Origin: Polyangia bacterium | Lineage (GTDB): Bacteria > Myxococcota_A > Polyangia > Fen-1088 | DNA length: 64,000 nucleotides | Assembly (NCBI GenBank): GCA_036268875.1 | Contig: DATATI010000029.1 | Location: 186,001-250,000, forward strand | Direction of reading: 5' to 3' | Shown here: positions 1 through 64,000 of the stretch, one piece after another | Layout of the letters: every line of letters starts with the position of its first letter | Position numbering within the stretch: the first letter of the stretch is position 1 | The notes under the pieces: model-generated | The model's input: the letters and a program-made list of their open reading frames with translations, nothing else | The model's database searches: none | Told to the model about the DNA's origin: nothing | Translations under genes and position numbers: made by a program

Positions 1-2
1 GC

Positions 3-173
3 CCCACCGCCATCAACCCGCACGCGATCCCCATCGAAAACCCCGAGCGCTTGCTTATGAACATCTTGACCCCTTGTGAATTGGTACGGCTCGGCCGGGC
101 GGAAGAATCAGAATTTCTGCGCGGACAGTTTAGCATGGGCCATCTTCCAGAAACGGGCGGCAGCCATCGATGA
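3..173 (+). CDS. 3' end of an unrecognised protein (partial)
   Basis: Frame 3 is open from the window edge to a TGA at 171-173 and gives about 56 residues. The first 20 codons have the strong G/C third-position bias of the real genes here and read as a plausible C-terminus containing NPERLLMNILTP. The last third has weaker codon bias. No family is recognised. A reading frame beginning at 76 overlaps it in another frame, which is one reason to start the next gene later. What lies upstream is outside the window. Confidence 0.4.
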   Translation, partial: PTAINPHAIPIENPERLLMNILTPCELVRLGRAEESEFLRGQFSMGHLPETGGSHR

Positions 174-303
174 AAATGAGTCTTGTTCAACCGCGTTCAA
201 AGTTGGAACGTCCATCCGCAGCCAATTTCCGGAAGAATCCGCGCTGGGGGCGTTGTTGACCCATGTGGTTTCAGTGACTAGCCTCGAAGGTGTGTTGGTT
301 TCC

Positions 304-2160
304 GTGTTGTTTGATCGGGGTGGACGACGCCTGGTGAGCGCCGTTTCGTCAGCCGGCAAGTGGGCGGTTGTGGGTGGATGTTTGTTGGCGCTGAGCCTGC
401 TAGCCCGGCCCGCCCATGCCGACGACCACGTCGTCGCACCCGGCGACACGCTGGAGATGCAGGATGATCTGGTGCTGGCCGGCGCTGACAACCTGACCGT
501 TGGCGGTCCGGGCGCGCGCGCGGCGATTCACGGCAATGGCCACTCGATCATCGCGCTGTCCAGCGACACCGACCATTGGACCGGCCACGTGACGATTCAG
601 AACACCGACGTCACCGGTATCGGCACCGCCACCGTCTACGGCATGGACATCAACGGCGTGATGACCTCGGACATCACCATCGAAGACACCGTATTCTCGA
701 AGTCGGGCGCGCTGCACCTGACGGTGGCCGATGATTCCACGTCATCCATTCGCCGCAACACCGTGCTGGCCGATTCGCTGGTGCCGGCGGTCGAGGCGCT
801 GGCCGATTCGCGCCCGGCCATCGAGATCGACGGCCCCACCGGCATGGGCCAAAAGTTTTTCCAGGGCAACCACATCTACAAATCGTGGGTGACGTTCCAC
901 GAGGTGATCAACTGGCTGATCGGCGGCGATACCCCCGCCGATTCGAACATCGTCATCGGCACGCGCGCGGGCATCGTCGTCGATCTCTGCACGAACATGG
1001 TGGTGCGGGGGAATTACATTCACCTGATCCCGCCGTTCGTCGGATGGAACCAGGTCTCGTCGTTCACCTCGACCGGCGTCGGCAACCTGGTCGAGCACAA
1101 CATCATCCGCGGCGGCAACTGGCTGGTGCACGCCACCTCGGGCACCGAGTTTCGTTACAACATCTTCGGCGATTCATACGAACGACCGTGGCTGCTGCTG
1201 ACCACCACCGATGAATGGCTGGTGCACCATAACTTGTTCATCCGCAACGACCGCGATCCCAACCCGACGCCGGTCGACGGGATCGGCATTGGCGGACCGG
1301 GCAATCCCAACGACCCGACGATGGTCCAGCTTGCGACCGATCAGATCTACAACAACACCCTGGACGGCGGCGGCGAGTGCCGGGCCCTGACCAGCGGCGC
1401 GGTGTCCGTCGGCCCGGGCGGGATCTTGCCCAGCCTGCGCAACAATGTGATCACCCGCTTTCGCGCCAACATCGGGCCGGCGACGGCGATGGTCCACGGC
1501 GGCCGCGACAGCATGAACTACTTCGAGGTGGCGCAGACTCCGCCGGTGGCGCGCCTGGCCTATGCCGACTACAACCTCTTCAACAACCCGGACGCCTTCA
1601 TCGTCGACAACTACTCGGTCGGCGTGGCAGGCAAGACCGAACGCGTGGACCCGGGCTTTGCCGCCAACGACGTGATGGTGGGCGGCCCCGTCAACCAGCA
1701 GGTCGATCCGCAGTTCACTGGCCCCATCCCCTACGATTTTCCGTACGGCGACGACGACATCGAGATGGGCAAAGCCACCGTCTGTCAGATGCTGGCCTTC
1801 TACCGGCAGATCTACACACCGGCGCCGGGCAGCCCGCTGATTGATTCGGGCGATCCGGCCGACGGCCCAGGCACGGATATCGGCGCCATCGGCGCCGGCA
1901 TGGCGCGCGACGATGATCTGTTCGGCAAGCTCTGCCCCGACGGCGACATCGGCATGCCGTCGCTGCCGCAATCCACTTACGAGTGCACGCCGATCGGCGG
2001 CAGCCACGGCATCGCCAACACCCAGACGGTGCCGGACTCGCCCGGGTTCATCTGCGTGTGCGAGGCCGGCCCGGCGCCCGGCCGCCTGTCTCTGCACGTG
2101 TTGGCGGCGATCGGGATTTGCGCCGGGACCTTGCGCCGGCGCCGATCCAGACGAAAATAG
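304..2160 (+). CDS. Secreted right-handed beta-helix protein with MYXO-CTERM-like tail
   Basis: About 618 residues. The frame is open from 76, but the region before 304 lacks coding character. A GTG at 304 puts a signal peptide at the N-terminus (hydrophobic VVGGCLLALSLLA, then ARPAHA before DD). The body has the N/G/D-rich repeating pattern of a parallel beta-helix (for example GNGHSI, RRNTVLA, VRGNYIHLI, VEHNIIRGG), the fold used by many polysaccharide lyases and depolymerases. The C-terminus carries a Cys pair (FICVCEAG), a hydrophobic stretch (LHVLAAIGICAG) and an Arg-rich end. This layout matches the MYXO-CTERM sorting signal known from myxobacteria. It lies 12 bp upstream of a heparinase II/III-like gene, which suggests a polysaccharide-processing pair. 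Enzymatic activity is inferred, not shown. The start is uncertain: TTG 307 and GTG 292 are alternatives. Confidence 0.8.
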   Translation: MLFDRGGRRLVSAVSSAGKWAVVGGCLLALSLLARPAHADDHVVAPGDTLEMQDDLVLAGADNLTVGGPGARAAIHGNGHSIIALSSDTDHWTGHVTIQNTDVTGIGTATVYGMDINGVMTSDITIEDTVFSKSGALHLTVADDSTSSIRRNTVLADSLVPAVEALADSRPAIEIDGPTGMGQKFFQGNHIYKSWVTFHEVINWLIGGDTPADSNIVIGTRAGIVVDLCTNMVVRGNYIHLIPPFVGWNQVSSFTSTGVGNLVEHNIIRGGNWLVHATSGTEFRYNIFGDSYERPWLLLTTTDEWLVHHNLFIRNDRDPNPTPVDGIGIGGPGNPNDPTMVQLATDQIYNNTLDGGGECRALTSGAVSVGPGGILPSLRNNVITRFRANIGPATAMVHGGRDSMNYFEVAQTPPVARLAYADYNLFNNPDAFIVDNYSVGVAGKTERVDPGFAANDVMVGGPVNQQVDPQFTGPIPYDFPYGDDDIEMGKATVCQMLAFYRQIYTPAPGSPLIDSGDPADGPGTDIGAIGAGMARDDDLFGKLCPDGDIGMPSLPQSTYECTPIGGSHGIANTQTVPDSPGFICVCEAGPAPGRLSLHVLAAIGICAGTLRRRRSRRK

Positions 2161-2172
2161 ACTGCACAACGA

Positions 2173-4464
2173 ATGCGTGAAGGTACTGGGGCGCGGGCGC
2201 GGCAATGCGGCCGATGGTTGATCCGCGCGCTGGCGCTGGGTGTCCTTTCGTCGTCTCTGCCGCCGTTCGCCGGCGCGCAGGCGGCGCCACCCGCGCCGCG
2301 CGGTCCGCACCCGCGTTTGTTCTTGTCGCCGCCGACGCTGGCGGCGCTGAAGAAGAACAGCCACCAGGCCAAATCGTGGGCCGCCGCCGCCGTCGAGCGC
2401 TGCCGCGACGTCGCCCAGAACCCCGACCGTTACAAACAAAGCGGCTATCAAGGCGCGGACTGGTCGGTGGCGGCGTCGTCGTGCGGGCTGGCCTTCCAGA
2501 TCACGCGCGATCCAAAGATGGCGGCGGCCGGCCTCAAGCTTTGGCGCGCGCTGCTGGAAGACGTCGACACCATCGGCGACAAGAAGGCCTGCGCGCCCGG
2601 CAGCCCGCCCGAGAACGCCACGCACGCCATCTGGCGCGACACCGGTTACGCCATTCGTTTCATCGGCCCGCACGCGGCGCTGGCCTACGACTGGCTGCAC
2701 GACGCCCCCGGCGCCGACGAAGCCTTGCGCAAGCAAAGCCGCGGCTGCTTCGCCGCCTGGCTTGGCTGGTACGACAAGGACGGTTACCTGCGGACCACGC
2801 CGGGCGCGAACTATCACGCCGGGTATGTCCTGGCCAAGGCGCTGATCGCCGTCGCCACCGCCGGCGAGGATCCGGCCGGCGACCGCGCCTTTTCTGAAAC
2901 CGTCGACGAGCTGTTCGGCAAACAGATCATCGGCCAGGGCCTGGCGGGCGCGAGTGGCAGCGTCGGCCAGCCCGCCGGCGCGCTGGTGGGCGGCGACTGG
3001 CCGGAGGGCTGGCAATACGGCCCGCTCAGCGTGCTGGAATACGGGATGGCCGCGCGCGCGCTGGAAGAAAACGGCGCTCCGTTGCCGGCCATGCACCGCT
3101 GGGCCGACGACGTCGTCGTGCGCGCGCTGCACGGCCTGGCGCCGACGGGCGATCGCGCGTATGTCGGCGGCGACACCGGCATCGAGACCTATTCGCTGCC
3201 GCGCAACCCGTCGACGCTGCAGGTGGGGTTGCTGGGGCCGGCCAGCGAGCGCGCCGCCGCCTGGGCCTCCTTCGCCATTGGCAAGAACCCGCCGCACAAA
3301 GAAGCGTCGCCCGCGCTGGAAGCGCTGGCCGAGGCGCGCACCCCGACGCCGCAAGATTACCGGGTCGGCGCGCCGCCCACCTGGTTTGTCGCTCGGGGCA
3401 CGCGCAACGTTTACGCCCGCAGCGACTGGAAAGACGGCGCCGCCTGGGCGGTGTTCACGTCGGCGCCGCGCCTGGTGCCGGATCACCAGCACCCCGACGC
3501 CACCAACTTTGTCTTCTCGCGCGGCGCTGACGATCTGATCGTCGACACCTCGCCGTACGGCGTGCGCTCGACGTTGACGTCGAACGCGCTGACCGTCGAT
3601 TCGGCCAACGTCGGCGGCGACTACCGCCCCAGCCAGACGCCGTGGAGCGAGGCCGAGCTGCGCTGGGCGCGCGCCACCAAATCGGGCATCGTCGCCGCCC
3701 GCGGCGACTTTCACGGCGCCTACCGCGTGCAGGAGACCCCGTCGGACATTCCCTTCGCCCAGCGCGACTGGGTGTTCTTGCCGGAGGGCGAGATCGTCAC
3801 AGTCGATCGGGTCGACACCGGTAGCCCGAATCGCAAGCTGTACCTGCGCTTCCGCACGCCGGCGCACCTGACGATGGCCGCGGATCGCAAGACCGCCGCC
3901 GGCACGTTCGGAAAATCGAAGGTGGCGATCCACATCGTCGCGCTGTCGGGCGGCACGCCGGCCCTGCGCGTGCCGGCGGTGCGCGACTGTGAAGGCGTGC
4001 CGTTCGGATCGTGCAACCGCTCGCGCGCCCGCATCGACGAATACGCCGTCGAGCTCCCCGGCCCGGTGGCCAGCGCCGTCCACGTGATCGACGGGATCAA
4101 ACACGAAGACGCCCCCGCCGACGTGAAGGTCGAACGCCCGAACGGCCTGCTGGGCGTGACGGTCAAGCGCGCGGGGCTGACCCCGGTGACGGTGATGACG
4201 TCCGGACAGTCGTCGGCGCGGACCCCGTCGACGTTCACGTATCCGGTCGACTCCGGCGCGGCCACCCGGCACATCGTTTACGACGCCCCGGAGGACGACC
4301 ACGGCCGCTCGACCGTGAAAGCATCCGCGCGCGGCGGGCAGTGCCTGATCGAGATCGCCGCAGGCGGCGCTTTCGTCGGCCACCCGTTGATCTTCAGCGT
4401 CGCCCCGGCTGGCGCTGGCTGCACCGTCGCCGAAGATCCGGACGCGCCGGCCGCGCGGCCGTAG
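2173..4464 (+). CDS. Heparinase II/III family protein, probable secreted polysaccharide lyase
   Basis: 763 residues, read from an ATG 12 bp after the beta-helix gene and probably co-transcribed with it. A hydrophobic signal (LIRALALGVLSSSLPPFAGAQA) sits near residues 15-37. An alpha-rich N-terminal half (PHPRLFLSP, then helical segments with NYHAGYVLAKALIAVA) is followed by a beta-rich half with the heparinase II/III signature DHQHPDATNFVFSRGADD and then LIVDTSPYG. Members of this family cleave acidic polysaccharides by beta-elimination using Tyr/His pairs; the histidines of DHQH fit the conserved site. The substrate cannot be told. A long open frame on the opposite strand (1174-4383) is a codon-bias shadow. 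The family assignment is firm at domain level, the lyase activity is inferred. Confidence 0.8.
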   Translation: MREGTGARARQCGRWLIRALALGVLSSSLPPFAGAQAAPPAPRGPHPRLFLSPPTLAALKKNSHQAKSWAAAAVERCRDVAQNPDRYKQSGYQGADWSVAASSCGLAFQITRDPKMAAAGLKLWRALLEDVDTIGDKKACAPGSPPENATHAIWRDTGYAIRFIGPHAALAYDWLHDAPGADEALRKQSRGCFAAWLGWYDKDGYLRTTPGANYHAGYVLAKALIAVATAGEDPAGDRAFSETVDELFGKQIIGQGLAGASGSVGQPAGALVGGDWPEGWQYGPLSVLEYGMAARALEENGAPLPAMHRWADDVVVRALHGLAPTGDRAYVGGDTGIETYSLPRNPSTLQVGLLGPASERAAAWASFAIGKNPPHKEASPALEALAEARTPTPQDYRVGAPPTWFVARGTRNVYARSDWKDGAAWAVFTSAPRLVPDHQHPDATNFVFSRGADDLIVDTSPYGVRSTLTSNALTVDSANVGGDYRPSQTPWSEAELRWARATKSGIVAARGDFHGAYRVQETPSDIPFAQRDWVFLPEGEIVTVDRVDTGSPNRKLYLRFRTPAHLTMAADRKTAAGTFGKSKVAIHIVALSGGTPALRVPAVRDCEGVPFGSCNRSRARIDEYAVELPGPVASAVHVIDGIKHEDAPADVKVERPNGLLGVTVKRAGLTPVTVMTSGQSSARTPSTFTYPVDSGAATRHIVYDAPEDDHGRSTVKASARGGQCLIEIAAGGAFVGHPLIFSVAPAGAGCTVAEDPDAPAARP

Positions 4465-4473
4465 GCTCCGAGA

Positions 4474-5403
4474 TCAGGCCGAATGCTTCGTGCCGAGCAC
4501 GACCGCCGTGGTCACGATCCAAAGCAGGATGGTGATGATGAGCGGCCGATCTTTCAGAAACACTTCTTCCGGGCTGCCGCCGGCGTTCTGGCTGTGGGCC
4601 AGGAACAGATAACGAAACAGCCCGAAGATGACGAACGGGATGGTCAACATCATCGGGTTGTTGCCCTGCCCGCCCTGCACCGCGAAAGACGCCGAGGTGA
4701 ACGTGTACAGCGAGTACGCCATGATCGTCGACGAGGCGACGATGCTGGTGAGGCTGTCCAGCAGCGACGGCGTGTACATGTGCAGGATCTTCCGGTGCGA
4801 CGCCGCCCCGCCCTCCAGCAGCACCAGTTCATTGCGGCGCTTGCACAGGCCCAAGAACAGCGCGCCCAGCAGCGTGACCGTGTAAAGCCAGGGCGAGATC
4901 ACCGCGCCGATCACCACCGCCCCCGACACCGCGCGCATCACGAAGCCCAGCGCGATGATGAACACGTCCAGCAACACCACGTTCTTGAGGATGAAGATGT
5001 ACCCGAACTGCATCAGCAGGTATGCCGCCACCACCGCCGCGAAGCCGGGACTGAGAAGATAGCTGGCGATCAGGCACAGCGGCATCAGGACCAGCGCCGC
5101 CCCGATGGCCACCGACTTCGGCAGGTCGCCCGAGGCGATCGGCCGGTTGCGCTTGGTCGGGTGCTGGCGATCTTTCTCCACGTCGAGGACGTCGTTCAAC
5201 AAATAGACCGAGCTTGAGACGAGCGAGAACAACCCGAACGCCGCCACCGACCGCCGCAGGTACTCCCACATTTCTGGCGAAAACGGCCGCCAGCGTTCGT
5301 TCATGGTGAAGACGAACCCGGCGAACAGCAGCAGGTTCTTGATCCACTGCTTGGGCCGCATGGCCTTCAGCAGACTGAGCGGCAATGGTCGACGAGAGGC
5401 CAT
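4474..5403 (-). CDS. Decaprenyl-phosphate phosphoribosyltransferase (UbiA superfamily)
   Basis: 309 residues, multi-pass membrane protein. It opens with ALRPKQW-like KAMRPKQWIKNLLLFAG and carries the prenyltransferase Asp motif NDVLDVEKDRQHPTKRNRP near residue 70-88, as in mycobacterial Rv3806c (UbiA). Known members transfer 5-phosphoribose from PRPP to decaprenyl phosphate, the first step toward decaprenyl-phospho-arabinose. It is followed on the same strand by a 4-TM SMR/ArnE-like gene. No DprE1/DprE2 epimerase is visible here, so the downstream fate of the lipid-linked ribose is unknown. It ends 9 bp from the convergent heparinase-like gene. Confidence 0.85.
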   Translation of the reverse strand: MASRRPLPLSLLKAMRPKQWIKNLLLFAGFVFTMNERWRPFSPEMWEYLRRSVAAFGLFSLVSSSVYLLNDVLDVEKDRQHPTKRNRPIASGDLPKSVAIGAALVLMPLCLIASYLLSPGFAAVVAAYLLMQFGYIFILKNVVLLDVFIIALGFVMRAVSGAVVIGAVISPWLYTVTLLGALFLGLCKRRNELVLLEGGAASHRKILHMYTPSLLDSLTSIVASSTIMAYSLYTFTSASFAVQGGQGNNPMMLTIPFVIFGLFRYLFLAHSQNAGGSPEEVFLKDRPLIITILLWIVTTAVVLGTKHSA

Positions 5404-5457
5404 GACGCGCAGATCCTATCATGGGCGCTCGCTTCGCTCGCTGCCGAGCGCGAGGCG

Positions 5458-5802
5458 TCAGCGGACCGGCGTGCGTGTGACGGCGATGAAGATGATGCCG
5501 ACGATGATGAGCGCGATCCCGAACCACTGGCCGCCAGCGATTCGTTCGCCCAACAGAATGACGCCGGCCAGGCAGGTGGCGATGGCGGTCGCGCCGATCA
5601 CCACGGGGTAGGAGAACGACAGGTTGGTCTTGCCCAGCACCAACACGTACAGCAGCGTGCTGAGGCCGTAGGCGACCACGCCGCCGGCCAGCGGGACGTT
5701 CACCAGGCTGCGTCCGGCGCCCAGCTTCAGCAGGCTCTGCGCGACGGTGTTCAGAACCACGATCGCCGCCATCAGACCCCAGGTTGTTGCGCCCACCTGC
5801 AT
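5458..5802 (-). CDS. Small four-TM SMR/EamA-type membrane protein (ArnE-like)
   Basis: 114 residues with four predicted membrane helices (AAIVVLNTVAQSLLKLG; VVAYGLSTLLYVLVL; YPVVIGATAIATCLAG; GIALIIVGIIFIAV) and the EamA/SMR signature GERIAGGQWFGI before the last helix. Helix 1 has Asn where EmrE has its essential Glu14, so a drug exporter is unlikely. The pattern is closer to ArnE/ArnF-type subunits that move undecaprenyl-linked sugars. The neighbouring decaprenyl-phosphate phosphoribosyltransferase makes a lipid-sugar flippase role plausible, by inference. The ATG at 5802 was chosen because the open frame extends upstream into DNA belonging to the next gene. Confidence 0.75.
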   Translation of the reverse strand: MQVGATTWGLMAAIVVLNTVAQSLLKLGAGRSLVNVPLAGGVVAYGLSTLLYVLVLGKTNLSFSYPVVIGATAIATCLAGVILLGERIAGGQWFGIALIIVGIIFIAVTRTPVR

Positions 5803-5858
5803 GGCGGCGAATCTACCCCAGTTCCGTCGGAGCCACGGAATTCTTCGGCAGGCCTGGT

Positions 5859-7133
5859 CTAGCGGTCGCGCAGCCAGCCGAAGGTGCCCTCGCCGAACCC
5901 GAACGCGCCAGCCACCGACAGGGCCAGGAAGCTGCGCGCGGTGGAAGGATACGACGCCAGATCGCTCTGCGAGCCGCGCACGCTGTAGTTCGAGTAATCC
6001 AGCGCCACCGTGATCGGCACGCGCTCGAAGAGGTACGACAGCGAAGCGCCGAACGAAAAAGTGTCGAACACCCGGGTGGCCACCGCAAAGTGTTCCTGCG
6101 CCGTCACCCGCCGGGAGTAGGCGTACCCGCCCAGGCCGCTCAGCAGCAGGTTCTGGCGCTTGGTCAGCGGCAGGGCCAGGCGCAGCGTCACCGCGTCGGT
6201 GATCAGCGCCTCCGGCGCGTACACGTTGACCGACGGCGCTTGCGACACCGTCAGGGTGGCGAACCACGGCACCAGTTGATACGACAGCGTCGCGGCCCCG
6301 GCGGGCGCCATCGCCACCGAATGGGTTTCGATACCGTAGAACGCGACCACCCCGCCCTGCACTTCGGTGCTGAGGCGGGCGGAGAAATCCCGCCGCCAAC
6401 CGGCCAGCACCTGCGTGCTGATCACGCTGCCGTTCAAGTACGCCGTGGTCGGATCGGTCGCCGGGTCCAGGCGAAAGAACTCGCCCGCCGTGACGGCCAG
6501 CGAATAGGTGTCCTTGCCGACGATGCGATCGCGGCGCACGCCGGCGCCGACGGTCAGCACCTCGGGCAAGGGCGGGCCCGAGATCGATGACGAGTACGCG
6601 GCCGACAGCGACTGCAGCCAGCGATCGTGGCCGGTTGGCTGATAGGCCAGGTTCTCGCTGGCCGAAAGGTTGAAAAGCTCGGTGGCGGCCGCCGCCACCG
6701 TCGGCATGATCGTCATCGTGCCCGCCGAGTACGGGTTGATGAACCCGATGTTGGTCGTCTTGAACACCGACGCGTTGGCCAGCAGCGACATCGTCGTGTG
6801 CCCTGACACGTTGATCGTCGACGAGATGAGGCCGGTGTGCCCGGTCGAATTGAGCTCCGACGCCTGCGGATAGCGGGTCAACGTGAAGGCATAACCGAAA
6901 CGGTTGGCCACCCGACCCCCGTTGAAGGTGAGGCCGGTGTTGAGAACGAACGACCCGAACTCCAGTCGTCCGGTGCCGATCGCCGGATCGTCCGGCTGGC
7001 CGTAGAGCTTGCTGTCGGCGACGCCGGCGGCGACGCGCGGGCTGATGTCAAGGACGGTTGCCGCCGCGGACCCTTGTCCCAGCCAGCACGACCACAGAAG
7101 GATCGCGCCTGCGATCCGCGATCCGCCTTTCAT
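5859..7133 (-). CDS. Outer-membrane beta-barrel protein, function unknown
   Basis: About 424 residues. The ATG at 7133 gives a signal peptide (KGGSRIAGAILLWSCWLGQGSAAA). The rest alternates polar and aromatic strands with short turns (for example RFGYAFTLTRYPQ, FATLTVSQAPSVNVYAPEA, FGASLSYLFERVPITVALDYSNY), typical of an outer-membrane barrel. The C-terminus GTFGWLRDR does not end in the classical aromatic residue. The open frame continues upstream of 7133 into hslU, which rules out the longer version. It lies downstream of hslU, 79 bp after its stop, and may be a separate unit. No specific family is recognised; a secretin-independent porin-like or assay-type OMP cannot be told apart. Confidence 0.65.
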   Translation of the reverse strand: MKGGSRIAGAILLWSCWLGQGSAAATVLDISPRVAAGVADSKLYGQPDDPAIGTGRLEFGSFVLNTGLTFNGGRVANRFGYAFTLTRYPQASELNSTGHTGLISSTINVSGHTTMSLLANASVFKTTNIGFINPYSAGTMTIMPTVAAAATELFNLSASENLAYQPTGHDRWLQSLSAAYSSSISGPPLPEVLTVGAGVRRDRIVGKDTYSLAVTAGEFFRLDPATDPTTAYLNGSVISTQVLAGWRRDFSARLSTEVQGGVVAFYGIETHSVAMAPAGAATLSYQLVPWFATLTVSQAPSVNVYAPEALITDAVTLRLALPLTKRQNLLLSGLGGYAYSRRVTAQEHFAVATRVFDTFSFGASLSYLFERVPITVALDYSNYSVRGSQSDLASYPSTARSFLALSVAGAFGFGEGTFGWLRDR

Positions 7134-7212
7134 CAACGCAGCCCAAATTAACACGAACCCGCGCCCGGCCGCGCTAACCGTGCCCGACGCCACCGGTGGC
7201 CGAGCGGCGCCG

Positions 7213-8673
<1,461 letters not shown>

Positions 8674-8683
8674 GGCGGCGATC

Positions 8684-9226
8684 TCAGAGCTCCTCGATCA
8701 AATGCTTTTCGTTCGTATAGATGCAGATCTCGCCGGCGATGGCCAGGGCGCGTTCGGCGATGGCCCGCGCCGGCAGGTCGGTCGCCGTCAACAGCGCGCG
8801 CGCCGCCGCCAGCGCGTACGACCCGCCCGAGCCCACCGCCGCCGCGTCCCCGTCGGGTTCGATGACGTCGCCGGTGCCCGACAGCAGCAGGGTGTTTTGA
8901 TGATCGGCCACCAGCAGCAACGCCTCCAACCGGCGCAAGGCGCGATCGGTGCGCCAGTCCTTGGCCAGCTCGACCGCGGCGCGCATCAGGTTGCCGCTGT
9001 ATTCCTTGAGGCGCGCCTCGAATTTCTCAAACAGCGTCAGCCCGTCCGCCGCCGAGCCGGCGAACCCGGCCAGCACCTTGCCGTCGTTCAGGCGGCGAAT
9101 CTTGCGCGCCGAGGACTTCACCACCGTGTTGCCCATGGTCACCTGACCGTCGCCCCCGATGACGACGTGACCGTCGCGGCGCACGACCAGCACGGTGGTG
9201 GAACGAATGCGGACCTTGGTTTTCAT
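8684..9226 (-). CDS. hslV: ATP-dependent protease peptidase subunit HslV
   Basis: 180 residues. The proteasome-beta-like N-terminus has a nine-residue leader before the TTV at Thr10, the expected catalytic N-terminal nucleophile after processing. [14 protein letters not shown] and the Lys in SARKIRRL are typical, as is [15 protein letters not shown]. Twelve subunits form the peptidase core that HslU caps. The ATG overlaps the xerC stop by 4 bp (ATGA), so translation is probably coupled. Confidence 0.98.
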
Positions 9227-10182
9227 GAGCGGGCTCGCGGGTGGGCTTTGTCGTAGACCGACATCAGGTGATCGATGTTGACGTGGGCATAGCGCTGCGT
9301 GGTGCGCAGGCTGGAATGGCCGAGCAATTCTTGAATGGAACGCAGGTCCGCCCCTTCACCGAGCAGATGGGTGGCGAAGGTGTGGCGCAAGGCGTGCGGC
9401 GAAACCGCGGCCACGCCGGTGGCGCCTTCGCGCCGGGCGAGAATCCGCCGCACCACGCGCGGATCCAGCCGCCGCCCGCGCGCGCTGACGAAGACCGCCG
9501 CGCCGTCGACGGGCCGCGCGCGACCACGCCCGCCGCCAGATGCCGCCTTGGTCAGACGAGCGGCGCGCAACGGGAAATAATCCTGCAGCGCCTGCCAGGC
9601 CTTTGCTCCGATCGGCACCACGCGATCCTTGCGCCCCTTGCCCTGGCGCACCTTGATCTGCCCACCGCGCCCGTCGCCTTCAATGTCGCCGAGATCCAGG
9701 TTGCACGCCTCCGACACGCGCAGCCCGGCGCCGTAAAGGACCTCGAACAGCGCGCTGGCCTGGGCAGCGTCGACGGCATCCGGTTCTTTCTGTGCCGCGG
9801 TGGCGTCCAGCAAACGACCGACGTCTTCCTTGCCCAGGAAGGTCGGCAGCCGCTTGGCCCGCTTGGGCCCGCGCAGCGCGCCCACCGGGCTCGACGCCAC
9901 CATCCGCCGGCGCACCAGCAGGCGAAAGAAGGCGCGCAGCGACGACAGCTTGCGGCCGATGGTCACAGCGTCGTTCCGTCCATGAAGCGAGGCAAGGTAC
10001 GAACGGCACATCACGACGTCAAGGTCGGCCAGCGACAGCTTGGCGCCAGCGGCGCCGCTTTTCTGCGCCCGCCCGAACGCCACCAGTTCGTCAACGTCGC
10101 GTAAATACGCCCGCAGCGTGTGCGGTGATGCCCGTTTTTCGGACGTCAGGTATTGCCGAAACGTATCCAGCGCCGCTTGCAT
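9223..10182 (-). CDS. xerC: Tyrosine recombinase XerC
   Basis: 319 residues. An N-terminal SAM-like DNA-binding domain ([25 protein letters not shown]) is followed by the catalytic domain with R in [12 protein letters not shown], the strand-turn Lys in [34 protein letters not shown] and the nucleophile Tyr. A Gly/Arg-rich insert ([10 protein letters not shown]) breaks the catalytic domain. XerC acts with XerD at dif to resolve chromosome dimers. The ATG at 10182 fits the family N-terminus; the open frame upstream is not Xer-like. Genomic order next to hslVU matches codV-clpQ-clpY of Bacillus. Confidence 0.95.
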
Positions 10183-10315
10183 CAGTCGAGCGATCGTAGC
10201 GTACCGCCGCCGCCGGCGCGAATCGGGGCGCCCGGAAGGGCTCGGCCTTCCCGACGGAGCGACAGGCTCCGCCCACGCGCAGCCGGCGCACGCCCCAAAA
10301 TCAATCTTCGCGTGT

Positions 10316-11629
10316 CTAGACCCACGACGCGAACGCCGCCGTCGCCCGCTCGGCGTACAGGCGCCGGCGGTCTCGTTTCGGCGCGCGCTCTGCCAGCGGC
10401 GGCAACAAGCCAAAGTTCACGTTCATCGGCTCGAAGGCCTGGCCGGCTCCGCGCGGGCGGGTGACGTGCTGGTAAAGGGCGCCCATCGCCGTCTCGGCGG
10501 GCGGCGGCGGCGCTGGTTTTCCCAGCAAACGCCCGACGGCGAAACGTCCGGCCAGGAGGCCCATCGCCGTCGATTCGATATAGCCCTCGACGCCGGTGAT
10601 CTGACCGCCGAGCTGGATCGACGGCCGGCTGCGCAGCTCCAGCGCCGGTCCCAGCAAGCGCGGCGATTCGACGTACGAGTTGCGGTGGATCGAACCCATG
10701 CGCAAAAATTCCGCAGCGCCGAGGCCGGGGATCATCCGGAAGATGCGCTGCTGCTCGGGATAGGCGAGGCGGGTTTGAAAGCCGACCAGGTTGTACGCCG
10801 TGCGATGGCGGTTCTCCGGCCGCAGCTGGACGACCGCGTAGGGACGCCGGCCATCGCGCGGGTCGGTCAGGCCCACCGGCCGCATCGGCCCGAAGGCCAG
10901 GACGTTCATTCCGCGCTCGGCCATCACCTCGATCGGCAGGCAGCCTTCGAAGTAGTGGGCCTCTTCGAAGCTGTGCGGCGTCACCTTGCGGCCGGCGCGC
11001 ACGGCGGCGACGAAGGCTTCATATTCGTGGCGATTCAGCGGGCAATTGACGTAGTCGCCGTCCTCGGTGTCGTCGTGGTCCCAGCGCGAAGCGCGAAAGG
11101 CGATCGACAAATCGATGCTGTCACCGTCGACGATGGGGGCGATGGCGTCGTAAAAGTACAGCGGCCGTCCACACAGCGCGCCCAGCTCGCGCGCCAGGCG
11201 GCCGCCGGTCAAGGGGCCGGTGGCGATGATCGCCGGCCCCTCGGGCAGCGCATCGACCACCCGCCGTTCCAGACGGATGCGCGGGTGGTTGGCGATGCGC
11301 GCGGTGACGAGACGCGAGAACGCGAACCGGTCGACGGCCAGCGCCTCACCCGCTGGCACGCGGGTGGCATCGGCGCAGGCCAGAATCAACGACCCGGCCC
11401 GCCGCAGCTCGGCCTTCAACAACCCCGCCGGCGTCTCGATCGAATCCGAGCGCAGCGAGTTCGAACAGACGATCTCCGCCAGCAGCGGCGTCGAATGCGC
11501 CGCCGACATCACCTCAGGCTTCGACTCGCGCAGGACCACGTCGACACCGGCCCCGGCCAGCTGCCACGCCGCCTCGCACCCGGCCAGGCCGCCGCCGACG
11601 ACCGTCACTGTGTGGTTCAACTCGTCCAT
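10316..11629 (-). CDS. trmFO: Methylenetetrahydrofolate--tRNA-(uracil-5-)-methyltransferase TrmFO
   Basis: 437 residues from ATG 11629, whose DELNHTVTVVGGGLAGCEAAWQ matches the family start; a GTG at 11683 would add 18 residues without similarity. The FAD-binding GGGLAGCEAA motif, CSNSLRSDS, YFYDAIAPIVD and the Cys in NCPLNRHEYE are diagnostic. The enzyme makes m5U54 in the T-loop of tRNA with methylene-THF and FADH2, replacing the SAM-dependent TrmA of other Gram-negatives. It lies between topA and xerC on the same strand, 78 bp after the topA stop. Confidence 0.96.
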   Translation of the reverse strand: MDELNHTVTVVGGGLAGCEAAWQLAGAGVDVVLRESKPEVMSAAHSTPLLAEIVCSNSLRSDSIETPAGLLKAELRRAGSLILACADATRVPAGEALAVDRFAFSRLVTARIANHPRIRLERRVVDALPEGPAIIATGPLTGGRLARELGALCGRPLYFYDAIAPIVDGDSIDLSIAFRASRWDHDDTEDGDYVNCPLNRHEYEAFVAAVRAGRKVTPHSFEEAHYFEGCLPIEVMAERGMNVLAFGPMRPVGLTDPRDGRRPYAVVQLRPENRHRTAYNLVGFQTRLAYPEQQRIFRMIPGLGAAEFLRMGSIHRNSYVESPRLLGPALELRSRPSIQLGGQITGVEGYIESTAMGLLAGRFAVGRLLGKPAPPPPAETAMGALYQHVTRPRGAGQAFEPMNVNFGLLPPLAERAPKRDRRRLYAERATAAFASWV

Positions 11630-11707
11630 GTGCCGCGCGGCAGAGCTTGTCTCTTCAGCGATCGGGGCGCCAGCCGCAGTCACGCTGACGGCAAACGCCC
11701 GCGACGC

Positions 11708-14456
<2,749 letters not shown>

Positions 14457-14467
<11 letters not shown>

Positions 14468-15356
14468 GCGGCACCTCGTATCGTCCTCCGGCAAGGCGCT
14501 GGATCAACCCGGCCAGTTCAGCCTCGGACAGCGCGCTCATCACCTCGGACAACGGTTGGCCGATGTGCTGGGCAAGCCCAGCCGCGCTGTCCGGACCCTC
14601 TCGCAAGGCATCCAGCAGCGGCTGCAAACCGTACGGCACCGGCGCCGCCACCGCCGCCCGCCCGGCCAACCGATCCAGAACCTCGCTGGCCCCCGCCACC
14701 GGCTGCGCCGCACCCGAGCCGATCAGCCAGTCAGTGCCGCGACTGCCGGGCACCGCCAGCAACAACCGGCGCAGTTCGCGCGCCCGTTGGGCGGTGATCA
14801 GCGCGCCCGAACGCGTGCGGGCATCTACCACCACCACCGCCTCGGCCAGCGCGGCCACCAGCCGGTTGCGCGCGGGGAATTGCCCCGAGCGCGGCGGCGT
14901 ACCCATGGGATACTCGGACAGCAGCCCGCCCGCCTGGGCCACGCGGCTGAACAATTCAGTGTGGCGATCCGGATAAACCACGTCCACCCCGCAACCAAGC
15001 ACGGCAAAGGTCGGCGCCCCCGCTTGCAGCGCGCCCAGGTGAGCGGCGGCGTCGATGCCCAGCGCGCCACCCGACACCACCGACCAGCCGGCACCGCCAA
15101 CCGCGGCGGCGATCTCTTGCGCCTGGGTATAGCCGACCGCCGTGGCGCCCCGGGATCCCACGATGGCCACAGACCGCTCGGCGGCGGTCGGCAGACGGCC
15201 GGTGACCCAGAGCTGCCCTGGGGGACGCGCCAGATCGGCCAGGCTGCGTGGATAGCGCGGGTCGCCGGCTGAACAAAAAAACGTCTCGGCCAGGGACGAT
15301 AAATCCGTCCGTTTGGTCGCGAAGACGGTGCGCTTTCTCCCTTCGAATCCGAACAT
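14457..15356 (-). CDS. dprA: DNA-processing protein DprA (Smf)
   Basis: 299 residues, short compared with many DprA proteins because the N-terminal SAM-like domain is reduced. The Rossmann-like core is complete: AIVGSRGATAVGYTQA, VVSGGALGIDAAAHLGAL, AVLGCGVDVVYP, SEYPMGTPPRSGQFPARNRLVAAL, SGALITA. The C-terminal winged-helix-like segment (SEVMSALSEAELAGLIQRL) is present. DprA loads RecA on incoming single-stranded DNA during natural transformation. It heads the dprA-topA-trmFO-xerC-hslV-hslU block and overlaps topA. Confidence 0.96.
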
Positions 15357-15471
15357 GGCCAGCCGTTGCAGATAGCGCTCCCCTGCTTCGCGGTCAAGCC
15401 GACCTCAAATACCGCATGCAATTTCAATCGGTTACCGTCGACCCGAAGTGGCCGGCCGACCGATCACCGCG

Positions 15472-16674
15472 TCAATAGCCCTTTTGCATGTCCGCCACGT
15501 CGCCGATGCGGATCTCGCGGTTACCCTGGCTGACCCAACCCATCGACGTCTCTTCGCGGACGTCGACGATCAGCAATTCGGCCACCCTGTCGGGTGGAAA
15601 CCGGTGATCCATATCGTTCCAGTTCTCCATGCGTGGCCGATAGCCGTCGCCCTGGCGAATAATGATAAAGCGGTTCCCCTGTTCGACCCCGTGGCGGCTG
15701 CCGCGGTTCAAAACCACGAACATATTCTGGGCGATCAGCAGATTTGGCTGAATGGCCGCCACCACCCGAGCGGTGGTGGAGATTTCGTTTTTGCGCGGGG
15801 TGACCGTCTTGAACTGTTTGAAGATGGGCCCGACGCGATAGCCACGCTCGACCGGTTCGATCAAATTGACCAGGGTGGCCGAGGCCACCGGGCGATCGGT
15901 CAGGGCATCGATGGTGATGTCGCCGTACATGCGCACGATGTAACCGATGGTCAGGCTGGAGCCGGGCTCCTTGACCGGGTTGGTCTCGTCGACCTTGTAA
16001 ACGGTAAAGCGTTCGCCGGCCTTGAGTGGGCGGGCCTGCGAAAATTCGACGTAGGCCTGATCGCCGCTGGCCAGCATGATCTTTTCCTCGCGCGAGCCGT
16101 TGATGGTCCCGGCGAACGACAGCTCGTGCGTGTCGACGAAGCCCACTTCGCGCAGCATGCCGTTGTCGACGCTGGTCGATCCGGCGGCGCGCACGATGCC
16201 CACCCGTTCGGTCGGCCTGTCGCCGGTGGCGGCATCCCCAGAGGCATCCTCGCTGACCGCCCCCGGCGTCGAGTGAGAGATGGCGCCCAGCTTGATGTTC
16301 TGCCCCGGGAAGATCCAGTGCGGGTTGGTGATGTCGGGGTTCTGCGCCCAGACCTTCGGCCAACGCCAGGGATCGTGAAAGTACGAATCGCAGATGCTCC
16401 ACAGCGTGTCGCCCTTTTTGACCACGTGGGTTTCGGGCATCCGGCCTTCGGCGCCGTCGCGACGCGGCTCGCCGGTGTTGTCATCGGCGCTGTTGTTGTC
16501 GTCGCCGTCGCCAGAGTCAGCGGTCTTGTCGTTGTCGCCCAGACCGCTCAGGACCTTGCGCTGCTCGGCGCCCGGATCGCTCGTTTTGGGGCGTTTGGCC
16601 AGCACCGCTGCGCCTCCGACACCGAGGACTCCGCTTGCGATCCCCAGCGCGAGGATCGCTCGCGCGCCGATCAT
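15472..16674 (-). CDS. LysM-domain envelope protein
   Basis: 400 residues from ATG 16674, which overlaps the stop of the upstream CpoB-like gene by 4 bp (ATGA). An N-terminal hydrophobic segment (AILALGIASGVLGVGGAAVLA) is a signal peptide or anchor. A Asp/Asn-rich linker leads to one LysM domain (HVVKKGDTLWSICDSYFHDPWRWPKVW, then NPDITNPHWIFPGQNIKL). The remaining 260 residues are beta-rich with no catalytic motif seen (RFTVYKVDETNPV, MFVVLNRGSRHGVEQGNRF). LysM binds peptidoglycan glycans, so a cell-wall-bound periplasmic role is expected. The function of the C-terminal domain is unknown. Confidence 0.85.
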   Translation of the reverse strand: MIGARAILALGIASGVLGVGGAAVLAKRPKTSDPGAEQRKVLSGLGDNDKTADSGDGDDNNSADDNTGEPRRDGAEGRMPETHVVKKGDTLWSICDSYFHDPWRWPKVWAQNPDITNPHWIFPGQNIKLGAISHSTPGAVSEDASGDAATGDRPTERVGIVRAAGSTSVDNGMLREVGFVDTHELSFAGTINGSREEKIMLASGDQAYVEFSQARPLKAGERFTVYKVDETNPVKEPGSSLTIGYIVRMYGDITIDALTDRPVASATLVNLIEPVERGYRVGPIFKQFKTVTPRKNEISTTARVVAAIQPNLLIAQNMFVVLNRGSRHGVEQGNRFIIIRQGDGYRPRMENWNDMDHRFPPDRVAELLIVDVREETSMGWVSQGNREIRIGDVADMQKGY

Positions 16675-17840
16675 TGCGTCCCCGCTCGGTGGGGGGCGAT
16701 GGTGCCCAGGCTGACGTTGGTCTTCGCTCCGAAGGGCGGCTCGCTCAGGCGCGCGGTGGCCAGCGTGGCCGCCTCGTGCTTGGGAAAGGCGTGCACCAGT
16801 GAATCGAGCACCTGGCGGCCCTCCGCGGTCTGCCCCAGCGCCAGGTGAGTAAAGCCCAGCTTCAACATGGCATCCGGCACCTTGTTGCCACGCGGGTAGC
16901 GCTCGATCACCGCGCGGAACTCGCGCGTGGCGGCCTGGTACTGGCGCAGATCGTAGTAACACTCGCCGATCCAGTACTGGGCGTTGTCGGCATAGTCGTG
17001 CACCGGATAGTGATCGAGAAAGCGGCGAAACCCGGCCAGGGCGGCGGCGTGGTGGCCGGCGCGGAGGGCCTCCAAGGCGTCGCGGTAAACGCGCAGCGGC
17101 TCGGCCGCCACTGGCTCGCTCCATTCCGTGCCGTCGCGGGCCAGCATGGGTGGCGGTGCGGGCGGCACAAAGGCCGCCCCGACCACGACGGGCGCCGTCC
17201 GTTTCGGTGGCGACGCCCGGATAACCGGCGCGGATCTGGGAGCGGGCGCCGCGTGCACGAGCGCCGGCGCCGGTGTTGGCGTGGGCGCTTTGGCCGCCGG
17301 CGCGGCGTGCGCGGCGACGGGCGCCGGTGGTGGCGCGGGCGCCTTGGCCGAGACTGCCGCGTGCGCGGGTGGTTCGTGCGTGGCGGGCGCGTGAGTGGCG
17401 ATCGGTTCAGGCGCGGGCATTTCGGTGCGCAAGTTGCGCAGAACCGGGCGGCCATGTTCGGGCCGGGTTGCTTCGCCGGCATATTCCACCGGCGCATCCG
17501 CGGCCGCTAACTCCGACGGCGGCAGCTCGACGGGCGTCGGCATCGGATCGAAGGCGGGCGGCAGCGGCACCGGGTCCGCGCGCAGCGTCTTGACCGCGGG
17601 CAGCGAAGGCGTCACCCGCTGTTGATCGGCGACGCGCAGGCTGTCCAAACGATCTTCCAGGATGAAGACGCGATTCTGCAGCTCTTCGATCTGGCGCACG
17701 TAACTGTTGTTCTGGGCCCGTAGCGTGTTGATGGTGCGATCGGCTTCTGCCGCCGTGGTCAGCGGCTCGGGGTGCGCGGTGGCGCAGCCAATCGTCCCAG
17801 CCAGTAACGCGATCCCCAGCCATGTTTGTGCGCGCGGCAT
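16671..17840 (-). CDS. CpoB/YbgF-like TPR lipoprotein
   Basis: 389 residues. A signal peptide ends in a probable lipobox (AGTIGC), followed by a coiled coil (TINTLRAQNNSYVRQIEELQNRVFILEDRLDSLR), a Pro/Ala/His-rich linker of about 150 residues, and a C-terminal TPR region (YRDALEALRAGHHAAALAGFRRFLDHYP and two further repeats). The coiled-coil plus TPR layout is that of the Tol-Pal-associated protein CpoB/YbgF, which coordinates peptidoglycan synthesis with outer-membrane constriction. Here the partner is a LysM gene and not tolB/pal. A sigma70-like promoter lies just upstream (17858-17886), giving a leader of about 11 bases. Confidence 0.8.
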   Translation of the reverse strand: MPRAQTWLGIALLAGTIGCATAHPEPLTTAAEADRTINTLRAQNNSYVRQIEELQNRVFILEDRLDSLRVADQQRVTPSLPAVKTLRADPVPLPPAFDPMPTPVELPPSELAAADAPVEYAGEATRPEHGRPVLRNLRTEMPAPEPIATHAPATHEPPAHAAVSAKAPAPPPAPVAAHAAPAAKAPTPTPAPALVHAAPAPRSAPVIRASPPKRTAPVVVGAAFVPPAPPPMLARDGTEWSEPVAAEPLRVYRDALEALRAGHHAAALAGFRRFLDHYPVHDYADNAQYWIGECYYDLRQYQAATREFRAVIERYPRGNKVPDAMLKLGFTHLALGQTAEGRQVLDSLVHAFPKHEAATLATARLSEPPFGAKTNVSLGTIAPHRAGTQ

Positions 17841-17857
17841 ACCGTTTCGCCCGGGCG

Positions 17858-17886
17858 ATCGTAAGGCCCGGCCGCACCACCGTCAA
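17858..17886 (-). promoter_or_regulatory. Sigma70-like promoter of the CpoB-like/LysM operon
   Basis: Read on the minus strand: -35 TTGACG (17886-17881), 17-base spacer, -10 TACGAT (17863-17858). It matches 5/6 and 4/6 of consensus with ideal spacing, and stands in a locally A/T-rich patch between divergent genes. The start codon is about 18 bases past the -10. Confidence 0.55.
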
Positions 17887-17917
17887 AAAAGCCACTTTTT
17901 CGCGGTAAAATAACGAC

Positions 17918-19027
17918 GTGCCGCCCTTTGAACCCACGCCTTGGCGCTCTGGCGCCGCGCCCGGTTTCGGGCCCTGGACCGGCGCCGACAACGTCGCGCC
18001 TTCGCAGCAGCCGCCGTTCGGTCTGTCGCCGGCCGAGACACCGCTGCTGTTCGGTATCGGGTTCGACGACAATGGCGATGCCCAGGGCATGACCTGGGCG
18101 CTCGACATGCTGCGCGCCCGCGGCATGCGCGCTTCTTTCTTCATGACCGCTGCGTACGGACGAGACCAAGCCATCGCCGGGACCTGGCGGCGGGCCGCGC
18201 GCGACGGGCACGAGATAGGCAACCACAGCGACAGCCATCTTCCGCAGCACGGCGGGCGGTCGTATTCCATCCAGCAGTGGGGCGATGAGATCGGCGCCTG
18301 CACGTCCTTTCTCGTCGGCGCCGGCATCGTCGCCCGGGAAGACCTGCGTGGCTTTCGGACGCCTTTTCTCGAATACAACGACGCCACGCTGGCCGCGGTG
18401 GCAGCGGCGGGCCTGCACTATGACTGCAGCATCGAAGAAGGCGCCGAGCCTGGCCAGGACGGCGCGAACGCCTACTGGCCGTACACGCTGGATCGCCGCA
18501 GCCCCGGCCACACCGCGCAGGTGCAGGCCAAGACGACGCAGGATTCACCGCCGTCGCTGCGCGAGATCGAACCGCACCCAGGCCTGTGGGAAGTGCCGGT
18601 GCCCGCGGTGTTCGTGCCACCCGACACGTGCTGCGCCGACTACGGCGTCGCGCCCGGCCTGCGCGACCGTTTGAAAACGAGGCAGCCGTGGTTCGACGCC
18701 GCCGCCGGCGCCATCACCGGTTTCGATTTCAACCTGTGGGCCGAGCTATCGACCGGCGGCTTCGCCATGACCGCCGCCGAATTCCTGGCGACGTTGCAAT
18801 ACACCGTCGACCAACGCCTGGCCGGAAACCGCGCGCCGCTGCTGTTCGGTTCACACACCGGCTGCTACGTCGACGCCTGGAACGAAAATGCCCCGCACGC
18901 CCCTCGCGCCGCCGACCGCCGAGCCACCATCGAAGCCCTGCTCGACTACGTCGCCTCGAAAACCGACGCGCGCATCGCGCGCCACTGCGACGTCCTCGAC
19001 TGGGTTCGAAACCCGGCGCCGCTTTAG
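17918..19027 (+). CDS. Polysaccharide deacetylase (NodB-like, CE4)
   Basis: 369 residues from GTG 17918. No signal peptide is evident. The NodB motifs are present: motif 1 as GFDDN (the usual TFDDG with Asn in place of Gly), motif 2 as GNHSDSH with the two metal-binding His, motif 3 as FRTPFLEYN. The remaining region diverges from classical chitin deacetylases and has a long C-terminal part (FDFNLWAELSTGG, SHTGCYVDAWNENAP). Enzymes of this family remove N-acetyl groups from glycans using a divalent metal. It is divergent from the CpoB-like gene and ends overlapping hemC by 4 bp in convergent orientation. Confidence 0.85.
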   Translation: MPPFEPTPWRSGAAPGFGPWTGADNVAPSQQPPFGLSPAETPLLFGIGFDDNGDAQGMTWALDMLRARGMRASFFMTAAYGRDQAIAGTWRRAARDGHEIGNHSDSHLPQHGGRSYSIQQWGDEIGACTSFLVGAGIVAREDLRGFRTPFLEYNDATLAAVAAAGLHYDCSIEEGAEPGQDGANAYWPYTLDRRSPGHTAQVQAKTTQDSPPSLREIEPHPGLWEVPVPAVFVPPDTCCADYGVAPGLRDRLKTRQPWFDAAAGAITGFDFNLWAELSTGGFAMTAAEFLATLQYTVDQRLAGNRAPLLFGSHTGCYVDAWNENAPHAPRAADRRATIEALLDYVASKTDARIARHCDVLDWVRNPAPL

Positions 19028-19974
19028 CTCGGTTCAAGCTCGCGCAAGATCCGATCCGCCCCGCGCTCCAACAGCCGCCGCCCCAGCGCCGCGCCCAGCG
19101 CCGCCGCCTCGCGCGGATCACCTTCCACCGTCTCGCGGATCATCTCGCTGGCGTCGGGCCGACCGACCAGGCCACGCACGATCAAACGCCCGCCCGTCAC
19201 CACCGCGTGGCCCGCCACCGGCGTCCGACACCCGACACCCAGCGTGGCCAGCAGCGCGCGCTCGGCCGCCACGGTGATCTCGGCGGCGTCGTCCACCAGG
19301 ACGCGGCACAGCGCCGCCACTCGTTCGTCGCCGGCCCGCGCCTCCAGCGCCAACGCGCCCTGCCCGATGGCCGGCAGCATGCGGTCTTCCGACAGCCGCT
19401 CGCTGATGCGCGCGCCGAAGCCCAGCCGGTCCAGGCCCGCGCACGCCAAGATCGCCGCGTCGACCACGCCCTCGGCCACCTTGCGCAGCCGGGTGTCGAC
19501 GTTGCCGCGCAGAAGTTCCAACGCCAGATCGCCGCGCGCCGCCCGCAGCTGGCAGACCCGCCGCAAGCTGGAGGTGCCCACGCGAGCCCCAACCGGTAGC
19601 TTGTCCAGCGTCGCACCGTCGCGGCTGACGAGCGCGTCGCGTGGATCCGCCCGCCGCGGGATGGCCACCAACCGCAAAGCTGGCGCCAGCTCGGCCGGCA
19701 CGTCCTTCAGGCTGTGCACGGCCAGATCGATCTCGCCCGACAACAACCCTTGCTCGATCTCTTTCACCCAGACACCCTTGCCGCCGAGATCGATCACCGG
19801 GCCGGTCTGGCTGCGATCGCCCTCGGTGACCACGATGCGTTCGCGAAGCTGCAACGTCGGGTGGGCGCGCCGCAGCTCGTCTGCGATGTGCGCCGCCTGC
19901 CAGCGCGCCAGGGCGCTGCCGCGGGTGCCGATCACCAGCGTGTTGGTTGCTTCCCTCTCGCGCTCGCCGCTCAT
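19024..19974 (-). CDS. hemC: Porphobilinogen deaminase (hydroxymethylbilane synthase)
   Basis: 316 residues. Starts the fold with VIGTRGSALARWQAAHIADEL; the active site includes DLAVHSLKDVP, LRRVCQLRA, LRGNVDTRL and the dipyrromethane cofactor Cys in LGVGCRTPV. It polymerises four porphobilinogens into hydroxymethylbilane in the cytoplasm. Its start overlaps the hemA stop by 4 bp, so hemX-hemA-hemC is one operon. No hemD follows; the next gene is convergent. Confidence 0.97.
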   Translation of the reverse strand: MSGEREREATNTLVIGTRGSALARWQAAHIADELRRAHPTLQLRERIVVTEGDRSQTGPVIDLGGKGVWVKEIEQGLLSGEIDLAVHSLKDVPAELAPALRLVAIPRRADPRDALVSRDGATLDKLPVGARVGTSSLRRVCQLRAARGDLALELLRGNVDTRLRKVAEGVVDAAILACAGLDRLGFGARISERLSEDRMLPAIGQGALALEARAGDERVAALCRVLVDDAAEITVAAERALLATLGVGCRTPVAGHAVVTGGRLIVRGLVGRPDASEMIRETVEGDPREAAALGAALGRRLLERGADRILRELEPS

Positions 19975-21305
19975 CGCCCGGCGGCCTTCTTCTGATCCTC
20001 GTCGTCGCCCTCGTCGGCCATCGGCATCACCGCTTCCACCGCCGGCAGATCGAACAGCCGCTGCACCGCCGTCACCAGCGGCAAGGCGTCACCGCTGTCC
20101 TTCTTCAAAGCGATCTGCAGGGGATGCAGCAGTTTTTTTGCCAGCCCTTCGGCCAGCGCCCGGACCGCCCGGCGCTCGCGCTCGCCCAGCTGCGGAAAGG
20201 CCGCCAGCGTCTTGTCCGCATCGGCATTGGCCCAGCCCAGCACCCGCGCCCGCAGCGCCGTCACCGTCGGGCCGACCTGGCGGCCGCGGTAACTTTCGAT
20301 GAAACGCGCTAGCTCTTGCTCGACGATGGCCTCGGCCTGATCGGCCTCGCTGCGCCGGCCGTCGAGGTGGGTGGAGGCCACCTTTTGCAGATCGTCGATG
20401 TCTGCCAGGTAGATGCCTTCCAGGTCGGCGCACGAAGGCTCGACGTCGCGCGGAACGGCGATGTCGATGACGAACAGCGGACGCCCGCGCCGCGCCTTCT
20501 GCACCTTCAATAGCAACGTCCGCGTCAACACCGGCTGCTGCGCGCCCGTCGACGCCAGCACGATGTCCGCGTCGCCGAGCGCGCCCGCCAGATCGTCCCA
20601 GGGGTGGGTGCCGGCGCCCATGCGCGCCGCCAGCTCATCGGCGCGCGCCCCGGTCCGGTTGGTGACGGTCAGCGCCGCGCCCTGCCCTTGCAGCGCGCGC
20701 GCCGCCAGGTCGGCCATCTTGCCGGCGCCGACGATCAGCAACCGCCGCCCGTCGAAGCTGCCGAACACCTGGCGCGCCAGCTCGATCGCCACCGAGCTCA
20801 CCGAGACCGGGTTGCGCGCGATGGCCGTCTCGCGCCGCACGCGCCGGGCCACGCGAAAGGCCCGGGAAAAACACAGGCCCAGGATCGGACCGGCGGTGCC
20901 AATCCGCAACGCCGTCTCGTGCGTGTCCTTCACCTGTCCCAAGATCTGCGGCTCGCCGATGACCAGCGAATCCAGGCTGGCGGCGACGCGAAACAGGTGG
21001 TGGACGGCCTCGGCGTCGACACGCGTGTAGATGTGCGGCTCAAGCTCCGCCTCGGCCAGCGTCGCCCGCAGCGCCAGGTCGGTGGTCAGCGCCCGCAGAG
21101 CTTCCTCGCGATCGCTGACCGCCACGTAGATCTCCACCCGGTTGCAGGTCGACAAAAACGCCGCCTCGCGGACACCGGGCAGCGCGGCCATCTGGCGCAG
21201 CGCCGCCTCCATCTGATCAGGTTGCACCGACAATTTCTCGCGCACGGCGACGGGCGCGGTGCGGTGCGAGAGCCCCAGAATCAGCAGGTCTATGAGTGAT
21301 TCCAT
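19971..21305 (-). CDS. hemA: Glutamyl-tRNA reductase
   Basis: 444 residues. ATG 21305 begins ESLIDLLILGLSHRTAPVAVREKL, the standard family N-terminus. The catalytic Cys is in LSTCNRVEIYV; NADPH-binding GAGKMADLAARAL and the motif ARQVFGSFDGRRLLIVGAGK are clear, followed by the dimerisation helix. It reduces Glu-tRNA to glutamate-1-semialdehyde, the entry step of C5 haem synthesis. It starts one base after the stop of the CcsA/HemX-like gene. Confidence 0.97.
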   Translation of the reverse strand: MESLIDLLILGLSHRTAPVAVREKLSVQPDQMEAALRQMAALPGVREAAFLSTCNRVEIYVAVSDREEALRALTTDLALRATLAEAELEPHIYTRVDAEAVHHLFRVAASLDSLVIGEPQILGQVKDTHETALRIGTAGPILGLCFSRAFRVARRVRRETAIARNPVSVSSVAIELARQVFGSFDGRRLLIVGAGKMADLAARALQGQGAALTVTNRTGARADELAARMGAGTHPWDDLAGALGDADIVLASTGAQQPVLTRTLLLKVQKARRGRPLFVIDIAVPRDVEPSCADLEGIYLADIDDLQKVASTHLDGRRSEADQAEAIVEQELARFIESYRGRQVGPTVTALRARVLGWANADADKTLAAFPQLGERERRAVRALAEGLAKKLLHPLQIALKKDSGDALPLVTAVQRLFDLPAVEAVMPMADEGDDEDQKKAAGR

Positions 21306-21306
21306 G

Positions 21307-22098
21307 TCAGGCTGCGTGGCGCAGGAAGTAGACGAACACCACCAGCACCGCACTGCCGAACCCGCCCAAGGTCAACCAGGCGGCGCGCCGCCCTTGCCAG
21401 CCGGCGCCCACCCGGGCCACCAGCAGCACCCCGAACGCAATCCAGGTGACCAGCGCCAGCAAGTACTCTGGCCGCAGCGTCTTCGGCGCGGTCACCCCGC
21501 CGATGCGCGCGATCCAGACCGCGCCCGTGACCAGCGCGATGGTGAAGATCGGAAAGCCGATCGACACGCACCGCAGAGCCAGTCGATCCAGCGTCTCCAG
21601 CGGCGCGCCGCCGCGAATCATGCGGCCGAACTGCTTGCGCTTGAGCTGGCGATCTTCGAAGAGGTAAAGCACCGCCAGCGCCGCCGCCAGCGCGAACACC
21701 GCCACGCCCACCGTGGACAGGAAGATGTGCGCCCGCCCCAGCGTGCCCATGGTCGGCGTGCCCTGCTCCGCTGGCACCACCCGCGCCAGCATCAAGAGCG
21801 TCAGCACCGACGGCACGGCGAAGGCACCGGCCGCGGCGAGTTTGTAACGGAAGGTGGCGATCAGATAGCCGACGGCGATCAGGAAAGCGATGAACGACAT
21901 CGCCTCGGGCGTCGACGAGATGGGGTTCTGGCCGTGCACGCAGCGCCAGCCGATGTCGGCGAAGTGCAGCAGCACGCCCAGCGCCAGCAAAAGGCGCCCG
22001 ACCCGCGCCGCCCGGTCCCGCGTCTTCAGCAGGTAACCAAGGTACGCCACCGAGGCCAGGGCATAGGCCAAAATCTGCAGCGCGGAGAACGTCGCCAC
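21307..22098 (-). CDS. HemX/CcsA-family cytochrome c assembly membrane protein
   Basis: 263 residues from GTG 22098; the open frame extends far upstream across trxA, but that part has no membrane character. Eight predicted helices include ALASVAYLGYLL, LLLALGVLLHFADIGW and the loop GQNPISSTPEAMSF that replaces the classical WWD motif, plus conserved His (LLHFADI, GRAHIFLSTVG). HemX proteins sit beside hemA in many bacteria and affect glutamyl-tRNA reductase level; the wider CcsA family handles haem. First gene of hemX-hemA-hemC. Confidence 0.85.
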   Translation of the reverse strand: MATFSALQILAYALASVAYLGYLLKTRDRAARVGRLLLALGVLLHFADIGWRCVHGQNPISSTPEAMSFIAFLIAVGYLIATFRYKLAAAGAFAVPSVLTLLMLARVVPAEQGTPTMGTLGRAHIFLSTVGVAVFALAAALAVLYLFEDRQLKRKQFGRMIRGGAPLETLDRLALRCVSIGFPIFTIALVTGAVWIARIGGVTAPKTLRPEYLLALVTWIAFGVLLVARVGAGWQGRRAAWLTLGGFGSAVLVVFVYFLRHAA

Positions 22099-22209
22099 CC
22101 CTCGTTTGTACCACGACCCTGCCCGCGCAGCCTGTCGCGGCCGGTCAGGGGCCGCGGGCGGAGGGACAGCGGCTTGGCCTTCCCCCGACGCCGTGCTAAA
22201 CGGTCGGCC

Positions 22210-22539
22210 ATGGCAAGCGCGAACGTCTTCGAAGCGACCGACGAAAACTTCCAGAAGGAGATCCTGGACTCGCCGCTCCCGGCTTTGGTGGATTTCTGGG
22301 CCGTGTGGTGCGCGCCCTGCCGCGCCATCGCCCCGCACGTCGAGGCGCTGGCCAAGGACTACGAGGGCAAGCTGCGGGTCGGCAAGTTCGACATCGACGC
22401 CAACCCGAACATCCCCAGCCAGTTCGACATCCGCAGCATCCCGACCTTGATCGTCTTCAAGGGCGGCAAGGTCGTCGGTCAGGTCGTCGGCGCCGTGCCG
22501 CGCGCCAAGATCGAAGAGCTGATCAAGAAAGCTCTGTAG
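22210..22539 (+). CDS. trxA: Thioredoxin
   Basis: 109 residues, full length for thioredoxin. The active site is WCAPC at residues 33-37, with a FWAVWCAPCR context. The cis-Pro is in SIPTLIVFKGGKVV. ATG 22210 is chosen because the open frame upstream runs through the hemX gene on the other strand. It is a cytoplasmic dithiol reductase. The last 17 bases overlap the convergent glycosyltransferase gene. Confidence 0.95.
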   Translation: MASANVFEATDENFQKEILDSPLPALVDFWAVWCAPCRAIAPHVEALAKDYEGKLRVGKFDIDANPNIPSQFDIRSIPTLIVFKGGKVVGQVVGAVPRAKIEELIKKAL

Positions 22540-24208
22540 CCTCGGGCGGCAGCGGGGGCGGCAGCGCGCGGTCCCCGTAGCCGATGCTGACGTCTTCCGA
22601 GCGCAGCTCGATGATCGATGACGTGTGCGGGCTGTTGCCGCCGATGACGGCGAACGACGGCGGCGGCACCACCGGCACGGAACGCGCCGGCAGGAAATTG
22701 CGCGCCCAGCGGCGCAGCGACAAGCCGACGCCGTCCTGCCACAGCGACACCCAGCCGACATAGCCGAAGCCACACAGAAACAGCGCCAGGAACGGCATCG
22801 ACAGATAGTGGTGATTGCCGATCGCCACCACGATGGCGACGCAGAAATAGGCGGCCATCCCGAGCTCGAGGAACGGCGTGATGGACTTGGCGGCGCGGTA
22901 CTTCTTGCTGGACCAGCTCTCTAACTTGCCGCGAATGCCGTGCTTGGGCGTACGCACGAACTCGGTCTCGCGGCCAAGAAGCGCCTCCAGCACGGCGCGG
23001 GTCTGATTGACGCAAAGGCCGATGCCCAGCGACATCACCAGCGGCAGGCGCCGAATCACCCACCATTCAACCCGCGGGCGAACGCCCGGGTTGCGCAGCA
23101 GCTGAAGCTCGCGCTGCGAGGCCAGATAAAACGACGCGATCGACAAGGTGGTGCCGAAAAACAGCGGCAGGTCGATGATCAAAACTTCGCGCCAGGTGTG
23201 GTGCGTGCGGAAGATCAGGTTCGGCAGCAACAGCAGCGACAGCAGCAGAAGCAGCGGATACGCCAGGTTGTTGGTGAGGTGAAAGAACGCCTCTGACTTC
23301 TGCGCGAAGGTGGCGTTCGAACGCAGGATGGTCGGTAACAGCTTCTTCGCCACCTGGACCGATCCCTTGGCCCAGCGGAACTGCTGTGACTTGAACGAAG
23401 ACATCTCGACCGGCAGCTCGGCGGGCGCGGCGATCTCCGGGACGTAGACGAAGCGCCAGCCGCGCAGCTGCGCCCGGTACGACAGATCCATGTCCTCGGT
23501 CAGCGTGTCGTGCTGCCAGCCGCCGGCGTCGGCGATGGCGGCGCGGCGCCACAGGCCGGCCGTGCCGTTGAAGTTGAAGAAGCGCCCGGAACGGTTGCGG
23601 CCGGCGTGCTCCATCATGAAGTGGCCGTCCAGCATCAACGCCTGCACCTCGGTCAGCGGCGAGAAGTCACGGTTCAGGTGATCCCAGCGGCACTGCACCA
23701 CCGCCACGCGCGGGTCCAAGAAATAGTGAACGCTGCGCTCCAGAACATCCGGCAGCGGCAGAAAATCGGCGTCGAAGATGGCGATGAACTCGCCCTTGGC
23801 CGTGCGCAAACCGTTCTCGAGAGCGCCCGCCTTGAACCCCGACCGATCGACGCGGTGGAGGTATTCGATGTCCAGGTCGGGATTGGCCCGGCGCAGCTCG
23901 GCGATCTTGCGACGGCAGATGTCTTGCGTCTCGTCGGTGGAATCGTCCAGCACCTGCACGTGAAAGCGATCGCGCGGATAGCGAATGCCGGTCACGCTGT
24001 CGAGCAACCGTTCGACGACATACATCTCGTTGAACAGCGGAAGCTGCACCGTCACCGCGGGCAGATCAGCGAAGGTGCCGGGGGGGTTCGGGTGCTTATC
24101 GCGATGGCGGTAATACAGGAAAACCAGCGCCGAGCGATGAAACCCGTACAGCGCCAGCAGGACCAACGTGACCAAGTACGTGGCGACCACCAACCCCGAA
24201 ATTTCCAT
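22523..24208 (-). CDS. Membrane glycosyltransferase, family 2 (CesA/CslA-like)
   Basis: 561 residues. One N-terminal helix, a cytoplasmic GT-A domain with the processive synthase signature D,D,D,QxxRW (DDSTDET; IFDADFLP; LTEDMDLSYR; SQQFRWAKGS), then about five C-terminal helices. This is the arrangement of bacterial cellulose/mannan synthases and plant CslA/CslC proteins. The sugar cannot be assigned. No PilZ domain is visible and no bcsB/C neighbour is present, so classical c-di-GMP-regulated cellulose synthesis is unlikely from this sequence alone. It may make an exopolysaccharide. Confidence 0.85.
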   Translation of the reverse strand: MEISGLVVATYLVTLVLLALYGFHRSALVFLYYRHRDKHPNPPGTFADLPAVTVQLPLFNEMYVVERLLDSVTGIRYPRDRFHVQVLDDSTDETQDICRRKIAELRRANPDLDIEYLHRVDRSGFKAGALENGLRTAKGEFIAIFDADFLPLPDVLERSVHYFLDPRVAVVQCRWDHLNRDFSPLTEVQALMLDGHFMMEHAGRNRSGRFFNFNGTAGLWRRAAIADAGGWQHDTLTEDMDLSYRAQLRGWRFVYVPEIAAPAELPVEMSSFKSQQFRWAKGSVQVAKKLLPTILRSNATFAQKSEAFFHLTNNLAYPLLLLLSLLLLPNLIFRTHHTWREVLIIDLPLFFGTTLSIASFYLASQRELQLLRNPGVRPRVEWWVIRRLPLVMSLGIGLCVNQTRAVLEALLGRETEFVRTPKHGIRGKLESWSSKKYRAAKSITPFLELGMAAYFCVAIVVAIGNHHYLSMPFLALFLCGFGYVGWVSLWQDGVGLSLRRWARNFLPARSVPVVPPPSFAVIGGNSPHTSSIIELRSEDVSIGYGDRALPPPLPPEATELS

Positions 24209-24289
24209 GGCCGCAACGTACGATCGGAATTGTCATCGAATTGTAATTCGTTGTACTCAATTATGGCGTCTTCCGGGCGAGACCTGAGA
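24209..24289 (-). promoter_or_regulatory. A/T-rich upstream region of the glycosyltransferase with a -10-like TACAAT
   Basis: An 81-base stretch that is unusually A/T-rich for this genome. On the minus strand, TACAAT at 24245-24240 matches 5/6 of the -10 consensus, about 32 bases before the glycosyltransferase start. No convincing -35 is seen at 16-18 bases upstream. Three AATT-containing short repeats occur close together. Confidence 0.3.
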
Positions 24290-24994
24290 TCACAGCGAGC
24301 CGTAAACGGGCAGCGCCGCGCCGGAGACCAGTTGGTTGTTGCCGCTGCACAACCAGACGATGGCGGCGGCGATCTGCGCCGGCTTGGGCCAGCGGTCATA
24401 GGGCGCGCCCAGCATGGCGTGGCGGTTGGTGGGCGTGTCGATGATCGACGGCACCACGGCGTTGACCAGGATGCCGTCGGCTTTGACCTCGTCGGCCAGG
24501 CATTCCGTCAAGGCCAGCACGCCCGATTTGGCCACGCTGTAGGCGATCGAGCCGCCCTTGCGCTCCAGCGCAGCGCGCGAGCCGATGTTGACGATGCGAC
24601 CGCCGGCCGCGGCCGCACGCAGGCGGCGCACCGCCTCGCGGCTGCACAGAAACGCCGTCGTCAGGTTGATGTCCATCTGGCGCCGAAAGTCCGCCAGCGT
24701 GGTCTCCGTGATGGGCGCGGCGGCGAAGCCACCGGCGATGTGCACCGAGGCCCACAGCGACGGCAGTTCGGCGTAAAACCGCGCCACCGATCCCTCGTCG
24801 GTGAGATCGATCCCGCCAGCGTGGCGGACTCGATCGCTTGTCGGCGCGGCGGCCGGCGGCGCAGTGTCGCGCAGCGGGAGATGGCAACTGGCGCCGGCCT
24901 CCAGCAGCGCCGCCACCACCGCTGGTCCGAGGCCCCCGGTCGCGCCGGTGACGACGATCTGTTTGCCTTGCAGGTCTGTGTTCATGGTCGACAT
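24290..24994 (-). CDS. SDR-family oxidoreductase
   Basis: 234 residues. Rossmann nucleotide motif TGATGGLG, then SVHIAGG in place of NNAG, catalytic Ser in VNIGSRAAL and YSVAK catalytic dyad. It is a classical short-chain dehydrogenase/reductase; substrate unknown. It is divergent from a second SDR gene with about 38 bases between starts. Either of two ATGs (three codons apart) can start it. Confidence 0.85.
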   Translation of the reverse strand: MSTMNTDLQGKQIVVTGATGGLGPAVVAALLEAGASCHLPLRDTAPPAAAPTSDRVRHAGGIDLTDEGSVARFYAELPSLWASVHIAGGFAAAPITETTLADFRRQMDINLTTAFLCSREAVRRLRAAAAGGRIVNIGSRAALERKGGSIAYSVAKSGVLALTECLADEVKADGILVNAVVPSIIDTPTNRHAMLGAPYDRWPKPAQIAAAIVWLCSGNNQLVSGAALPVYGSL

Positions 24995-25032
24995 CCTCCC
25001 GGTTGGCGTTGGCGACCGTTAAGATAGAACCA

Positions 25033-25863
25033 ATGACGACTGATCTCACTGGCAAGGTGGCTTTTATTACCGGCGCCTCGCGCGGCGTGGGCAAGGCGCT
25101 GGCGCTGGGCCTGGCGCGCGCGGGCTGCGACGTGGTGATCGCGGCGAAGACCGTCCAGCCGGACCCGCGCATCCCCGGCACCATCGGCGACACCGCCCGC
25201 GAGATCGAGGCCCTGGGCCGGCGCGCCTTGGCCGTCGCCGTCGACGTGCGCGATGACGCCGCCGTCGAAGCCGCGTCCCAGGCGGCGCTGGATCGCTTCG
25301 GGCGGATCGATTTTCTCATCAACAACGCCGGCGCGCTGTACTGGCAAACGCTGGCCGGCACGCCGCTGAAGAAATTCGATCTGGTGATGGGGGTGAATGC
25401 GCGCGGCGCCTTCGCCTGCTGTCATCACCTGCTGCCGGCGATGCGGGCCCAGAAATTCGGCCACATCCTGATGCTGTCGCCGCCCGTCGACGCCAAGGCC
25501 GCCGGCGGCAAGATCGCCTATGCCATCAGCAAGTTCGGCATGACATTGATCGCCCAGGGTCTGGCCGACGAGGTACGCGACGACAACGTGGCCGCCAATG
25601 CTTTGTGGCCGGCGACCATGATCGAAAGCCTGGCCACCATCAACTGGGGCCTCGGCGACCGCACCATGTGGCGCACGCCGGAAATCTTGGTCGACGCCAC
25701 TCTGCGCATCTTCGCCAAGGAGCCGCGCCTCTTCACCGGCCACGCTCTGGTCGACGAAGATTTCCTGCGCGGCGAGGGCGTCAGTGATTTTGCCCGCTAC
25801 CGCTGCGACCCGGACCACGAACCGCCGCGGGTGGGGTTCAACTTTCAGATCAGCAAGGGCTGA
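25033..25863 (+). CDS. SDR-family oxidoreductase, HSDL2-like
   Basis: 276 residues from ATG 25033; the upstream leucine codons of the open frame add nothing family-like. TGASRGVG nucleotide motif, NNAGALYW, catalytic LMLSPP (Ser) and YAISK. The motif LSPP and the segment ALWPATMIES are typical of hydroxysteroid-dehydrogenase-like 2 proteins, whose bacterial members act on unknown hydrophobic substrates. Divergently arranged with another SDR gene, sharing a short promoter region. Confidence 0.85.
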   Translation: MTTDLTGKVAFITGASRGVGKALALGLARAGCDVVIAAKTVQPDPRIPGTIGDTAREIEALGRRALAVAVDVRDDAAVEAASQAALDRFGRIDFLINNAGALYWQTLAGTPLKKFDLVMGVNARGAFACCHHLLPAMRAQKFGHILMLSPPVDAKAAGGKIAYAISKFGMTLIAQGLADEVRDDNVAANALWPATMIESLATINWGLGDRTMWRTPEILVDATLRIFAKEPRLFTGHALVDEDFLRGEGVSDFARYRCDPDHEPPRVGFNFQISKG

Positions 25864-25884
25864 GCCGCCAGGAGCGCCGATCGC

Positions 25885-26106
25885 TCAGTCGATCTCGACC
25901 TCTTCGACGACGCCGGGGCAGCGCCAATGCGCCGGGTGCCAGCGACCGCGCGGCCCGCGGTGGCCTTCGATAAGGACGCCGCCGCGACAGGGCGGGCGTT
26001 CGGGGCGCGCCACCACCCGCTCACGCACGACACAGCCAGAAATCGCGCCCACCGTGCTCAAAACAAGCGCCGGCAGGCCCAGCCGGAGAACCTTCGTCGT
26101 CCCCAT
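25885..26106 (-). CDS. Small lipoprotein with Trp/His-rich C-terminus (YXWGXW-like)
   Basis: 73 residues from ATG 26106, preceded by GGAAG with good spacing. A signal peptide ends with the lipobox VGAISGC. The mature part is Arg/Pro-rich and ends in GRWHPAHWRCPG, similar to the short W/H/G-rich repeats of YXWGXW-type secreted proteins. Unlike the shadow frames around it, it has a complete lipoprotein signal. Function unknown. It lies downstream of the exosortase gene on the same strand. Confidence 0.65.
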   Translation of the reverse strand: MGTTKVLRLGLPALVLSTVGAISGCVVRERVVARPERPPCRGGVLIEGHRGPRGRWHPAHWRCPGVVEEVEID

Positions 26107-26194
26107 CGTGGCTTCCATGGACCGGATCATGGGACCGAAATCGGCGGGGTGGAAGACTGGGGCGTTATTTTTTTTGACGGCCGGGCGCCGCCCG

Positions 26195-27856
26195 TCACAT
26201 CCACAAACCCCAGGCCCCGGCCAGCAGTGCGAACAGCACCAGCACGGCGTTGGTGACGGCGTGGGCGATCACCGCGTCGGCCAAACGCCCGCGGGCCCGG
26301 AACGCCAGGGCATAGCAAAGACCGGCCAAAAAGCCGGCCAAAAGCCGCTTGTGCAGAAGCCCGAAGGCCAGCGACGAGACCAGCAGCCCGGTCACCGTGA
26401 TCGCTGGCGGTGCCAGCTCGTCGAAGGCGGCGTTGCTCAGGCGGCGGGCGAGAAAACCGCGAAAGGCCAGCTCCTCTGCCAGGGGAACCACCATCAAGGT
26501 GGTCAACAGTCGAGCCGCAAAACCGAAGCCGTGCGGCGCGGCCGGCGCCGTCGCTGCGTCGGCGGCGAGCGGCAACAACAGATCGATCCCCAGCCAGATC
26601 GCCGCCACCAGCAGACCGATCGGCGCCGCGAACCACGACACGCGCCACAGCGCCCTCCATGACGGCTGACGATACGTCGCCGAGAATGCCGCCAGCACGG
26701 CCAGGCCGACCAGCGGGCGCAGAACATAAAGAGGCTCGCGCCCCTCGACGGAAAAGGCGCGCGACACAAGACCAGCCACCACCAGGGCCAGGAACGGAAC
26801 CAGATACGGCGCGGCCAGGTTAACCGTGGCCGTCGGAGCGGCCGCCGAAACCGCGGCCGTCCGCGAGAACCATGGTGATCGCAGCGCCAGCGCCACCGTC
26901 GACAAAGCCACGCCGCAAAACAGCAGCGTGCCGGCGTAGGAATGAAATCCGCCCGCGCCGATCTCCGGCGAGATGAACGCCCCCACCAGCACCAGCGCCA
27001 CCAGGCGCACGATGTTGGCGATGAACGGCACCACTGTCCCGATGGCCAGCAGCCAAAGCGCCCGCGGAAAACGCAGCCGATCGCGAAACAGCCACAACGC
27101 TGCCAGCAGGAACACCCAGGTCAGTCCAACGCCTTCGTAGCCCGAACACTGAGGCGCGATGTCGACGACGAAGCCGCGCGTACCGAACGCCAGCTTGGCC
27201 GGATCCACGATCACTTGGCGCACGAACAGGTGCAGCAGCAGCGACGACAGACCGAAGGTCACCCGGCGCAGCGGCAGCCACAATCCTTGCGACAGCTTGC
27301 CCACGCCGGCCGCGCCCAGTCCCACCGCCAGCGACAGCGCCAGCGCCGGCGCGTATGTCCGGGTCAAGCCCGGAATCCTCCTCGGCGGCAGGATGGTCAG
27401 CGACCAGCTCACCACCGTCGCCGCCAGCAGCGCCAGCCAGCCGACGACCAGCGCGGTGGCGTGCCTGGGGGCCATGCCGTCGTCGCGAAACACCGCCGCG
27501 CTGACCACCCCTAGGCCAGCAAAGCAGAGCAGGTGCGCCAGCAGGAACGGCGGCAGTCGGTGGCCGGCCAGGTCGCGCGTCAGCGAACCAGAAAGACCGC
27601 GCCGCACCTTCGCCCCGGCGACCAGGAACAACGCCGCGAACACCACCGCCCCGATGCGGACAAAAGAACTGGCGTTACGGATGATCGCTGTCCACCATCC
27701 ATCGGGCAGGCTCGCCAGCGCGTCCGAGTCAAAGCGAATGCCGAGGACCAGACCTTCGGCCAGCAGCAAAATGAGCAACGCCACCCAGCGCCCGATCGGA
27801 AGCGCGGTTTTGGGCTCCGGGCGGGCGTCACTGGGGGCGTCGTCGGAAGGCATCAA
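26195..27856 (-). CDS. xrtE: Exosortase fused to a CPBP (CAAX-type) protease, exosortase E family
   Basis: 553 residues, multi-pass membrane protein. The N-terminal half is an exosortase with catalytic Cys237 (APQCSGYEG), Arg284 (ANIVRLVAL) and His305 (GFHSYAG). The C-terminal half is a CPBP intramembrane protease with EE461-462 and Arg466 (PLAEELAFRG), His502 (LLHKRL) and His532/Asn536 (AHAVTNA). This fusion is the known exosortase E/protease of the VPEID-CTERM system. The gene 91 bp upstream on the same strand encodes the only visible target. Exosortases cleave C-terminal sorting signals at the membrane and are thought to transfer the protein to a surface ligand. What the protease half does is not established. 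Confidence 0.9.
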   Translation of the reverse strand: MMPSDDAPSDARPEPKTALPIGRWVALLILLLAEGLVLGIRFDSDALASLPDGWWTAIIRNASSFVRIGAVVFAALFLVAGAKVRRGLSGSLTRDLAGHRLPPFLLAHLLCFAGLGVVSAAVFRDDGMAPRHATALVVGWLALLAATVVSWSLTILPPRRIPGLTRTYAPALALSLAVGLGAAGVGKLSQGLWLPLRRVTFGLSSLLLHLFVRQVIVDPAKLAFGTRGFVVDIAPQCSGYEGVGLTWVFLLAALWLFRDRLRFPRALWLLAIGTVVPFIANIVRLVALVLVGAFISPEIGAGGFHSYAGTLLFCGVALSTVALALRSPWFSRTAAVSAAAPTATVNLAAPYLVPFLALVVAGLVSRAFSVEGREPLYVLRPLVGLAVLAAFSATYRQPSWRALWRVSWFAAPIGLLVAAIWLGIDLLLPLAADAATAPAAPHGFGFAARLLTTLMVVPLAEELAFRGFLARRLSNAAFDELAPPAITVTGLLVSSLAFGLLHKRLLAGFLAGLCYALAFRARGRLADAVIAHAVTNAVLVLFALLAGAWGLWM

Positions 27857-27947
27857 GGCCGGGCCACCGATCCGGTGTGCGATGGCGTCGTTCGGAACCA
27901 GAACGAAGGACCGCCAGCCGTGCAGAGGCGACCGAGGCTGCGGTCGG

Positions 27948-28175
27948 CTACGCGGGGTTTTTGCCGCGGCGGGCCTTCAGCAGCAAGCTGCCACCCACCA
28001 GCAGCGAACCGATCGCGCCCAGACCGGCCGGATCGATCTCCGGGGCTGAATGCGACGGCGGACCCTGATGAAAATCTTCGTGCCCGTTGTCGGCGTGTGC
28101 CGGCGAGGCCAGCAACACCAAAAGACCCAAAGAAGCGACGAACCCGAACAATCGACCGACGGTGGACTTCATCAT
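27948..28175 (-). CDS. PEID-CTERM sorting-signal protein, very short exosortase target
   Basis: 75 residues. AAGGAG lies five bases before an ATGATG start. Residues 1-28 are a signal peptide (ends SPAHA). Residues 45-48 are PEID, followed by a hydrophobic helix (GLGAIGSLLVGGSLLLKA) and a basic end (RRGK). This is the VPEID-CTERM arrangement with Ala in place of the first Val. Only residues 29-44, rich in His, Pro and Asp/Glu, lie between the two processing signals. The next gene is the exosortase E fusion, so it is a dedicated substrate/enzyme pair. Confidence 0.85.
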   Translation of the reverse strand: MMKSTVGRLFGFVASLGLLVLLASPAHADNGHEDFHQGPPSHSAPEIDPAGLGAIGSLLVGGSLLLKARRGKNPA

Positions 28176-28199
28176 GTCTCCTTGTTGAGAGGGTGATCA

Positions 28200-28229
28200 T
28201 GAATACCACCGACACGCTTACCCGGTCAA
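28200..28229 (-). promoter_or_regulatory. Possible promoter of the PEID-CTERM/exosortase operon
   Basis: Minus-strand -35 TTGACC (28229-28224), 18-base spacer, -10 TATTCA (28205-28200). The start codon follows about 25 bases later. The surrounding 28200-28270 stretch is the most A/T-rich part of this region and must also serve the divergent opp operon; a short palindrome ACAAATTGT lies at 28231-28239. Confidence 0.35.
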
Positions 28230-28291
28230 TACAAATTGTACGTCATCATACATTTATATATCGAGATATGAGGGCCAAGGAGAAGGCGGAC

Positions 28292-30334
28292 TTGGGCCGC
28301 AGTCTCAGCGTACACTGCGTCCGCCTGAGCCGGAAATTGCCTGCCTCCGCGCGCAAAAAGCCGTTGTTATCGCCCCGCGGCGGGTGCCCTAGAACCGTCC
28401 CCGCGCTGGGTTTTGCCGTCATTGCCGCCCTCCTGACAGCGGGCAGCTGCCAGCGCTCGGCGCCTGGCTTTTATGGGACGGTGATGCCGCGCCACCCACC
28501 CGGCGAAATCTGGACCAACAACGGCACCGAACCGGAGTGGATCGATCCCGGCAAGTGCGCGGAGAACGCCGGCTCGGTGATCGACATGAACACCTTCGCC
28601 GGCCTGACCCAGCCGCACCCGAAGACGTTGCAGCCGATGCCGGAGATCGCCCGCACCTGGTCGATCGCCGACGGCGGCAAGCGATACACCTTCTGGCTGC
28701 GTCCCACGCAATGGTCGGACGGGCACGCGCTGACCGCCGAGGACTTCGTGTACTCGTGGAAGCGCGTCCTCGATCCGGCCACCGGATCGAAATACAACAC
28801 GTTCCTTTATCCGCTGGAGAACGCCGAAGCCTTCGGCGAACGCGCGCTGTGGATCGCCGGGCTGCCCGCGGACTTCGAGACGGCAAAACTGGAGGCGCTG
28901 CTGGCGCCGCTGGCCCCGATCGCCAAGACGAAGATCGACCACGCGCACGGCTGGGCCTTCGCCTTCGTGAAGTCCGAAGGCGCCGCCGCCGCCGCCGACA
29001 AGGCCAAGGTGATCGCCGCGCTGAACGGCAAGACCATCGCCGGCGCCGCGGCGCCGCTGACGGTGAAGATCGCCGACGGCTCGGTGGTCGGGGTGCGCGC
29101 CCTGGACGACGATCGGCTTGAAGTGAGGCTGGAAAACCCGGTCCCCTATTTTCTCAGCCTGGTGTCGTTCTATACCGCGATGCCGGTCCCGCGGCACGTG
29201 CTGGAGCGCCTGGCGAAGGAAGGCAAGAACACCGACCTGTGGACGCGCCCGGAGTATTTCGTCTCGAACGGACCCTATGTCCTGAAAGAGTGGAAGTTCC
29301 GGCAGTACATGACGCTGGAGAAGAACCCGTACTACTGGGACAGCGCCAACGTGCGCACGCCGCGCATTCGCCTGTTGATGGTCGAAGACGAAAACACCGT
29401 CCTCAACCTTTATAAGACCGGGGAAGTCGACTACATCGGCTCGACCGTCAATCTGCCGCCCGAATTCTTGGACTACCTGCGGCCGATGAAGGACTTCGTC
29501 TCGCACCCGTTCCTGGCGGTCTATTTCTACTGGTTCAACACCAAGGTGCCGCCCCTCGACGACGCGCGGGTGCGGCGGGCGCTGAGCCTGGCCGTCGATC
29601 GCCAGGGCATCACCGAGTTCGTCACCCGCGGCCACCAGATCCCCAGCGCCACGTTGGTGCCCGACGGGCTGGCCGGGTATCACAGCCCGCCGGCGACGCT
29701 GTTTGATCCGGTGGAGGCACGCCGGCTGCTGAAAGAGGCCGGCTTCGACCAGCAGCACCCGCTGCCGAAGATGACGGTCATCTACAACACGATGGAAAGC
29801 CACCGCACGGTTGCCCAGGCCATCCAGCAGATGTGGAAAAAGCACTTGGGCCTGGACGTCGAGATCGCAAATCTAGAGTGGAAGGTCTATCTGGCGCGGC
29901 AGCAGGCGATGGACTTTCAGATCTCGCGCGGCGCCTGGGTGGGCGACTATCCAGATCCCTACACGTTTCTTGAATTGCTGACCGGCCAGAGCAACAACAA
30001 CAACTCGAACTGGCGCAATGCCGAGTACGACCGCTTGCTGGCGGAGGGAAACAGCACCCTGGATCAGGTGGCGCGCATGAAGCTGCTGCGCCAGGCGGAA
30101 GAGCTGGCGATGGCCCAGATGCCGATGATGCCGATCTACATCTACACCCGCAACGAGCTAGCCAAACCTTACTTGCGCGGCTTCTGGGGCAACATCCAGA
30201 CTCACACGGCGATGAAGTACTGGTGGATCGATCAGCGGTTCTATAAAGACGCCCCGGCGGTCCCGCAGGAAGATCCGCCGCCGCCCATGCCGACCCTGCC
30301 GCCGGCGCCCGTCACCGCGGACGGCGCGCGATGA
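28292..30334 (+). CDS. oppA: Peptide ABC transporter substrate-binding lipoprotein OppA
   Basis: About 680 residues from TTG 28292, chosen because AAGGAGAAGG stands 5-9 bases upstream; ATG 28268 and ATG 28199 are in frame too, but would put over 50-70 residues before the signal peptide. The signal (ALGFAVIAALLTAGSC) ends in a lipobox, so this is a lipoprotein. The SBP_bac_5 fold is clear: ARTWSIADGGKRYTFWLRP, TAEDFVYSWKRVLDP, YYWDSANVRTP, RVRRALSLAVDR, AWVGDYPDPYTFLELL. An Ala-rich insert of about 80 residues (28845-29088) interrupts the domain and is unusual. It binds oligopeptides for the following permease. Confidence 0.93.
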   Translation: MGRSLSVHCVRLSRKLPASARKKPLLSPRGGCPRTVPALGFAVIAALLTAGSCQRSAPGFYGTVMPRHPPGEIWTNNGTEPEWIDPGKCAENAGSVIDMNTFAGLTQPHPKTLQPMPEIARTWSIADGGKRYTFWLRPTQWSDGHALTAEDFVYSWKRVLDPATGSKYNTFLYPLENAEAFGERALWIAGLPADFETAKLEALLAPLAPIAKTKIDHAHGWAFAFVKSEGAAAAADKAKVIAALNGKTIAGAAAPLTVKIADGSVVGVRALDDDRLEVRLENPVPYFLSLVSFYTAMPVPRHVLERLAKEGKNTDLWTRPEYFVSNGPYVLKEWKFRQYMTLEKNPYYWDSANVRTPRIRLLMVEDENTVLNLYKTGEVDYIGSTVNLPPEFLDYLRPMKDFVSHPFLAVYFYWFNTKVPPLDDARVRRALSLAVDRQGITEFVTRGHQIPSATLVPDGLAGYHSPPATLFDPVEARRLLKEAGFDQQHPLPKMTVIYNTMESHRTVAQAIQQMWKKHLGLDVEIANLEWKVYLARQQAMDFQISRGAWVGDYPDPYTFLELLTGQSNNNNSNWRNAEYDRLLAEGNSTLDQVARMKLLRQAEELAMAQMPMMPIYIYTRNELAKPYLRGFWGNIQTHTAMKYWWIDQRFYKDAPAVPQEDPPPPMPTLPPAPVTADGAR

Positions 30335-31257
30335 GCGGCGTGACCCGCTTTGCCATCCGTCGGGCGCTGGGCTTGATCCCGACGCTGCTGATCATCGTGG
30401 TGCTGTCGTTCCTGGTCATTCGGCTGGCTCCCGGCTCGCCGTTCTCCGCCGAGCGCAAGGTGCCGCCCGAAGTATTGAAAGATCTGCAAGCGCACTATGG
30501 CTTCGACAAACCGCTGCCCGTGCAACTGGTCAGCTACGTCGGCAAGCTGCTGCACGGCGATCTGGGACTGTCGACGAAATATCCGCAGCGCACAGTCAAC
30601 GAGATCATCGCCGACGGATTCCCGGCCACGTTGACCCTGGGTGCGGCGGCGCTGCTGTGGGCGTTGATTCTGGGCATCGGCGCCGGCATCGTCGGGGCCG
30701 TCCGCCAGAACACCCGCTGGGACCACGGCGTGATGGGCCTGGCCATGGTCGGCATCAGCGTACCGACGTTCGTGATGGGGCCGCTGCTGGTGCTGGTCCT
30801 GGCCTTGCGCTTTTACCTGCTGCCACCGTCGGGCTGGGGCGGGATCACGCACGTCATCTTGCCGGCGCTGACGCTGGGCACGGCCTACGCCGCGTACATC
30901 GCGCGGCTCACGCGCGGCGGATTGCTGGAGGTCATTCGCTCGGACTTCGTCCGCACCGCGCACGCCAAGGGTTTGCCCGAGCGCCTGGTGGTGTGGCGCC
31001 ACATGCTGCAAGGCGGTCTGCTGCCGGTGGTGACCTTCCTCGGCCCGGCCATCGCCAACATCATGGTGGGCAGCGTGGTGGTGGAGAAGATCTTCGCCAC
31101 CCCGGGCATCGGCCCTTACTTCGTCGACGCCGCCTTCAACCGCGATTACTTCCTGGTGATGGGGATCGTCGTTCTTTACTCGGTGTTCTTGCTGGTGATG
31201 AACTTGCTGGTCGACATCGCCTATGGGTTTTTGGATCCGCGGGTGCGGTACGAATGA
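30331..31257 (+). CDS. oppB: Oligopeptide ABC transporter permease OppB
   Basis: 308 residues, six helices. ATG overlaps the oppA stop (ATGA). N-terminal FAIRRALGLIPTLLIIVVLSF, the conserved PGDP-like RLAPGSPF, and the EAA loop in ARLTRGGLLEVIRSDFVRTAHAKGLPERLV are typical of the inner-membrane permease. Confidence 0.97.
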   Translation: MSGVTRFAIRRALGLIPTLLIIVVLSFLVIRLAPGSPFSAERKVPPEVLKDLQAHYGFDKPLPVQLVSYVGKLLHGDLGLSTKYPQRTVNEIIADGFPATLTLGAAALLWALILGIGAGIVGAVRQNTRWDHGVMGLAMVGISVPTFVMGPLLVLVLALRFYLLPPSGWGGITHVILPALTLGTAYAAYIARLTRGGLLEVIRSDFVRTAHAKGLPERLVVWRHMLQGGLLPVVTFLGPAIANIMVGSVVVEKIFATPGIGPYFVDAAFNRDYFLVMGIVVLYSVFLLVMNLLVDIAYGFLDPRVRYE

Positions 31258-32174
31258 CCGCGCCGGTGCCCGCATCGGCGACGGCCGCGACGCCCGAACA
31301 CCCGACTGAACTGGTGGTCGGCACGTCGCTTTGGCAGGACGCCTGGAAACGCCTGCGCAAGAACCGGGCGGCGGTCGCCGGTGGCATCGTCACCGTCCTG
31401 TTGATGCTGACCTGTTTTCTTGGGCCTTTCGTGGTCAAGGCGATCTGGGGTTACGGGTATGCCGATCAGAATCTGGCCTACGGCGCGCGCGGACCGTCCG
31501 CCCAACACTGGTTCGGCACCGACTTTTTCGGGCGCGATCTGCTGACCCGGGTGATGTTCGGCGGACAGATCAGCCTGGTGGTCGGTCTGCTGTCGGCCAC
31601 CGTGGCCGCGGTGATCGGCACGATGTACGGCGCCATTTCGGGTTACGCCGGCGGGCGCGTCGACGGCCTCCTGATGCGCATCGTGGACATCATTTATTCG
31701 CTGCCCTACATGTTCTTGATCATCATCCTGGCCACCATCTTCGATCGCAGCCTGGTCATGCTGTTCATCGCGCTCGGCTTCGTCGGCTGGCTGACCACCG
31801 CGCGCATCGTGCGCGGGCAGACCTTGAGCCTGAAGGAACGCGAGTTCGTGCAAGCGGCGCGCAGCGTGGGCACCAACGCGCGCGGGATCTTGCTTCGTCA
31901 CCTGATTCCGAACGCCATCGGGCCCATCATCGTGTACTTCACGCTGACGGTGCCGGAGATGATCCTGCAGGAAGCGTTTCTTTCGTTCCTGGGCCTGGGC
32001 GTGCAAGCGCCGCGGCCCAGCCTGGGCGCGCTCATCAACGACGGCGCCCGCCACATGACCATCTTCTGGTGGGAGCTGGCCTTTCCCGGCGCGGCGATGA
32101 CGCTGCTGCTGTTCTGTTTGAACTTCCTGGGCGATGGGCTGCGGGACGCGCTGGACCCGCAGATGAAACGGTGA
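31254..32174 (+). CDS. oppC: Oligopeptide ABC transporter permease OppC
   Basis: 306 residues. ATG overlaps the oppB stop by 4 bp. N-terminal cytoplasmic tail and helix (WKRLRKNRAAVAGGIVTVLLML), HWFGTDFFGRDLLTRVMFGG signature, EAA loop LKEREFVQAARSVGTNARGILLRHLIPN. It pairs with OppB to form the translocation channel. Confidence 0.97.
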   Translation: MTAPVPASATAATPEHPTELVVGTSLWQDAWKRLRKNRAAVAGGIVTVLLMLTCFLGPFVVKAIWGYGYADQNLAYGARGPSAQHWFGTDFFGRDLLTRVMFGGQISLVVGLLSATVAAVIGTMYGAISGYAGGRVDGLLMRIVDIIYSLPYMFLIIILATIFDRSLVMLFIALGFVGWLTTARIVRGQTLSLKEREFVQAARSVGTNARGILLRHLIPNAIGPIIVYFTLTVPEMILQEAFLSFLGLGVQAPRPSLGALINDGARHMTIFWWELAFPGAAMTLLLFCLNFLGDGLRDALDPQMKR

Positions 32175-32178
32175 GCGC

Positions 32179-33198
32179 GTGACCAGCGCCGCCCCTGCCC
32201 CATCGGCCGCCGCCGCGCCGATCCTGTCGGTACGTGATCTCCGGACGTATTTCCGCACCGACGACGGATTGGTGAAGGCCGTCGACGGCGTGTCGTTCGC
32301 CCTCGGGCGCGGCGAGACGCTAGGCATCGTCGGGGAAAGCGGGTCGGGCAAATCGGTCACCAGCCTGTCGTTGATGCAGCTTCTGCCGCGACCGCCGGCC
32401 AGTCATCCGAGCGGGCAGATCATGTTCGACGGCCGCGACCTGATGACGTCGCCCGAGCACGACCTGCGCCGCCTGCGCGGCAACCGCATCGCCATGATCT
32501 TCCAGGACCCGATGACGTCGCTGAACCCGTATCTGACCGTCGAACGGCAGCTGACCGAGGTGCTGCAACTGCACCGCGGCCTGTCACGCGCCGACGCCCG
32601 CGCCCGGGCGATTCAGATGCTGGGCAAGGTTGGCATCCCCGACGCCGCCCGCCGCATTCACGACCACCCGCACGAATTTTCCGGCGGTATGCGCCAGCGG
32701 GTGATGATCGCCATGGCCTTGCTGTGCGAACCGCAGCTTTTGATCGCCGACGAGCCGACCACGGCCCTTGACGTCACCATCCAGGCCCAGATCCTCCGGT
32801 TGATCAAAGGCCTGCAGACCGAGCTTGGCACCAGCGTCATTCTGATCACCCACGATCTGGGCGTCGTGGCGGGGATGGCCGATAGGGTGGCGGTCATGTA
32901 CGCCGGCCGCATCGTCGAGACCGGCGCCGCCACGGAAATCTTTCGCGACCCGCAGCACCCTTACACCCGTGGCCTTCTGCGCAGCATCCCGCGCCTGGAT
33001 CGCGAGCAAGCGGGCGCGCTGCGATCGATCCCAGGATTGCCGCCGGACCTGTCGGCGCTGCCGCCCGGCTGTCCGTTTCGCCCGCGTTGCGACGTGGCTC
33101 AGGAACGATGCGGCCGCGAGTACCCGCCGGTGCTGACGCTGGGCCGAGCCCGCGACGTCTATTGCTGGGAGGCGCGGTCCAGGCATGGCCAGCGCTGA
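32179..33198 (+). CDS. oppD: Oligopeptide ABC transporter ATP-binding protein OppD
   Basis: 339 residues from GTG 32179. Walker [14 protein letters not shown]-loop [13 protein letters not shown] signature [15 protein letters not shown], Walker [15 protein letters not shown]-loop THDLGV. The C-terminal oligopeptide-transporter extension with Cys residues ([17 protein letters not shown]) is present and known to bind an iron-sulfur cluster in some homologues. Confidence 0.97.
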
Positions 33199-34252
33199 GG
33201 CCACGGCCGCCGCGCCGGCGCCGACGCCCACCCCGACGAAGCCCGGCGACGTGCTGCTGAGCGTGCGCGAGTTGCGCGTACACTTTCCCGTCGGTGGCGG
33301 CGTCGGTCGGGCGCCCGCCGTGGTGAAGGCCGTCGACGGCGTCAGCTTCGACGTCCGCCGCGGCGAAACGCTGGGCCTGGTGGGCGAAAGCGGCTGCGGA
33401 AAATCCACCACCGGCCGCGCGGTGCTGCAGCTGCTGCGGCCCACCAGCGGACAGATCATCTTCGACGGCCGGGAGCTGTCCGGCCTGTGGCGCAAACGGT
33501 TTGGCACCTGGCGCTGGTCGCGACCGCTGCACGATCTGCGGCGGCGGATGCAGATGATCTTTCAAGATCCCTACGCCAGCTTGAACCCGCGCATGACCAT
33601 CGAGCAGATCGTTTCAGAGCCGCTGGTGAACTTCGCCGTCGCCAGCGGTGATGGCCTGCGCCGCCGCGTGCAGCAGTTGCTGGAACGGGTGGGCATGGAT
33701 CCGCGTTACGTGCGCCGGTACCCGCACGAATTCTCCGGCGGCCAGCGCCAGCGCATCGGCATCGCCCGCGCCCTGGCCTTGTCGCCCGAGATTGTCATCT
33801 GCGACGAACCGATCAGCGCCCTGGACGTTTCCATCCAGGCCCAGATCCTGAATCTGCTGAAAGATCTGCAGCGCGATCTGGGCCTGACGTACGTCTTCAT
33901 CGCCCACGATCTGGCGGCGGTTCGTCACATTTCCGATCGCATCGCCGTGATGTACCTGGGCCGCATCGTCGAGGTCGCCGACACCGAGACGCTGGTGCGC
34001 GCCCCCGCCCACCCGTACAGCCAGGCGCTGATCTCCGCCGTCCCGGTGCCCGATCCCGAGGCCGAACGCCGCCGGCAACCGATCGTCCTCACCGGCGACG
34101 TGCCAAGCCCCCTGTCGCCGCCGTCCGGTTGCCGTTTTCACACCCGCTGTCCGCAGGTCTTCGAGCGCTGCCCGCGCGAAGACCCCGCCACGTATGAAGC
34201 CGCGCCTGGACAGTTCGCCGCCTGCCACCTTCTGGACCGCTCCGCGCCATGA
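33185..34252 (+). CDS. oppF: Oligopeptide ABC transporter ATP-binding protein OppF
   Basis: 355 residues; start overlaps oppD by 14 bp. Walker [17 protein letters not shown]-loop [10 protein letters not shown], signature [15 protein letters not shown], Walker [15 protein letters not shown]-loop AHDLAAV, and Cys-rich C-terminal tail ([15 protein letters not shown]). It completes the five-gene opp set. Confidence 0.97.
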
Positions 34253-34268
34253 GTTAGTCTTCCGCGCG

Positions 34269-35477
34269 TTGTCCCTCCCCGCGAGCACTGATTCCGTCGA
34301 GCGTCCGGCGCCGCTGGCGTCGGTGCTGGCGGTGACGTTCCTGGGCTCGGTCAGCGGCGGCGCGTTCTGGGCAGGAATCTTTTTCGTCACCGCCAAGCGG
34401 TATGGATTTTCGCCGGCCCGCAACCTGGTCCTGGCCAGCGTGATGGGCGCGGTGTACGCCGTCGCCGCGCTGTCAGTGGGGCGCCTCTTGCGCGCGCTGC
34501 GCGGACGATTGAACCCGCGCGGCGCGCTGGTGGCCACCCTGGGCAGCTGGGGCCTGGCGTCGCTGACCCCGCTGCTGGCCCCGGCGGCGCCGGCGGTGCT
34601 GTGGGTGACGGCGCTGATCGGCGCGGCGGCGTCGGCGCTGACCTGGCCCATCGTCGAGAGCTATCTTTCCGCCGGGCGCCACGGCGCCCGCATGCGCGCC
34701 GCCATCGGCTGGTTCAACATCACCTGGACGCCGGCCACCGCGGTGTCGCTGCTGGTGATGCCGCTGCTGGCGAGATTCGACGTGCTGTGGACCATCGCGC
34801 TGTCGTCGATCGTGAACGCGCTGGGCATCATCGTGCTGTTCACCCTGCCGCCACGGCCGGGCGCGCACGGCGCCGAATCAGCGCAGGCGGCAGTGGGCGC
34901 GGAATATCCCTGGCTGCAGCGATCGGCGTCGTGGCTGCTGCCGCTCAGCTACCTGCTGTCGTCGACGCTGTCGCCAGTGCTGCCGCATCGGTTCGCCGCC
35001 GTGGGCGCCGGTGCCGCGCCTGACAGCGTGCTGGCGGCGACGTGGATGATGGCGCGGTTCGTGACGCTGTTCCTGATGTGGCGCACCGGTTTCTGGCACG
35101 GGCGCTGGGGCACGCTGCTGCTGGCGGGAACGGCGCTGGCCAGCGGGATGGCCACCGTGCTTCTGGCCGGAACGTTGGCAGTGTTGCTGCTCGGTCTTTT
35201 GATCTTCGGCGTCGGGATGGGCCTGACGTACTACGCGGCGCTGTATTATTCGATGGCCATCGGTCACGCCGCCGTCGACGCCGGCGGCACCTTCGAAGCG
35301 TTGATTGGTCTTGGGTACTTCACGGGACCGCTGCTCGGCCTGAGCGGCCACGCAGTCACCGACGAACAACACGCAGCCGCCGCGACGGTGGCCCTGGCGC
35401 TGCTGGTGGCCGGCGCCGCCTCGATCCCGGTCGTGCAGCCTTATCGACAGGCGCGACGACGGCGAGCCGGGACGTGA
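34269..35477 (+). CDS. MFS transporter
   Basis: About 402 residues from TTG 34269, 17 bases after oppF. Upstream in-frame codons overlap oppF, so the start is uncertain. Twelve predicted helices with MFS-type loops: FFVTAKRYGFSPARNL, LSVGRLLRALRGRLNPRG, RMRAAIGWFN. The substrate is unknown. Its position suggests co-transcription with opp, perhaps for efflux of a peptide or amino acid product (inference). It overlaps the next MFS gene by 4 bp. Confidence 0.85.
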   Translation: MSLPASTDSVERPAPLASVLAVTFLGSVSGGAFWAGIFFVTAKRYGFSPARNLVLASVMGAVYAVAALSVGRLLRALRGRLNPRGALVATLGSWGLASLTPLLAPAAPAVLWVTALIGAAASALTWPIVESYLSAGRHGARMRAAIGWFNITWTPATAVSLLVMPLLARFDVLWTIALSSIVNALGIIVLFTLPPRPGAHGAESAQAAVGAEYPWLQRSASWLLPLSYLLSSTLSPVLPHRFAAVGAGAAPDSVLAATWMMARFVTLFLMWRTGFWHGRWGTLLLAGTALASGMATVLLAGTLAVLLLGLLIFGVGMGLTYYAALYYSMAIGHAAVDAGGTFEALIGLGYFTGPLLGLSGHAVTDEQHAAAATVALALLVAGAASIPVVQPYRQARRRRAGT

Positions 35478-36622
35478 CCGCGCCGGCGCGGCTGCGCGCG
35501 TTCTACCTGCTTTATTACGGGGGCATCGGCATCACCATTCCCTTCTTCGCGCCGTACCTGCGCGGCCTGGGATTTTCCGGACGGCAGATCGGAACCGTGC
35601 AGATGATCGGCGCGCTGACCGCCGCGCCGACGGGGATCATCTGGGCGATGGTGGCCGACCGAACGCGCGCGCCCACCCAGACCCTGAAACTGGCCACCGC
35701 CGGCGCGCTGGCCGCCGCCTGCATTCTGCCGTTGGCGCGCACGCCGCTGGCGATGGCCGCGGTGTTGATGCTGCAAGGCCTGGCCATCCCCGCCATCACG
35801 CCCCTGGTCGACGGGCTGGCCGTCGAGGCCACCCACGGCGCGGCCGGCGGCTATGCGCGGCTGCGCTTGTTCGGATCGCTCGGGTACGTGATGGCCGCGC
35901 TGGCCATGGGCGCGCTTTTGACCGCGCGCGGAGATCGTCCCGCTGATGCCCTGGTGCCGCTGGGCCTGCTGGGCTGCGCGGTGGGCTATGCGGCGACGGC
36001 GTGGGGATTTTCTTCGTCGCCGGCGATCGCAGCGGCGCCGCGTGGGCGCGACCTGCTGGCGTTGCTGCGCAACCGCACGCTGCTGTGGGTGATGGCGGCG
36101 GGGACGCTGCACACCATCTGCACCATTCCGTACTACCAACTTTACGGCGTGCTGGTGCGCGAGCGCGGGCTGCCAGCCGCCGTCACCGGCGCCGGCAGCA
36201 CCGTCGGCGTCATCGCCGAGATCGCCGTGCTGTTTCTGTTTCCCCGCGTCGAGCAGCGACTCTCGTTGGGCGCCTTGCTGGCGATGGCGTTTTTCACCGG
36301 GACCATTCGCTGGTCGCTGCTGTCGGTGGCCACCTCGGCGCCGGCGATCATCGGGTTGCAGGTGCTGCACGCCGCGACCTTCGGCGTGTACTGGGCGGCC
36401 ACCGTGCGCATCCTCAGCCACGTCGTCCCGGCTCCGCTGCGCATCACCGGCCAGGCGATCTATGGCGCCATCTGTTTCTCGTTGGGCGGCGCCATCGGCA
36501 GCCCATTGTCGGGCTGGGCCTTCGACGCCTTCGGCTCGGCCGCGCCGGTGTACCGCCTGGCCGCCGTCGGCGAGCTGCTGCCCTTCGCGGTGGCGTTTGT
36601 TCTGCGCGCGCGGCGACTGTGA
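35474..36622 (+). CDS. MFS transporter (MFS_1-like, nucleoside/LacY-type)
   Basis: 382 residues. GTG 35474 overlaps the preceding stop (GTGA). The N-terminus FYLLYYGGIGITIPFFAPYLRGLGFSGRQIG and the RLFGSLGYVMAALAMG motif match the MFS_1-like family (LacY/NupG-like). Twelve helices. The substrate is unknown. Paired with the previous MFS gene, but the two are not close paralogues by eye. Confidence 0.87.
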   Translation: MTAPARLRAFYLLYYGGIGITIPFFAPYLRGLGFSGRQIGTVQMIGALTAAPTGIIWAMVADRTRAPTQTLKLATAGALAAACILPLARTPLAMAAVLMLQGLAIPAITPLVDGLAVEATHGAAGGYARLRLFGSLGYVMAALAMGALLTARGDRPADALVPLGLLGCAVGYAATAWGFSSSPAIAAAPRGRDLLALLRNRTLLWVMAAGTLHTICTIPYYQLYGVLVRERGLPAAVTGAGSTVGVIAEIAVLFLFPRVEQRLSLGALLAMAFFTGTIRWSLLSVATSAPAIIGLQVLHAATFGVYWAATVRILSHVVPAPLRITGQAIYGAICFSLGGAIGSPLSGWAFDAFGSAAPVYRLAAVGELLPFAVAFVLRARRL

Positions 36623-36625
36623 AGT

Positions 36626-37066
36626 CTAGCGTCCTTGTGCAGCGGCCCCGCGCAAGGTCAAGCAGGTGCTGGTCGCTCGCGCCACCAGACTGCCGCCTTC
36701 GTCGAACACGTCGCACTCGATCAAGCTGACGGTGCGGCCGGCTTTCACCACGCGGCCCTCGGCGCGCAGGCGCGAGCGCCACACCGGCTTCAAGAAATTG
36801 ATCTTCAATTCGAGGGTGGTGAAGGTCTCGCCGCGCCCGAGCGTCGTGGCGAACGCCATCCCCATCGCAGCGTCGGCGAGATCGCACAGGACGCCGCCGT
36901 GAAGCGTGCCCATGGGGTTGGCCATTCGCTCGTCCGCCGCCAGCTCCATGGTGGACTTTCCCGGCGACACCGCCACCATCGACATGCCCAGCAGCTTTCC
37001 GATCGGCGGCGCCTCGGCGGGCTCGCCGCGCATCGCCACTTGCATGACGTCATAGAGGTCAGCCAT
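36626..37066 (-). CDS. Hotdog-fold thioesterase (PaaI/YbgC-like)
   Basis: 146 residues. The signature NPMGTLHGGVLCDLADAAMGMAF is the PaaI-type hotdog motif with catalytic Asp/Asn region. FLKPVWRSRLRAEGRVVKAGRTVSLIECDVFDEGG is typical. It probably hydrolyses an acyl-CoA. Convergent with the MFS gene, three bases between stops. Confidence 0.88.
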   Translation of the reverse strand: MADLYDVMQVAMRGEPAEAPPIGKLLGMSMVAVSPGKSTMELAADERMANPMGTLHGGVLCDLADAAMGMAFATTLGRGETFTTLELKINFLKPVWRSRLRAEGRVVKAGRTVSLIECDVFDEGGSLVARATSTCLTLRGAAAQGR

Positions 37067-37119
37067 TGTTCAACACCTTACGGCGACCAGTTTTGGCGGC
37101 GCAATAAAACAAAATCGGC

Positions 37120-37148
37120 TTGACCCTCCGGCGGGCCGCTCGCAGCAT
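37120..37148 (+). promoter_or_regulatory. Possible promoter of the GH8 gene
   Basis: -35 TTGACC (37120-37125), 17-base spacer, weak -10 CAGCAT (37143-37148). The start codon at 37217 is preceded by AGGAG. An A-rich patch (AATAAAACAAAA) lies just upstream, near 37103. Confidence 0.3.
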
Positions 37149-37216
37149 TCACGATGGCGCAGCGGCGCTTGCCTAAATTGCCCGGCGCCCACTCACTTTC
37201 GGCCAGGAGCTTGTTC

Positions 37217-38770
37217 ATGCATCGATCCCTGTTCCGGTTGCTGTCCTTGACGTTGGTGCCGGCGGCGATGTGGTCGTGTTCAAGCGGCGGTGGAGGTGGC
37301 GGCGGGGGATCCGGCGGCAGCGGCTCGGCCGGGGCCAGCGCGACCGGCAGTGGCGGCACGTCCGGCGGCAGCGGCGGCGCGTCCGGCAGCGGCGGCACGT
37401 CGGGTGGCAGCGGCGGGGCGACGATGGGCTCGGGCGGCAGCAACGTCGACGGAGGCGGCCAACCCGATACCGGGAAAACCGACGGCGGCGGCACCGGCGG
37501 CGGCACCGACGGCGGCGGCACCGGCGGCACGATGGCGGCGAACACCGGGCAGATGTTCGGCTCGCACAAATTCCAGTATCCGGCCGGCACCATCAAACCC
37601 AGCGCCGCCAACCTCGACGCCGCGGTGGCCGCGTTCTACGACAAATGGAAGGCGGCCTACGTGGTCAGCGATTGCGGCGGGGCCTATATCGCCACCGGCG
37701 GCGGCACCGGCGCCATCGCCAACACGGTCGACGTGTCGGAAGGCCAGGGCTACGGGATGGCCATCGTGCCGATGATGGCCGGCCACGATCCGAACGCGCA
37801 GAAGACCTTCGACGCTCTCTACGCCGTCTATCACATGTTCGGCAGCATCAACGATCCCAACCTGATGTCGTGGAGCATTCAGGAAGGCTGCATGGTCCCG
37901 CACGGCAACGGTGACATCAACGATTCGGCCACCGACGGCGACATGGACATCGCCTACGGCCTGGTGCTGGCCGATCGTCAGTGGGGCAGCGCCGGTGCCA
38001 TCAATTATCTGGCCGAGGCCAAGAAGATCATCGGATCGATCAAGGCCCACGAGGTCAACCCCACCACCAACATCATGATGATGGGCGACTGGTCGGACAT
38101 CAAAGCGCCGTATTACACCGTCCGCTATATGTCGATGGACGGGCCTTACGGAGGCGATCAGCCCTTCGCGAATTTTTATTACGGGACCCGCCCGTCGGAT
38201 TTCATGATCGATCACTTTCGCGCCTACGCCCGCGCCAGCGGCGACCAAAGCTGGATGGCGGTGGTCGACGCCACGCACACCCTGGTGAAGAAACTGGAAG
38301 ACGGCTTCGCTTCCAGCACCGGCCTGCTGCCGGATTTCGTCGAGCACTTGGACACCAATCCAACCCCGGCGATGGCCAATTACCTGGAGAGCGAAGCCGA
38401 TGGTCGCGTGGGCTACAACTCGTGCCGCGTGCCGTGGCACCTGGCGACCGACTATATCGTGTCGGGCGACGTCCGGGCCAAGACCGAGGCGCAGAAGATC
38501 ACCACCTGGATCAAGGGCAAGACCGGCTCTGATCCCACCAAGATCGTCGACGGCTACGAGCTCAACGGAGCCAACGCCGGTACCGGCAAGGTCTTCGCCT
38601 TCGAGGCGCCCTTCGGCGTGGCCGCCATCGTCGATGCCTCCAACCAGGCCTGGCTGGACGCCATCTGGAAGGACATGGTCACCAACAGCACAGGCACCGT
38701 CAGCTACTACGACGACTCGATCAAGATGCTGTCGATCTTGATCATGTCGGGCAACTGGTTCGCGCCGTAG
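37217..38770 (+). CDS. Secreted GH8-family glycoside hydrolase (endoglucanase-like) lipoprotein
   Basis: 517 residues from ATG 37217 (AGGAG seven bases upstream). Signal peptide with Cys at SCSS suggests lipid anchoring. An 80-residue Gly/Ser/Thr linker precedes a GH8 catalytic domain with VSEGQGYGMAI (general acid Glu), ATDGDMDIAYGLVLAD (catalytic Asp) and the SCRVPWHLATDY motif. GH8 enzymes cut beta-1,4-glucans, chitosan or xylan. It sits beside the TonB-ExbBD-receptor operon, convergent with exbD. Linkage to uptake is inference. Confidence 0.9.
   Translation: MHRSLFRLLSLTLVPAAMWSCSSGGGGGGGGSGGSGSAGASATGSGGTSGGSGGASGSGGTSGGSGGATMGSGGSNVDGGGQPDTGKTDGGGTGGGTDGGGTGGTMAANTGQMFGSHKFQYPAGTIKPSAANLDAAVAAFYDKWKAAYVVSDCGGAYIATGGGTGAIANTVDVSEGQGYGMAIVPMMAGHDPNAQKTFDALYAVYHMFGSINDPNLMSWSIQEGCMVPHGNGDINDSATDGDMDIAYGLVLADRQWGSAGAINYLAEAKKIIGSIKAHEVNPTTNIMMMGDWSDIKAPYYTVRYMSMDGPYGGDQPFANFYYGTRPSDFMIDHFRAYARASGDQSWMAVVDATHTLVKKLEDGFASSTGLLPDFVEHLDTNPTPAMANYLESEADGRVGYNSCRVPWHLATDYIVSGDVRAKTEAQKITTWIKGKTGSDPTKIVDGYELNGANAGTGKVFAFEAPFGVAAIVDASNQAWLDAIWKDMVTNSTGTVSYYDDSIKMLSILIMSGNWFAP
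37280..37530 (+). repeat. Gly/Ser-rich low-complexity linker coding repeats
   Basis: Irregular short repeats of GGCGGCAGC/GGCACG type encode (GSGG), (TSGGSGG) and (GTDGGG) units between the lipid anchor and the GH8 domain. It is a flexible linker typical of myxobacterial surface lipoproteins. Confidence 0.75.
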
Positions 38771-38788
38771 CGGCGCCCGCCGAACCGA

Positions 38789-39268
38789 TCAGCCGCCGGC
38801 GGGGAACATCGCCGGGTCGGGCGGATCGGTGGCGAAGCCCAGCGTCTCGGCACCGGCTTGCTTGGCGCCGTCGATGACGGCGATCAGCTTGGCGTAGTTC
38901 AATTCGTCCTCGGCGACGATGAACACCGTTCGGTCGTTGGGACCGTGGGCGTCCAGGCGCGCCTTCAACTTGTTGATGAAGTCCGCCTCGGTCACCGAAT
39001 CCGCGTTGATGCGCATCTGGCCGGCGCGGTTCACGTACACCACCAGCTGATCGGGCGGCACTTCAGTGACCTCCTCGACCTTTTCGCTGCTGGGCGTGCT
39101 GACCGGGATGTTCTTCTCCAAGAGCGGCGTCACCACCATGAAGATGATCAGCAACACCAGCACCACGTCGACCAGCGGCGTGACGTTGATGTCGCTGTTG
39201 CGCGCGGCGGGTGGCCGCACATAAAGCCGCTTTACCGAACCTTGCCTGTGATGATGACCCAACCGCAT
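38789..39268 (-). CDS. exbD: ExbD/TolR-family biopolymer transport protein (second copy)
   Basis: 159 residues. One helix with the conserved proton-pathway Asp (DINVTPLVDVVLVLLIIFM), periplasmic domain after. Last gene of the operon. The TM segment is nucleotide-identical at 67/69 positions to that of the neighbouring exbD, while the rest diverges. With ExbB it energises TonB. Confidence 0.93.
   Translation of the reverse strand: MRLGHHHRQGSVKRLYVRPPAARNSDINVTPLVDVVLVLLIIFMVVTPLLEKNIPVSTPSSEKVEEVTEVPPDQLVVYVNRAGQMRINADSVTEADFINKLKARLDAHGPNDRTVFIVAEDELNYAKLIAVIDGAKQAGAETLGFATDPPDPAMFPAGG
39126..39194 (-). repeat. 69-bp near-identical segment shared by the two exbD genes (copy 1)
   Basis: This copy encodes the TM helix core (INVTPLVDVVLVLLIIFMVV region). 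It matches 39596-39664 at 67 of 69 bases, differing at 39131 and 39180 versus 39601 and 39650. The flanks are not similar at DNA level. Confidence 0.85.
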
Positions 39269-39288
39269 GGCGCCTACTTTTTGATCCT

Positions 39289-39702
39289 TTACTTTTTGAT
39301 CTCTTCGATGGCCAGCTCGACCGCGCGAGCGCCCGCCTTCTTGGCGTGGTCCATGACCTTGCGGACATCGCCGACGGTGACCGACTGATCACCCTTCAGC
39401 AGCACGCGGCGGTTCGGTTCCTTGCTCAGCTCGGCGGCCAGCTTGGTCTCCAGCGCGTCTTCCTGAAAACCGACGCTCTCCACCCACAGCTTGTGATCGG
39501 CGGTCACCGAGACCACCAAAGGATCGCCGTTCTTCTCTTCCTTGGTCAGCTTGTTGGCCTTGGGCAGGTGCACGTCCTTGCCACGCTGGAGCATGGGCGT
39601 GACCACCATGAAGATGATCAGCAACACCAGCACCACGTCGACCAGCGGTGTGACGTTGATGTCGTTTTTGACTCCTCGGGAGGAGCCGCCCGTCATCGCC
39701 AT
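39289..39702 (-). CDS. exbD: ExbD/TolR-family biopolymer transport protein (first copy)
   Basis: 137 residues. DINVTPLVDVVLVLLIIFM helix with conserved Asp, then a periplasmic domain (VTADHKLWVESVGFQED, VLLKGDQSVTVGDVRKVMDHAKKAGA). It follows exbB by 6 bp. Together with the second ExbD it could form a heterodimer in the ExbB5D2-type motor. Confidence 0.93.
   Translation of the reverse strand: MAMTGGSSRGVKNDINVTPLVDVVLVLLIIFMVVTPMLQRGKDVHLPKANKLTKEEKNGDPLVVSVTADHKLWVESVGFQEDALETKLAAELSKEPNRRVLLKGDQSVTVGDVRKVMDHAKKAGARAVELAIEEIKK
39596..39664 (-). repeat. 69-bp near-identical segment shared by the two exbD genes (copy 2)
   Basis: Partner of 39126-39194; offset 470 bases, same orientation, 67/69 identity. 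Confidence 0.85.
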
Positions 39703-39708
39703 GACGAA

Positions 39709-40404
39709 TTACCCGTGGCGAACCGCGGCCGGGCGCCCGCTGTTGGACTTCAACTGGCGGGCCACGATGTCCAGAAGCTCGTTCGACGATTCGGCGATGT
39801 CCACCGTCACGCCGTCGACGAAGCCTTGGAAATAGTTGTAAATCATGACCGCCGGGATGGCGACCAGCAGACCGAAGGCGGTGGTCACCAATGCCTCGGC
39901 GATACCGGCGGACACCGTGCCAAGACCGCCCGACCCGGAGGCCGCCATGGCCTGGAACGAGTTGACGATACCGACCACCGTGCCCAGCAGACCGACGAAC
40001 GGCGCCGTCGACGACACCGTCGCCAGCAGGCCCTGGCCGCGACGCAGGTTCTGCATCTCGCGCTGGCCTTGACGTTCCAGCGAACGCGCCACCGATTCGA
40101 AGATCAGCTCGGGGTCGTCCTGACCGCTTGCCCGGTACGTCGTCAGGCCGGCCATGATCACCCGACCAAGGTGTCCGACCTCGGCGCCCGGCTGCATGCT
40201 GGCGGCGGCGTTCAGGTCACGCTTGGCCAGCAACGGTCCCACCACGTGGGCGAAGGCGATGGATGCCTTCTTGGACTTGCGGAAGGCCAAGAACCTTTCA
40301 CAGGCCACCAGCAGCGACGAGACCGACATGATGGCCAGCGCCCCGACCACCAGCCGGGCGAACAGGCCCATGTGGGCCCAAAGATCGTACAGTGTGAATT
40401 GCAT
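39709..40404 (-). CDS. exbB: MotA/TolQ/ExbB proton channel protein
   Basis: 231 residues with three helices: LFARLVVGALAIMSVSSLL; LLATVSSTAPFVGLLGTVVGIVNSF; ALVTTAFGLLVAIPAVMIYNYF. The conserved TAPFVGLLGTV motif and the Thr/Glu-containing helices match ExbB/TolQ. In the middle of the TonB operon, 41 bp after tonB. Confidence 0.95.
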   Translation of the reverse strand: MQFTLYDLWAHMGLFARLVVGALAIMSVSSLLVACERFLAFRKSKKASIAFAHVVGPLLAKRDLNAAASMQPGAEVGHLGRVIMAGLTTYRASGQDDPELIFESVARSLERQGQREMQNLRRGQGLLATVSSTAPFVGLLGTVVGIVNSFQAMAASGSGGLGTVSAGIAEALVTTAFGLLVAIPAVMIYNYFQGFVDGVTVDIAESSNELLDIVARQLKSNSGRPAAVRHG

Positions 40405-40445
40405 GCTTTTCCCTTTCCCCTACGCGCGCTGCTTGTGCCCGCCTT

Positions 40446-41144
40446 TTACGGCGCCTTCACGGTGACTGGAATGACCATCTCGACCTGCACCGGATGTCCC
40501 TGGAACATGACCCCGGAATCGTAACGCCACTGCTTGTGCAACATGTCCAGGATGGACTGGTCCATGTGTGGCAGCCCCTTGATGATGCGACAGTTCGTCA
40601 GCGTTCCATCCACTTTGACAATGCACTTTACCAGCGCCGTCCCCGACACTCTCAGCGCCAGGGCCTCCTGGTTGTAAATCGGGGACGGGCGGTTCGAAAT
40701 CGTCGGCCGGACCATGCCGACACCGAACGGAATCGTGCTGCCCAGCGATCCGCCGACGACGCCTCCCACCACGCCGCCCGCCACGCCGCCTTTCACGCCG
40801 CCCTCGACACCCGCGGGATCCGGCTCCTCCTGGGGCTTTTCGTGCTCCTGCGGCTTGGGTGATTCCTTCTTGGTCGTCTGGACAACGGTATCGGGTTTCT
40901 TGATGACCTTCTTGTGCTCGACCTTTGGCTTGGTCACCGCACCCCCACCGGCCGGCGGAGGCGGCGGAGGCGGCGGTGGGTTGAACAGCATCACCTTGCG
41001 GGTGTTCTTCTTGTCCTCTTCGTGCGGACGCGACGAGATGTACAGCGCCAGCGCGATGACGGCGACGTGCGCCGTGAACGACAGGATGGCGCCCTTGCCT
41101 ATCTGCCGCCGCGGGACGTTATGCGCGAGAACCGAATCGAACAT
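40446..41144 (-). CDS. tonB: TonB-family energy transducer
   Basis: 232 residues. N-terminal helix (GAILSFTAHVAVIALALYI), Pro-rich stretch (NPPPPPPPPPAGGG), Lys/Pro/Glu region (KVEHKKVIKKPDTVVQ), Gly/Val linker and a C-terminal TonB domain (IYNQEALALRVSGTALVKCIVKVDGTLTNCRIIKGLPHMD). TonB transmits proton-motive-force energy to outer-membrane receptors. It follows the lipoprotein gene on the same strand, with receptor and motor genes either side. Confidence 0.93.
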   Translation of the reverse strand: MFDSVLAHNVPRRQIGKGAILSFTAHVAVIALALYISSRPHEEDKKNTRKVMLFNPPPPPPPPPAGGGAVTKPKVEHKKVIKKPDTVVQTTKKESPKPQEHEKPQEEPDPAGVEGGVKGGVAGGVVGGVVGGSLGSTIPFGVGMVRPTISNRPSPIYNQEALALRVSGTALVKCIVKVDGTLTNCRIIKGLPHMDQSILDMLHKQWRYDSGVMFQGHPVQVEMVIPVTVKAP

Positions 41145-41219
41145 TGTGCTCTTTGAGTTGCTACGTTTCGAAGCTCAAGAAGAGACGGCGGCGTCTCTTC
41201 TCCATCTTTGATCAATTCG

Positions 41220-42341
41220 TTACTGAGGGATGTGCGTATCTCCCGGATCCAGCACGCACTGCTGACTGTCGGTGTCGCACAACGAGTAGATGGCGTTCTT
41301 GTTCTTGAAGGTCGGCTTGTCACCCTCGGTGTCCCAGTCCGGCTGTGGGATGCCGTTCTGCGGATCATGACAAAGGTCGTTGCTGGGCTTACCACAGTCG
41401 TCGGAGCACGCCACCGACGGGGCGATCCCGCGGAAGGTGTACTTCGCCACGCAGGTCGCGGCGCCGTTGAACTGGGTGTACGTCAGCTCGCCGGCTACCA
41501 TGCTGCCGGTGAGAGCGGCGTTCACGAAGAAGCGCAGGTTGGCGAAATCGTATTTGACGTGAATCGGGTCGAACACCTGCGGTGCGGTGTCATCGCCGGG
41601 AGGCGGCGGGACGCACATCCCGCCATCGTCACCGCCACCGGCGTCGGTCGACGCGCCGACGTCAGTCGACCCGCCGGCGTCGTTGGAGGCGCCAGCATCC
41701 GTCGCGGCGTCCTTCGCGGCGTCCGTGGCGACGCCGACATCGGCGTCTGTGCCACCATCGGTGCCGCCGTCAAGATCGGCGGCCGAAGTGGCACCGTCGT
41801 CACCACCGCCGTCATCGTCACCGGCGCCGGCATCGTCGGGCGGGGACGGCGTGATGGTGAAGCCTTTGTCGTACTGAACCTCGGCTGCACTCAGCGTCTT
41901 GACGGTACAGATGTCCTGGCTGTTCGGAAACTGGGTGTCGAACTTTCCGAACGCGTACGGTTTGTGATTCGGGTCGGTGTCCGTTGCCGGCATGTCGGCG
42001 TTGGGCGCATTGGTCGCGTAGTTGCCGGTTTCGAACGGCTGGATGGCCAGCGAGGTTTTACCGTCAGATGAAACCCGCGGATCGTTGAAGTACGGCTGCA
42101 TGCCAAACACCTGCACGCTCTCCGCGCCATCAAAACGGGTATCGCAGTCGCCGGTGCCCATCTTCGATCCCTGGACGAACGTCAACTTGACGTTGAAGTC
42201 ATTGGCTTCCGGCGCACAAGTGACTCGCCGTTGCGTACAACCGGCGTTGGCCACCGTCAGCAGTCCCAATGACAGCAGCGCGGGAAAGATTAAGCCTGGT
42301 TTTGTCACGACATTTTCCCCTGTCTTAGCCACAGCGTTCAT
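41220..42341 (-). CDS. Asp/Gly-rich lipoprotein co-encoded with the TonB-dependent receptor
   Basis: 373 residues from ATG 42341. Signal peptide ends with lipobox-like ANAGC, so it is lipid-anchored. A central low-complexity part of about 70 residues is Asp/Gly/Ala/Thr-rich. N- and C-terminal globular parts hold Cys pairs (RVTCAPE, ICTVKTL, CSDDCGKPSNDLC, SQQCVLDPGD). No family is recognised. It lies between the receptor and tonB with 17 and 75 bp gaps. By analogy to SusD-like systems it could be a surface partner of the receptor, but it has no SusD sequence; this is inference. Confidence 0.8.
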   Translation of the reverse strand: MNAVAKTGENVVTKPGLIFPALLSLGLLTVANAGCTQRRVTCAPEANDFNVKLTFVQGSKMGTGDCDTRFDGAESVQVFGMQPYFNDPRVSSDGKTSLAIQPFETGNYATNAPNADMPATDTDPNHKPYAFGKFDTQFPNSQDICTVKTLSAAEVQYDKGFTITPSPPDDAGAGDDDGGGDDGATSAADLDGGTDGGTDADVGVATDAAKDAATDAGASNDAGGSTDVGASTDAGGGDDGGMCVPPPPGDDTAPQVFDPIHVKYDFANLRFFVNAALTGSMVAGELTYTQFNGAATCVAKYTFRGIAPSVACSDDCGKPSNDLCHDPQNGIPQPDWDTEGDKPTFKNKNAIYSLCDTDSQQCVLDPGDTHIPQ

Positions 42342-42358
42342 TTTCTCACCCGCGTCCA

Positions 42359-45300
42359 CTAGAACGTCCACCGGGCGCCGAATCGAAAGGTGCGCGGATT
42401 TGAATAGGCAGTCGGTTTGCCGTAGTTCTGAACGTCGCCGGGGGTCTTCACGTCGACCGCGCCCATCATCGCGCCGTCCGCATAAACCGGGGTCAGCTTG
42501 ACGCCCTTCTGGGGAATAGCACAGGACCCACCCGCGCCGGTGGCGCTGAAACAAACGTTCTGGGTCGTATAATTCTCCTCGGTCTCGGTGATGTTCTGCA
42601 GGTTCAAGAAGTTGAAGACGTTGATCTCCACCGAAAGGGCGTGGTTCTTGTTGAGATACAGCGTGTACCCGGCCTGCAGATCCGCGGAGTAGTCCCAGGG
42701 AACGCGAGGTCCGGTGCCTCGCTGTTGAATGAACGCGAAACCAAGGCCGTAGTCGGGATCGGCGCCGAGAGGGGTCGTCGGTTGCCCCGAGTGGGCGCGG
42801 ATCGCGATGCCGGTGCTGATGTGGTGTCGCGCGGCCACGACCCACTCCTTGGCGCCAAAGATCTTGATGCTGTGACGCTGATCGTTGGGGAGGTAACCGT
42901 CGCGGTTGATGGTCAGGCCCTTGGTGTCGAAGTCGGCGGTGTGGTTCGGAATCAGCGCGCCGTCCTGGCTGATGAGGCCGCCGATGTTGCCGCGCAGCCA
43001 CGACAGCGTATAGCTGGCGTTCAGCAACCAGTTGTCCCGGAAGTTCTTCACGAACTGCAGTGTGAAGGCGTCGTAGTCGCGCTTTGCCTTGGCAAAGTCC
43101 GAGGCGACGCCTTCGCCGGGGTTACCGAGAAAGAACGTCTGCAAGCCATCGCGGCTCATGTCCTCGACCACGTCGCCCATCCAGCGCTTGGTATAGGTCA
43201 GCGATGCGCGCAGGTCGGACATGATCTCGTAGTCAGCGCCGGCCACCACTTCGTGCTGGGACTGCGGCTTCAAGTTGGGATCGATCGGACTGGCTCCGGC
43301 GCCGAACGCCACGTACTTCTGGTTCGGGTTGGTGGCGTTGCCTTGCACCTGCGCCACCGATTCGGTGAGGCAGCCTTTGGGACTGGCCACGATCTGCGCC
43401 GGGCCGCAGTTGCTGCTGTAGTTGGCCAGTGTGTGAGGCTCGCCGCTGAGCGCGACGTCCGCCAGATCCAACGGGACGTTTTCGTAATACTTGGCGTAGT
43501 TGATAAAGATCTTGGAACGACCAGACTGCGTCGGATCGTAGATGGCGCCGAGGCGCGGCGACCATTGATTCGGCAGCACCAAACCCAGTTGACCACCGTC
43601 GGCATAGAGTGCCTGCGTGTCATACCGAACGCCCAGGTTCACGGTGAACTTGTCGACGATGCTCCAGCTATCCTGAATGAAGCCACCGACGATCAACGAC
43701 TGTGTCTTCAGCGTTCGACCGTCCAGACCGAGCGGCGTATCCGGCGCGGTGAGAACACCGAACCGAAACTGATCCCCGATGGTCCCGTCGTCGTTCTCCA
43801 GGTACTGGCGACCACCGCTGTACGATTTGGTGTGCGAGTAGTCGGTGAACTCCAGGCTGAACCCGGCCTTGGCGATGTGGTGGCCAAGGCCCTGGGCCAG
43901 GAACGTCAGCGTGCTGCCGACCTGGTAGCGGTCATATTTCTGCGCGTCCTGCTCGCCTGGGCCGTTCGAATTGTACTGCGGGCTGACCGGACACAGCACC
44001 GTCGTTGCGCCGCCGCCGATGCACATCCCCTGATTTCGCAGCGTCGGGTCCAGGTCCGGCAGGTTGTGGCCCGCGTTGATCCACTGGATGGTCGGAATGT
44101 TCGCCAGCGCATTCGGATTTGAAGAGTTGATCTGCGAACCGTCGCTGGGTAGCAGAGTTTCAGATTGATGATGCCAACCGAGCAACGTCTCCACCGTCAC
44201 ATTCTTCTTGGGCGATTCTGTGGTCCACCGCAAGGTCGCGTCGTAGGGATTCGAGCTGAACCGGTGCGCCATCGACTGCAGGGTGCCGCCGTTGCTGTCG
44301 GTGCTCACTTCCGGTTGCCCGTCGCGCGGGTTGATGCCGTACTGGTTGGAAGCACCGCTGCTGCTGGGCAGGGCGGAAAAGGTCGCGACGAAGCGGTTGC
44401 TGGGATTCGCTGCGTAGGTCAATTTGCCGAACGCCTGCTCGGTCTGCAGGATGGCGTCGTTGTGGGTGGTGTTGCCGGGCACCTCTTCGGTCTGCGTGAA
44501 CCCATTCTTCATGATCGGGTTGCCGGCAGCGTCGGTCTGGATGCGGTTCACCGACCGGCGGATGTCGTACGACGTTTGCGAGATGTTCAGGCCCACGTAG
44601 AACCACAGCTTGTCCTTGACCAGCGGGCCGCCGAGATCGAAGCCCACGTCGCCTTCGTAGTTCAGCTTCGGCTGGAACAAAACCGACTGCCCCTCGCGCG
44701 GGACGGCGTGGCGGGTGCCTTCCAAGGCGCCCGGGCTGTAGTTAAAGTACGCGCCGCCGTGGAAGTCATTGGTGCCGCTCTTGGTGACGGCGCTGATCAC
44801 GCCGCCCGTCGACCGGCCGTACTCGGGCAGATAACCGCCGGTGACGACGTTGATCTCACCGACGAATTCGGACGACAACGGGGTGCCCGAGATGCCGAAG
44901 CCCGGGTTGTTGGTGCTGAGACCGTCGATGATGAAGCTGTTCTCGGCCGCGCTGGCGCCGTTGATCGACGTACCGAAGCCAGAGTTGTCGTCGGCGGCGC
45001 CGGCCGCGGCGCTGGCCACCGACTCGAAGGAACGCGACGCCGAGCCCTTGCCGCCCGGCGCCGAAACAGGGACGCGACGGGTGAACTCGGAGTTCAGGGT
45101 GGCGCCGGTCGAGCTGGAACCGACGTCGACGGTCGGGGCACGCGCCACGACGACCACTTCTTCGGCTTGCAGGGCCTCCGGAAGCAACTCGGCGTTCAAT
45201 CGGATGGTCGTATCAGAGCGCAGCGAGATCCCGTCGCGGGCCAGCGGTTTATAGGCTTCCTTGTCGAAACGCAGCGTATAGGCGCCCGGGGGAAGGGTCG

Positions 45301-45535
45301 GGATCCGGTAGAACCCGGACGAATCCGTGACCACTACCTGCTCACCTTGCAGGTTGGGGGACGTCGCGGTCACCACCACATCGGCGACCGGCGCTTTGGT
45401 CGCGGCATCGGTGACGGTACCCGTCAAGGTGCCTTCCCCTTGCTGGGCTTGGGCTGACCGGGCCAGGAAAAGGCCCGCGGTCACGGAGCAAACAATGAGG
45501 CCAAGGCGGATTTTTTTTACTGAAAAGATGGTCAC
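42359..45535 (-). CDS. TonB-dependent receptor with carboxypeptidase-regulatory-like N-domain
   Basis: 1058 residues from GTG 45535, with GGGAG five bases upstream; a longer open frame runs upstream without signal. A signal peptide (LGLIVCSVTAGLFLARSAQA) precedes a CarboxypepD_reg-like domain (GTLTGTVTDAATKAPVADVVVTATSPNLQGE), a plug (SFIIDGLSTNNPGFGISG, YGRSTGGVISAVTKSGTNDFHG) and a 22-strand-type barrel ending in ...RFGARWTF with a terminal Phe. No TonB box was identified by eye. Substrate unknown. It is the first gene of the six-gene operon. Confidence 0.93.
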   Translation of the reverse strand: MTIFSVKKIRLGLIVCSVTAGLFLARSAQAQQGEGTLTGTVTDAATKAPVADVVVTATSPNLQGEQVVVTDSSGFYRIPTLPPGAYTLRFDKEAYKPLARDGISLRSDTTIRLNAELLPEALQAEEVVVVARAPTVDVGSSSTGATLNSEFTRRVPVSAPGGKGSASRSFESVASAAAGAADDNSGFGTSINGASAAENSFIIDGLSTNNPGFGISGTPLSSEFVGEINVVTGGYLPEYGRSTGGVISAVTKSGTNDFHGGAYFNYSPGALEGTRHAVPREGQSVLFQPKLNYEGDVGFDLGGPLVKDKLWFYVGLNISQTSYDIRRSVNRIQTDAAGNPIMKNGFTQTEEVPGNTTHNDAILQTEQAFGKLTYAANPSNRFVATFSALPSSSGASNQYGINPRDGQPEVSTDSNGGTLQSMAHRFSSNPYDATLRWTTESPKKNVTVETLLGWHHQSETLLPSDGSQINSSNPNALANIPTIQWINAGHNLPDLDPTLRNQGMCIGGGATTVLCPVSPQYNSNGPGEQDAQKYDRYQVGSTLTFLAQGLGHHIAKAGFSLEFTDYSHTKSYSGGRQYLENDDGTIGDQFRFGVLTAPDTPLGLDGRTLKTQSLIVGGFIQDSWSIVDKFTVNLGVRYDTQALYADGGQLGLVLPNQWSPRLGAIYDPTQSGRSKIFINYAKYYENVPLDLADVALSGEPHTLANYSSNCGPAQIVASPKGCLTESVAQVQGNATNPNQKYVAFGAGASPIDPNLKPQSQHEVVAGADYEIMSDLRASLTYTKRWMGDVVEDMSRDGLQTFFLGNPGEGVASDFAKAKRDYDAFTLQFVKNFRDNWLLNASYTLSWLRGNIGGLISQDGALIPNHTADFDTKGLTINRDGYLPNDQRHSIKIFGAKEWVVAARHHISTGIAIRAHSGQPTTPLGADPDYGLGFAFIQQRGTGPRVPWDYSADLQAGYTLYLNKNHALSVEINVFNFLNLQNITETEENYTTQNVCFSATGAGGSCAIPQKGVKLTPVYADGAMMGAVDVKTPGDVQNYGKPTAYSNPRTFRFGARWTF

Positions 45536-45833
45536 GAGGTCTCCCGCAGACGTGTGATGGTTTGAGCGCCCCCGTCTGCGATGCCTTGCAGCCGTCGTTG
45601 CTCGCCGGACACCATTGCCTTTTTTCCCGGACGAGGACGGAGTTTCTTGAGGTGAAGGTGAACTGTCAAGCGGGCCTATCCCACCCCCGAAGAATAAATA
45701 CAACTTCGAGCCGAATGATCGATCGCCTGGGCATCGGATCGCCCCGGTTTGGGGGCCCAATTGCCGCATCCACCGCATACGAATGCCGCTTTTTTTCGGT
45801 CGAATGCGGCGTCGAGGGCGGCAAAGGATTACG
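45536..45833. other. Intergenic region between the receptor and the DUF4091 gene
   Basis: 298 bases between divergent genes. It holds a TTGACA-type -35 for the receptor operon (45641-45669 feature), A/T-rich patches around 45695-45720 and a TTTTTT run near 45790. No gene or repeat is visible. Confidence 0.6.
45641..45669 (-). promoter_or_regulatory. Possible promoter of the TonB-receptor operon
   Basis: Minus-strand -35 TTGACA (45669-45664, perfect match), 17-base spacer, weak -10 GAAACT (45646-45641, 3/6). It would give a leader of about 100 bases. A stronger -10 is not seen nearby. Confidence 0.4.
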
Positions 45834-47786
45834 GTGGCGGCGGTGAAAATCCGCGCCCGATCAGGCTGGCCAATTTCGGTAGCTGCCCTCACCTGGTTAG
45901 GCTGCCGATTGGCGTGGGCGGGTGGTCCGCCGGGTGCGCAGGTCGTGATCGTCGACGATGAAATCCGCGTGCGCCGCGACGACCAGCAGACTGCCGTCGC
46001 GACCGGACAGGTCCTACCCCTTGCCGACGGACGGGTGACGCTGACGGCGCTGCGCGGAGAGACGGTCGCCTTCCAGGTAATCATTTTCGATCAAAGCCCG
46101 CTCCCGGGCGCGGCCGCGATCGCGGTTGCTCCGTTCGCCGACCCGAGCGGACCGCGGGTCGAGCTGTGGCGGCAGCATTTCGTCACCGTCCAAGAACGCT
46201 CCCGTAACGAACGCCGGCCCGACGAATCCCTCGGTTGGTCTGCGGGCGCTCGCGCACCGGACGACGCCATGTTGGGCGAGGTACCGGACGCACTGATCCC
46301 GTTGACCATCGACGATCGCCCGCGCCCGTCGTCGACCTGGGAGGCCTTCTGGGTCGATCTGTTCGTGCCGGAAGCGGCGACGCCCGGGCCGCACGCGACC
46401 ACCGCCAGCGTCACGGTGGGCGGCGCGCTGAGCGCCCGCTTCACCCTCGCCGTGGACGTCAAGGCGGCCGTGCTTCCCTATCGCGCGGTCAGCGCGTTTG
46501 CCTTTTACGAACCCGCGCGTCTGGAACAACGGATCGGCGACGGCCCGGCAGCCGAACGTCAACTGTGGCAGCTTCTGCACGCCCATCACCTCGACGCCCT
46601 GGCACCGCTGACGGCGGTCGCCGACGTCGATCGGCTGGCGGACGTTTTCAGCGGCGCTTTGTTTTCTGCCGAGCAAGGCTACGCCGGCCCCGGGATGCAT
46701 CAGCCGCCCGCGGTGGCGGCGCTGGGTGCGTACGGACAGCTCGGTGATCCGACGCCGGCGACGATCGCAACAGTGCGGACGATGGTTGAAAGGCTGGCGC
46801 GACTGGCGCCGTCATCGAGCGACGCCACCCATGCGGCGGCTCCGGAGCTGTTTCTCTATGCCGTCGACGAAGACTGCGCCAGCCCACGCGCCGCCGACTG
46901 GAAGAAGGCGCTGGGCGGGCTCGCCCTGGCCCTGCCCGTGGCGGTGGGCCAGACCTGTGCCCAGCCGCCCGCGCAGCAAGCGGCCGACGTGGCGTTGATT
47001 CCGGGACCGTCATTCACGCGCGACCTGGTCGGCGCCGCGCGCGCCGCTGGCCGACGCGCCTGGATCTACAACGGCGCGCTGCCACGCACCGGAACGCTGC
47101 TGCTGGACGCTCCGCCGCGCGGCTTGCTGGTGAACGGCTGGATCGCCGCCCTGACCGATATCGACCGCTGGTTCTACTGGGAAAGCACGTTCTGGAATGA
47201 CGACAACCCAGGCGGACACGGCGCCGTCGATCCGTTCGTCAACCCGGCCACCTTTCACAATCGCGACGGCGACACGGCGCTGGGCGACGGGCTGCTGGTC
47301 TATCCGGGACGCCAGCGTGCGCCGTTCGCTGGCGATTCGTTCGGGTTCGCCGGCGTGTTTCCCTCGCTGCGGCTGAAGCTGATCCGGCGCGGCATCGAAG
47401 ACGCCGGCTATTTGATCCTGGCCGCGCGCGAACACCCGGTCGAGGCGACGCGCATCGCCGCGCAAGCCGTGCCCGCCCTGATGGACGAAGCCGCCGCCGA
47501 TCAACCGGCCTCGTGGGACGCCGCCACCGACGAGGGCCGCCCGCGCTTTGCCCGCGCCCGCGCCGCCCTGGGGGCGCTGATTGCCCGTGGCGATCCCCTG
47601 ACCGCTGATCAACGCGCCCGCATCGTCGAACGCCTGGCCCGGCAGAGACGCGCCGAGGTGCCGGTGGCGCTGACCCGCCGCCAGCGCTGGTCCCGAACCG
47701 CCGCGGGTGCCGCCGCGCTGGCGGTGGGGCTGATTGCCTTCGCGCTGGTGGTGGGCCGCGCCCGCCGGGGACGCGCGCGCGCCTGA
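45834..47786 (+). CDS. DUF4091 / GH123-like protein with C-terminal membrane anchor
   Basis: About 650 residues from GTG 45834 (AAGGA upstream). Signal peptide (SVAALTWLGCRLAWA), N-terminal beta domain (GETVAFQVIIFD), middle region and a C-terminal DUF4091 segment with FPSLRLKLIRRGIEDAGYLILA. The family contains glycoside hydrolase 123 enzymes acting on N-acetylgalactosamine glycans, but the catalytic Asp-Glu pair of GH123 was not clearly found. The C-terminus ends in one helix plus an Arg-rich tail (VVGRARRGRARA). Divergent from the receptor operon, so possibly co-regulated. Confidence 0.75.
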   Translation: MAAVKIRARSGWPISVAALTWLGCRLAWAGGPPGAQVVIVDDEIRVRRDDQQTAVATGQVLPLADGRVTLTALRGETVAFQVIIFDQSPLPGAAAIAVAPFADPSGPRVELWRQHFVTVQERSRNERRPDESLGWSAGARAPDDAMLGEVPDALIPLTIDDRPRPSSTWEAFWVDLFVPEAATPGPHATTASVTVGGALSARFTLAVDVKAAVLPYRAVSAFAFYEPARLEQRIGDGPAAERQLWQLLHAHHLDALAPLTAVADVDRLADVFSGALFSAEQGYAGPGMHQPPAVAALGAYGQLGDPTPATIATVRTMVERLARLAPSSSDATHAAAPELFLYAVDEDCASPRAADWKKALGGLALALPVAVGQTCAQPPAQQAADVALIPGPSFTRDLVGAARAAGRRAWIYNGALPRTGTLLLDAPPRGLLVNGWIAALTDIDRWFYWESTFWNDDNPGGHGAVDPFVNPATFHNRDGDTALGDGLLVYPGRQRAPFAGDSFGFAGVFPSLRLKLIRRGIEDAGYLILAAREHPVEATRIAAQAVPALMDEAAADQPASWDAATDEGRPRFARARAALGALIARGDPLTADQRARIVERLARQRRAEVPVALTRRQRWSRTAAGAAALAVGLIAFALVVGRARRGRARA

Positions 47787-47788
47787 CG

Positions 47789-48211
47789 TCAGCTTCGCGG
47801 CGTGTGCGGGCGCAAGCCTTTGGCGAACAATCCCAGGCCGCCGGCGATGATGCCGAACATGAAGATCGTCGTCCACAACGACGTGGGGCGAAAATAGATA
47901 TCCAGGTTCATCAGCACCCCGACCAGGATGAGGGCGATCCCCACCACGATCAGCACCCACCCGATGATCGATCGCCCGTCGAAGAACAAAGCGCCGAAGC
48001 CGATCAGCAGCGGCATCAACGTGATCCCAAAACTGGTTCCGCCGCTGCCGAAGAACCGCCAGTACGACGTGTGAACCGTGACGTGGTCGAAGACCAGATA
48101 GATCCCGACCGCCATCATCACCAGACCCAGCAAGCACTCGCCCAGGCCGCCCGGCGTTCCGCCGGGACCTTCGAACCGCCTGCCGCCCATGCTCGCGCCG
48201 GTATCGTTCAT
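47789..48211 (-). CDS. Hypothetical four-TM membrane protein
   Basis: 140 residues. Four predicted helices (LGLVMMAVGIYLVF; GITLMPLLIGFGALFF; IGWVLIVVGIALILVGVLM; LWTTIFMFGIIAGGLGLFA) with a Gly-rich N-terminal tail. No family is recognised. Convergent with the DUF4091 gene, two bases between stops. Confidence 0.6.
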   Translation of the reverse strand: MNDTGASMGGRRFEGPGGTPGGLGECLLGLVMMAVGIYLVFDHVTVHTSYWRFFGSGGTSFGITLMPLLIGFGALFFDGRSIIGWVLIVVGIALILVGVLMNLDIYFRPTSLWTTIFMFGIIAGGLGLFAKGLRPHTPRS

Positions 48212-48252
48212 CGTGGGCTCAATTTACCATCGCACCGGGAGCAAGCCGTGCC

Positions 48253-49053
48253 TCAGAAGGCGAAGCGCACGACGCCGCCGACGCCGTCGCGGCCAATGGC
48301 CGGGGCGAAGCCCAGGTGCGGTGCCTCGGCGCCGGCCGCCGCCGGGCGACCGAGCGCAAAGGTCAGCACCGAACCTGCGGCGGCGGCCGCCGCGATGCCG
48401 TAGCTGACCCACTGAAAAGTGGCCGCGTGCTGGCCGCTTTGGACCTGGTCGTTGTACGCGGCCGTCGTGATGGGCGTCGACGATTCGAGATCGCTTTCGA
48501 TCGAGCGCACCTTCAAGCTGAAATAAATTCCCGCCGCCAGCGCCGCCACGCCCGCGCCGGCCAGGATCGCGGGCGCGACCAGCGACGGATGCGATCCTTC
48601 CGGCTGCATGGCGGGAGCCGGTGGCGGCGGCGCGCTGGGCGCCGGCGGGGTCGGCGCGGGCGCGGGAGGGACCGGCGCGGCAGCGGCGGCGTTGCGGGCC
48701 TGTTCGGCCTCCAGGTCGCGGATATAGGTATTCACCTGGGCGGCCTCGTCGGGGGACAGATCGGGCGCGAGGCGGCGATATTCTTTGAAGCGCTCCAAGG
48801 CTTCGTCGGTGCGGCCGTTCTGCTGGTAGCAGCGGGCTTGATTGTAAAGCGCGTTGACGTCGCCGGTCTGGGCGGCAATCTGGGCCAGCAGAGCCACGCC
48901 TTTCTCGACGTTTCCGGCCGCGCAAGCGGCCCGCGCCCGCGCCTCGCGCGAATCGGGCGCCGCCTCCACCGCCGTCGAGACCGACGCCGCCGCCAACGCG
49001 CCCGCGGCCAACACCAACCACCATCGACGGCAACGCCTTGCTCGGCTGATCAT
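48253..49053 (-). CDS. TPR-repeat secreted/membrane protein
   Basis: 266 residues. N-terminal signal (WWLVLAAGALAAASVSTAVEA), two TPR units (AACAAGNVEKGVALLAQIAAQTG; ALYNQARCYQQNGRTDEALERFKEYRRLAP), a Pro/Ala-rich linker, then two helices (AILAGAGVAALAAGIYFSL; GIAAAAAAGSVLTFAL). The layout is common in myxobacterial envelope proteins of unknown role. The start overlaps the stop of the LamG gene by 4 bp. Confidence 0.75.
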   Translation of the reverse strand: MISRARRCRRWWLVLAAGALAAASVSTAVEAAPDSREARARAACAAGNVEKGVALLAQIAAQTGDVNALYNQARCYQQNGRTDEALERFKEYRRLAPDLSPDEAAQVNTYIRDLEAEQARNAAAAAPVPPAPAPTPPAPSAPPPPAPAMQPEGSHPSLVAPAILAGAGVAALAAGIYFSLKVRSIESDLESSTPITTAAYNDQVQSGQHAATFQWVSYGIAAAAAAGSVLTFALGRPAAAGAEAPHLGFAPAIGRDGVGGVVRFAF

Positions 49054-50234
49054 CGCGTTCCCACCATGGCCTTGGCGGTCACGACGGCCGGCTGCGCGCC
49101 ACAGGCCAGCGCCTTCATCTGTGTCGCTGACAAGGCCAAATTGTAGACCGCCAGCTCGTCCAATGCGCCAGCAAATCGATTGGTGATCGCGGTGGCCGGC
49201 ATCACCGCCGCGGGATCTTCATCACCACCCATCAGCAGCGCGGTCTCTTCCGCACCAAATTGCAGCGCGAATGAGACCCGCCCGAAAGTATCGCCGTTGA
49301 CGAACAGCTCGACGCCGGGGGTGGGCCCGGTATCGGTGTACGTCATCGCCAGGTGCATCCACCTACCATCGGTCGGCAACGGTTGATTGGCCGTGAGATC
49401 GACGTTGGTGCCGTTGGCGGTGTGCAGCTGAGCGCGCAACTGTCCGCCCGCGACACTGAATCGGTAGAGGTATCCTTTCGGACCGGCTGCTCGACGGGAC
49501 AGCAGCGAACCGTCGGGGGGGCTGCCGACGGGAAATTTCGCCCACGCCGACACCGTGATCCCGTCGCTGATCTTGTTCACCGCGCTGGTGTCGGTCCCCT
49601 CGACCGAGATCCAGGCGCCGTTGGTCCCGCCGTGCAACGACAGCCCGGAACCAAAGCGGCCGCTGACCCACGACGCCCCGCCAAGGAGAGCGTTCACCGT
49701 CGTCACCAGATGATTGACGGACGAATCGTTGATCGTCGGATTGCCGCTGTCTTCGTCGAGCTGCAAATAGACGATGAGCCCGGTCGACAGATCAATGACC
49801 CCGGACGGCGGCGTGCAGACCGGCCAGTCGGGCGGTGCCACCTCGGCGGCGTCGGGAGGTTGATCGACAGCGGCGTCCTGGCCGCCGGTGCCTGCCTGGC
49901 CGCCGGTGCCTACCGGGCCGCCGGTGCCTGCCTGGCCGCCGGTGCCTGCCGGGCCGCCGGTGCCCTGACCGCCTTCGCTTGCGACGTCGGACGACGGGGT
50001 GTCTGTCTGATCAACGGTGGCGTCGTTGCCTGCGGCGCGAGCGTCGGTGGCGGCGTCGGCGGCGACCGCCTTCACGCAGGCGCCAGCCGCGCACGCCGGA
50101 TAGTCGGTCGGACAATCCTGCGGCCCGCTGCAGACGATCTTGTTAAGCGGCAGCGTGGGCGAGAAAGAACAACCAAACACGAACGCCGGCACCACCCAGA
50201 CACCGAAAGCAAGCGCCATTCGCGCCGTCAACAT
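49050..50234 (-). CDS. LamG-domain lipoprotein with GTGGQ linker
   Basis: 394 residues. Signal peptide ends with lipobox VFGC. A short Cys motif (CSGPQDCPTDYPACAAGAC) and an acidic/Gly linker made of GTGG(Q/P)AGTGG repeats follow. The C-terminal half is a concanavalin-like LamG jellyroll (FSVAGGQLRAQLHTANG, WMHLAMTYTDTG, GVELFVNGDTFGRVSF, ALDELAVYNLALSATQ), typical of carbohydrate or adhesion domains. Probably surface-attached. Operon with the TPR gene. Confidence 0.8.
   Translation of the reverse strand: MLTARMALAFGVWVVPAFVFGCSFSPTLPLNKIVCSGPQDCPTDYPACAAGACVKAVAADAATDARAAGNDATVDQTDTPSSDVASEGGQGTGGPAGTGGQAGTGGPVGTGGQAGTGGQDAAVDQPPDAAEVAPPDWPVCTPPSGVIDLSTGLIVYLQLDEDSGNPTINDSSVNHLVTTVNALLGGASWVSGRFGSGLSLHGGTNGAWISVEGTDTSAVNKISDGITVSAWAKFPVGSPPDGSLLSRRAAGPKGYLYRFSVAGGQLRAQLHTANGTNVDLTANQPLPTDGRWMHLAMTYTDTGPTPGVELFVNGDTFGRVSFALQFGAEETALLMGGDEDPAAVMPATAITNRFAGALDELAVYNLALSATQMKALACGAQPAVVTAKAMVGTR
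49881..49970 (-). repeat. Five tandem 18-bp units in the LamG lipoprotein linker
   Basis: Unit GCCGCCGGTGCCTGCCTG and variants, five copies, coding for (GTGGQA/GTGGPV) hexapeptides. Copies 1 and 3 are identical. Such arrays vary in length by slippage. Confidence 0.85.
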
Positions 50235-50276
50235 CGGCGCCTCTCGCGCGCTATGCTGCCGGCAAAGGGAGGGTTC

Positions 50277-50741
50277 ATGTCAGAGCACAAGGCATCAATT
50301 CATTGGGAGCGCAGCGGACCGGACATGTTGAAAGGAAAATTTTCCCGAGAACACACCTGGGTATTTGACGGCGGGTTAACCGTCAAAGCTTCAGCCTCGC
50401 CATCAGTTGTTCCGGCACCGTATTCAAACCCAGCCGGCGTCGATCCGGAGGAGGCCTTCGTCGCCTCGTTGTCCAGTTGCCACATGCTGACCTATATATA
50501 CTTGGCTTCCAGGCAAGGGTTTCTGATCGACAGCTATCGTGACGACGCGGTGGGCGTTTTGTCCAAGAATGACCAGGGCGCTCTTTGGATCAGCGCGGTG
50601 ACGCTGCGCCCCCAAATCATTTACAGCGGCGAAAAGCGACCGACTCCCGCCGAAGAAGACGAGCTGCATCATCGCGCGCACGAGCAGTGCTTCATCTCGA
50701 ATTCGGTGAAGACCGCGGTGACTGTGGCGGCGTCCGAATAA
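50277..50741 (+). CDS. OsmC-family peroxidase
   Basis: 154 residues from ATG 50277, with AAAGGGAGGG upstream. The OsmC fold has the two redox cysteines in LSSCHMLTYIYLAS and HEQCFISNSVKT. OsmC/Ohr enzymes reduce organic hydroperoxides. The longer open frame upstream lies over the LamG gene and is rejected. It is divergent from the LamG gene. Confidence 0.9.
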   Translation: MSEHKASIHWERSGPDMLKGKFSREHTWVFDGGLTVKASASPSVVPAPYSNPAGVDPEEAFVASLSSCHMLTYIYLASRQGFLIDSYRDDAVGVLSKNDQGALWISAVTLRPQIIYSGEKRPTPAEEDELHHRAHEQCFISNSVKTAVTVAASE

Positions 50742-50793
50742 TTTGCTGAACAAACGGCCCAGCTGGGAGGCCTGCGGGCCGCGCGCGTGACGT

Positions 50794-52614
50794 CTAGTTA
50801 GGACGGATCGGCGGCCCGCCTGTAGGCGGCAAGCTGATGATCGGCATACACTTGCCGCCGTCATTGCACATCTCGATGAGCGGTTTGCAACCGGGCGCGC
50901 ACGATCCATTGCAACCGTCGTCGCCGCACTCCTTGCCGCCGCACTTTGGCGTGCACTTCACGCCGCAGCCGCCATTGGGGCCGGCACCGCAGACCTGACC
51001 GTCGGGGCAGCAGGTGCCGTTGCAGTTGTCGAGGGCGCCGCAGCTGCACTTGAAGTCAGCGCCGCAAGTCTGGTTGTTAGGGCAAGCGGTGCACTTCGTG
51101 CCGCAGCCGTTGTCGTCTCCGCAGTTCTTGCCGACGCAACTGGGAACGCACGGCTTGACGCACGCGCCTGCCGCGCTGCAGATCTCCCCGGCGCCGCAGC
51201 AGGTGTCCCCGCACTTGGCGACGTTGGCCGGACAGACGCAGGCATTTGCCCCGTTGCACGTCTGGTTGCCCGGGCACTTGCCGCTGCAGGTCTCGCCGCA
51301 GGTGTCGGGATCGCCGCAGTTCTTGTTCGCGCAGACCGGGACGCACATGCACTGGCCGGCCGCGGTGCAGGTCTGAGCAGTCGGGCACGTCCCGCACATG
51401 CCGCCGCAGCCGTCGGGGCCGCACTTCTTGCCACTGCATGCTGGAACGCACATGCACTGGCCGGCCGCGGTGCAGGTCTGAGCAGTCGGGCACGTCCCGC
51501 ACATGCCGCCGCAGCTGTCGGGGCCGCACTTCTTTCCGCCGCAGTTAGGTACACAGACGCACTGGCCGTTGCCGTTGCAGGTCTGACCCGAGGGGCAGGC
51601 GCCACAACATTGGTTGTTGGGAATGCAGTTGCCGTTGCACAGCTTCTGTCCGGCGCAACATTGCCCGTTCGGGATGCAGACACCGTTGCCGCACGACTTC
51701 GGTTGCGCGGAAGGACAGCCGCAATTGCGGTTGTTGCAAACCTCGACACCGGCGCACTGGTGTCCACAGCTGCCGCAGTTGTTCTTGTCAGAGACGACGT
51801 CCTGACAATGACCGCACCACAGTTGACCGCCGGCGCAGCAATCGTTGAGATTGGCCACACAGGTGTTCTGCTTGTTCGGGCAATTCTGCCGGCCGCCCGG
51901 ACAGCCGCAGTTGGTGCCGTTGCAGACGTAGTCGCCGTTGCAGCGGTTGCCGCAATCGCCGCAGTTGTCGTGGTTGTTGATCACGTTGGTGCAGATGTTG
52001 GTGCAGACCTTGTTGGGGTTCTCGCAACGACAGACCCGCGCCACGCAGGCCTCGGCATCGTGGCAAGGGTTCGCGCACAGGCCGCAGTTGTTGTAGTTCG
52101 TGTCCAGCTTGACGCAGGACTGGCCGCACTTGGTTTCGCCCTGGCCACACATCGTGGCGCACTTGCCATCGCTGCAGAATTGACCCTGCGGGCACGCTTT
52201 GCCGCACAGGCCACAGTTCTGGGAATCGCTGAACAGGTCGGTGCAACCGCCGGTCGGACAGTTGGTCTGGCCCTGGGCGCAGATGGTTTCACACTGCCCG
52301 GTCGGCAAGCAGATCTGACCATCCAAACACGCCGGCGCGCAGGTGATAGGAATGTCGATGGGCCCGGTGTCGATGTTGGTGCCGTCATCGGACGAATCAA
52401 CAGGCGCATTGTCGAACGCCGGCGCGTCGACAGCCGAATCGCGGCCAGAACCCGCCGTGTCCCCTTGGCGCGTGTCACCGCGGCCCTGAACCGACGAACC
52501 GTCGCCCAAGTCGGCGTCGCGCACCGGCGTGTTGCCTCCGCACCCCCACACCAACAGTGCTGGCAGCAGCCAACCCAGGCGACGCGACAGGTTCTGGTCA
52601 GACGTTCTCGCCAT
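50794..52614 (-). CDS. Cys-rich repeat lipoprotein (EGF/knot-like)
   Basis: 606 residues, more than 100 Cys. Signal peptide ends with VWGC lipobox; GGGGGAG lies upstream. After an Asp/Ser-rich linker, about fifteen short modules of CxxCxxGxxC-type follow (TNCPTGGCTDLFSDSQNCGLCGKAC etc.), then GKKCGPDGCGGMCGTCPTAQTC units. Part of the repeat is a recent duplication (51341-51550). Such proteins are numerous in Polyangia; none has a known function. Disulfide-rich extracellular adhesion or shielding is plausible (inference). Confidence 0.85.
   Translation of the reverse strand: MARTSDQNLSRRLGWLLPALLVWGCGGNTPVRDADLGDGSSVQGRGDTRQGDTAGSGRDSAVDAPAFDNAPVDSSDDGTNIDTGPIDIPITCAPACLDGQICLPTGQCETICAQGQTNCPTGGCTDLFSDSQNCGLCGKACPQGQFCSDGKCATMCGQGETKCGQSCVKLDTNYNNCGLCANPCHDAEACVARVCRCENPNKVCTNICTNVINNHDNCGDCGNRCNGDYVCNGTNCGCPGGRQNCPNKQNTCVANLNDCCAGGQLWCGHCQDVVSDKNNCGSCGHQCAGVEVCNNRNCGCPSAQPKSCGNGVCIPNGQCCAGQKLCNGNCIPNNQCCGACPSGQTCNGNGQCVCVPNCGGKKCGPDSCGGMCGTCPTAQTCTAAGQCMCVPACSGKKCGPDGCGGMCGTCPTAQTCTAAGQCMCVPVCANKNCGDPDTCGETCSGKCPGNQTCNGANACVCPANVAKCGDTCCGAGEICSAAGACVKPCVPSCVGKNCGDDNGCGTKCTACPNNQTCGADFKCSCGALDNCNGTCCPDGQVCGAGPNGGCGVKCTPKCGGKECGDDGCNGSCAPGCKPLIEMCNDGGKCMPIISLPPTGGPPIRPN
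51341..51550 (-). repeat. Tandem 105-bp duplication in the Cys-rich lipoprotein
   Basis: Two adjacent 105-base units (51341-51445, 51446-51550), the first about 90 bases nearly identical (only a few mismatches), the last 15 diverged. Encodes a 35-residue Cys-rich module. Confidence 0.85.
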
Positions 52615-52642
52615 GCACTCCCCCTTTACGGACGGCGCCTAC

Positions 52643-53431
52643 TCACTGCGTGACGCAGGCTCGATCGTTCTTGCATGCATTTGTACTGACGCAAGACCTG
52701 CCCGTGGCGTTCCCGCCGGTCTCGCAACAACAGGTTCCCATCGTTGGACACAATGTATTCACGCAGCGCGCGGTGCGGTTGGTGGGTTGATTGCAGAAGC
52801 TGGTGACGCACAGGTCGAACTGATTGCGGCAGGCTTCCACGATGGTCGGCACCTGCGGGACCTGGCAAACGCCCGAGATGCAAATCATGTCCAGCACCGC
52901 CGGCACGTCCATCACCACCTGGCCGCAGGCCTGACCGCAGGTCATCCGTTCGCGGGTCTTGTCGGCGGCGCAGACGCCGTCCTTTTGCCCGGTCTTGGCC
53001 ATCGAACAGCCGTTGCAGCGCATGGGATCGTCGCCTTCGCAGGCGGTGTTGCAACAGAACCCGTCGACGCAGAACTTGCTGTGACACCAGCTATTCGCCT
53101 GGCAGGACTGGCCGTTCATCAGGTCGGTGGGCGGCGGCTTATCCACCGGCAAATCGACGGGCACGTCGACGATGTCCACGGCCAGATCAGGGGCGGTGTC
53201 GACCCTGTCCGCCGCGTCGCCATCGCTGGCCGCATCGCCGTCGCCCGGGCTGTCGCTGGCTTCGGCGACATCATGAGCATCGCCGATTTCCGACGTAATC
53301 AGGTCGTTTCCGCGCGAGGGCGGGGCATCTGCCACCGGTCCGCCGTCGACTTTTGGGGCCGGCGCGCTGGAGCACGCCACGGCGGCGCAACAGACACAGA
53401 CCAAAGCTATGCGAATCAAAGCGCGGCTCAT
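52643..53431 (-). CDS. Cys-rich lipoprotein with Asp-rich linker
   Basis: 262 residues from ATG 53431. Lipobox AVAC (CCAAVAC). Acidic linker (DGDAASDGDAADRVD), then a Cys-rich part (CQANSWCHSKFCVDGFCCNTACEGDDPMRCNGCSMAKTGQKDGVC) with the pattern of myxobacterial MYXO/Cys-rich modules, and a C-terminal region with further Cys. It is downstream of the 50794-52614 gene start by 28 bases (same strand, upstream in transcription) and may form an operon with it. Function unknown. Confidence 0.8.
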   Translation of the reverse strand: MSRALIRIALVCVCCAAVACSSAPAPKVDGGPVADAPPSRGNDLITSEIGDAHDVAEASDSPGDGDAASDGDAADRVDTAPDLAVDIVDVPVDLPVDKPPPTDLMNGQSCQANSWCHSKFCVDGFCCNTACEGDDPMRCNGCSMAKTGQKDGVCAADKTRERMTCGQACGQVVMDVPAVLDMICISGVCQVPQVPTIVEACRNQFDLCVTSFCNQPTNRTARCVNTLCPTMGTCCCETGGNATGRSCVSTNACKNDRACVTQ

Positions 53432-53563
53432 CGAGCTCGACCTACCCCCAAGTTGCGGCAAGATTCTAGACAGCCGCAGCAATATCTGCCATCAATTTTC
53501 CGTATCCGGCCGCACCGCAGCACATGTAAATATATAACGGCAACGCCGGTACAATCGCCGGCG

Positions 53564-55384
53564 CTGCGAATTTTCCTCGCGCTGCTCGTCGTCTTCGCAG
53601 CGCTGACCGGGAATGCTTTCGGCCGCGGCTACCAGGATTTAGGCGTGCGGGAAAAGGAAGCGGTGGACGAAGCGCTGGCCCTGCGCAGCCTGATCGTGGA
53701 CCCACAACCGGACGGCAAAATTATCGGCGCCGTGCAGGTGGTGAACCTGGACGTGTTCACCGACCGCGATCTCTTCCTCGCCTGGTTCAACCGTTTTCAC
53801 TGGACCACCAAGGAAGAAATGATCCGCCGCGAGGCCTTGTTTCATCCCGGCGAGCCTTACAAACAGAACCTAGTCGACGAGACCGCGCGCAATTTGGAAA
53901 GCCCGGTCTACACCAGCGCGCTGGGCATCGTCGCCGTGCAGTCGAGCAAGCCGGGCTTCGTCGACGTCCTGATCGTCACCCGCGATCTGTGGAGCCTGCG
54001 GCTTAACACCGACTTTCAATACCAGGCCGGCGACCTGCTGTCGGCGACGGCCTCGCTGGCGGAGAACAACCTGTTTGGTCATCGCAAATACCTGGCCCTG
54101 GTGACCGACCTGGATCTGGGCAAGGTCGACGCCGGCCCGTCTTACTTTGACCCCAACATCGCCGGCACCCGCCTCACCACCACCGTCGACCTGCGCTTGC
54201 TGTTTTCGCGGCAGACCCAGGATGTGGAAGGCTCGTACGCGCACCTGGGGTTCGGGTACCCGTTATTCGCGCTGGATACACCGTGGGGGTTCGGCGTCGA
54301 TTACAGCTACTACGATCAAGTGGTGCGGGTGTTTCAGGGCAACAGCCTGCGCCAGCTGCCCTTCACCGCCGACGACGGCACGACGCAGGTGTTCCGTCCT
54401 TACGCCTACCGGCTGCGGACGTTCGGGGGAACCGCCGCCATCACCCGTCGCTATCACGCTCATGGGGTCGTGCAAGAGGTCAGCGGCGGCCATCGGCTGT
54501 CGCTGACGCGGCCGTCGCTGCTGCCCGATTTCCCCAACGACCCCGGCGTCACTCAGATGTTCGAGGATAGGATCTTCCCCCGCCTGGTGGGGTACGTCTC
54601 GTCGCTATACGCGAGCTATCACATCTTCACGCCGCGCTATCGCATTTACCGCGACCTCAACACGTTCGATCTGCGCGAGACCGCGACGCTGGGGCCTTCG
54701 GCGACGGTGCTGGCCCAACGGGCCGATCAACTGTTCGGGTCGGCCTATCAATACTGGTTTCTCAGCGCCGACGCCGGCTGGACGTTCTCCCTTGCCGACG
54801 GTTTGCAGACGGTGGGCCTCAGTTGGTCGGTGCGTCTGCACGACGGCACCTGGAGCGACGAGGCCCTTTCCGCCAACGTCTTCATCGCCACGCCGGTCAT
54901 CGCGCACGCGCTGCGCTTGGTGGGCTCGCTGGTGACGAACCTGGTCTTCGACAACGAACAGAACACCCTGGTCACCGTCGGTGGCGATTCGGGCCTGCGC
55001 GGTTATGCGGTGGGCGAGTTCCTCGGGCAAAACGGAATGATCGGTCACCTGGAGGTTCGCTCGATGGCGCTGCCGGTGCTGTCGCTGCGCGCGGGCGGCC
55101 TGGTCTTCTATGACGTCGGCGATGTTCCGCCCGTCGGATCGGTCGCCGCCGCCTTACCCAGCGACCAGGACAACATCTTTCACCGCACCTTCGACGCCCT
55201 GCGGAGCTTTCACGCCTACCAGGACGTTGGCCTCGGGCTGCGGGTGCTGATCCCGCAGTTCAATACTTACGTCTTGCGCCTGGATTGGGCCTTCGCTCTC
55301 AATGACGACACGCTGCCGTCCCCGGTGCAAACGCGCGCGGGCTGGCCGGGGCGGTTCTCCGCCGGGTTCATGCAGGCCTTCTGA
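53564..55384 (+). CDS. Omp85-superfamily outer-membrane protein, start codon non-standard
   Basis: About 606 residues. No ATG, GTG or TTG gives a proper N-terminus. The CTG at 53564 would start RIFLALLVVFAALTGNAFG, a perfect signal peptide, and is used here; TTG 53453 would add 37 unrelated residues. The N-terminal part (ALRSLIVDPQPDGKIIGAVQVVNLDVFTDRD) looks POTRA-like; the barrel contains GGDSGLRGYAVGEFLGQNGMIGHLEVRS, the Omp85 LRGY motif, and ends GFMQAF with terminal Phe. Omp85 proteins insert or export outer-membrane or secreted proteins or lipids. It is not BamA itself, since only one short N-domain is seen. Confidence 0.8.
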   Translation: MRIFLALLVVFAALTGNAFGRGYQDLGVREKEAVDEALALRSLIVDPQPDGKIIGAVQVVNLDVFTDRDLFLAWFNRFHWTTKEEMIRREALFHPGEPYKQNLVDETARNLESPVYTSALGIVAVQSSKPGFVDVLIVTRDLWSLRLNTDFQYQAGDLLSATASLAENNLFGHRKYLALVTDLDLGKVDAGPSYFDPNIAGTRLTTTVDLRLLFSRQTQDVEGSYAHLGFGYPLFALDTPWGFGVDYSYYDQVVRVFQGNSLRQLPFTADDGTTQVFRPYAYRLRTFGGTAAITRRYHAHGVVQEVSGGHRLSLTRPSLLPDFPNDPGVTQMFEDRIFPRLVGYVSSLYASYHIFTPRYRIYRDLNTFDLRETATLGPSATVLAQRADQLFGSAYQYWFLSADAGWTFSLADGLQTVGLSWSVRLHDGTWSDEALSANVFIATPVIAHALRLVGSLVTNLVFDNEQNTLVTVGGDSGLRGYAVGEFLGQNGMIGHLEVRSMALPVLSLRAGGLVFYDVGDVPPVGSVAAALPSDQDNIFHRTFDALRSFHAYQDVGLGLRVLIPQFNTYVLRLDWAFALNDDTLPSPVQTRAGWPGRFSAGFMQAF

Positions 55385-56938
55385 TCAATAGAAATTGATC
55401 GGGACCATCTGCTCGATCGAATAGTACGGCGCCGCGGTGGCCGGGCCCATGACGTGGCCGAGGGGCGGCGAATCGCCGTCGACCGTGGTGGCGCTGAACG
55501 ACGCGGAGGCCATGCCGGTCTCGGCCACCACCCGCAGCGCCACCGGCGGGTTCTCGGTGACGAACTCGCCCGGCATGAACTGGTTGTGGCCGGGATCGGT
55601 CATGGTCCCCAGATCCATCGTCCCCCGCTGCAGCAGCACCGCCGGTTCGCGATAGCCGCTGAAGATGCAGCCGCGCACGACGATCATGCTGGAGAAGTTG
55701 TTCTCGAACAGGCCGACCACGTTGAAGATCGAATCGGTGACACTGAGGCTGTCGCCAAAAAAGTAGATCCCGCCGATGGCCGAGGTGGCCGACGAGATCT
55801 GGAACGTGCTGTTCGACACCGTCCCGGTGGTGTCGGGGCCCATCAGATCCAGAATGCCTTGAAACAGCGTGTTGGTAATGAGGACGTTGGCTTGCCCGAT
55901 CATGGCCACCGCGTTCGCCCCGCGGCTGTTGATCTGCGCGCTGTCGATCTTGACCTGCACGCGATTGCCCTCCATGCGGATGGCCTCTCCGTCTTTTTCA
56001 TCCAGGCTGCTGAGCACGCTGCCTTCGATCACCTGCAGGCTGCCGTCATCCGCTTCCCAGCGCACCGGCTTGGTGGCGGCGCTGGACACGCTGGTCTTTC
56101 CGCTGATGACCAGGGTGGCGCCGCTGGCGAACGGACTGACGTCAAAACCGGCGCCGTCGCCGGACGCCTGGACGTCGGTGACCTTGACCGTCGATCCCTT
56201 CCCGCTGATCTGCACCAGCGAATCAAGAGCCAGGTGCTGGATCACCCCGTCCGCCGCGATGACGATCTGTCCGGATAGCAGCGTCGTCGACGACGAATCA
56301 CCCTCCAGCGTGGCCTTTGGCGGCAGGTAATAGCGAACATAAGGATCAGAGTTGTCGCCGTGCACTCCGGCGTCGAGGTGAAGCGTGTCGCCCGGGCCGG
56401 CCACCTGCAAAGCGCGGGCGATGGTGCCAAAGGGACGGTCGCTGGCGCCGTCGTTCTGTTTGTCGTCGCCGTTCAAAGCGACCGTGATTGGCGAAACCGT
56501 GACCACGCCCGCCTGGCCCAGCATTTTCCGACCGCCCTGCGTGGTGAACGTCAGGCCCAGCGGACCGGGCGGCGTGCCAGAGGGAATGGTCACCGCCAGT
56601 CGGAAAGAGTTGGGTTTCGCATCGGACGGGCGAGTGAGTTTCAAGCTGCCAAGAACGATGTTGTCAGCGTCGCCGAGACCGGTGCCGTTCACCGTCAACT
56701 GGACCGTGCCGCCCTGGCGAACGATCGCGCGATCGGCGCTCACCTGGATCATCGCGCAGGTCGCGCCGTCGGGCAGACAAAGGTTGCTCAGCGGGCAACA
56801 GGCGTAGCCGGCGGTGCAGGGACAGCTTCGGTTGTCCTCGGAAAGCTGCGGGGTGCACCCCGCCCCCGCCCCGACGACGGCACCCCAAAGAGCGCACACC
56901 GCCAAAGCGTGAAAAGCACGAAGCGCAGGGCTAGCCAT
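55385..56938 (-). CDS. Beta-helix lipoprotein with TIG-like domain
   Basis: 517 residues from ATG 56938. Lipobox GAGAGC, then a Cys-rich segment (SCPCTAGYACCPLSNLC), a TIG/IPT-like beta-sandwich (IQVSADRAIVRQGGTVQLTVNGTGLGDADN) and a DUF1565-type right-handed beta-helix (FGTIARALQVAGPGDTLHLDAGVHGDN; later short N/G-turn repeats). No catalytic pattern seen. Its stop is directly adjacent to the convergent Omp85 gene stop. Confidence 0.8.
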   Translation of the reverse strand: MASPALRAFHALAVCALWGAVVGAGAGCTPQLSEDNRSCPCTAGYACCPLSNLCLPDGATCAMIQVSADRAIVRQGGTVQLTVNGTGLGDADNIVLGSLKLTRPSDAKPNSFRLAVTIPSGTPPGPLGLTFTTQGGRKMLGQAGVVTVSPITVALNGDDKQNDGASDRPFGTIARALQVAGPGDTLHLDAGVHGDNSDPYVRYYLPPKATLEGDSSSTTLLSGQIVIAADGVIQHLALDSLVQISGKGSTVKVTDVQASGDGAGFDVSPFASGATLVISGKTSVSSAATKPVRWEADDGSLQVIEGSVLSSLDEKDGEAIRMEGNRVQVKIDSAQINSRGANAVAMIGQANVLITNTLFQGILDLMGPDTTGTVSNSTFQISSATSAIGGIYFFGDSLSVTDSIFNVVGLFENNFSSMIVVRGCIFSGYREPAVLLQRGTMDLGTMTDPGHNQFMPGEFVTENPPVALRVVAETGMASASFSATTVDGDSPPLGHVMGPATAAPYYSIEQMVPINFY

Positions 56939-57061
56939 GAGGATTCTTCGTCGGGCTGACTCCCCGGCCGCCCGCCCAAAAACCTCGACCACCCTCCGTC
57001 AAAAACCGCTGGCCGGTTCGACTACTCTAACACGACCACCTGCGCCGGAAGTGCCGTTTTG

Positions 57062-58123
57062 CTATTCGACGATGGTGATCCAGCCGTGTGGATCGGGCTT
57101 CTGACCGTACTGGATGGCCGTGATGGTGTCGTAAAGGCGGCGGGCGGATTCGCCTGCCTGGCCGCCGTTGACCACCAGGCGTTCGCCCTTCCAACCAAGC
57201 TCGCCGACCGGAGTGATCACGGCGGCGGTTCCGCAGCCGAACACCTCACGCAGCGTGCCCTTCTTGTGCGCGTCGGTGAGTTCGCTGATGTCCAGTGAGC
57301 GTTCGGACACCGTGTGCCCCCATTCGCGCAGCAACGTCATCACGGAATCGCGGGTGATGCCGCCCAGGATGGTGCCGTCGAGGGCGGGTGTGATGAACTC
57401 GTCGCCGATGCGCGCCACCAGGTTCATGGTGCCGACCTCTTCGAGGTGACGGTGTTCGATGGCGTCGGTCCACAACACCTGGGCGAAGCCGCGCTTCTTC
57501 GCTTCCTCGGCGGCCAGCAGGCTGGCCACGTAGTTCGCGCCCGCCTTCACCGCGCCAAGGCCCCCCGGGGCCGCGCGCACGTATTTGTCTTCGATCCAGA
57601 TGCGCACCGGGCTGAAAACCTCGCCCGAGTACGCGCCCACCGGCGAAGCGATGATGAAAAACGTGTACAGCTTCGACGGACGCACGCCCAGAAATGGCTC
57701 GGTGGCGATCATCGTCGGACGGATGTACAGCGCCGTCCCCGGCGAGCTTGGCACCCAGTCACGATCGGTGTGCACGAAGGCGCGCAGCGCTTCAGTCATC
57801 AACTCGACGTCGATGGCCGGCATGCACAGGCGAGCGGCGCCTTCGGCCATCCGACGGCAGTGCCGATCGGCGCGAAACAACCGGATGCGCCCGTCGACGC
57901 CCCGAAAGCCTTTCAGGCCGTCGAACAGCTCCTGGCCGTAATGAAAAACCGCCGCCGCCGGATCCAGCACCAGCGGCCCGTAAGGCACGATCCGCGGGTT
58001 CAACCAGCCCCGGCCGTCTTCGTAGTCAATGACCGCCATGTGGTCGGTGAAGATCCGACCGAACACCAATTCAGAATCCTGGGGTCGCGGTTGGCAGGTG
58101 GCGGCAAGCTGAATCGAGATCAT
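57062..58123 (-). CDS. ilvE: Branched-chain amino acid aminotransferase
   Basis: 353 residues from ATG 58123. Fold-type IV PLP enzyme: FGRIFTDHMAVIDYEDGRGW, FHYGQELFDGLKGFRG, catalytic Lys in GLGAVKAGANYVASLLA, GTMNLVARI, ITRDSVMTLLREWGHTVSERSL and FGCGTAAVITPVG. It transfers amino groups to make Leu, Ile and Val. The long frame upstream of 58123 is not used. Confidence 0.95.
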   Translation of the reverse strand: MISIQLAATCQPRPQDSELVFGRIFTDHMAVIDYEDGRGWLNPRIVPYGPLVLDPAAAVFHYGQELFDGLKGFRGVDGRIRLFRADRHCRRMAEGAARLCMPAIDVELMTEALRAFVHTDRDWVPSSPGTALYIRPTMIATEPFLGVRPSKLYTFFIIASPVGAYSGEVFSPVRIWIEDKYVRAAPGGLGAVKAGANYVASLLAAEEAKKRGFAQVLWTDAIEHRHLEEVGTMNLVARIGDEFITPALDGTILGGITRDSVMTLLREWGHTVSERSLDISELTDAHKKGTLREVFGCGTAAVITPVGELGWKGERLVVNGGQAGESARRLYDTITAIQYGQKPDPHGWITIVE

Positions 58124-58186
58124 GGCGCTGGGTCGGAGAATATCCCCTCGCCGCCGGCGATGCACGTCCGGGTGAGGGCGCGCCGC

Positions 58187-59188
58187 TCAGTGCCGGAAGG
58201 TGGGTGTCACGTTCAGCACCTGTTTTTCGCGCATATTGCGGATGACGATCAGGTCGGCGGCAGCACCGGCGCGCTCCTCCGTCAGCAGTTTGTGAAGGTC
58301 GTCGATGCCGGCGATGGGCGTGTCGCCAAAGCGAACGATGAGATCGCCTTCGCGGACGCCGGCCACCGCCGCCGGGCCGCTGGGCTCGACGGAGACGACG
58401 AACACCCCGCTTTCGGTGGGCAGGTCGTGAAAACGCATCACCCGGCGGTGCAGCGGCACGTTCTGCCCGGCCACGCCGATGTACGCGCGGCGGATGTGGC
58501 CGTCTCGAATCAAACGCCCCATCACGAAGCTGGCGGTGTTGCTGGCGATGGCAAAGCAGATGCCTTGCGCCGGCATGATCATCGCGGTGTTCATACCGAT
58601 CACCCGGCCCTGCCCGTTGACCAGCGGTCCGCCAGAATTTCCCGGGTTCAGCGCGGCGTCAGTCTGCACGACGTCGTCCACCAGCCGCCCGGTCTTCGTG
58701 CGCAGCGACCGTCCCAGCGCGCTGACCACGCCCGCCGTCACCGTCACGTCGAAGCCGTACGGATTGCCGATGGCGATGGCCAGCTGCCCGACCCGCAGGC
58801 GCGAGGAATCGCCGAACGTGACCGGCGTGAGGTCGGGCGCGTAGATGCGCAGCACGGCGATGTCCGTGTCCGGATCCTCGCCGACCAGATGGGCCGGGAA
58901 GCGCCGGCCGTCCGGCAGCGCGACGGAGATCTTGCGGGCCTGATTCACCACGTGACTGTTGGTCATCACGAACCCGTCGGGCGTGAACACGAAGCCCGAG
59001 CCGCTGCCCGTTGCCTCCTCGGGCGGTCGCGGCCCGCGACGGCGCCCGGCCGGAGCCGGCGGACCTTGCACGTCCACCTTGACCACCGACGGACTGACCC
59101 GCTCGGCCACCGACGTCACCGTCGTCGAATACGCGTCGAGCAGTTCACGATCGACGCGCCCCTCATCAATGCTTTCAACCGCGTTCAT
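58187..59188 (-). CDS. HtrA/DegP-type serine protease with PDZ domain, no signal peptide
   Basis: 333 residues from ATG 59188 with AAGGAGG seven bases upstream. Trypsin-like triad: His in TNSHVVN, Asp in EDPDTDIAVLRI, Ser in NPGNSGGPLV. One PDZ domain at the C-terminus (FVVSVEPSGPAAVAGVREGDLIVRFGDTPIAGIDDLHKLL). There is no signal peptide or N-terminal helix, so the protein may be cytoplasmic, unlike DegP. It follows the Spy-like gene on the same strand (73 bp gap). Confidence 0.92.
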   Translation of the reverse strand: MNAVESIDEGRVDRELLDAYSTTVTSVAERVSPSVVKVDVQGPPAPAGRRRGPRPPEEATGSGSGFVFTPDGFVMTNSHVVNQARKISVALPDGRRFPAHLVGEDPDTDIAVLRIYAPDLTPVTFGDSSRLRVGQLAIAIGNPYGFDVTVTAGVVSALGRSLRTKTGRLVDDVVQTDAALNPGNSGGPLVNGQGRVIGMNTAMIMPAQGICFAIASNTASFVMGRLIRDGHIRRAYIGVAGQNVPLHRRVMRFHDLPTESGVFVVSVEPSGPAAVAGVREGDLIVRFGDTPIAGIDDLHKLLTEERAGAAADLIVIRNMREKQVLNVTPTFRH

Positions 59189-59261
59189 CACGAAACCTCC
59201 TTGCCGCACGCCCCGGGAGGGTCGGCGCCCTCCCGGGGGCGAACGACAGCAATCGGCGCGT

Positions 59262-59780
59262 TTACAGAACCAGCGTCCCGGTGCGAATCAGGTACGCCAG
59301 CCGCTGTCGCTGATCGTCGTCGAGCAAAGCGTGGATGCGTTCCAGCGCCTTGGTCACGGCGTCGCGCAGGCGCTCGGCGCTGCCCACGCGCAGGTCGGCG
59401 CCTTCTTTCGCCCGTTCCTTATTGAACGCGCTTCCCGCCACCGCATCGGCGAAAGCGGTCAGCGTGCGCCGTCGGTCAACCTCGCCCTGGGCTCGCTCGG
59501 TCTTGAGCTCATCGAGGATCCGCGCCAGCTCGGCCACCTGGCGCTCGTCCAGTTCCAGTTTGTAGGCCAAAAAGCGCAGCGGGCGCCGGACGCCGAAGGC
59601 GCCGCCGCCGAACTCGCCGTCGCCGTCATCGCCGCCGCCCGCCTGCCGGTCGTCGCCGCGACCGCGCCCGCCCCACCCGCCGCCGGGCCCGCAGCCGGCC
59701 GAAGCCCAACCCGGACTGCAGCCATCGCCGCCACCCGCCACTTGACGAGACTTCCACCAGTACATCATTCCTGGATGCAT
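59262..59780 (-). CDS. Spy/CpxP-like (LTXXQ) stress protein
   Basis: 172 residues from ATG 59780 with AAAGGAGC upstream. N-terminal short Met/Trp/His region, a Gly-rich linker (GGWGGRGRGDDRQAGGGDDGDGEFGG), then helices LDERQVAELARILDELKTERAQGEVDRRRTL and LDDDQRQRLAYLIRTGTLVL, similar to CpxP/Spy LTXXQ-type chaperones or metal-resistance sensors. No classical signal peptide is obvious. Adjacent to the HtrA-like protease. Confidence 0.7.
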   Translation of the reverse strand: MHPGMMYWWKSRQVAGGGDGCSPGWASAGCGPGGGWGGRGRGDDRQAGGGDDGDGEFGGGAFGVRRPLRFLAYKLELDERQVAELARILDELKTERAQGEVDRRRTLTAFADAVAGSAFNKERAKEGADLRVGSAERLRDAVTKALERIHALLDDDQRQRLAYLIRTGTLVL

Positions 59781-59975
59781 CGTTCTTGCTCCTTTCGCGG
59801 AGGCCATCAGCTCCCCGCGGGTTATGTCGGCGTGGGCGGTATGCCTCACGTCGTTCATCAAGACTAAACGCCGAATCTTGATCGTCAATGGCGCTTTGTC
59901 GACCGGCCGCCGCTGGAGGCCGCGGATCCTTCCCGACCGCAGTAGCATCTGACCCGCTCTGAAAGGACAATCGTC

Positions 59976-60680
59976 ATGATTCAGGTTCGACCAGCCGCCC
60001 AGCGCGGCACCACCCGCATCGATTGGTTGGATAGCCGCCACAGCTTTTCATTCGGGGAGTTCCACGACCCGGCCAACATGGGTTTTCGATCGTTGCGCGT
60101 GATCAACGACGATCGCGTGGCCCCGGGCGGCGGCTTTCCTACCCACGGCCACCACAACATGGAGATCCTCAGCTACGTCCTCGACGGCGCGCTCGAGCAC
60201 CGGGACAGCCTGGGCACGGGTTCGGTGATCCGCCCCGGCGATGTGCAGCGGATGAGCGCCGGGACCGGCGTGCGGCACAGCGAGTTCAACGCTTCCCGCA
60301 GCGAGCCGGTGCGGTTTCTCCAGATCTGGATCATCCCCGAAAGGCAGACGATCGCTCCCGGTTATGAACAAAAGACGTACGGGGAGGCCGACCGGCAAGG
60401 TCGGCTGCGGCTGGTGGCCTCGCGCGACGGACGCGATGGATCGGTGACGGTCCATCAGGACATCAATCTGTACGCCGGCCTGTTCAAGGATGGCGACAAA
60501 GCGACGTATGAACCGCGGCCCGGGCGATCAACCTGGGTGCAGGTCGCGCGCGGCGCCGTGACGCTGAACGGGCAGACGCTTTCGGAAGGTGACGGCGCCG
60601 CCATTCAAAACGAAAAGGCCCTTCAACTGGCCGCCAGCGGCGTCGAGGAAGCAGAGGTTTTGGTCTTCGACTTGGCCTAG
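59976..60680 (+). CDS. Pirin-family protein (YhhW-like)
   Basis: 234 residues. ATG 59976 with AAAGGA upstream. Cupin metal site in FPTHGHHNMEILSYVLDGALEH and HSEFN. N-terminal pirin signature HSFSFGEFHDPANMGFRSLRVINDDRV. YhhW-type pirins can show quercetin 2,3-dioxygenase activity. Physiological role unknown. Divergent from the Spy-like gene; followed after 16 bp by the EVE gene. Confidence 0.93.
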   Translation: MIQVRPAAQRGTTRIDWLDSRHSFSFGEFHDPANMGFRSLRVINDDRVAPGGGFPTHGHHNMEILSYVLDGALEHRDSLGTGSVIRPGDVQRMSAGTGVRHSEFNASRSEPVRFLQIWIIPERQTIAPGYEQKTYGEADRQGRLRLVASRDGRDGSVTVHQDINLYAGLFKDGDKATYEPRPGRSTWVQVARGAVTLNGQTLSEGDGAAIQNEKALQLAASGVEEAEVLVFDLA

Positions 60681-60696
60681 ACTGCGCCGCACGACG

Positions 60697-61185
60697 ATGG
60701 CGCGGCGATACTGGCTGATGAAGACCGAACCGGAGAGCTTCTCGATCAGCGACCTCGCGCGAGCGTCGGCCGAGACCACCTTCTGGGACGGCGTACGCAA
60801 CTATCAGGCGCGCAATCTCATCCGGGACGAGATGATGGTGGGCGACGGCGTTCTCTTTTATCACTCGAACGCCAACCCGCCGGCCGTGGTGGGAACCGCG
60901 GAAGTGGTGCGTGCCGGGTATCCGGACCCCACGCAGTTCGATCCGCAGTCGCATCACTACGACGCCGACGCGCGCCCCGCCGAGCCGCGCTGGTACATGA
61001 TCGACGTCAAGCTGGGGCAGGTGTTCAAGCGGGCCGTCGGCCTGCCCGAGCTGCGCGCGCATCCCGCCTTGGAAGAGATGGTGCTGCTGCGCAAGGGCAG
61101 CCGTCTTTCAGTGCAGCCGGTGACCGCCAAGGAATGGAGCACCGTCGTCAAGCTGGGCGCCAGCAAGGCCGGTCCCCGGTCGTGA
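60697..61185 (+). CDS. EVE-domain (PUA-like) protein
   Basis: 162 residues from ATG 60697. RYWLMKTEPESFSISDLARASAETTFWDGVRNYQARNLIRDEMMVGDGVLFYHSNA is the standard EVE/thymocyte-nuclear-protein-1 start. EVE domains bind modified bases in DNA or RNA. Operon with the pirin gene. Confidence 0.93.
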   Translation: MARRYWLMKTEPESFSISDLARASAETTFWDGVRNYQARNLIRDEMMVGDGVLFYHSNANPPAVVGTAEVVRAGYPDPTQFDPQSHHYDADARPAEPRWYMIDVKLGQVFKRAVGLPELRAHPALEEMVLLRKGSRLSVQPVTAKEWSTVVKLGASKAGPRS

Positions 61186-61241
61186 AGCGCCGCCGTCCGG
61201 TGACCACGCGCTGGCCCTTCTCGACCAACGGCTGACCGGCG

Positions 61242-61526
61242 ATGCCGACCATCACCTTTCTCCCCGACGGCCCACGCATCGCCTGCGAGAACGACGAATC
61301 CATCTTCGACGTCGGCCGCCGCGCCGGCGTGCGCATCCCCACCTCGTGCGTCGGCAAGGCCAGCTGCGGCCTGTGCCGCGTGAAGATCGTCGCCGGTGAG
61401 GAACATCTGTCGCCGCTGAACAGCAACGAACGCCGGCACCTGGGCAACGTCTACTACCTCACCAAGATTCGCCTGTCGTGCCAGGCCCGGATCAGCGGCG
61501 GCGACGTCACCGTCGAGGTCCCCTGA
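61242..61526 (+). CDS. Adrenodoxin-type [2Fe-2S] ferredoxin
   Basis: 94 residues. Cys36, Cys42, Cys45 and Cys80 form the CX5CX2C...C ligand set (SCVGKASCGLC, LSCQAR), the adrenodoxin pattern. The fold TITFLPDGPRIACENDESIFDVGRRAGVRIPTSC is standard. It would carry electrons to a monooxygenase or maturation enzyme; no partner gene is adjacent. Confidence 0.93.
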   Translation: MPTITFLPDGPRIACENDESIFDVGRRAGVRIPTSCVGKASCGLCRVKIVAGEEHLSPLNSNERRHLGNVYYLTKIRLSCQARISGGDVTVEVP

Positions 61527-61609
61527 CCGCCCAAACGTGACAAAGGCTGGCACTTGGACGAAAGTGCTGCGCGCGCCGCGCTTGCCGCGGGCCAAGCCAA
61601 GGAACCACG

Positions 61610-62269
61610 ATGCAATCGCTTCTCGACCTGTTTCACCGCATTTATGACGTGCAAGGGATCGTCCGCTGGGGTGGCCTTATCGCTCTGGTGGCGGTCATCT
61701 TCTCGGAGACCGGTTTGCTGGTCGGCTTCTTCCTGCCGGGCGATTCGCTGCTGGTGACGGCCGGTTTGTTTTGCACCAGCGCCGATCCCGGACAAATTCC
61801 GCTGCTGAACATCGTCACCTTGAACCTCGCGGTGATGGTGGCGGCCATCGTCGGGGACACCGTCGGCTACTGGATCGGCGCCAAGTCGGGGCCCAAGCTG
61901 TTTTCGCGCGAGCAGTCGCTGCTGTTCTCGAAGAAGCACCTGCTGCGCACCAAGGAGTTCTACGAACGTAACGGCGGCAAGACCATCATCATCGCGCGCT
62001 TCATACCGTTCGTCCGCACGTTCGCGCCGGTGGTGGCGGGCATCGGCAAGATGAACTATCGGCGCTTCATCTCCTTCAACATCGTGGGCGGCATCGGCTG
62101 GGTGTTCAGCATGACCATGCTGGGATTTCTGCTGGGCAAGACCTATCCGCCGATCACCAAGCAGATCGACAAGGTGATCATCGTGATCATCTTCGTGTCG
62201 CTGCTGCCGGGGATGATCAGCTGGGCGACGAACCGGAAGAAACCGGCCGGCCCTGGCGTGTCCTTGTAG
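61610..62269 (+). CDS. DedA-family membrane protein
   Basis: 219 residues, ATG 61610 with AAGGA upstream. FSETGLLVGFFLPGDSLLVTAGLF and the conserved RFIPFVRTFAPVVAGIGKMNYRRFISFNIVGGIGWV motif identify DedA/SNARE-associated family proteins. These flip undecaprenyl phosphate or phosphatidylethanolamine and affect pH and drug resistance. Confidence 0.93.
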   Translation: MQSLLDLFHRIYDVQGIVRWGGLIALVAVIFSETGLLVGFFLPGDSLLVTAGLFCTSADPGQIPLLNIVTLNLAVMVAAIVGDTVGYWIGAKSGPKLFSREQSLLFSKKHLLRTKEFYERNGGKTIIIARFIPFVRTFAPVVAGIGKMNYRRFISFNIVGGIGWVFSMTMLGFLLGKTYPPITKQIDKVIIVIIFVSLLPGMISWATNRKKPAGPGVSL

Positions 62270-62287
62270 GGCCGCCCGCGCGGAATC

Positions 62288-62866
62288 ATGGCGCTCAAGA
62301 ACGCGAAGAAATCAGGCAAGGCAGCCAAGGCCGGCAAGGCAGCCGCGCCGAAGAAGGCCGCCAAGCCGGAGAGCAAGCCGGCGCCCAAGGCGACAGCCAA
62401 ACCCAAGGTGGCCTTCCCGAAGAAGAACCAGCCGCCCACCGAAGCCGAGTTCGCCGCCCGCCTGCCGCTGGCCATCGGCAAACGGTTCGAGCTGGTGCGC
62501 GGCTTTCTGAAGAAGCAAAAGGGGATCGGCGAAGAGCTGTACTTTTACGGCCCCAAGACCGGCTGGGCCTATCGTTACCTGCGCGACGGACAGCAGTCGA
62601 TCTGCTCGGTGATGATCCACCAGGATCGCCTGCTGGGGATCGTCGCCCTCGATCCCGCCGCCATGGCCGGCATCGACTGGCCGACGCTGTCGCCCGTCGC
62701 CCAGAAGGCCAAGCGCCTGGCCCATGGCAGCCCGGCGCTGCAGTGGATCGACGTGCCGCTGGAAGGCACCGGCGCCGGCGACTTTCGGGCGCTGCTGAAG
62801 GCGAAGCTGAAAGCCTTACCGATCTTGCCGCCTCCCACCCCGGCGCCGCGAACCGCCCCAGGCTAG
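62288..62866 (+). CDS. DUF3788-like protein with Lys/Ala-rich N-terminus
   Basis: 192 residues. The first about 45 residues are Lys/Ala/Pro-rich (histone H1-like), then a DUF3788-type domain (PTEAEFAARLPLAIGKRFELVRGFLKKQ, ELYFYGPKTGWAYRYLRDGQ). Function of the family is unknown. It starts 18 bp after the DedA gene. The family call rests on the FYGPKTGW pattern. Confidence 0.55.
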   Translation: MALKNAKKSGKAAKAGKAAAPKKAAKPESKPAPKATAKPKVAFPKKNQPPTEAEFAARLPLAIGKRFELVRGFLKKQKGIGEELYFYGPKTGWAYRYLRDGQQSICSVMIHQDRLLGIVALDPAAMAGIDWPTLSPVAQKAKRLAHGSPALQWIDVPLEGTGAGDFRALLKAKLKALPILPPPTPAPRTAPG

Positions 62867-63037
62867 GCCCGGCCTTCATCGCCCATCGCCAGGCGCCGAT
62901 GGTGAAGCGGGCCGCGCGACTTTCGACACCGCCAGCGGGCCCCTTCCGCGCGCACTTATGCTAGTTTTGGTCAGTTCAGGCGTTCGTCCGGTGCACGTTG
63001 CCCGGCGTCGGCGCCCGGCTGAAGGGCTTGGTTCAAC

Positions 63038-64000
63038 ATGGCCGCATTCGGAACGCTGACTTTACTCATCGCCCTGGTGGTCGCCACATACGCGGGCGTG
63101 GCCTCGTTGATTGGCGCGCGGCGCGGCAACCGCCGGCTGATCGAATCGGCGCGCGCCGGCGTCTACGCCCTGGCCGGCGTGCTGGGGCTGTCGTCGGTGG
63201 CGCTGGTCTACGCCTTCGTCACGCACGACTTTTCGATCAAGTACGTGCACCACTATTCGGACGCGGCGTCGCCGCTTTTCTACCAGATCACCGCCTACTG
63301 GGGCGGCCTTGATGGGTCGATCCTGTGGTGGGTGTTCCTGCTGTCGGTGTTCTCGGCCATCGCCGTGTACAGCAACCGCAACCGCCACCGCGAGCTTTTG
63401 CCCTACGTGGTCACCGTGCTGATGGCCATCGCCGACTTTTTTCTGTACGTCATCGTCTTTCACAAGAACCCGTTCGACACCTACCTGACCGATATCCCCA
63501 CCGCCGGCCGCGGGCTGAACCCCCTTTTACAGAATGCTTACATGGTGACGCACCCACCGTCGCTGTACACCGGCTTCGTCGGGATGAGCATCCCCTTCGC
63601 CTTCGGGTTGGCGGCGCTGATCTCCGGCCAGCTTGACGACGCCTGGATCGCGTCGGTGCGCAAGTGGACCCTGGGCGCCTGGTTCTTCCTGTCGATGGGC
63701 CTCACCCTGGGCATGCTGTGGGCGTACGAGGAACTGGGCTGGGGCGGCTTCTGGGGCTGGGATCCGGTCGAGAACGCCGGCTTTCTGCCCTGGCTGACGG
63801 CCACCGCGTTCCTGCATTCGATCATGATTCAGGAACGGCGCGGGATGATGAAGATCTGGAACGTCACCCTCATCATCCTTACCTTCTTCCTCACCATCTT
63901 CGGCACGTTCATGACCCGATCGGGGATCGTGCAGTCGGTGCACGCCTTCGGACAGGACACCACGCTGGCCTGGATCTTCACCATCTTCATGGTGATCACC
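63038..64000 (+). CDS. ccmF: Haem lyase, CcmF/NrfE family (partial, runs off window)
   Basis: The first 321 codons from ATG 63038, reading through to the last base of the window. Multi-pass membrane protein with HPPSLYTGFVGMSIPFAF and the WWD motif GWGGFWGWDPVENAGFLPWL, followed by ATAFLHSIMIQERRGMMKIWN and FMTRSGIVQSVHAFG. This is the CcmF/CcsA-type subunit that attaches haem to apocytochrome c. The rest lies beyond 64000. Confidence 0.95.
   Translation, partial: MAAFGTLTLLIALVVATYAGVASLIGARRGNRRLIESARAGVYALAGVLGLSSVALVYAFVTHDFSIKYVHHYSDAASPLFYQITAYWGGLDGSILWWVFLLSVFSAIAVYSNRNRHRELLPYVVTVLMAIADFFLYVIVFHKNPFDTYLTDIPTAGRGLNPLLQNAYMVTHPPSLYTGFVGMSIPFAFGLAALISGQLDDAWIASVRKWTLGAWFFLSMGLTLGMLWAYEELGWGGFWGWDPVENAGFLPWLTATAFLHSIMIQERRGMMKIWNVTLIILTFFLTIFGTFMTRSGIVQSVHAFGQDTTLAWIFTIFMVIT

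Follow-up and report, generated by a model that had tools for sequence, protein, structure and literature searches.

The closest described relative of the locus reported here is the exosortase E/VPEID-CTERM system (TIGR04162/TIGR04161), with which it shares the enzyme architecture, the catalytic residues, the gene order and a tripartite target tail; the tail itself differs from that of TIGR04161 and falls short of the model. Archaeosortase A, which has no fused protease, is a homologous Cys membrane enzyme that acts, like exosortase E, on a tail composed of a motif, a helix and a basic end (PGF-CTERM); unlike exosortase E, it is archaeal, and its cargo consists of the S-layer glycoprotein and other proteins. 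The substrates of archaeosortase A are cut and lipid-anchored (PMC7157517), and exosortase-type enzymes are generally viewed as transpeptidases (PMC11980579). Exosortase-CAAX fusions were noted in the description of the family (PMC1569441), and MrtX of Myxococcus xanthus, a CPBP enzyme, is a proven sorting protease (PMC11980579).

In the rhombosortase/GlyGly-CTERM and MrtJ/JDVT-CTERM systems, as in the pair described here, a single target is encoded next to its enzyme. Such one-enzyme/one-target pairs of the rhombosortase/GlyGly-CTERM type have been called dedicated systems (PMC3237569), and the MrtJ pair has also been described (PMC11980579). Rhombosortase is a rhomboid cutter and MrtJ a CPBP enzyme alone, whereas the present enzyme joins an exosortase to a CPBP protease in one chain. 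A further likeness, for which we claim no homology on the Cys side, is to AgrB-MroQ/AgrD, where a membrane Cys protease and a CPBP protease also meet a small precursor with a variable core; the agr peptides of 7-9 aa are cut from the 40-50-aa AgrD by AgrB and MroQ (PMC12312760). The agr core, however, needs a ring-forming residue and an operon with a sensor kinase, neither of which is seen at the window (the whole stretch of DNA analyzed, 64,000 nucleotides).

The fusion enzyme and its 75-residue target

The following features of the window are relevant:

26195..27856, minus strand: XrtE, a predicted fusion of exosortase E with a CPBP (Rce1-like) glutamic intramembrane protease, from profile matches and conserved residues
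27948..28175, minus strand: predicted exosortase E target, VPEID-CTERM-like, 75 aa, from the open reading frame, tail profile and ribosome site
Parts of the target (residues): signal peptide 1-28; exported part 29-44; PEID motif 45-48; then a membrane helix and a basic tail
28176..28264, minus strand: region upstream of the target with a ribosome site and a promoter-like match
25885..26130, minus strand: small putative lipoprotein with lipobox AISGC, from the open reading frame; judged to lie outside the system

XrtE is 553 aa long when read from the TTG at 27856, or 552 aa from the ATG one codon on. It matches TIGR04162 (exo_VPEID) with 195.6 bits (curated cut-off, 150), PF09721 (exosortase) with an E-value of 4.4e-11, PF02517 (Rce1-like) over residues 446-538 with an E-value of 8.3e-15, and TIGR03008 (a CAAX-related protease family) with 113 bits. 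Three residues of the exosortase half (C237, R284, and H305) and six of the protease half (E461, E462, R466, H502, H532, and N536) do not vary across an alignment of 80 sequences, namely the window enzyme and 79 homologues from several phyla, and the CPBP motifs EExxxR, H, and HxxxN are all present in the C-terminal part. The original prediction described this membrane protein as an exosortase E/protease fusion with the triad Cys237/Arg284/His305 and the CPBP residues EE461-462, His502, and His532; all of these residues were correctly named, and the score over the TIGR04162 cut-off confirms the assignment. An AlphaFold model obtained with 58 sequences (mean pLDDT 88.3, compared to only 69.7 for an earlier model with 7 sequences) is all-helical save for a small element of three strands that directly precedes Cys237, and XrtE had no PDB match at E<=0.001 in a whole-chain fold search or at E<=0.01 in a profile search. 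Judged from its sequence, XrtE belongs to a known type of membrane enzyme, exosortase E fused to a CPBP protease, and is complete. Immediately past its stop codon, at 26160-26195, a GC-rich palindrome is followed by eight A (minus strand), in an orientation that is wrong for a normal XrtE terminator.

The XrtE gene lies on the same strand as the target gene, about 92 bp after the target stop. A Shine-Dalgarno sequence, AAGGAG, is found 5 nt before the target ATG, and further upstream is a promoter-like match, TCGATA-18-TACAAT (28264-28235), which is a consensus match only. The predicted signal peptide ends in LLASPAHA, with the cut placed before a D, and the predicted exported part is DNGHEDFHQGPPSHSA (16 aa); signal-peptide cuts here and below were set by a simple von Heijne-type rule, not by SignalP, and an error of a few residues is possible. 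The C-terminus consists of PEID (in the context APEID), a hydrophobic stretch and the tail KARRGKNPA.

When all six-frame open reading frames of the window were searched with a tail profile made from 45 other exosortase E targets, the window sequence being left out, the target was the best match (18.7 bits, E 6.9e-5) and the next had an E-value of 3.8. The TIGR04161 VPEID-CTERM model (cut-off 33 bits) did not match the window target even at E<=10. This model, which matches 15 of 30 collected mini-targets (best E 2.3e-15), is narrow, and too narrow for the window target, whose tail APEIDPAGLG... lies outside it and fits a wider set with PEID, PEIN, PEIG, PEIS, PELD, PEMD, and similar motifs. 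Over 32 residues, the tail shares 66% identity with that of the target in a Planctomycetota exosortase E locus (L026). With a signal peptide, PE[ILM]x, a helix, a basic tail and a position beside XrtE, the 75-residue protein is assigned as an exosortase E target in the wider sense. Its anatomy and the leave-one-out tail match beside an enzyme over the TIGR04162 cut-off thus bear out the earlier description of a protein with signal peptide, PEID, helix and basic tail, serving as a VPEID-type target of exosortase E. The small lipoprotein gene that had also been pointed out downstream does exist (25885-26130), but its link to the pair was not confirmed: no counterpart was found near the enzyme gene in any exosortase E locus, and we rejected it as a part of the system and regard it as a bystander.

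The genome that carries the pair measures 6.15 Mb and is 96.8% complete. It contains one exosortase-family match, and the single copy above the TIGR04162 cut-off is the window XrtE. The tail profile gave one match in the whole genome (E 2.2e-9), the next (E 0.007) being the C-terminus of a transporter-like protein, and no PEP-CTERM proteins were detected by profile search. Having one exosortase, one VPEID-type tail and no PEP-CTERM proteins, the organism has in this pair its whole detected exosortase system. The single target foreseen in the original prediction is therefore confirmed within the sensitivity of the searches. The refuting case that it named, a genome with numerous distinct and longer VPEID-CTERM proteins, was looked for in the same searches and did not materialize. 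The pair is classed as a dedicated sorting system in the sense of PMC3237569, a classification that 96.8% completeness keeps short of absolute. Three other genomes (G036, G411, and G446) are alike, with one exosortase each and no PEP-CTERM proteins; another three (G423, G426, and G434) harbor 2-3 exosortases and 62-101 PEP-CTERM matches, yet only one VPEID-type tail each, on a small target beside XrtE.

Exosortase E loci across phyla

We assembled 80 exosortase E loci picked by the enzyme alone, using an alignment of seven enzymes as the query; a contig scan with a single sequence gave no relative. The loci belong to Acidobacteriota, Planctomycetota, Pseudomonadota, Myxococcota, and Thermodesulfobacteriota, a set in which the alphaproteobacterial VPEID-CTERM proteins are hardly measured. 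A tail was found at most 2.5 kb from XrtE in 66 of the 80 loci. There were 85 matches in 362 kb near XrtE compared to 4 in 404 kb of farther flanks, and the near matches lay on the enzyme strand in 84 of 85 cases (69 upstream, 13 downstream). A whole-genome search of 46 genomes with XrtE revealed at least one tail in 45 of them, exactly one in 24, and up to 8. Among 103 tail matches, 85 were in open frames of at most 150 aa and 12 in frames of more than 200.

No constant third gene was found beside XrtE, and no other neighbor family is common to more than 11 loci. A gene of the PF04116 fatty acid hydroxylase/sterol desaturase family is located near exosortase E in 9 loci from several phyla (including L063:8053-8916), and polysaccharide-export genes are likewise found in 9 loci; neither is beside the window pair. 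One Myxococcota genome (G302) has three exosortase E copies (L018, L022, and L023), two of them with their own adjacent small target. Cultured isolates with a small target include Methylobacter (L078/L093), Saccharophagus sp. K07 (L079), Aquisphaera insulae (L060), and Singulisphaera sp. GP187 (L103). In L037 and L052, a 238-aa ordinary PEP-CTERM protein (VPEPS) is encoded upstream of XrtE beside PEID mini-targets, so that two sorting codes adjoin. The contig of L050 is labeled as a Klebsiella pneumoniae MAG and carries an exosortase E akin to those of Myxococcota and Planctomycetota; the label is probably wrong.

The original prediction considered an export of about 16 residues unusual, and proposed a comparison of mature lengths of targets near exosortase E elsewhere. 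For the 83 distinct targets encoded next to the enzyme, predicted exported lengths ranged from 2 to 318 residues with a median of 9; in 42 of them the length was at most 10, with a peak at 3-7, and the 16 residues of the window target ranked 47th. The claim of unusual length is thus refuted, small targets being the norm, while the view that the product is a peptide rather than a protein agrees with the 16-residue predicted exported part. Examples of extremely short exported parts are those of L085, MMNKLAVVALLAIGTSVSLLA/SV-PEIDPASGG..., and L058, MNRLLSLSLLALAVTFTAGA/TSV-PEID... (slash, predicted cut), and short-cargo targets recur in four phyla. At the other extreme, several targets in each of three Pseudomonadota loci (L043, L096, and L102) have exported parts of 150-320 residues; around the exosortase E of these loci, three or four proteins of about 200-390 aa carry the same tail, and there is no mini-target. 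On the predicted cuts, the tiny exported part is real, yet it is the rule for the exosortase E family. The nearly cargo-less substrates found family-wide are the interesting part, whereas the 16-residue export of the window target is ordinary in this company. We found no description of this pattern in the literature searched; the curators of TIGR04161 and TIGR04162 may know of it.

Conservation of the targets and fate of the exported peptide

In 46 tails, P and E are invariant, and L15 and G18 are conserved in more than 90%. Of 49 targets whose pre-motif part is short, 36 have a strict signal-peptidase AxA site, compared to 22.9 ± 2.7 (maximum 32) in 2000 shuffles, whereas a loose test for [AVSTG]xA gave no separation (43 real, 42 shuffled). 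The excess of AxA sites over shuffles suggests that the precursor is processed at its N-terminal end too.

These results bear on whether the mini-target is cargo at all. It might instead be a helper of XrtE, binding through its PEID helix to hold, stabilize or regulate the enzyme, or carrying a transferred group, with the exported stretch as a mere spacer. Conservation confined to the tail would suit a helper, as would exported parts that can be as short as 2-5 residues with a spacer-like richness in Val, Ala, Pro, and Gly, and the adjacency of the two genes in most loci; moreover, Flavobacterium johnsoniae needs both xrtF and an adjacent system-associated gene for biofilm and colonization (PMC10936215). 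We nevertheless consider a helper unlikely, since the same tail on the targets with 150-320 exported residues beside XrtE in some Pseudomonadota (L043, L096, and L102) behaves as a true substrate signal, the conserved signal-peptidase sites would be unexpected if the hairpin stayed whole, and up to 8 tails occur in one genome. Alternatively, the useful product could be the freed C-terminal helix and basic tail, trimmed by the CPBP half. Apart from the signal peptide, nothing but the tail is conserved in the target, and the exosortase does come with a fused CPBP protease, but recognition by the enzyme explains this conservation, and on long cargo the same tail is a plain sorting signal; this explanation is scarcely credible.

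The exported part behaves differently from its flanks. For 24 related pairs, mean identity was 56% in the signal peptide, 21% in the exported part and 75% in the tail; the pairs were picked on signal peptide and tail similarity, so that both of these values are biased upward and what can be learned is confined to their contrast with the middle. The exported stretch varies even between near-identical orthologues (GGGLEAA in L033, GGPNPT in L045), and also between tandem paralogues such as the three genes in L074. Longer and partly conserved cargo is found in some Pseudomonadota, where L078 and L093 are 59% and L079 and L094 53% identical. When mapped on the enzyme tree, the class of exported length changes at least 15 times. 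These changes, together with the identity of about 21%, make a sequence-specific peptide signal unlikely.

The same data were used to assess whether the exported peptide is a secreted signal, or pheromone, matured by a membrane Cys protease and a CPBP protease as AgrD is by AgrB and MroQ. The parts are alike, with a precursor of 40-75 aa, a membrane Cys endopeptidase and a CPBP protease, and the tandem paralogues of L074, L085, and L037 share leader and tail but vary in the exported stretch. Such a signal is, however, hard to reconcile with exported lengths of 2-318 residues and a sequence that is unconserved even between near-identical orthologues (L033 and L045); many exported peptides lack a Cys or Ser from which a ring could form, and no receptor or kinase is a constant neighbor of XrtE. 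We judge a pheromone quite improbable, and the original suggestion that the product may be a signal is weakened, the exported stretch being the least conserved part of the target. The exact peptide sequence would matter little, and the selected feature would be the making of something with a VPEI(D) end. The comparison shows the cargo of the exosortase E family to be dispensable in sequence and nearly so in length.

We favor the two other readings offered for the peptide, a surface modifier or a donor for another molecule. In the mechanism we propose, to which we give about an even chance, the fusion would cut the target and transfer the short product onto a lipid or glycan of the envelope, as a dedicated two-gene exosortase E/VPEID-CTERM cassette. 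The 75-aa precursor would be exported by Sec, and signal peptidase would take off residues 1-28, as predicted. From the tripartite anatomy of the target, the C-terminal helix would anchor the remaining 47-residue peptide in the inner membrane and place APEID at the periplasmic face, next to XrtE. The invariant residues and what is known of the family suggest that Cys237 would then cut at or near PEID and hold the peptide as an acyl-enzyme, while the helix and basic tail would be discarded; the CPBP half would assist in this or, probably, break down what is left of them. If archaeosortase A and sortase are a guide, the peptide of about 16-20 residues (down to about 5 in relatives) could finally be joined to a lipid or glycan of the envelope through an amine or hydroxyl, yielding a small surface lipo- or glycopeptide. 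The fatty acid hydroxylase and polysaccharide-export neighbors hint faintly at an envelope acceptor, with the PF04116 gene as a possible source of a lipid acceptor. Two observations speak against a conjugate: XrtE has no constant neighbor that would make an acceptor, and the extreme targets leave 2-3 residues, from which a useful anchored product is difficult to imagine.

Distribution, origin and significance

Exosortase E was found in none of 17 genomes of the family to which the window organism belongs, and in 6 of 379 genomes sampled in its phylum (E 1e-30 or better). In the enzyme tree, the window XrtE is nearest to L026 and L042 of Planctomycetota (support 99), apart from the main Myxococcota set. 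Lateral gain of the window XrtE is likely, although bins may be mis-assigned. In a comparison of synteny, the neighboring solute-binding protein was absent from all 17 family relatives, and no empty site was shown. A broken exosortase E is present in a related class member (L025, G044:C28, about 7478-8542), with the protease half frame-damaged and the exosortase half gone; the genus of G044 is that of G036 and G183, which both have an intact exosortase E.

The patchy spread and the decaying XrtE in L025 raise the question of whether the pair is a relic or neutral passenger, left from a sorting system that was formerly of use and has since lost its cargo by erosion. This is very improbable in view of catalytic residues that are invariant in 80 sequences across phyla, a target that fits an independent tail profile and keeps a good ribosome site, and the recurrence of short-cargo targets in four phyla.

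Mass spectrometry has missed the C-terminal ends of ordinary exosortase substrates, which are large; one example is a study in which the PEP-CTERM domain yielded no detected peptide (PMC12188702). In the window organism, where a single enzyme and a single 75-aa target make up the whole detected system, the product would be purifiable and its C-terminal group directly readable; relatives with expected products of 5-10 residues are likewise suited to such a reading. The window cassette is thus a good place to learn what exosortase E enzymes make, and near-dispensable cargo is something that any model of exosortase E must explain. We tentatively suggest, as a possibility with the balance tilted against it, that exosortase E in several phyla is mainly a maker of very short modified peptides rather than a protein sorter, with ribosomal precursors of 50-75 aa that signal peptidase and exosortase would cut 2-16 residues apart, the stub being joined to an envelope lipid or glycan. 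If true, this would represent a small peptide-conjugate pathway in Gram-negative bacteria, of which the window pair would be one minimal system.

Follow-up and report, generated by a model that had tools for sequence, protein, structure and literature searches.

The stretch of DNA analyzed here (the window, 64,000 nucleotides) encodes a lipoprotein that is co-encoded, co-inherited and co-diverging with an adjacent TonB-dependent receptor. We think this lipoprotein is probably dedicated, as a partner subunit, to one subfamily of Oar-like TonB-dependent receptors. Very probably, the receptor and the lipoprotein work as one two-part device for uptake or export. By analogy with better-known systems it is plausible that the lipoprotein is a surface-exposed capture subunit.

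A lipoprotein gene between an Oar-like receptor gene and tonB

The window comes from a 6.15-Mb draft genome. On its minus strand the genes run in the order receptor, lipoprotein, TonB, ExbB and two copies of ExbD, with 17 nt between the receptor and the lipoprotein and 75 nt between the lipoprotein and TonB (Table 1). The initial annotation had placed a lipid-anchored protein between a receptor and tonB, and our analysis bears this out for a predicted lipoprotein of 373 residues. Its open reading frame starts at the ATG at 42341, behind a Shine-Dalgarno-like GGGTGAG at 42351-42345, and its GC content by codon position (0.61/0.49/0.77) is similar to that of its neighbors. Because homologues are present in 43 other genomes of the class, it is not a chance reading frame. 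The close spacing suggests that the receptor and lipoprotein genes share one transcription unit. Scanning the window for promoters and terminators gave results at chance level, and no Rfam family was found within it at gathering scores.

Table 1. Coordinates of the lipoprotein, its parts and the genes of the receptor operon within the window
Feature	Coordinates	Strand	Basis
Oar-like TonB-dependent receptor (CarboxypepD_reg, weak plug, barrel)	42359..45535	-	GTG start inferred
Partner lipoprotein gene (LIPO), 373 aa	41220..42341	-	ORF call and homologues
Predicted lipoprotein signal peptide, residues 1-34, before lipidated Cys35	42240..42341	-	Cys35 in 63/63
N-terminal half of predicted beta domain, residues 47-163	41853..42203	-	DSSP, pLDDT, relative's model
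Asp/Gly/Ala linker predicted to be disordered, residues 166-248, in the loop joining strands 5 and 6	41598..41846	-	Model and alignment
C-terminal half of predicted beta domain (strands 6-8), residues 255-306	41424..41579	-	Models
C-terminal Cys-rich segment, residues 307-373 (C312, C324, C355, C362)	41223..41423	-	Alignment, relative's model
TonB	40446..41144	-	PF03544, 4.5e-9
ExbB	39709..40404	-	PF01618, 1e-33
ExbD, first copy	39289..39702	-	PF02472, 3.6e-25
ExbD, second copy	38789..39268	-	PF02472, 7.6e-26

The receptor, which likely starts at the GTG at 45535, matches PF13620 (2.5e-17), PF25183 (4.6e-22) and PF00593 (1.7e-13) in Pfam, and its plug matches PF07715 at E 0.01, under the cut-off for that family. 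We therefore group it with the Oar-like receptors, which combine a CarboxypepD_reg domain, a plug and a TonB-dependent barrel, with the plug under its cut-off. The operon is flanked on one side by a GH8-family protein with a Gly/Ser-rich linker (37154-38770) and on the other by a GH123-like protein (45783-47786), whose match to PF13320 falls exactly at the cut-off. We considered a carbohydrate uptake locus and rejected it, as these two flanking genes belong to no cluster common to at least four genomes when neighboring reading frames of at least 100 residues that pass a GC3 filter are clustered.

Distribution of the pair and its confinement to one receptor subfamily

Searching with the single window protein gave matches in 13 of 144 genomes, its own included. 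Matches in three genomes (G020, G036 and G059) lay mainly in the linker, at loci with neither a receptor nor a lipoprotein match, and a later profile search missed those genomes. We built the profile on an alignment of twelve members from eleven genomes (A1), which are 26-31% identical to the window protein and have cysteine, glycine, proline and aromatic positions in common. This profile found the lipoprotein in 44 of the 317 genomes of the class. A draw across the whole phylum gave 12 of 377 genomes, one of them (G476) outside the class, and a larger profile (A2) returned the same count. The frameshifted copy in G138 (L120) was left out of A2 and A3, and a copy in G210 (L159) out of A3. A scan of a sequence collection with the single protein found no relatives; with the profile it found seven loci, all from Myxococcota, the named ones being Nannocystis and Enhygromyxa. 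N. exedens belongs to the Polyangia within the Myxococcota (NCBI taxonomy), and phyla beyond the Myxococcota were covered by this profile scan only. Within the window's own taxonomic family, the lipoprotein and the close receptor are both absent from all 17 other genomes searched, which means that this genome either gained the module or is alone in having retained it.

The initial annotation saw no SusD-like or known lipoprotein domain and proposed a profile search, which agrees with it. The window protein reaches no Pfam cut-off, none of the 63 members searched has an accepted Pfam match (nothing better than E 0.003), twelve members have no accepted match in NCBIfam, and a sequence search of the PDB found no match for the family. 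A single hit to PF24052 ("Phage_lipoprotein", E 0.011, under the cut-off, in one of the 63 members) was taken as noise. By these sequence comparisons, the lipoprotein family is unnamed in Pfam and NCBIfam. Additionally, a search of titles and abstracts in literature mostly outside subscription papers found no published account of the pair.

Of 68 rows, one was a duplicate (L178) and one the other fragment of the frameshifted L120; this leaves 66 lipoprotein copies, and 64 of these adjoin an Oar-like receptor gene, 61 directly 3' of it and three directly 5'. Five lipoprotein matches (G282:C167, G301:C992, G301:C895, G286:C209 and G284:C75) fell outside the neighborhood reading; adjacency at G282:C167 and G301:C895 was read from match coordinates. 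Across 58 receptor-first pairs the gap between the genes ranges from -22 to +43 nt. In the reverse comparison, when two candidates were scored per genome and a close receptor was defined by E of at most 1e-120, close receptors occurred in 43 of the 317 genomes of the class, and all 43 are among the 44 that carry the lipoprotein; in the 44th (G241) the lipoprotein gene adjoins a receptor fragment. At the level of loci, 53 of 60 close receptors have an adjacent lipoprotein. The initial annotation had asked whether adjacency is conserved and named, as the finding that would count against it, receptor orthologues that mostly lack the lipoprotein. For close orthologues this is not what we see. It holds only if every Oar-like receptor is counted, since receptors in this wide sense occur in 50 of 59 relatives at E 1e-3, mostly without the lipoprotein. 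Because they are so common, the lipoprotein marks a subfamily and not the whole receptor class.

The seven close receptors without an adjacent lipoprotein are two each in G279 and G280 and one each in G281, G247 (C38) and G210. Those in G279, G280 and G281 are five receptors from one genus, and the one in G210 is cut by a contig end. Beyond these seven, at least two full-length tandem paralogues also lack it; tandem close receptor paralogues without the lipoprotein are seen at L169 and L172, from one genus. Two lipoprotein copies, both in G210, lack an adjacent receptor, and some adjacent receptors are broken: a 149-residue fragment in G241, split reading frames in L144 and one stop in G221. 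These exceptions count against a dedicated partner role, as do the many wider Oar-like receptors that lack the lipoprotein.

In a midpoint-rooted receptor tree, one side holds all 61 paired receptors and the other holds 20 of the 29 unpaired receptors; the remaining nine are nested among the paired receptors, seven of them from a single genus. The deepest branch on the paired side is a long one, formed by three loci (L157, L164 and L165) from three genomes of one genus, in which the order is inverted and the lipoprotein gene precedes a shorter, divergent receptor gene. The two genes have thus remained together through a rearrangement. Distances in the lipoprotein and receptor trees correlate (r 0.81 over 61 pairs, omitting the G138, G210, G241 (L148) and second G280 (L179) copies), but the nearest neighbor is identical in only 41 of the 61. 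In 13 genomes that carry two or three pairs, the observed agreement (r 0.889) was reached by none of 2000 within-genome partner shuffles (mean 0.47, maximum 0.856), which indicates that pairs duplicate and move as units. Genes of one operon may, however, co-diverge simply because they are inherited together, with no contact between their products. Taken together, adjacency in 64 of 66 copies, co-occurrence in 43 of 43 genomes, co-divergence and the survival of the pair in both gene orders strongly support the earlier suggestion that the lipoprotein is a functional partner of the receptor.

Besides the receptor, the lipoprotein, Ton components and antisense shadow reading frames, no gene cluster recurs near the pair in more than nine genomes. 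A Pro/Ala-rich protein of about 250 residues ending in GRF lies 3' of the pair in nine genomes of one family (seen downstream at L019, L020, L022, L023, L025 and L059), and two copies that were scanned have no Pfam match. The window's own genome also contains a second TonB-ExbB-ExbD-ExbD locus (L180:710-8028, on G000:C34). There, a 356-residue lipoprotein of an unrelated family (Big_5, E 3.4e-5) is encoded directly 5' of another Oar-like receptor, and the genes after this receptor look by eye like ComM and RecA. L071 has a similar order, and L072 has a related lipoprotein. Oar-like receptors may thus come with one of several unrelated lipoproteins.

Sequence features and predicted fold of the lipoprotein

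The signal of the window protein ends in TVANAG before C35. Asparagine at -3 is atypical for a lipobox, while the cysteine itself is invariant in the 63 aligned sequences. From this residue the window protein reads C-T-Q-R-R-V-T-C and the family mostly C-x-Q-P-x-x-x-C, with glutamine at +3 in 53 of 63 sequences and proline at +4 in 49. According to the available text of a study of lipoprotein sorting in Myxococcus xanthus, lysine at +2 specifies the inner membrane and alanine at +7 the matrix (PMC3222651). Both are rare in this family (4/63 and 2/63), and under these rules this speaks against retention in the inner membrane and against export to the matrix. The family is therefore predicted to be sorted to the outer membrane.

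Conservation is high for nine cysteines (35, 42, 66, 145, 297, 312, 324, 355 and 362), each found in 56-63 of the 63 sequences; C243 and C316 of the window protein are not conserved. The conserved core of the family consists of eight of these cysteines, beyond the lipidated one, and a confidently predicted beta domain, and the linker is variable. The initial annotation was correct that an Asp/Gly/Ala linker is present: it spans about 83 residues (166-248), of which 20 are aspartate, 20 glycine and 16 alanine, with pLDDT of 42-51 over residues 171-240. Its prominence as the headline feature did not hold up. The corresponding loop between strands 5 and 6 varies from 8 to 102 residues (median 22) among 62 sequences, which led us to reject the Asp-rich linker as a defining functional element. 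Several other copies have Gly/Ala/Asp, Gly/Glu or Asp runs of their own at this site. The linker of the window protein exemplifies a loop expansion that has recurred in the family. The loop is net acidic in 58 of the 62 sequences, a minor trait of the family.

In the model of the window protein, 151 residues have pLDDT above 90 and the linker is disordered. A relative from the Enhygromyxa locus (229 residues when mature) is predicted with a mean pLDDT of 96.1 and a pTM of 0.90. Its model has about eight main strands. A helix lies between the third and fourth of these, the linker maps to the loop from strand 5 to strand 6, and the Cys-rich C-terminal segment adds two short strands. The initial annotation had treated the N- and C-terminal parts as separate domains. 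Instead, both lie in one predicted domain, as two halves with the linker in a loop, and we rejected the two-domain arrangement. The lipoprotein is thus predicted to be one lipid-anchored all-beta domain with eight conserved cysteines.

Structural comparison places this domain only loosely. No match with an E value of 0.001 or less came from Foldseek or from a viral fold library. Nitrophorin 7 was the top Foldseek match (E 4.7e-3, TM 0.23-0.26), and other high-ranking matches were likewise lipocalin-type or similar barrels, including nitrobindin and a polyisoprenoid-binding protein; fHbp, NHBA and the TbpB C-lobe ranked lower in the list than nitrophorin 7 and nitrobindin. VIA-align returned Z scores of 5.7-7.8, a range common for this tool, to PagL, Cap15, OmpW, OmpA, streptavidin and designed barrels, with streptavidin at about 6. 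NHBA and fHbp, at Z 5.9, were no better than unrelated barrels. In these models, the fold resembles an eight-stranded, calycin-like beta-barrel of uncertain kinship. The structural matches include OmpA, OmpW and PagL, and we considered a small transmembrane barrel. This is unlikely, as strand 4 and the pieces of strand 5 are only 4-6 residues long by DSSP, which is short for crossing a membrane.

Known receptor-lipoprotein systems and the role of the pair

In the SusC-SusD and RagAB systems of Bacteroidota, the receptor gene is followed by a lipoprotein gene, the order seen here. SusD is helical and TPR-like, whereas the model here is mainly beta and no SusD model in Pfam matches any of the 63 members. 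BtuG, the partner of BtuB in Bacteroides, is a seven-bladed beta-propeller. So, according to the available text of PMC13142918, is XusB, the non-SusD surface lipoprotein that pairs with XusA, a Bacteroides receptor with an N-terminal carboxypeptidase-like domain. The likeness to our pair lies in this receptor domain and in a lipoprotein other than SusD. In contrast to the XusB and BtuG propellers, the domain here is much smaller, and the about eight main strands of the 229-residue model are too few for seven blades.

TbpA-TbpB, LbpA-LbpB and HpuB-HpuA of Neisseria likewise combine a TonB-dependent receptor with a lipoprotein. In the available texts, the lipoproteins of all three contain an eight-stranded beta-barrel (PMC7857515, PMC5449769), and in TbpAB and HpuAB it is this lipoprotein with its barrel that binds the target, acting together with the receptor (PMC7857515). 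The family described here differs in having a single small domain, many cysteines and an Oar-like receptor, and in occurring in soil bacteria and not in host-restricted pathogens. No TbpB- or fHbp-type profile in Pfam matches the 63 members, and no such chain appeared in the PDB sequence search; a single-sequence search found no solved receptor. By analogy, the best-supported description of the pair is a bipartite TonB-dependent system like TbpAB, HpuAB and XusAB in principle, with an unrelated lipoprotein family.

On this model, the lipoprotein would be sorted to the outer membrane, exposed at the surface and seated on its receptor, with the conserved cysteines forming four disulfides. Only about 12 residues separate the lipidated cysteine from the first strand, and most members have a second cysteine at +8; the domain would therefore be expected to lie directly against the membrane. 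Counting strands suggests that three loops would point away from the membrane: the one with the linker, the one with the helix and the one between strands 1 and 2. The variable acidic loop would thus face outward. The lipoprotein would capture or present a ligand, and the TonB-energized receptor would import it. Sequence change is faster in the lipoprotein than in the receptor (median distance ratio 1.53), which weakly suits a ligand-facing part. The nearness of Ton genes to 26 of the 61 pairs also fits this model.

The pair might instead be an exporter, in which the receptor exports a protein and the lipoprotein acts as an accessory or surface gate. We regard this as unlikely overall. It is a serious alternative because the Oar protein of M. 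xanthus, which has the same CarboxypepD_reg, plug and barrel architecture and an associated Ton gene set, secretes the protease PopC, and because the features that distinguish export from import are not known, as the available text of PMC6434023 describes; that text describes no such lipoprotein with Oar, and the likeness to our receptor is one of domain architecture. The lack of any widespread gene cluster beyond the Ton components leaves no uptake pathway in view, but it reveals no widely common cargo gene either, and the same architecture includes the importers SusC (PMC6434023) and XusA (PMC13142918), again by the available texts. A more specific form, in which receptor, lipoprotein and Ton proteins make up a TonB-powered secretion device with the barrel lipoprotein as its dedicated outer gate or escort, has in our estimate a low probability. 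We know of no earlier export system of the Oar-type receptor kind with a lipoprotein subunit, and such a device, if true, would be the first.

It is similarly improbable that the lipoprotein faces the periplasm from the outer membrane and aids receptor assembly or couples the receptor to TonB. Ton genes do lie within 6.5 kb of 26 of the 61 pairs, a count made on stretches of which some are too short to show them. At nine of the 26 the Ton genes follow the pair in the same orientation, which is the window's arrangement, and at 17 they are upstream and divergent; TonB, ExbB and ExbD are all in view at 16. Disulfides would also form in the periplasm. Against this arrangement stand the variable low-complexity loop, the faster evolution of the lipoprotein and the close receptors that have no adjacent copy.

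We consider it distinctly improbable that the lipoprotein is the receptor's cargo, flipped or exported to the surface, the task that Slam performs for TbpB. The pairing is kept in both gene orders, as this reading would allow, and Slam (PF04575) was found in 0 of 23 genomes searched, a search that was equally silent in the controls (0/14). However, we know of no TonB receptor that moves a lipid-anchored cargo. Finally, a bystander lipoprotein carried in the operon without a functional link is very improbable. In its favor, some receptor paralogues lack the lipoprotein, and the 17 other members of the window's family that were searched have neither it nor the close receptor. Against it, the lipoprotein gene adjoins a receptor gene in 64 of 66 copies, the pairing is kept in both gene orders, and partners are specific within genomes.

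We therefore return to the dedicated partner subunit as the probable role of this lipoprotein. Known cases of TonB transport aided by a lipoprotein come mainly from Bacteroidota and host-adapted Proteobacteria. A pair conserved in the Polyangia, with an unrelated lipoprotein family and receptors of Oar architecture, would extend this principle to another phylum of soil bacteria. What separates importing from exporting TonB receptors is a question posed in the available text of PMC6434023, and the receptor-lipoprotein pair offers a handle on it.
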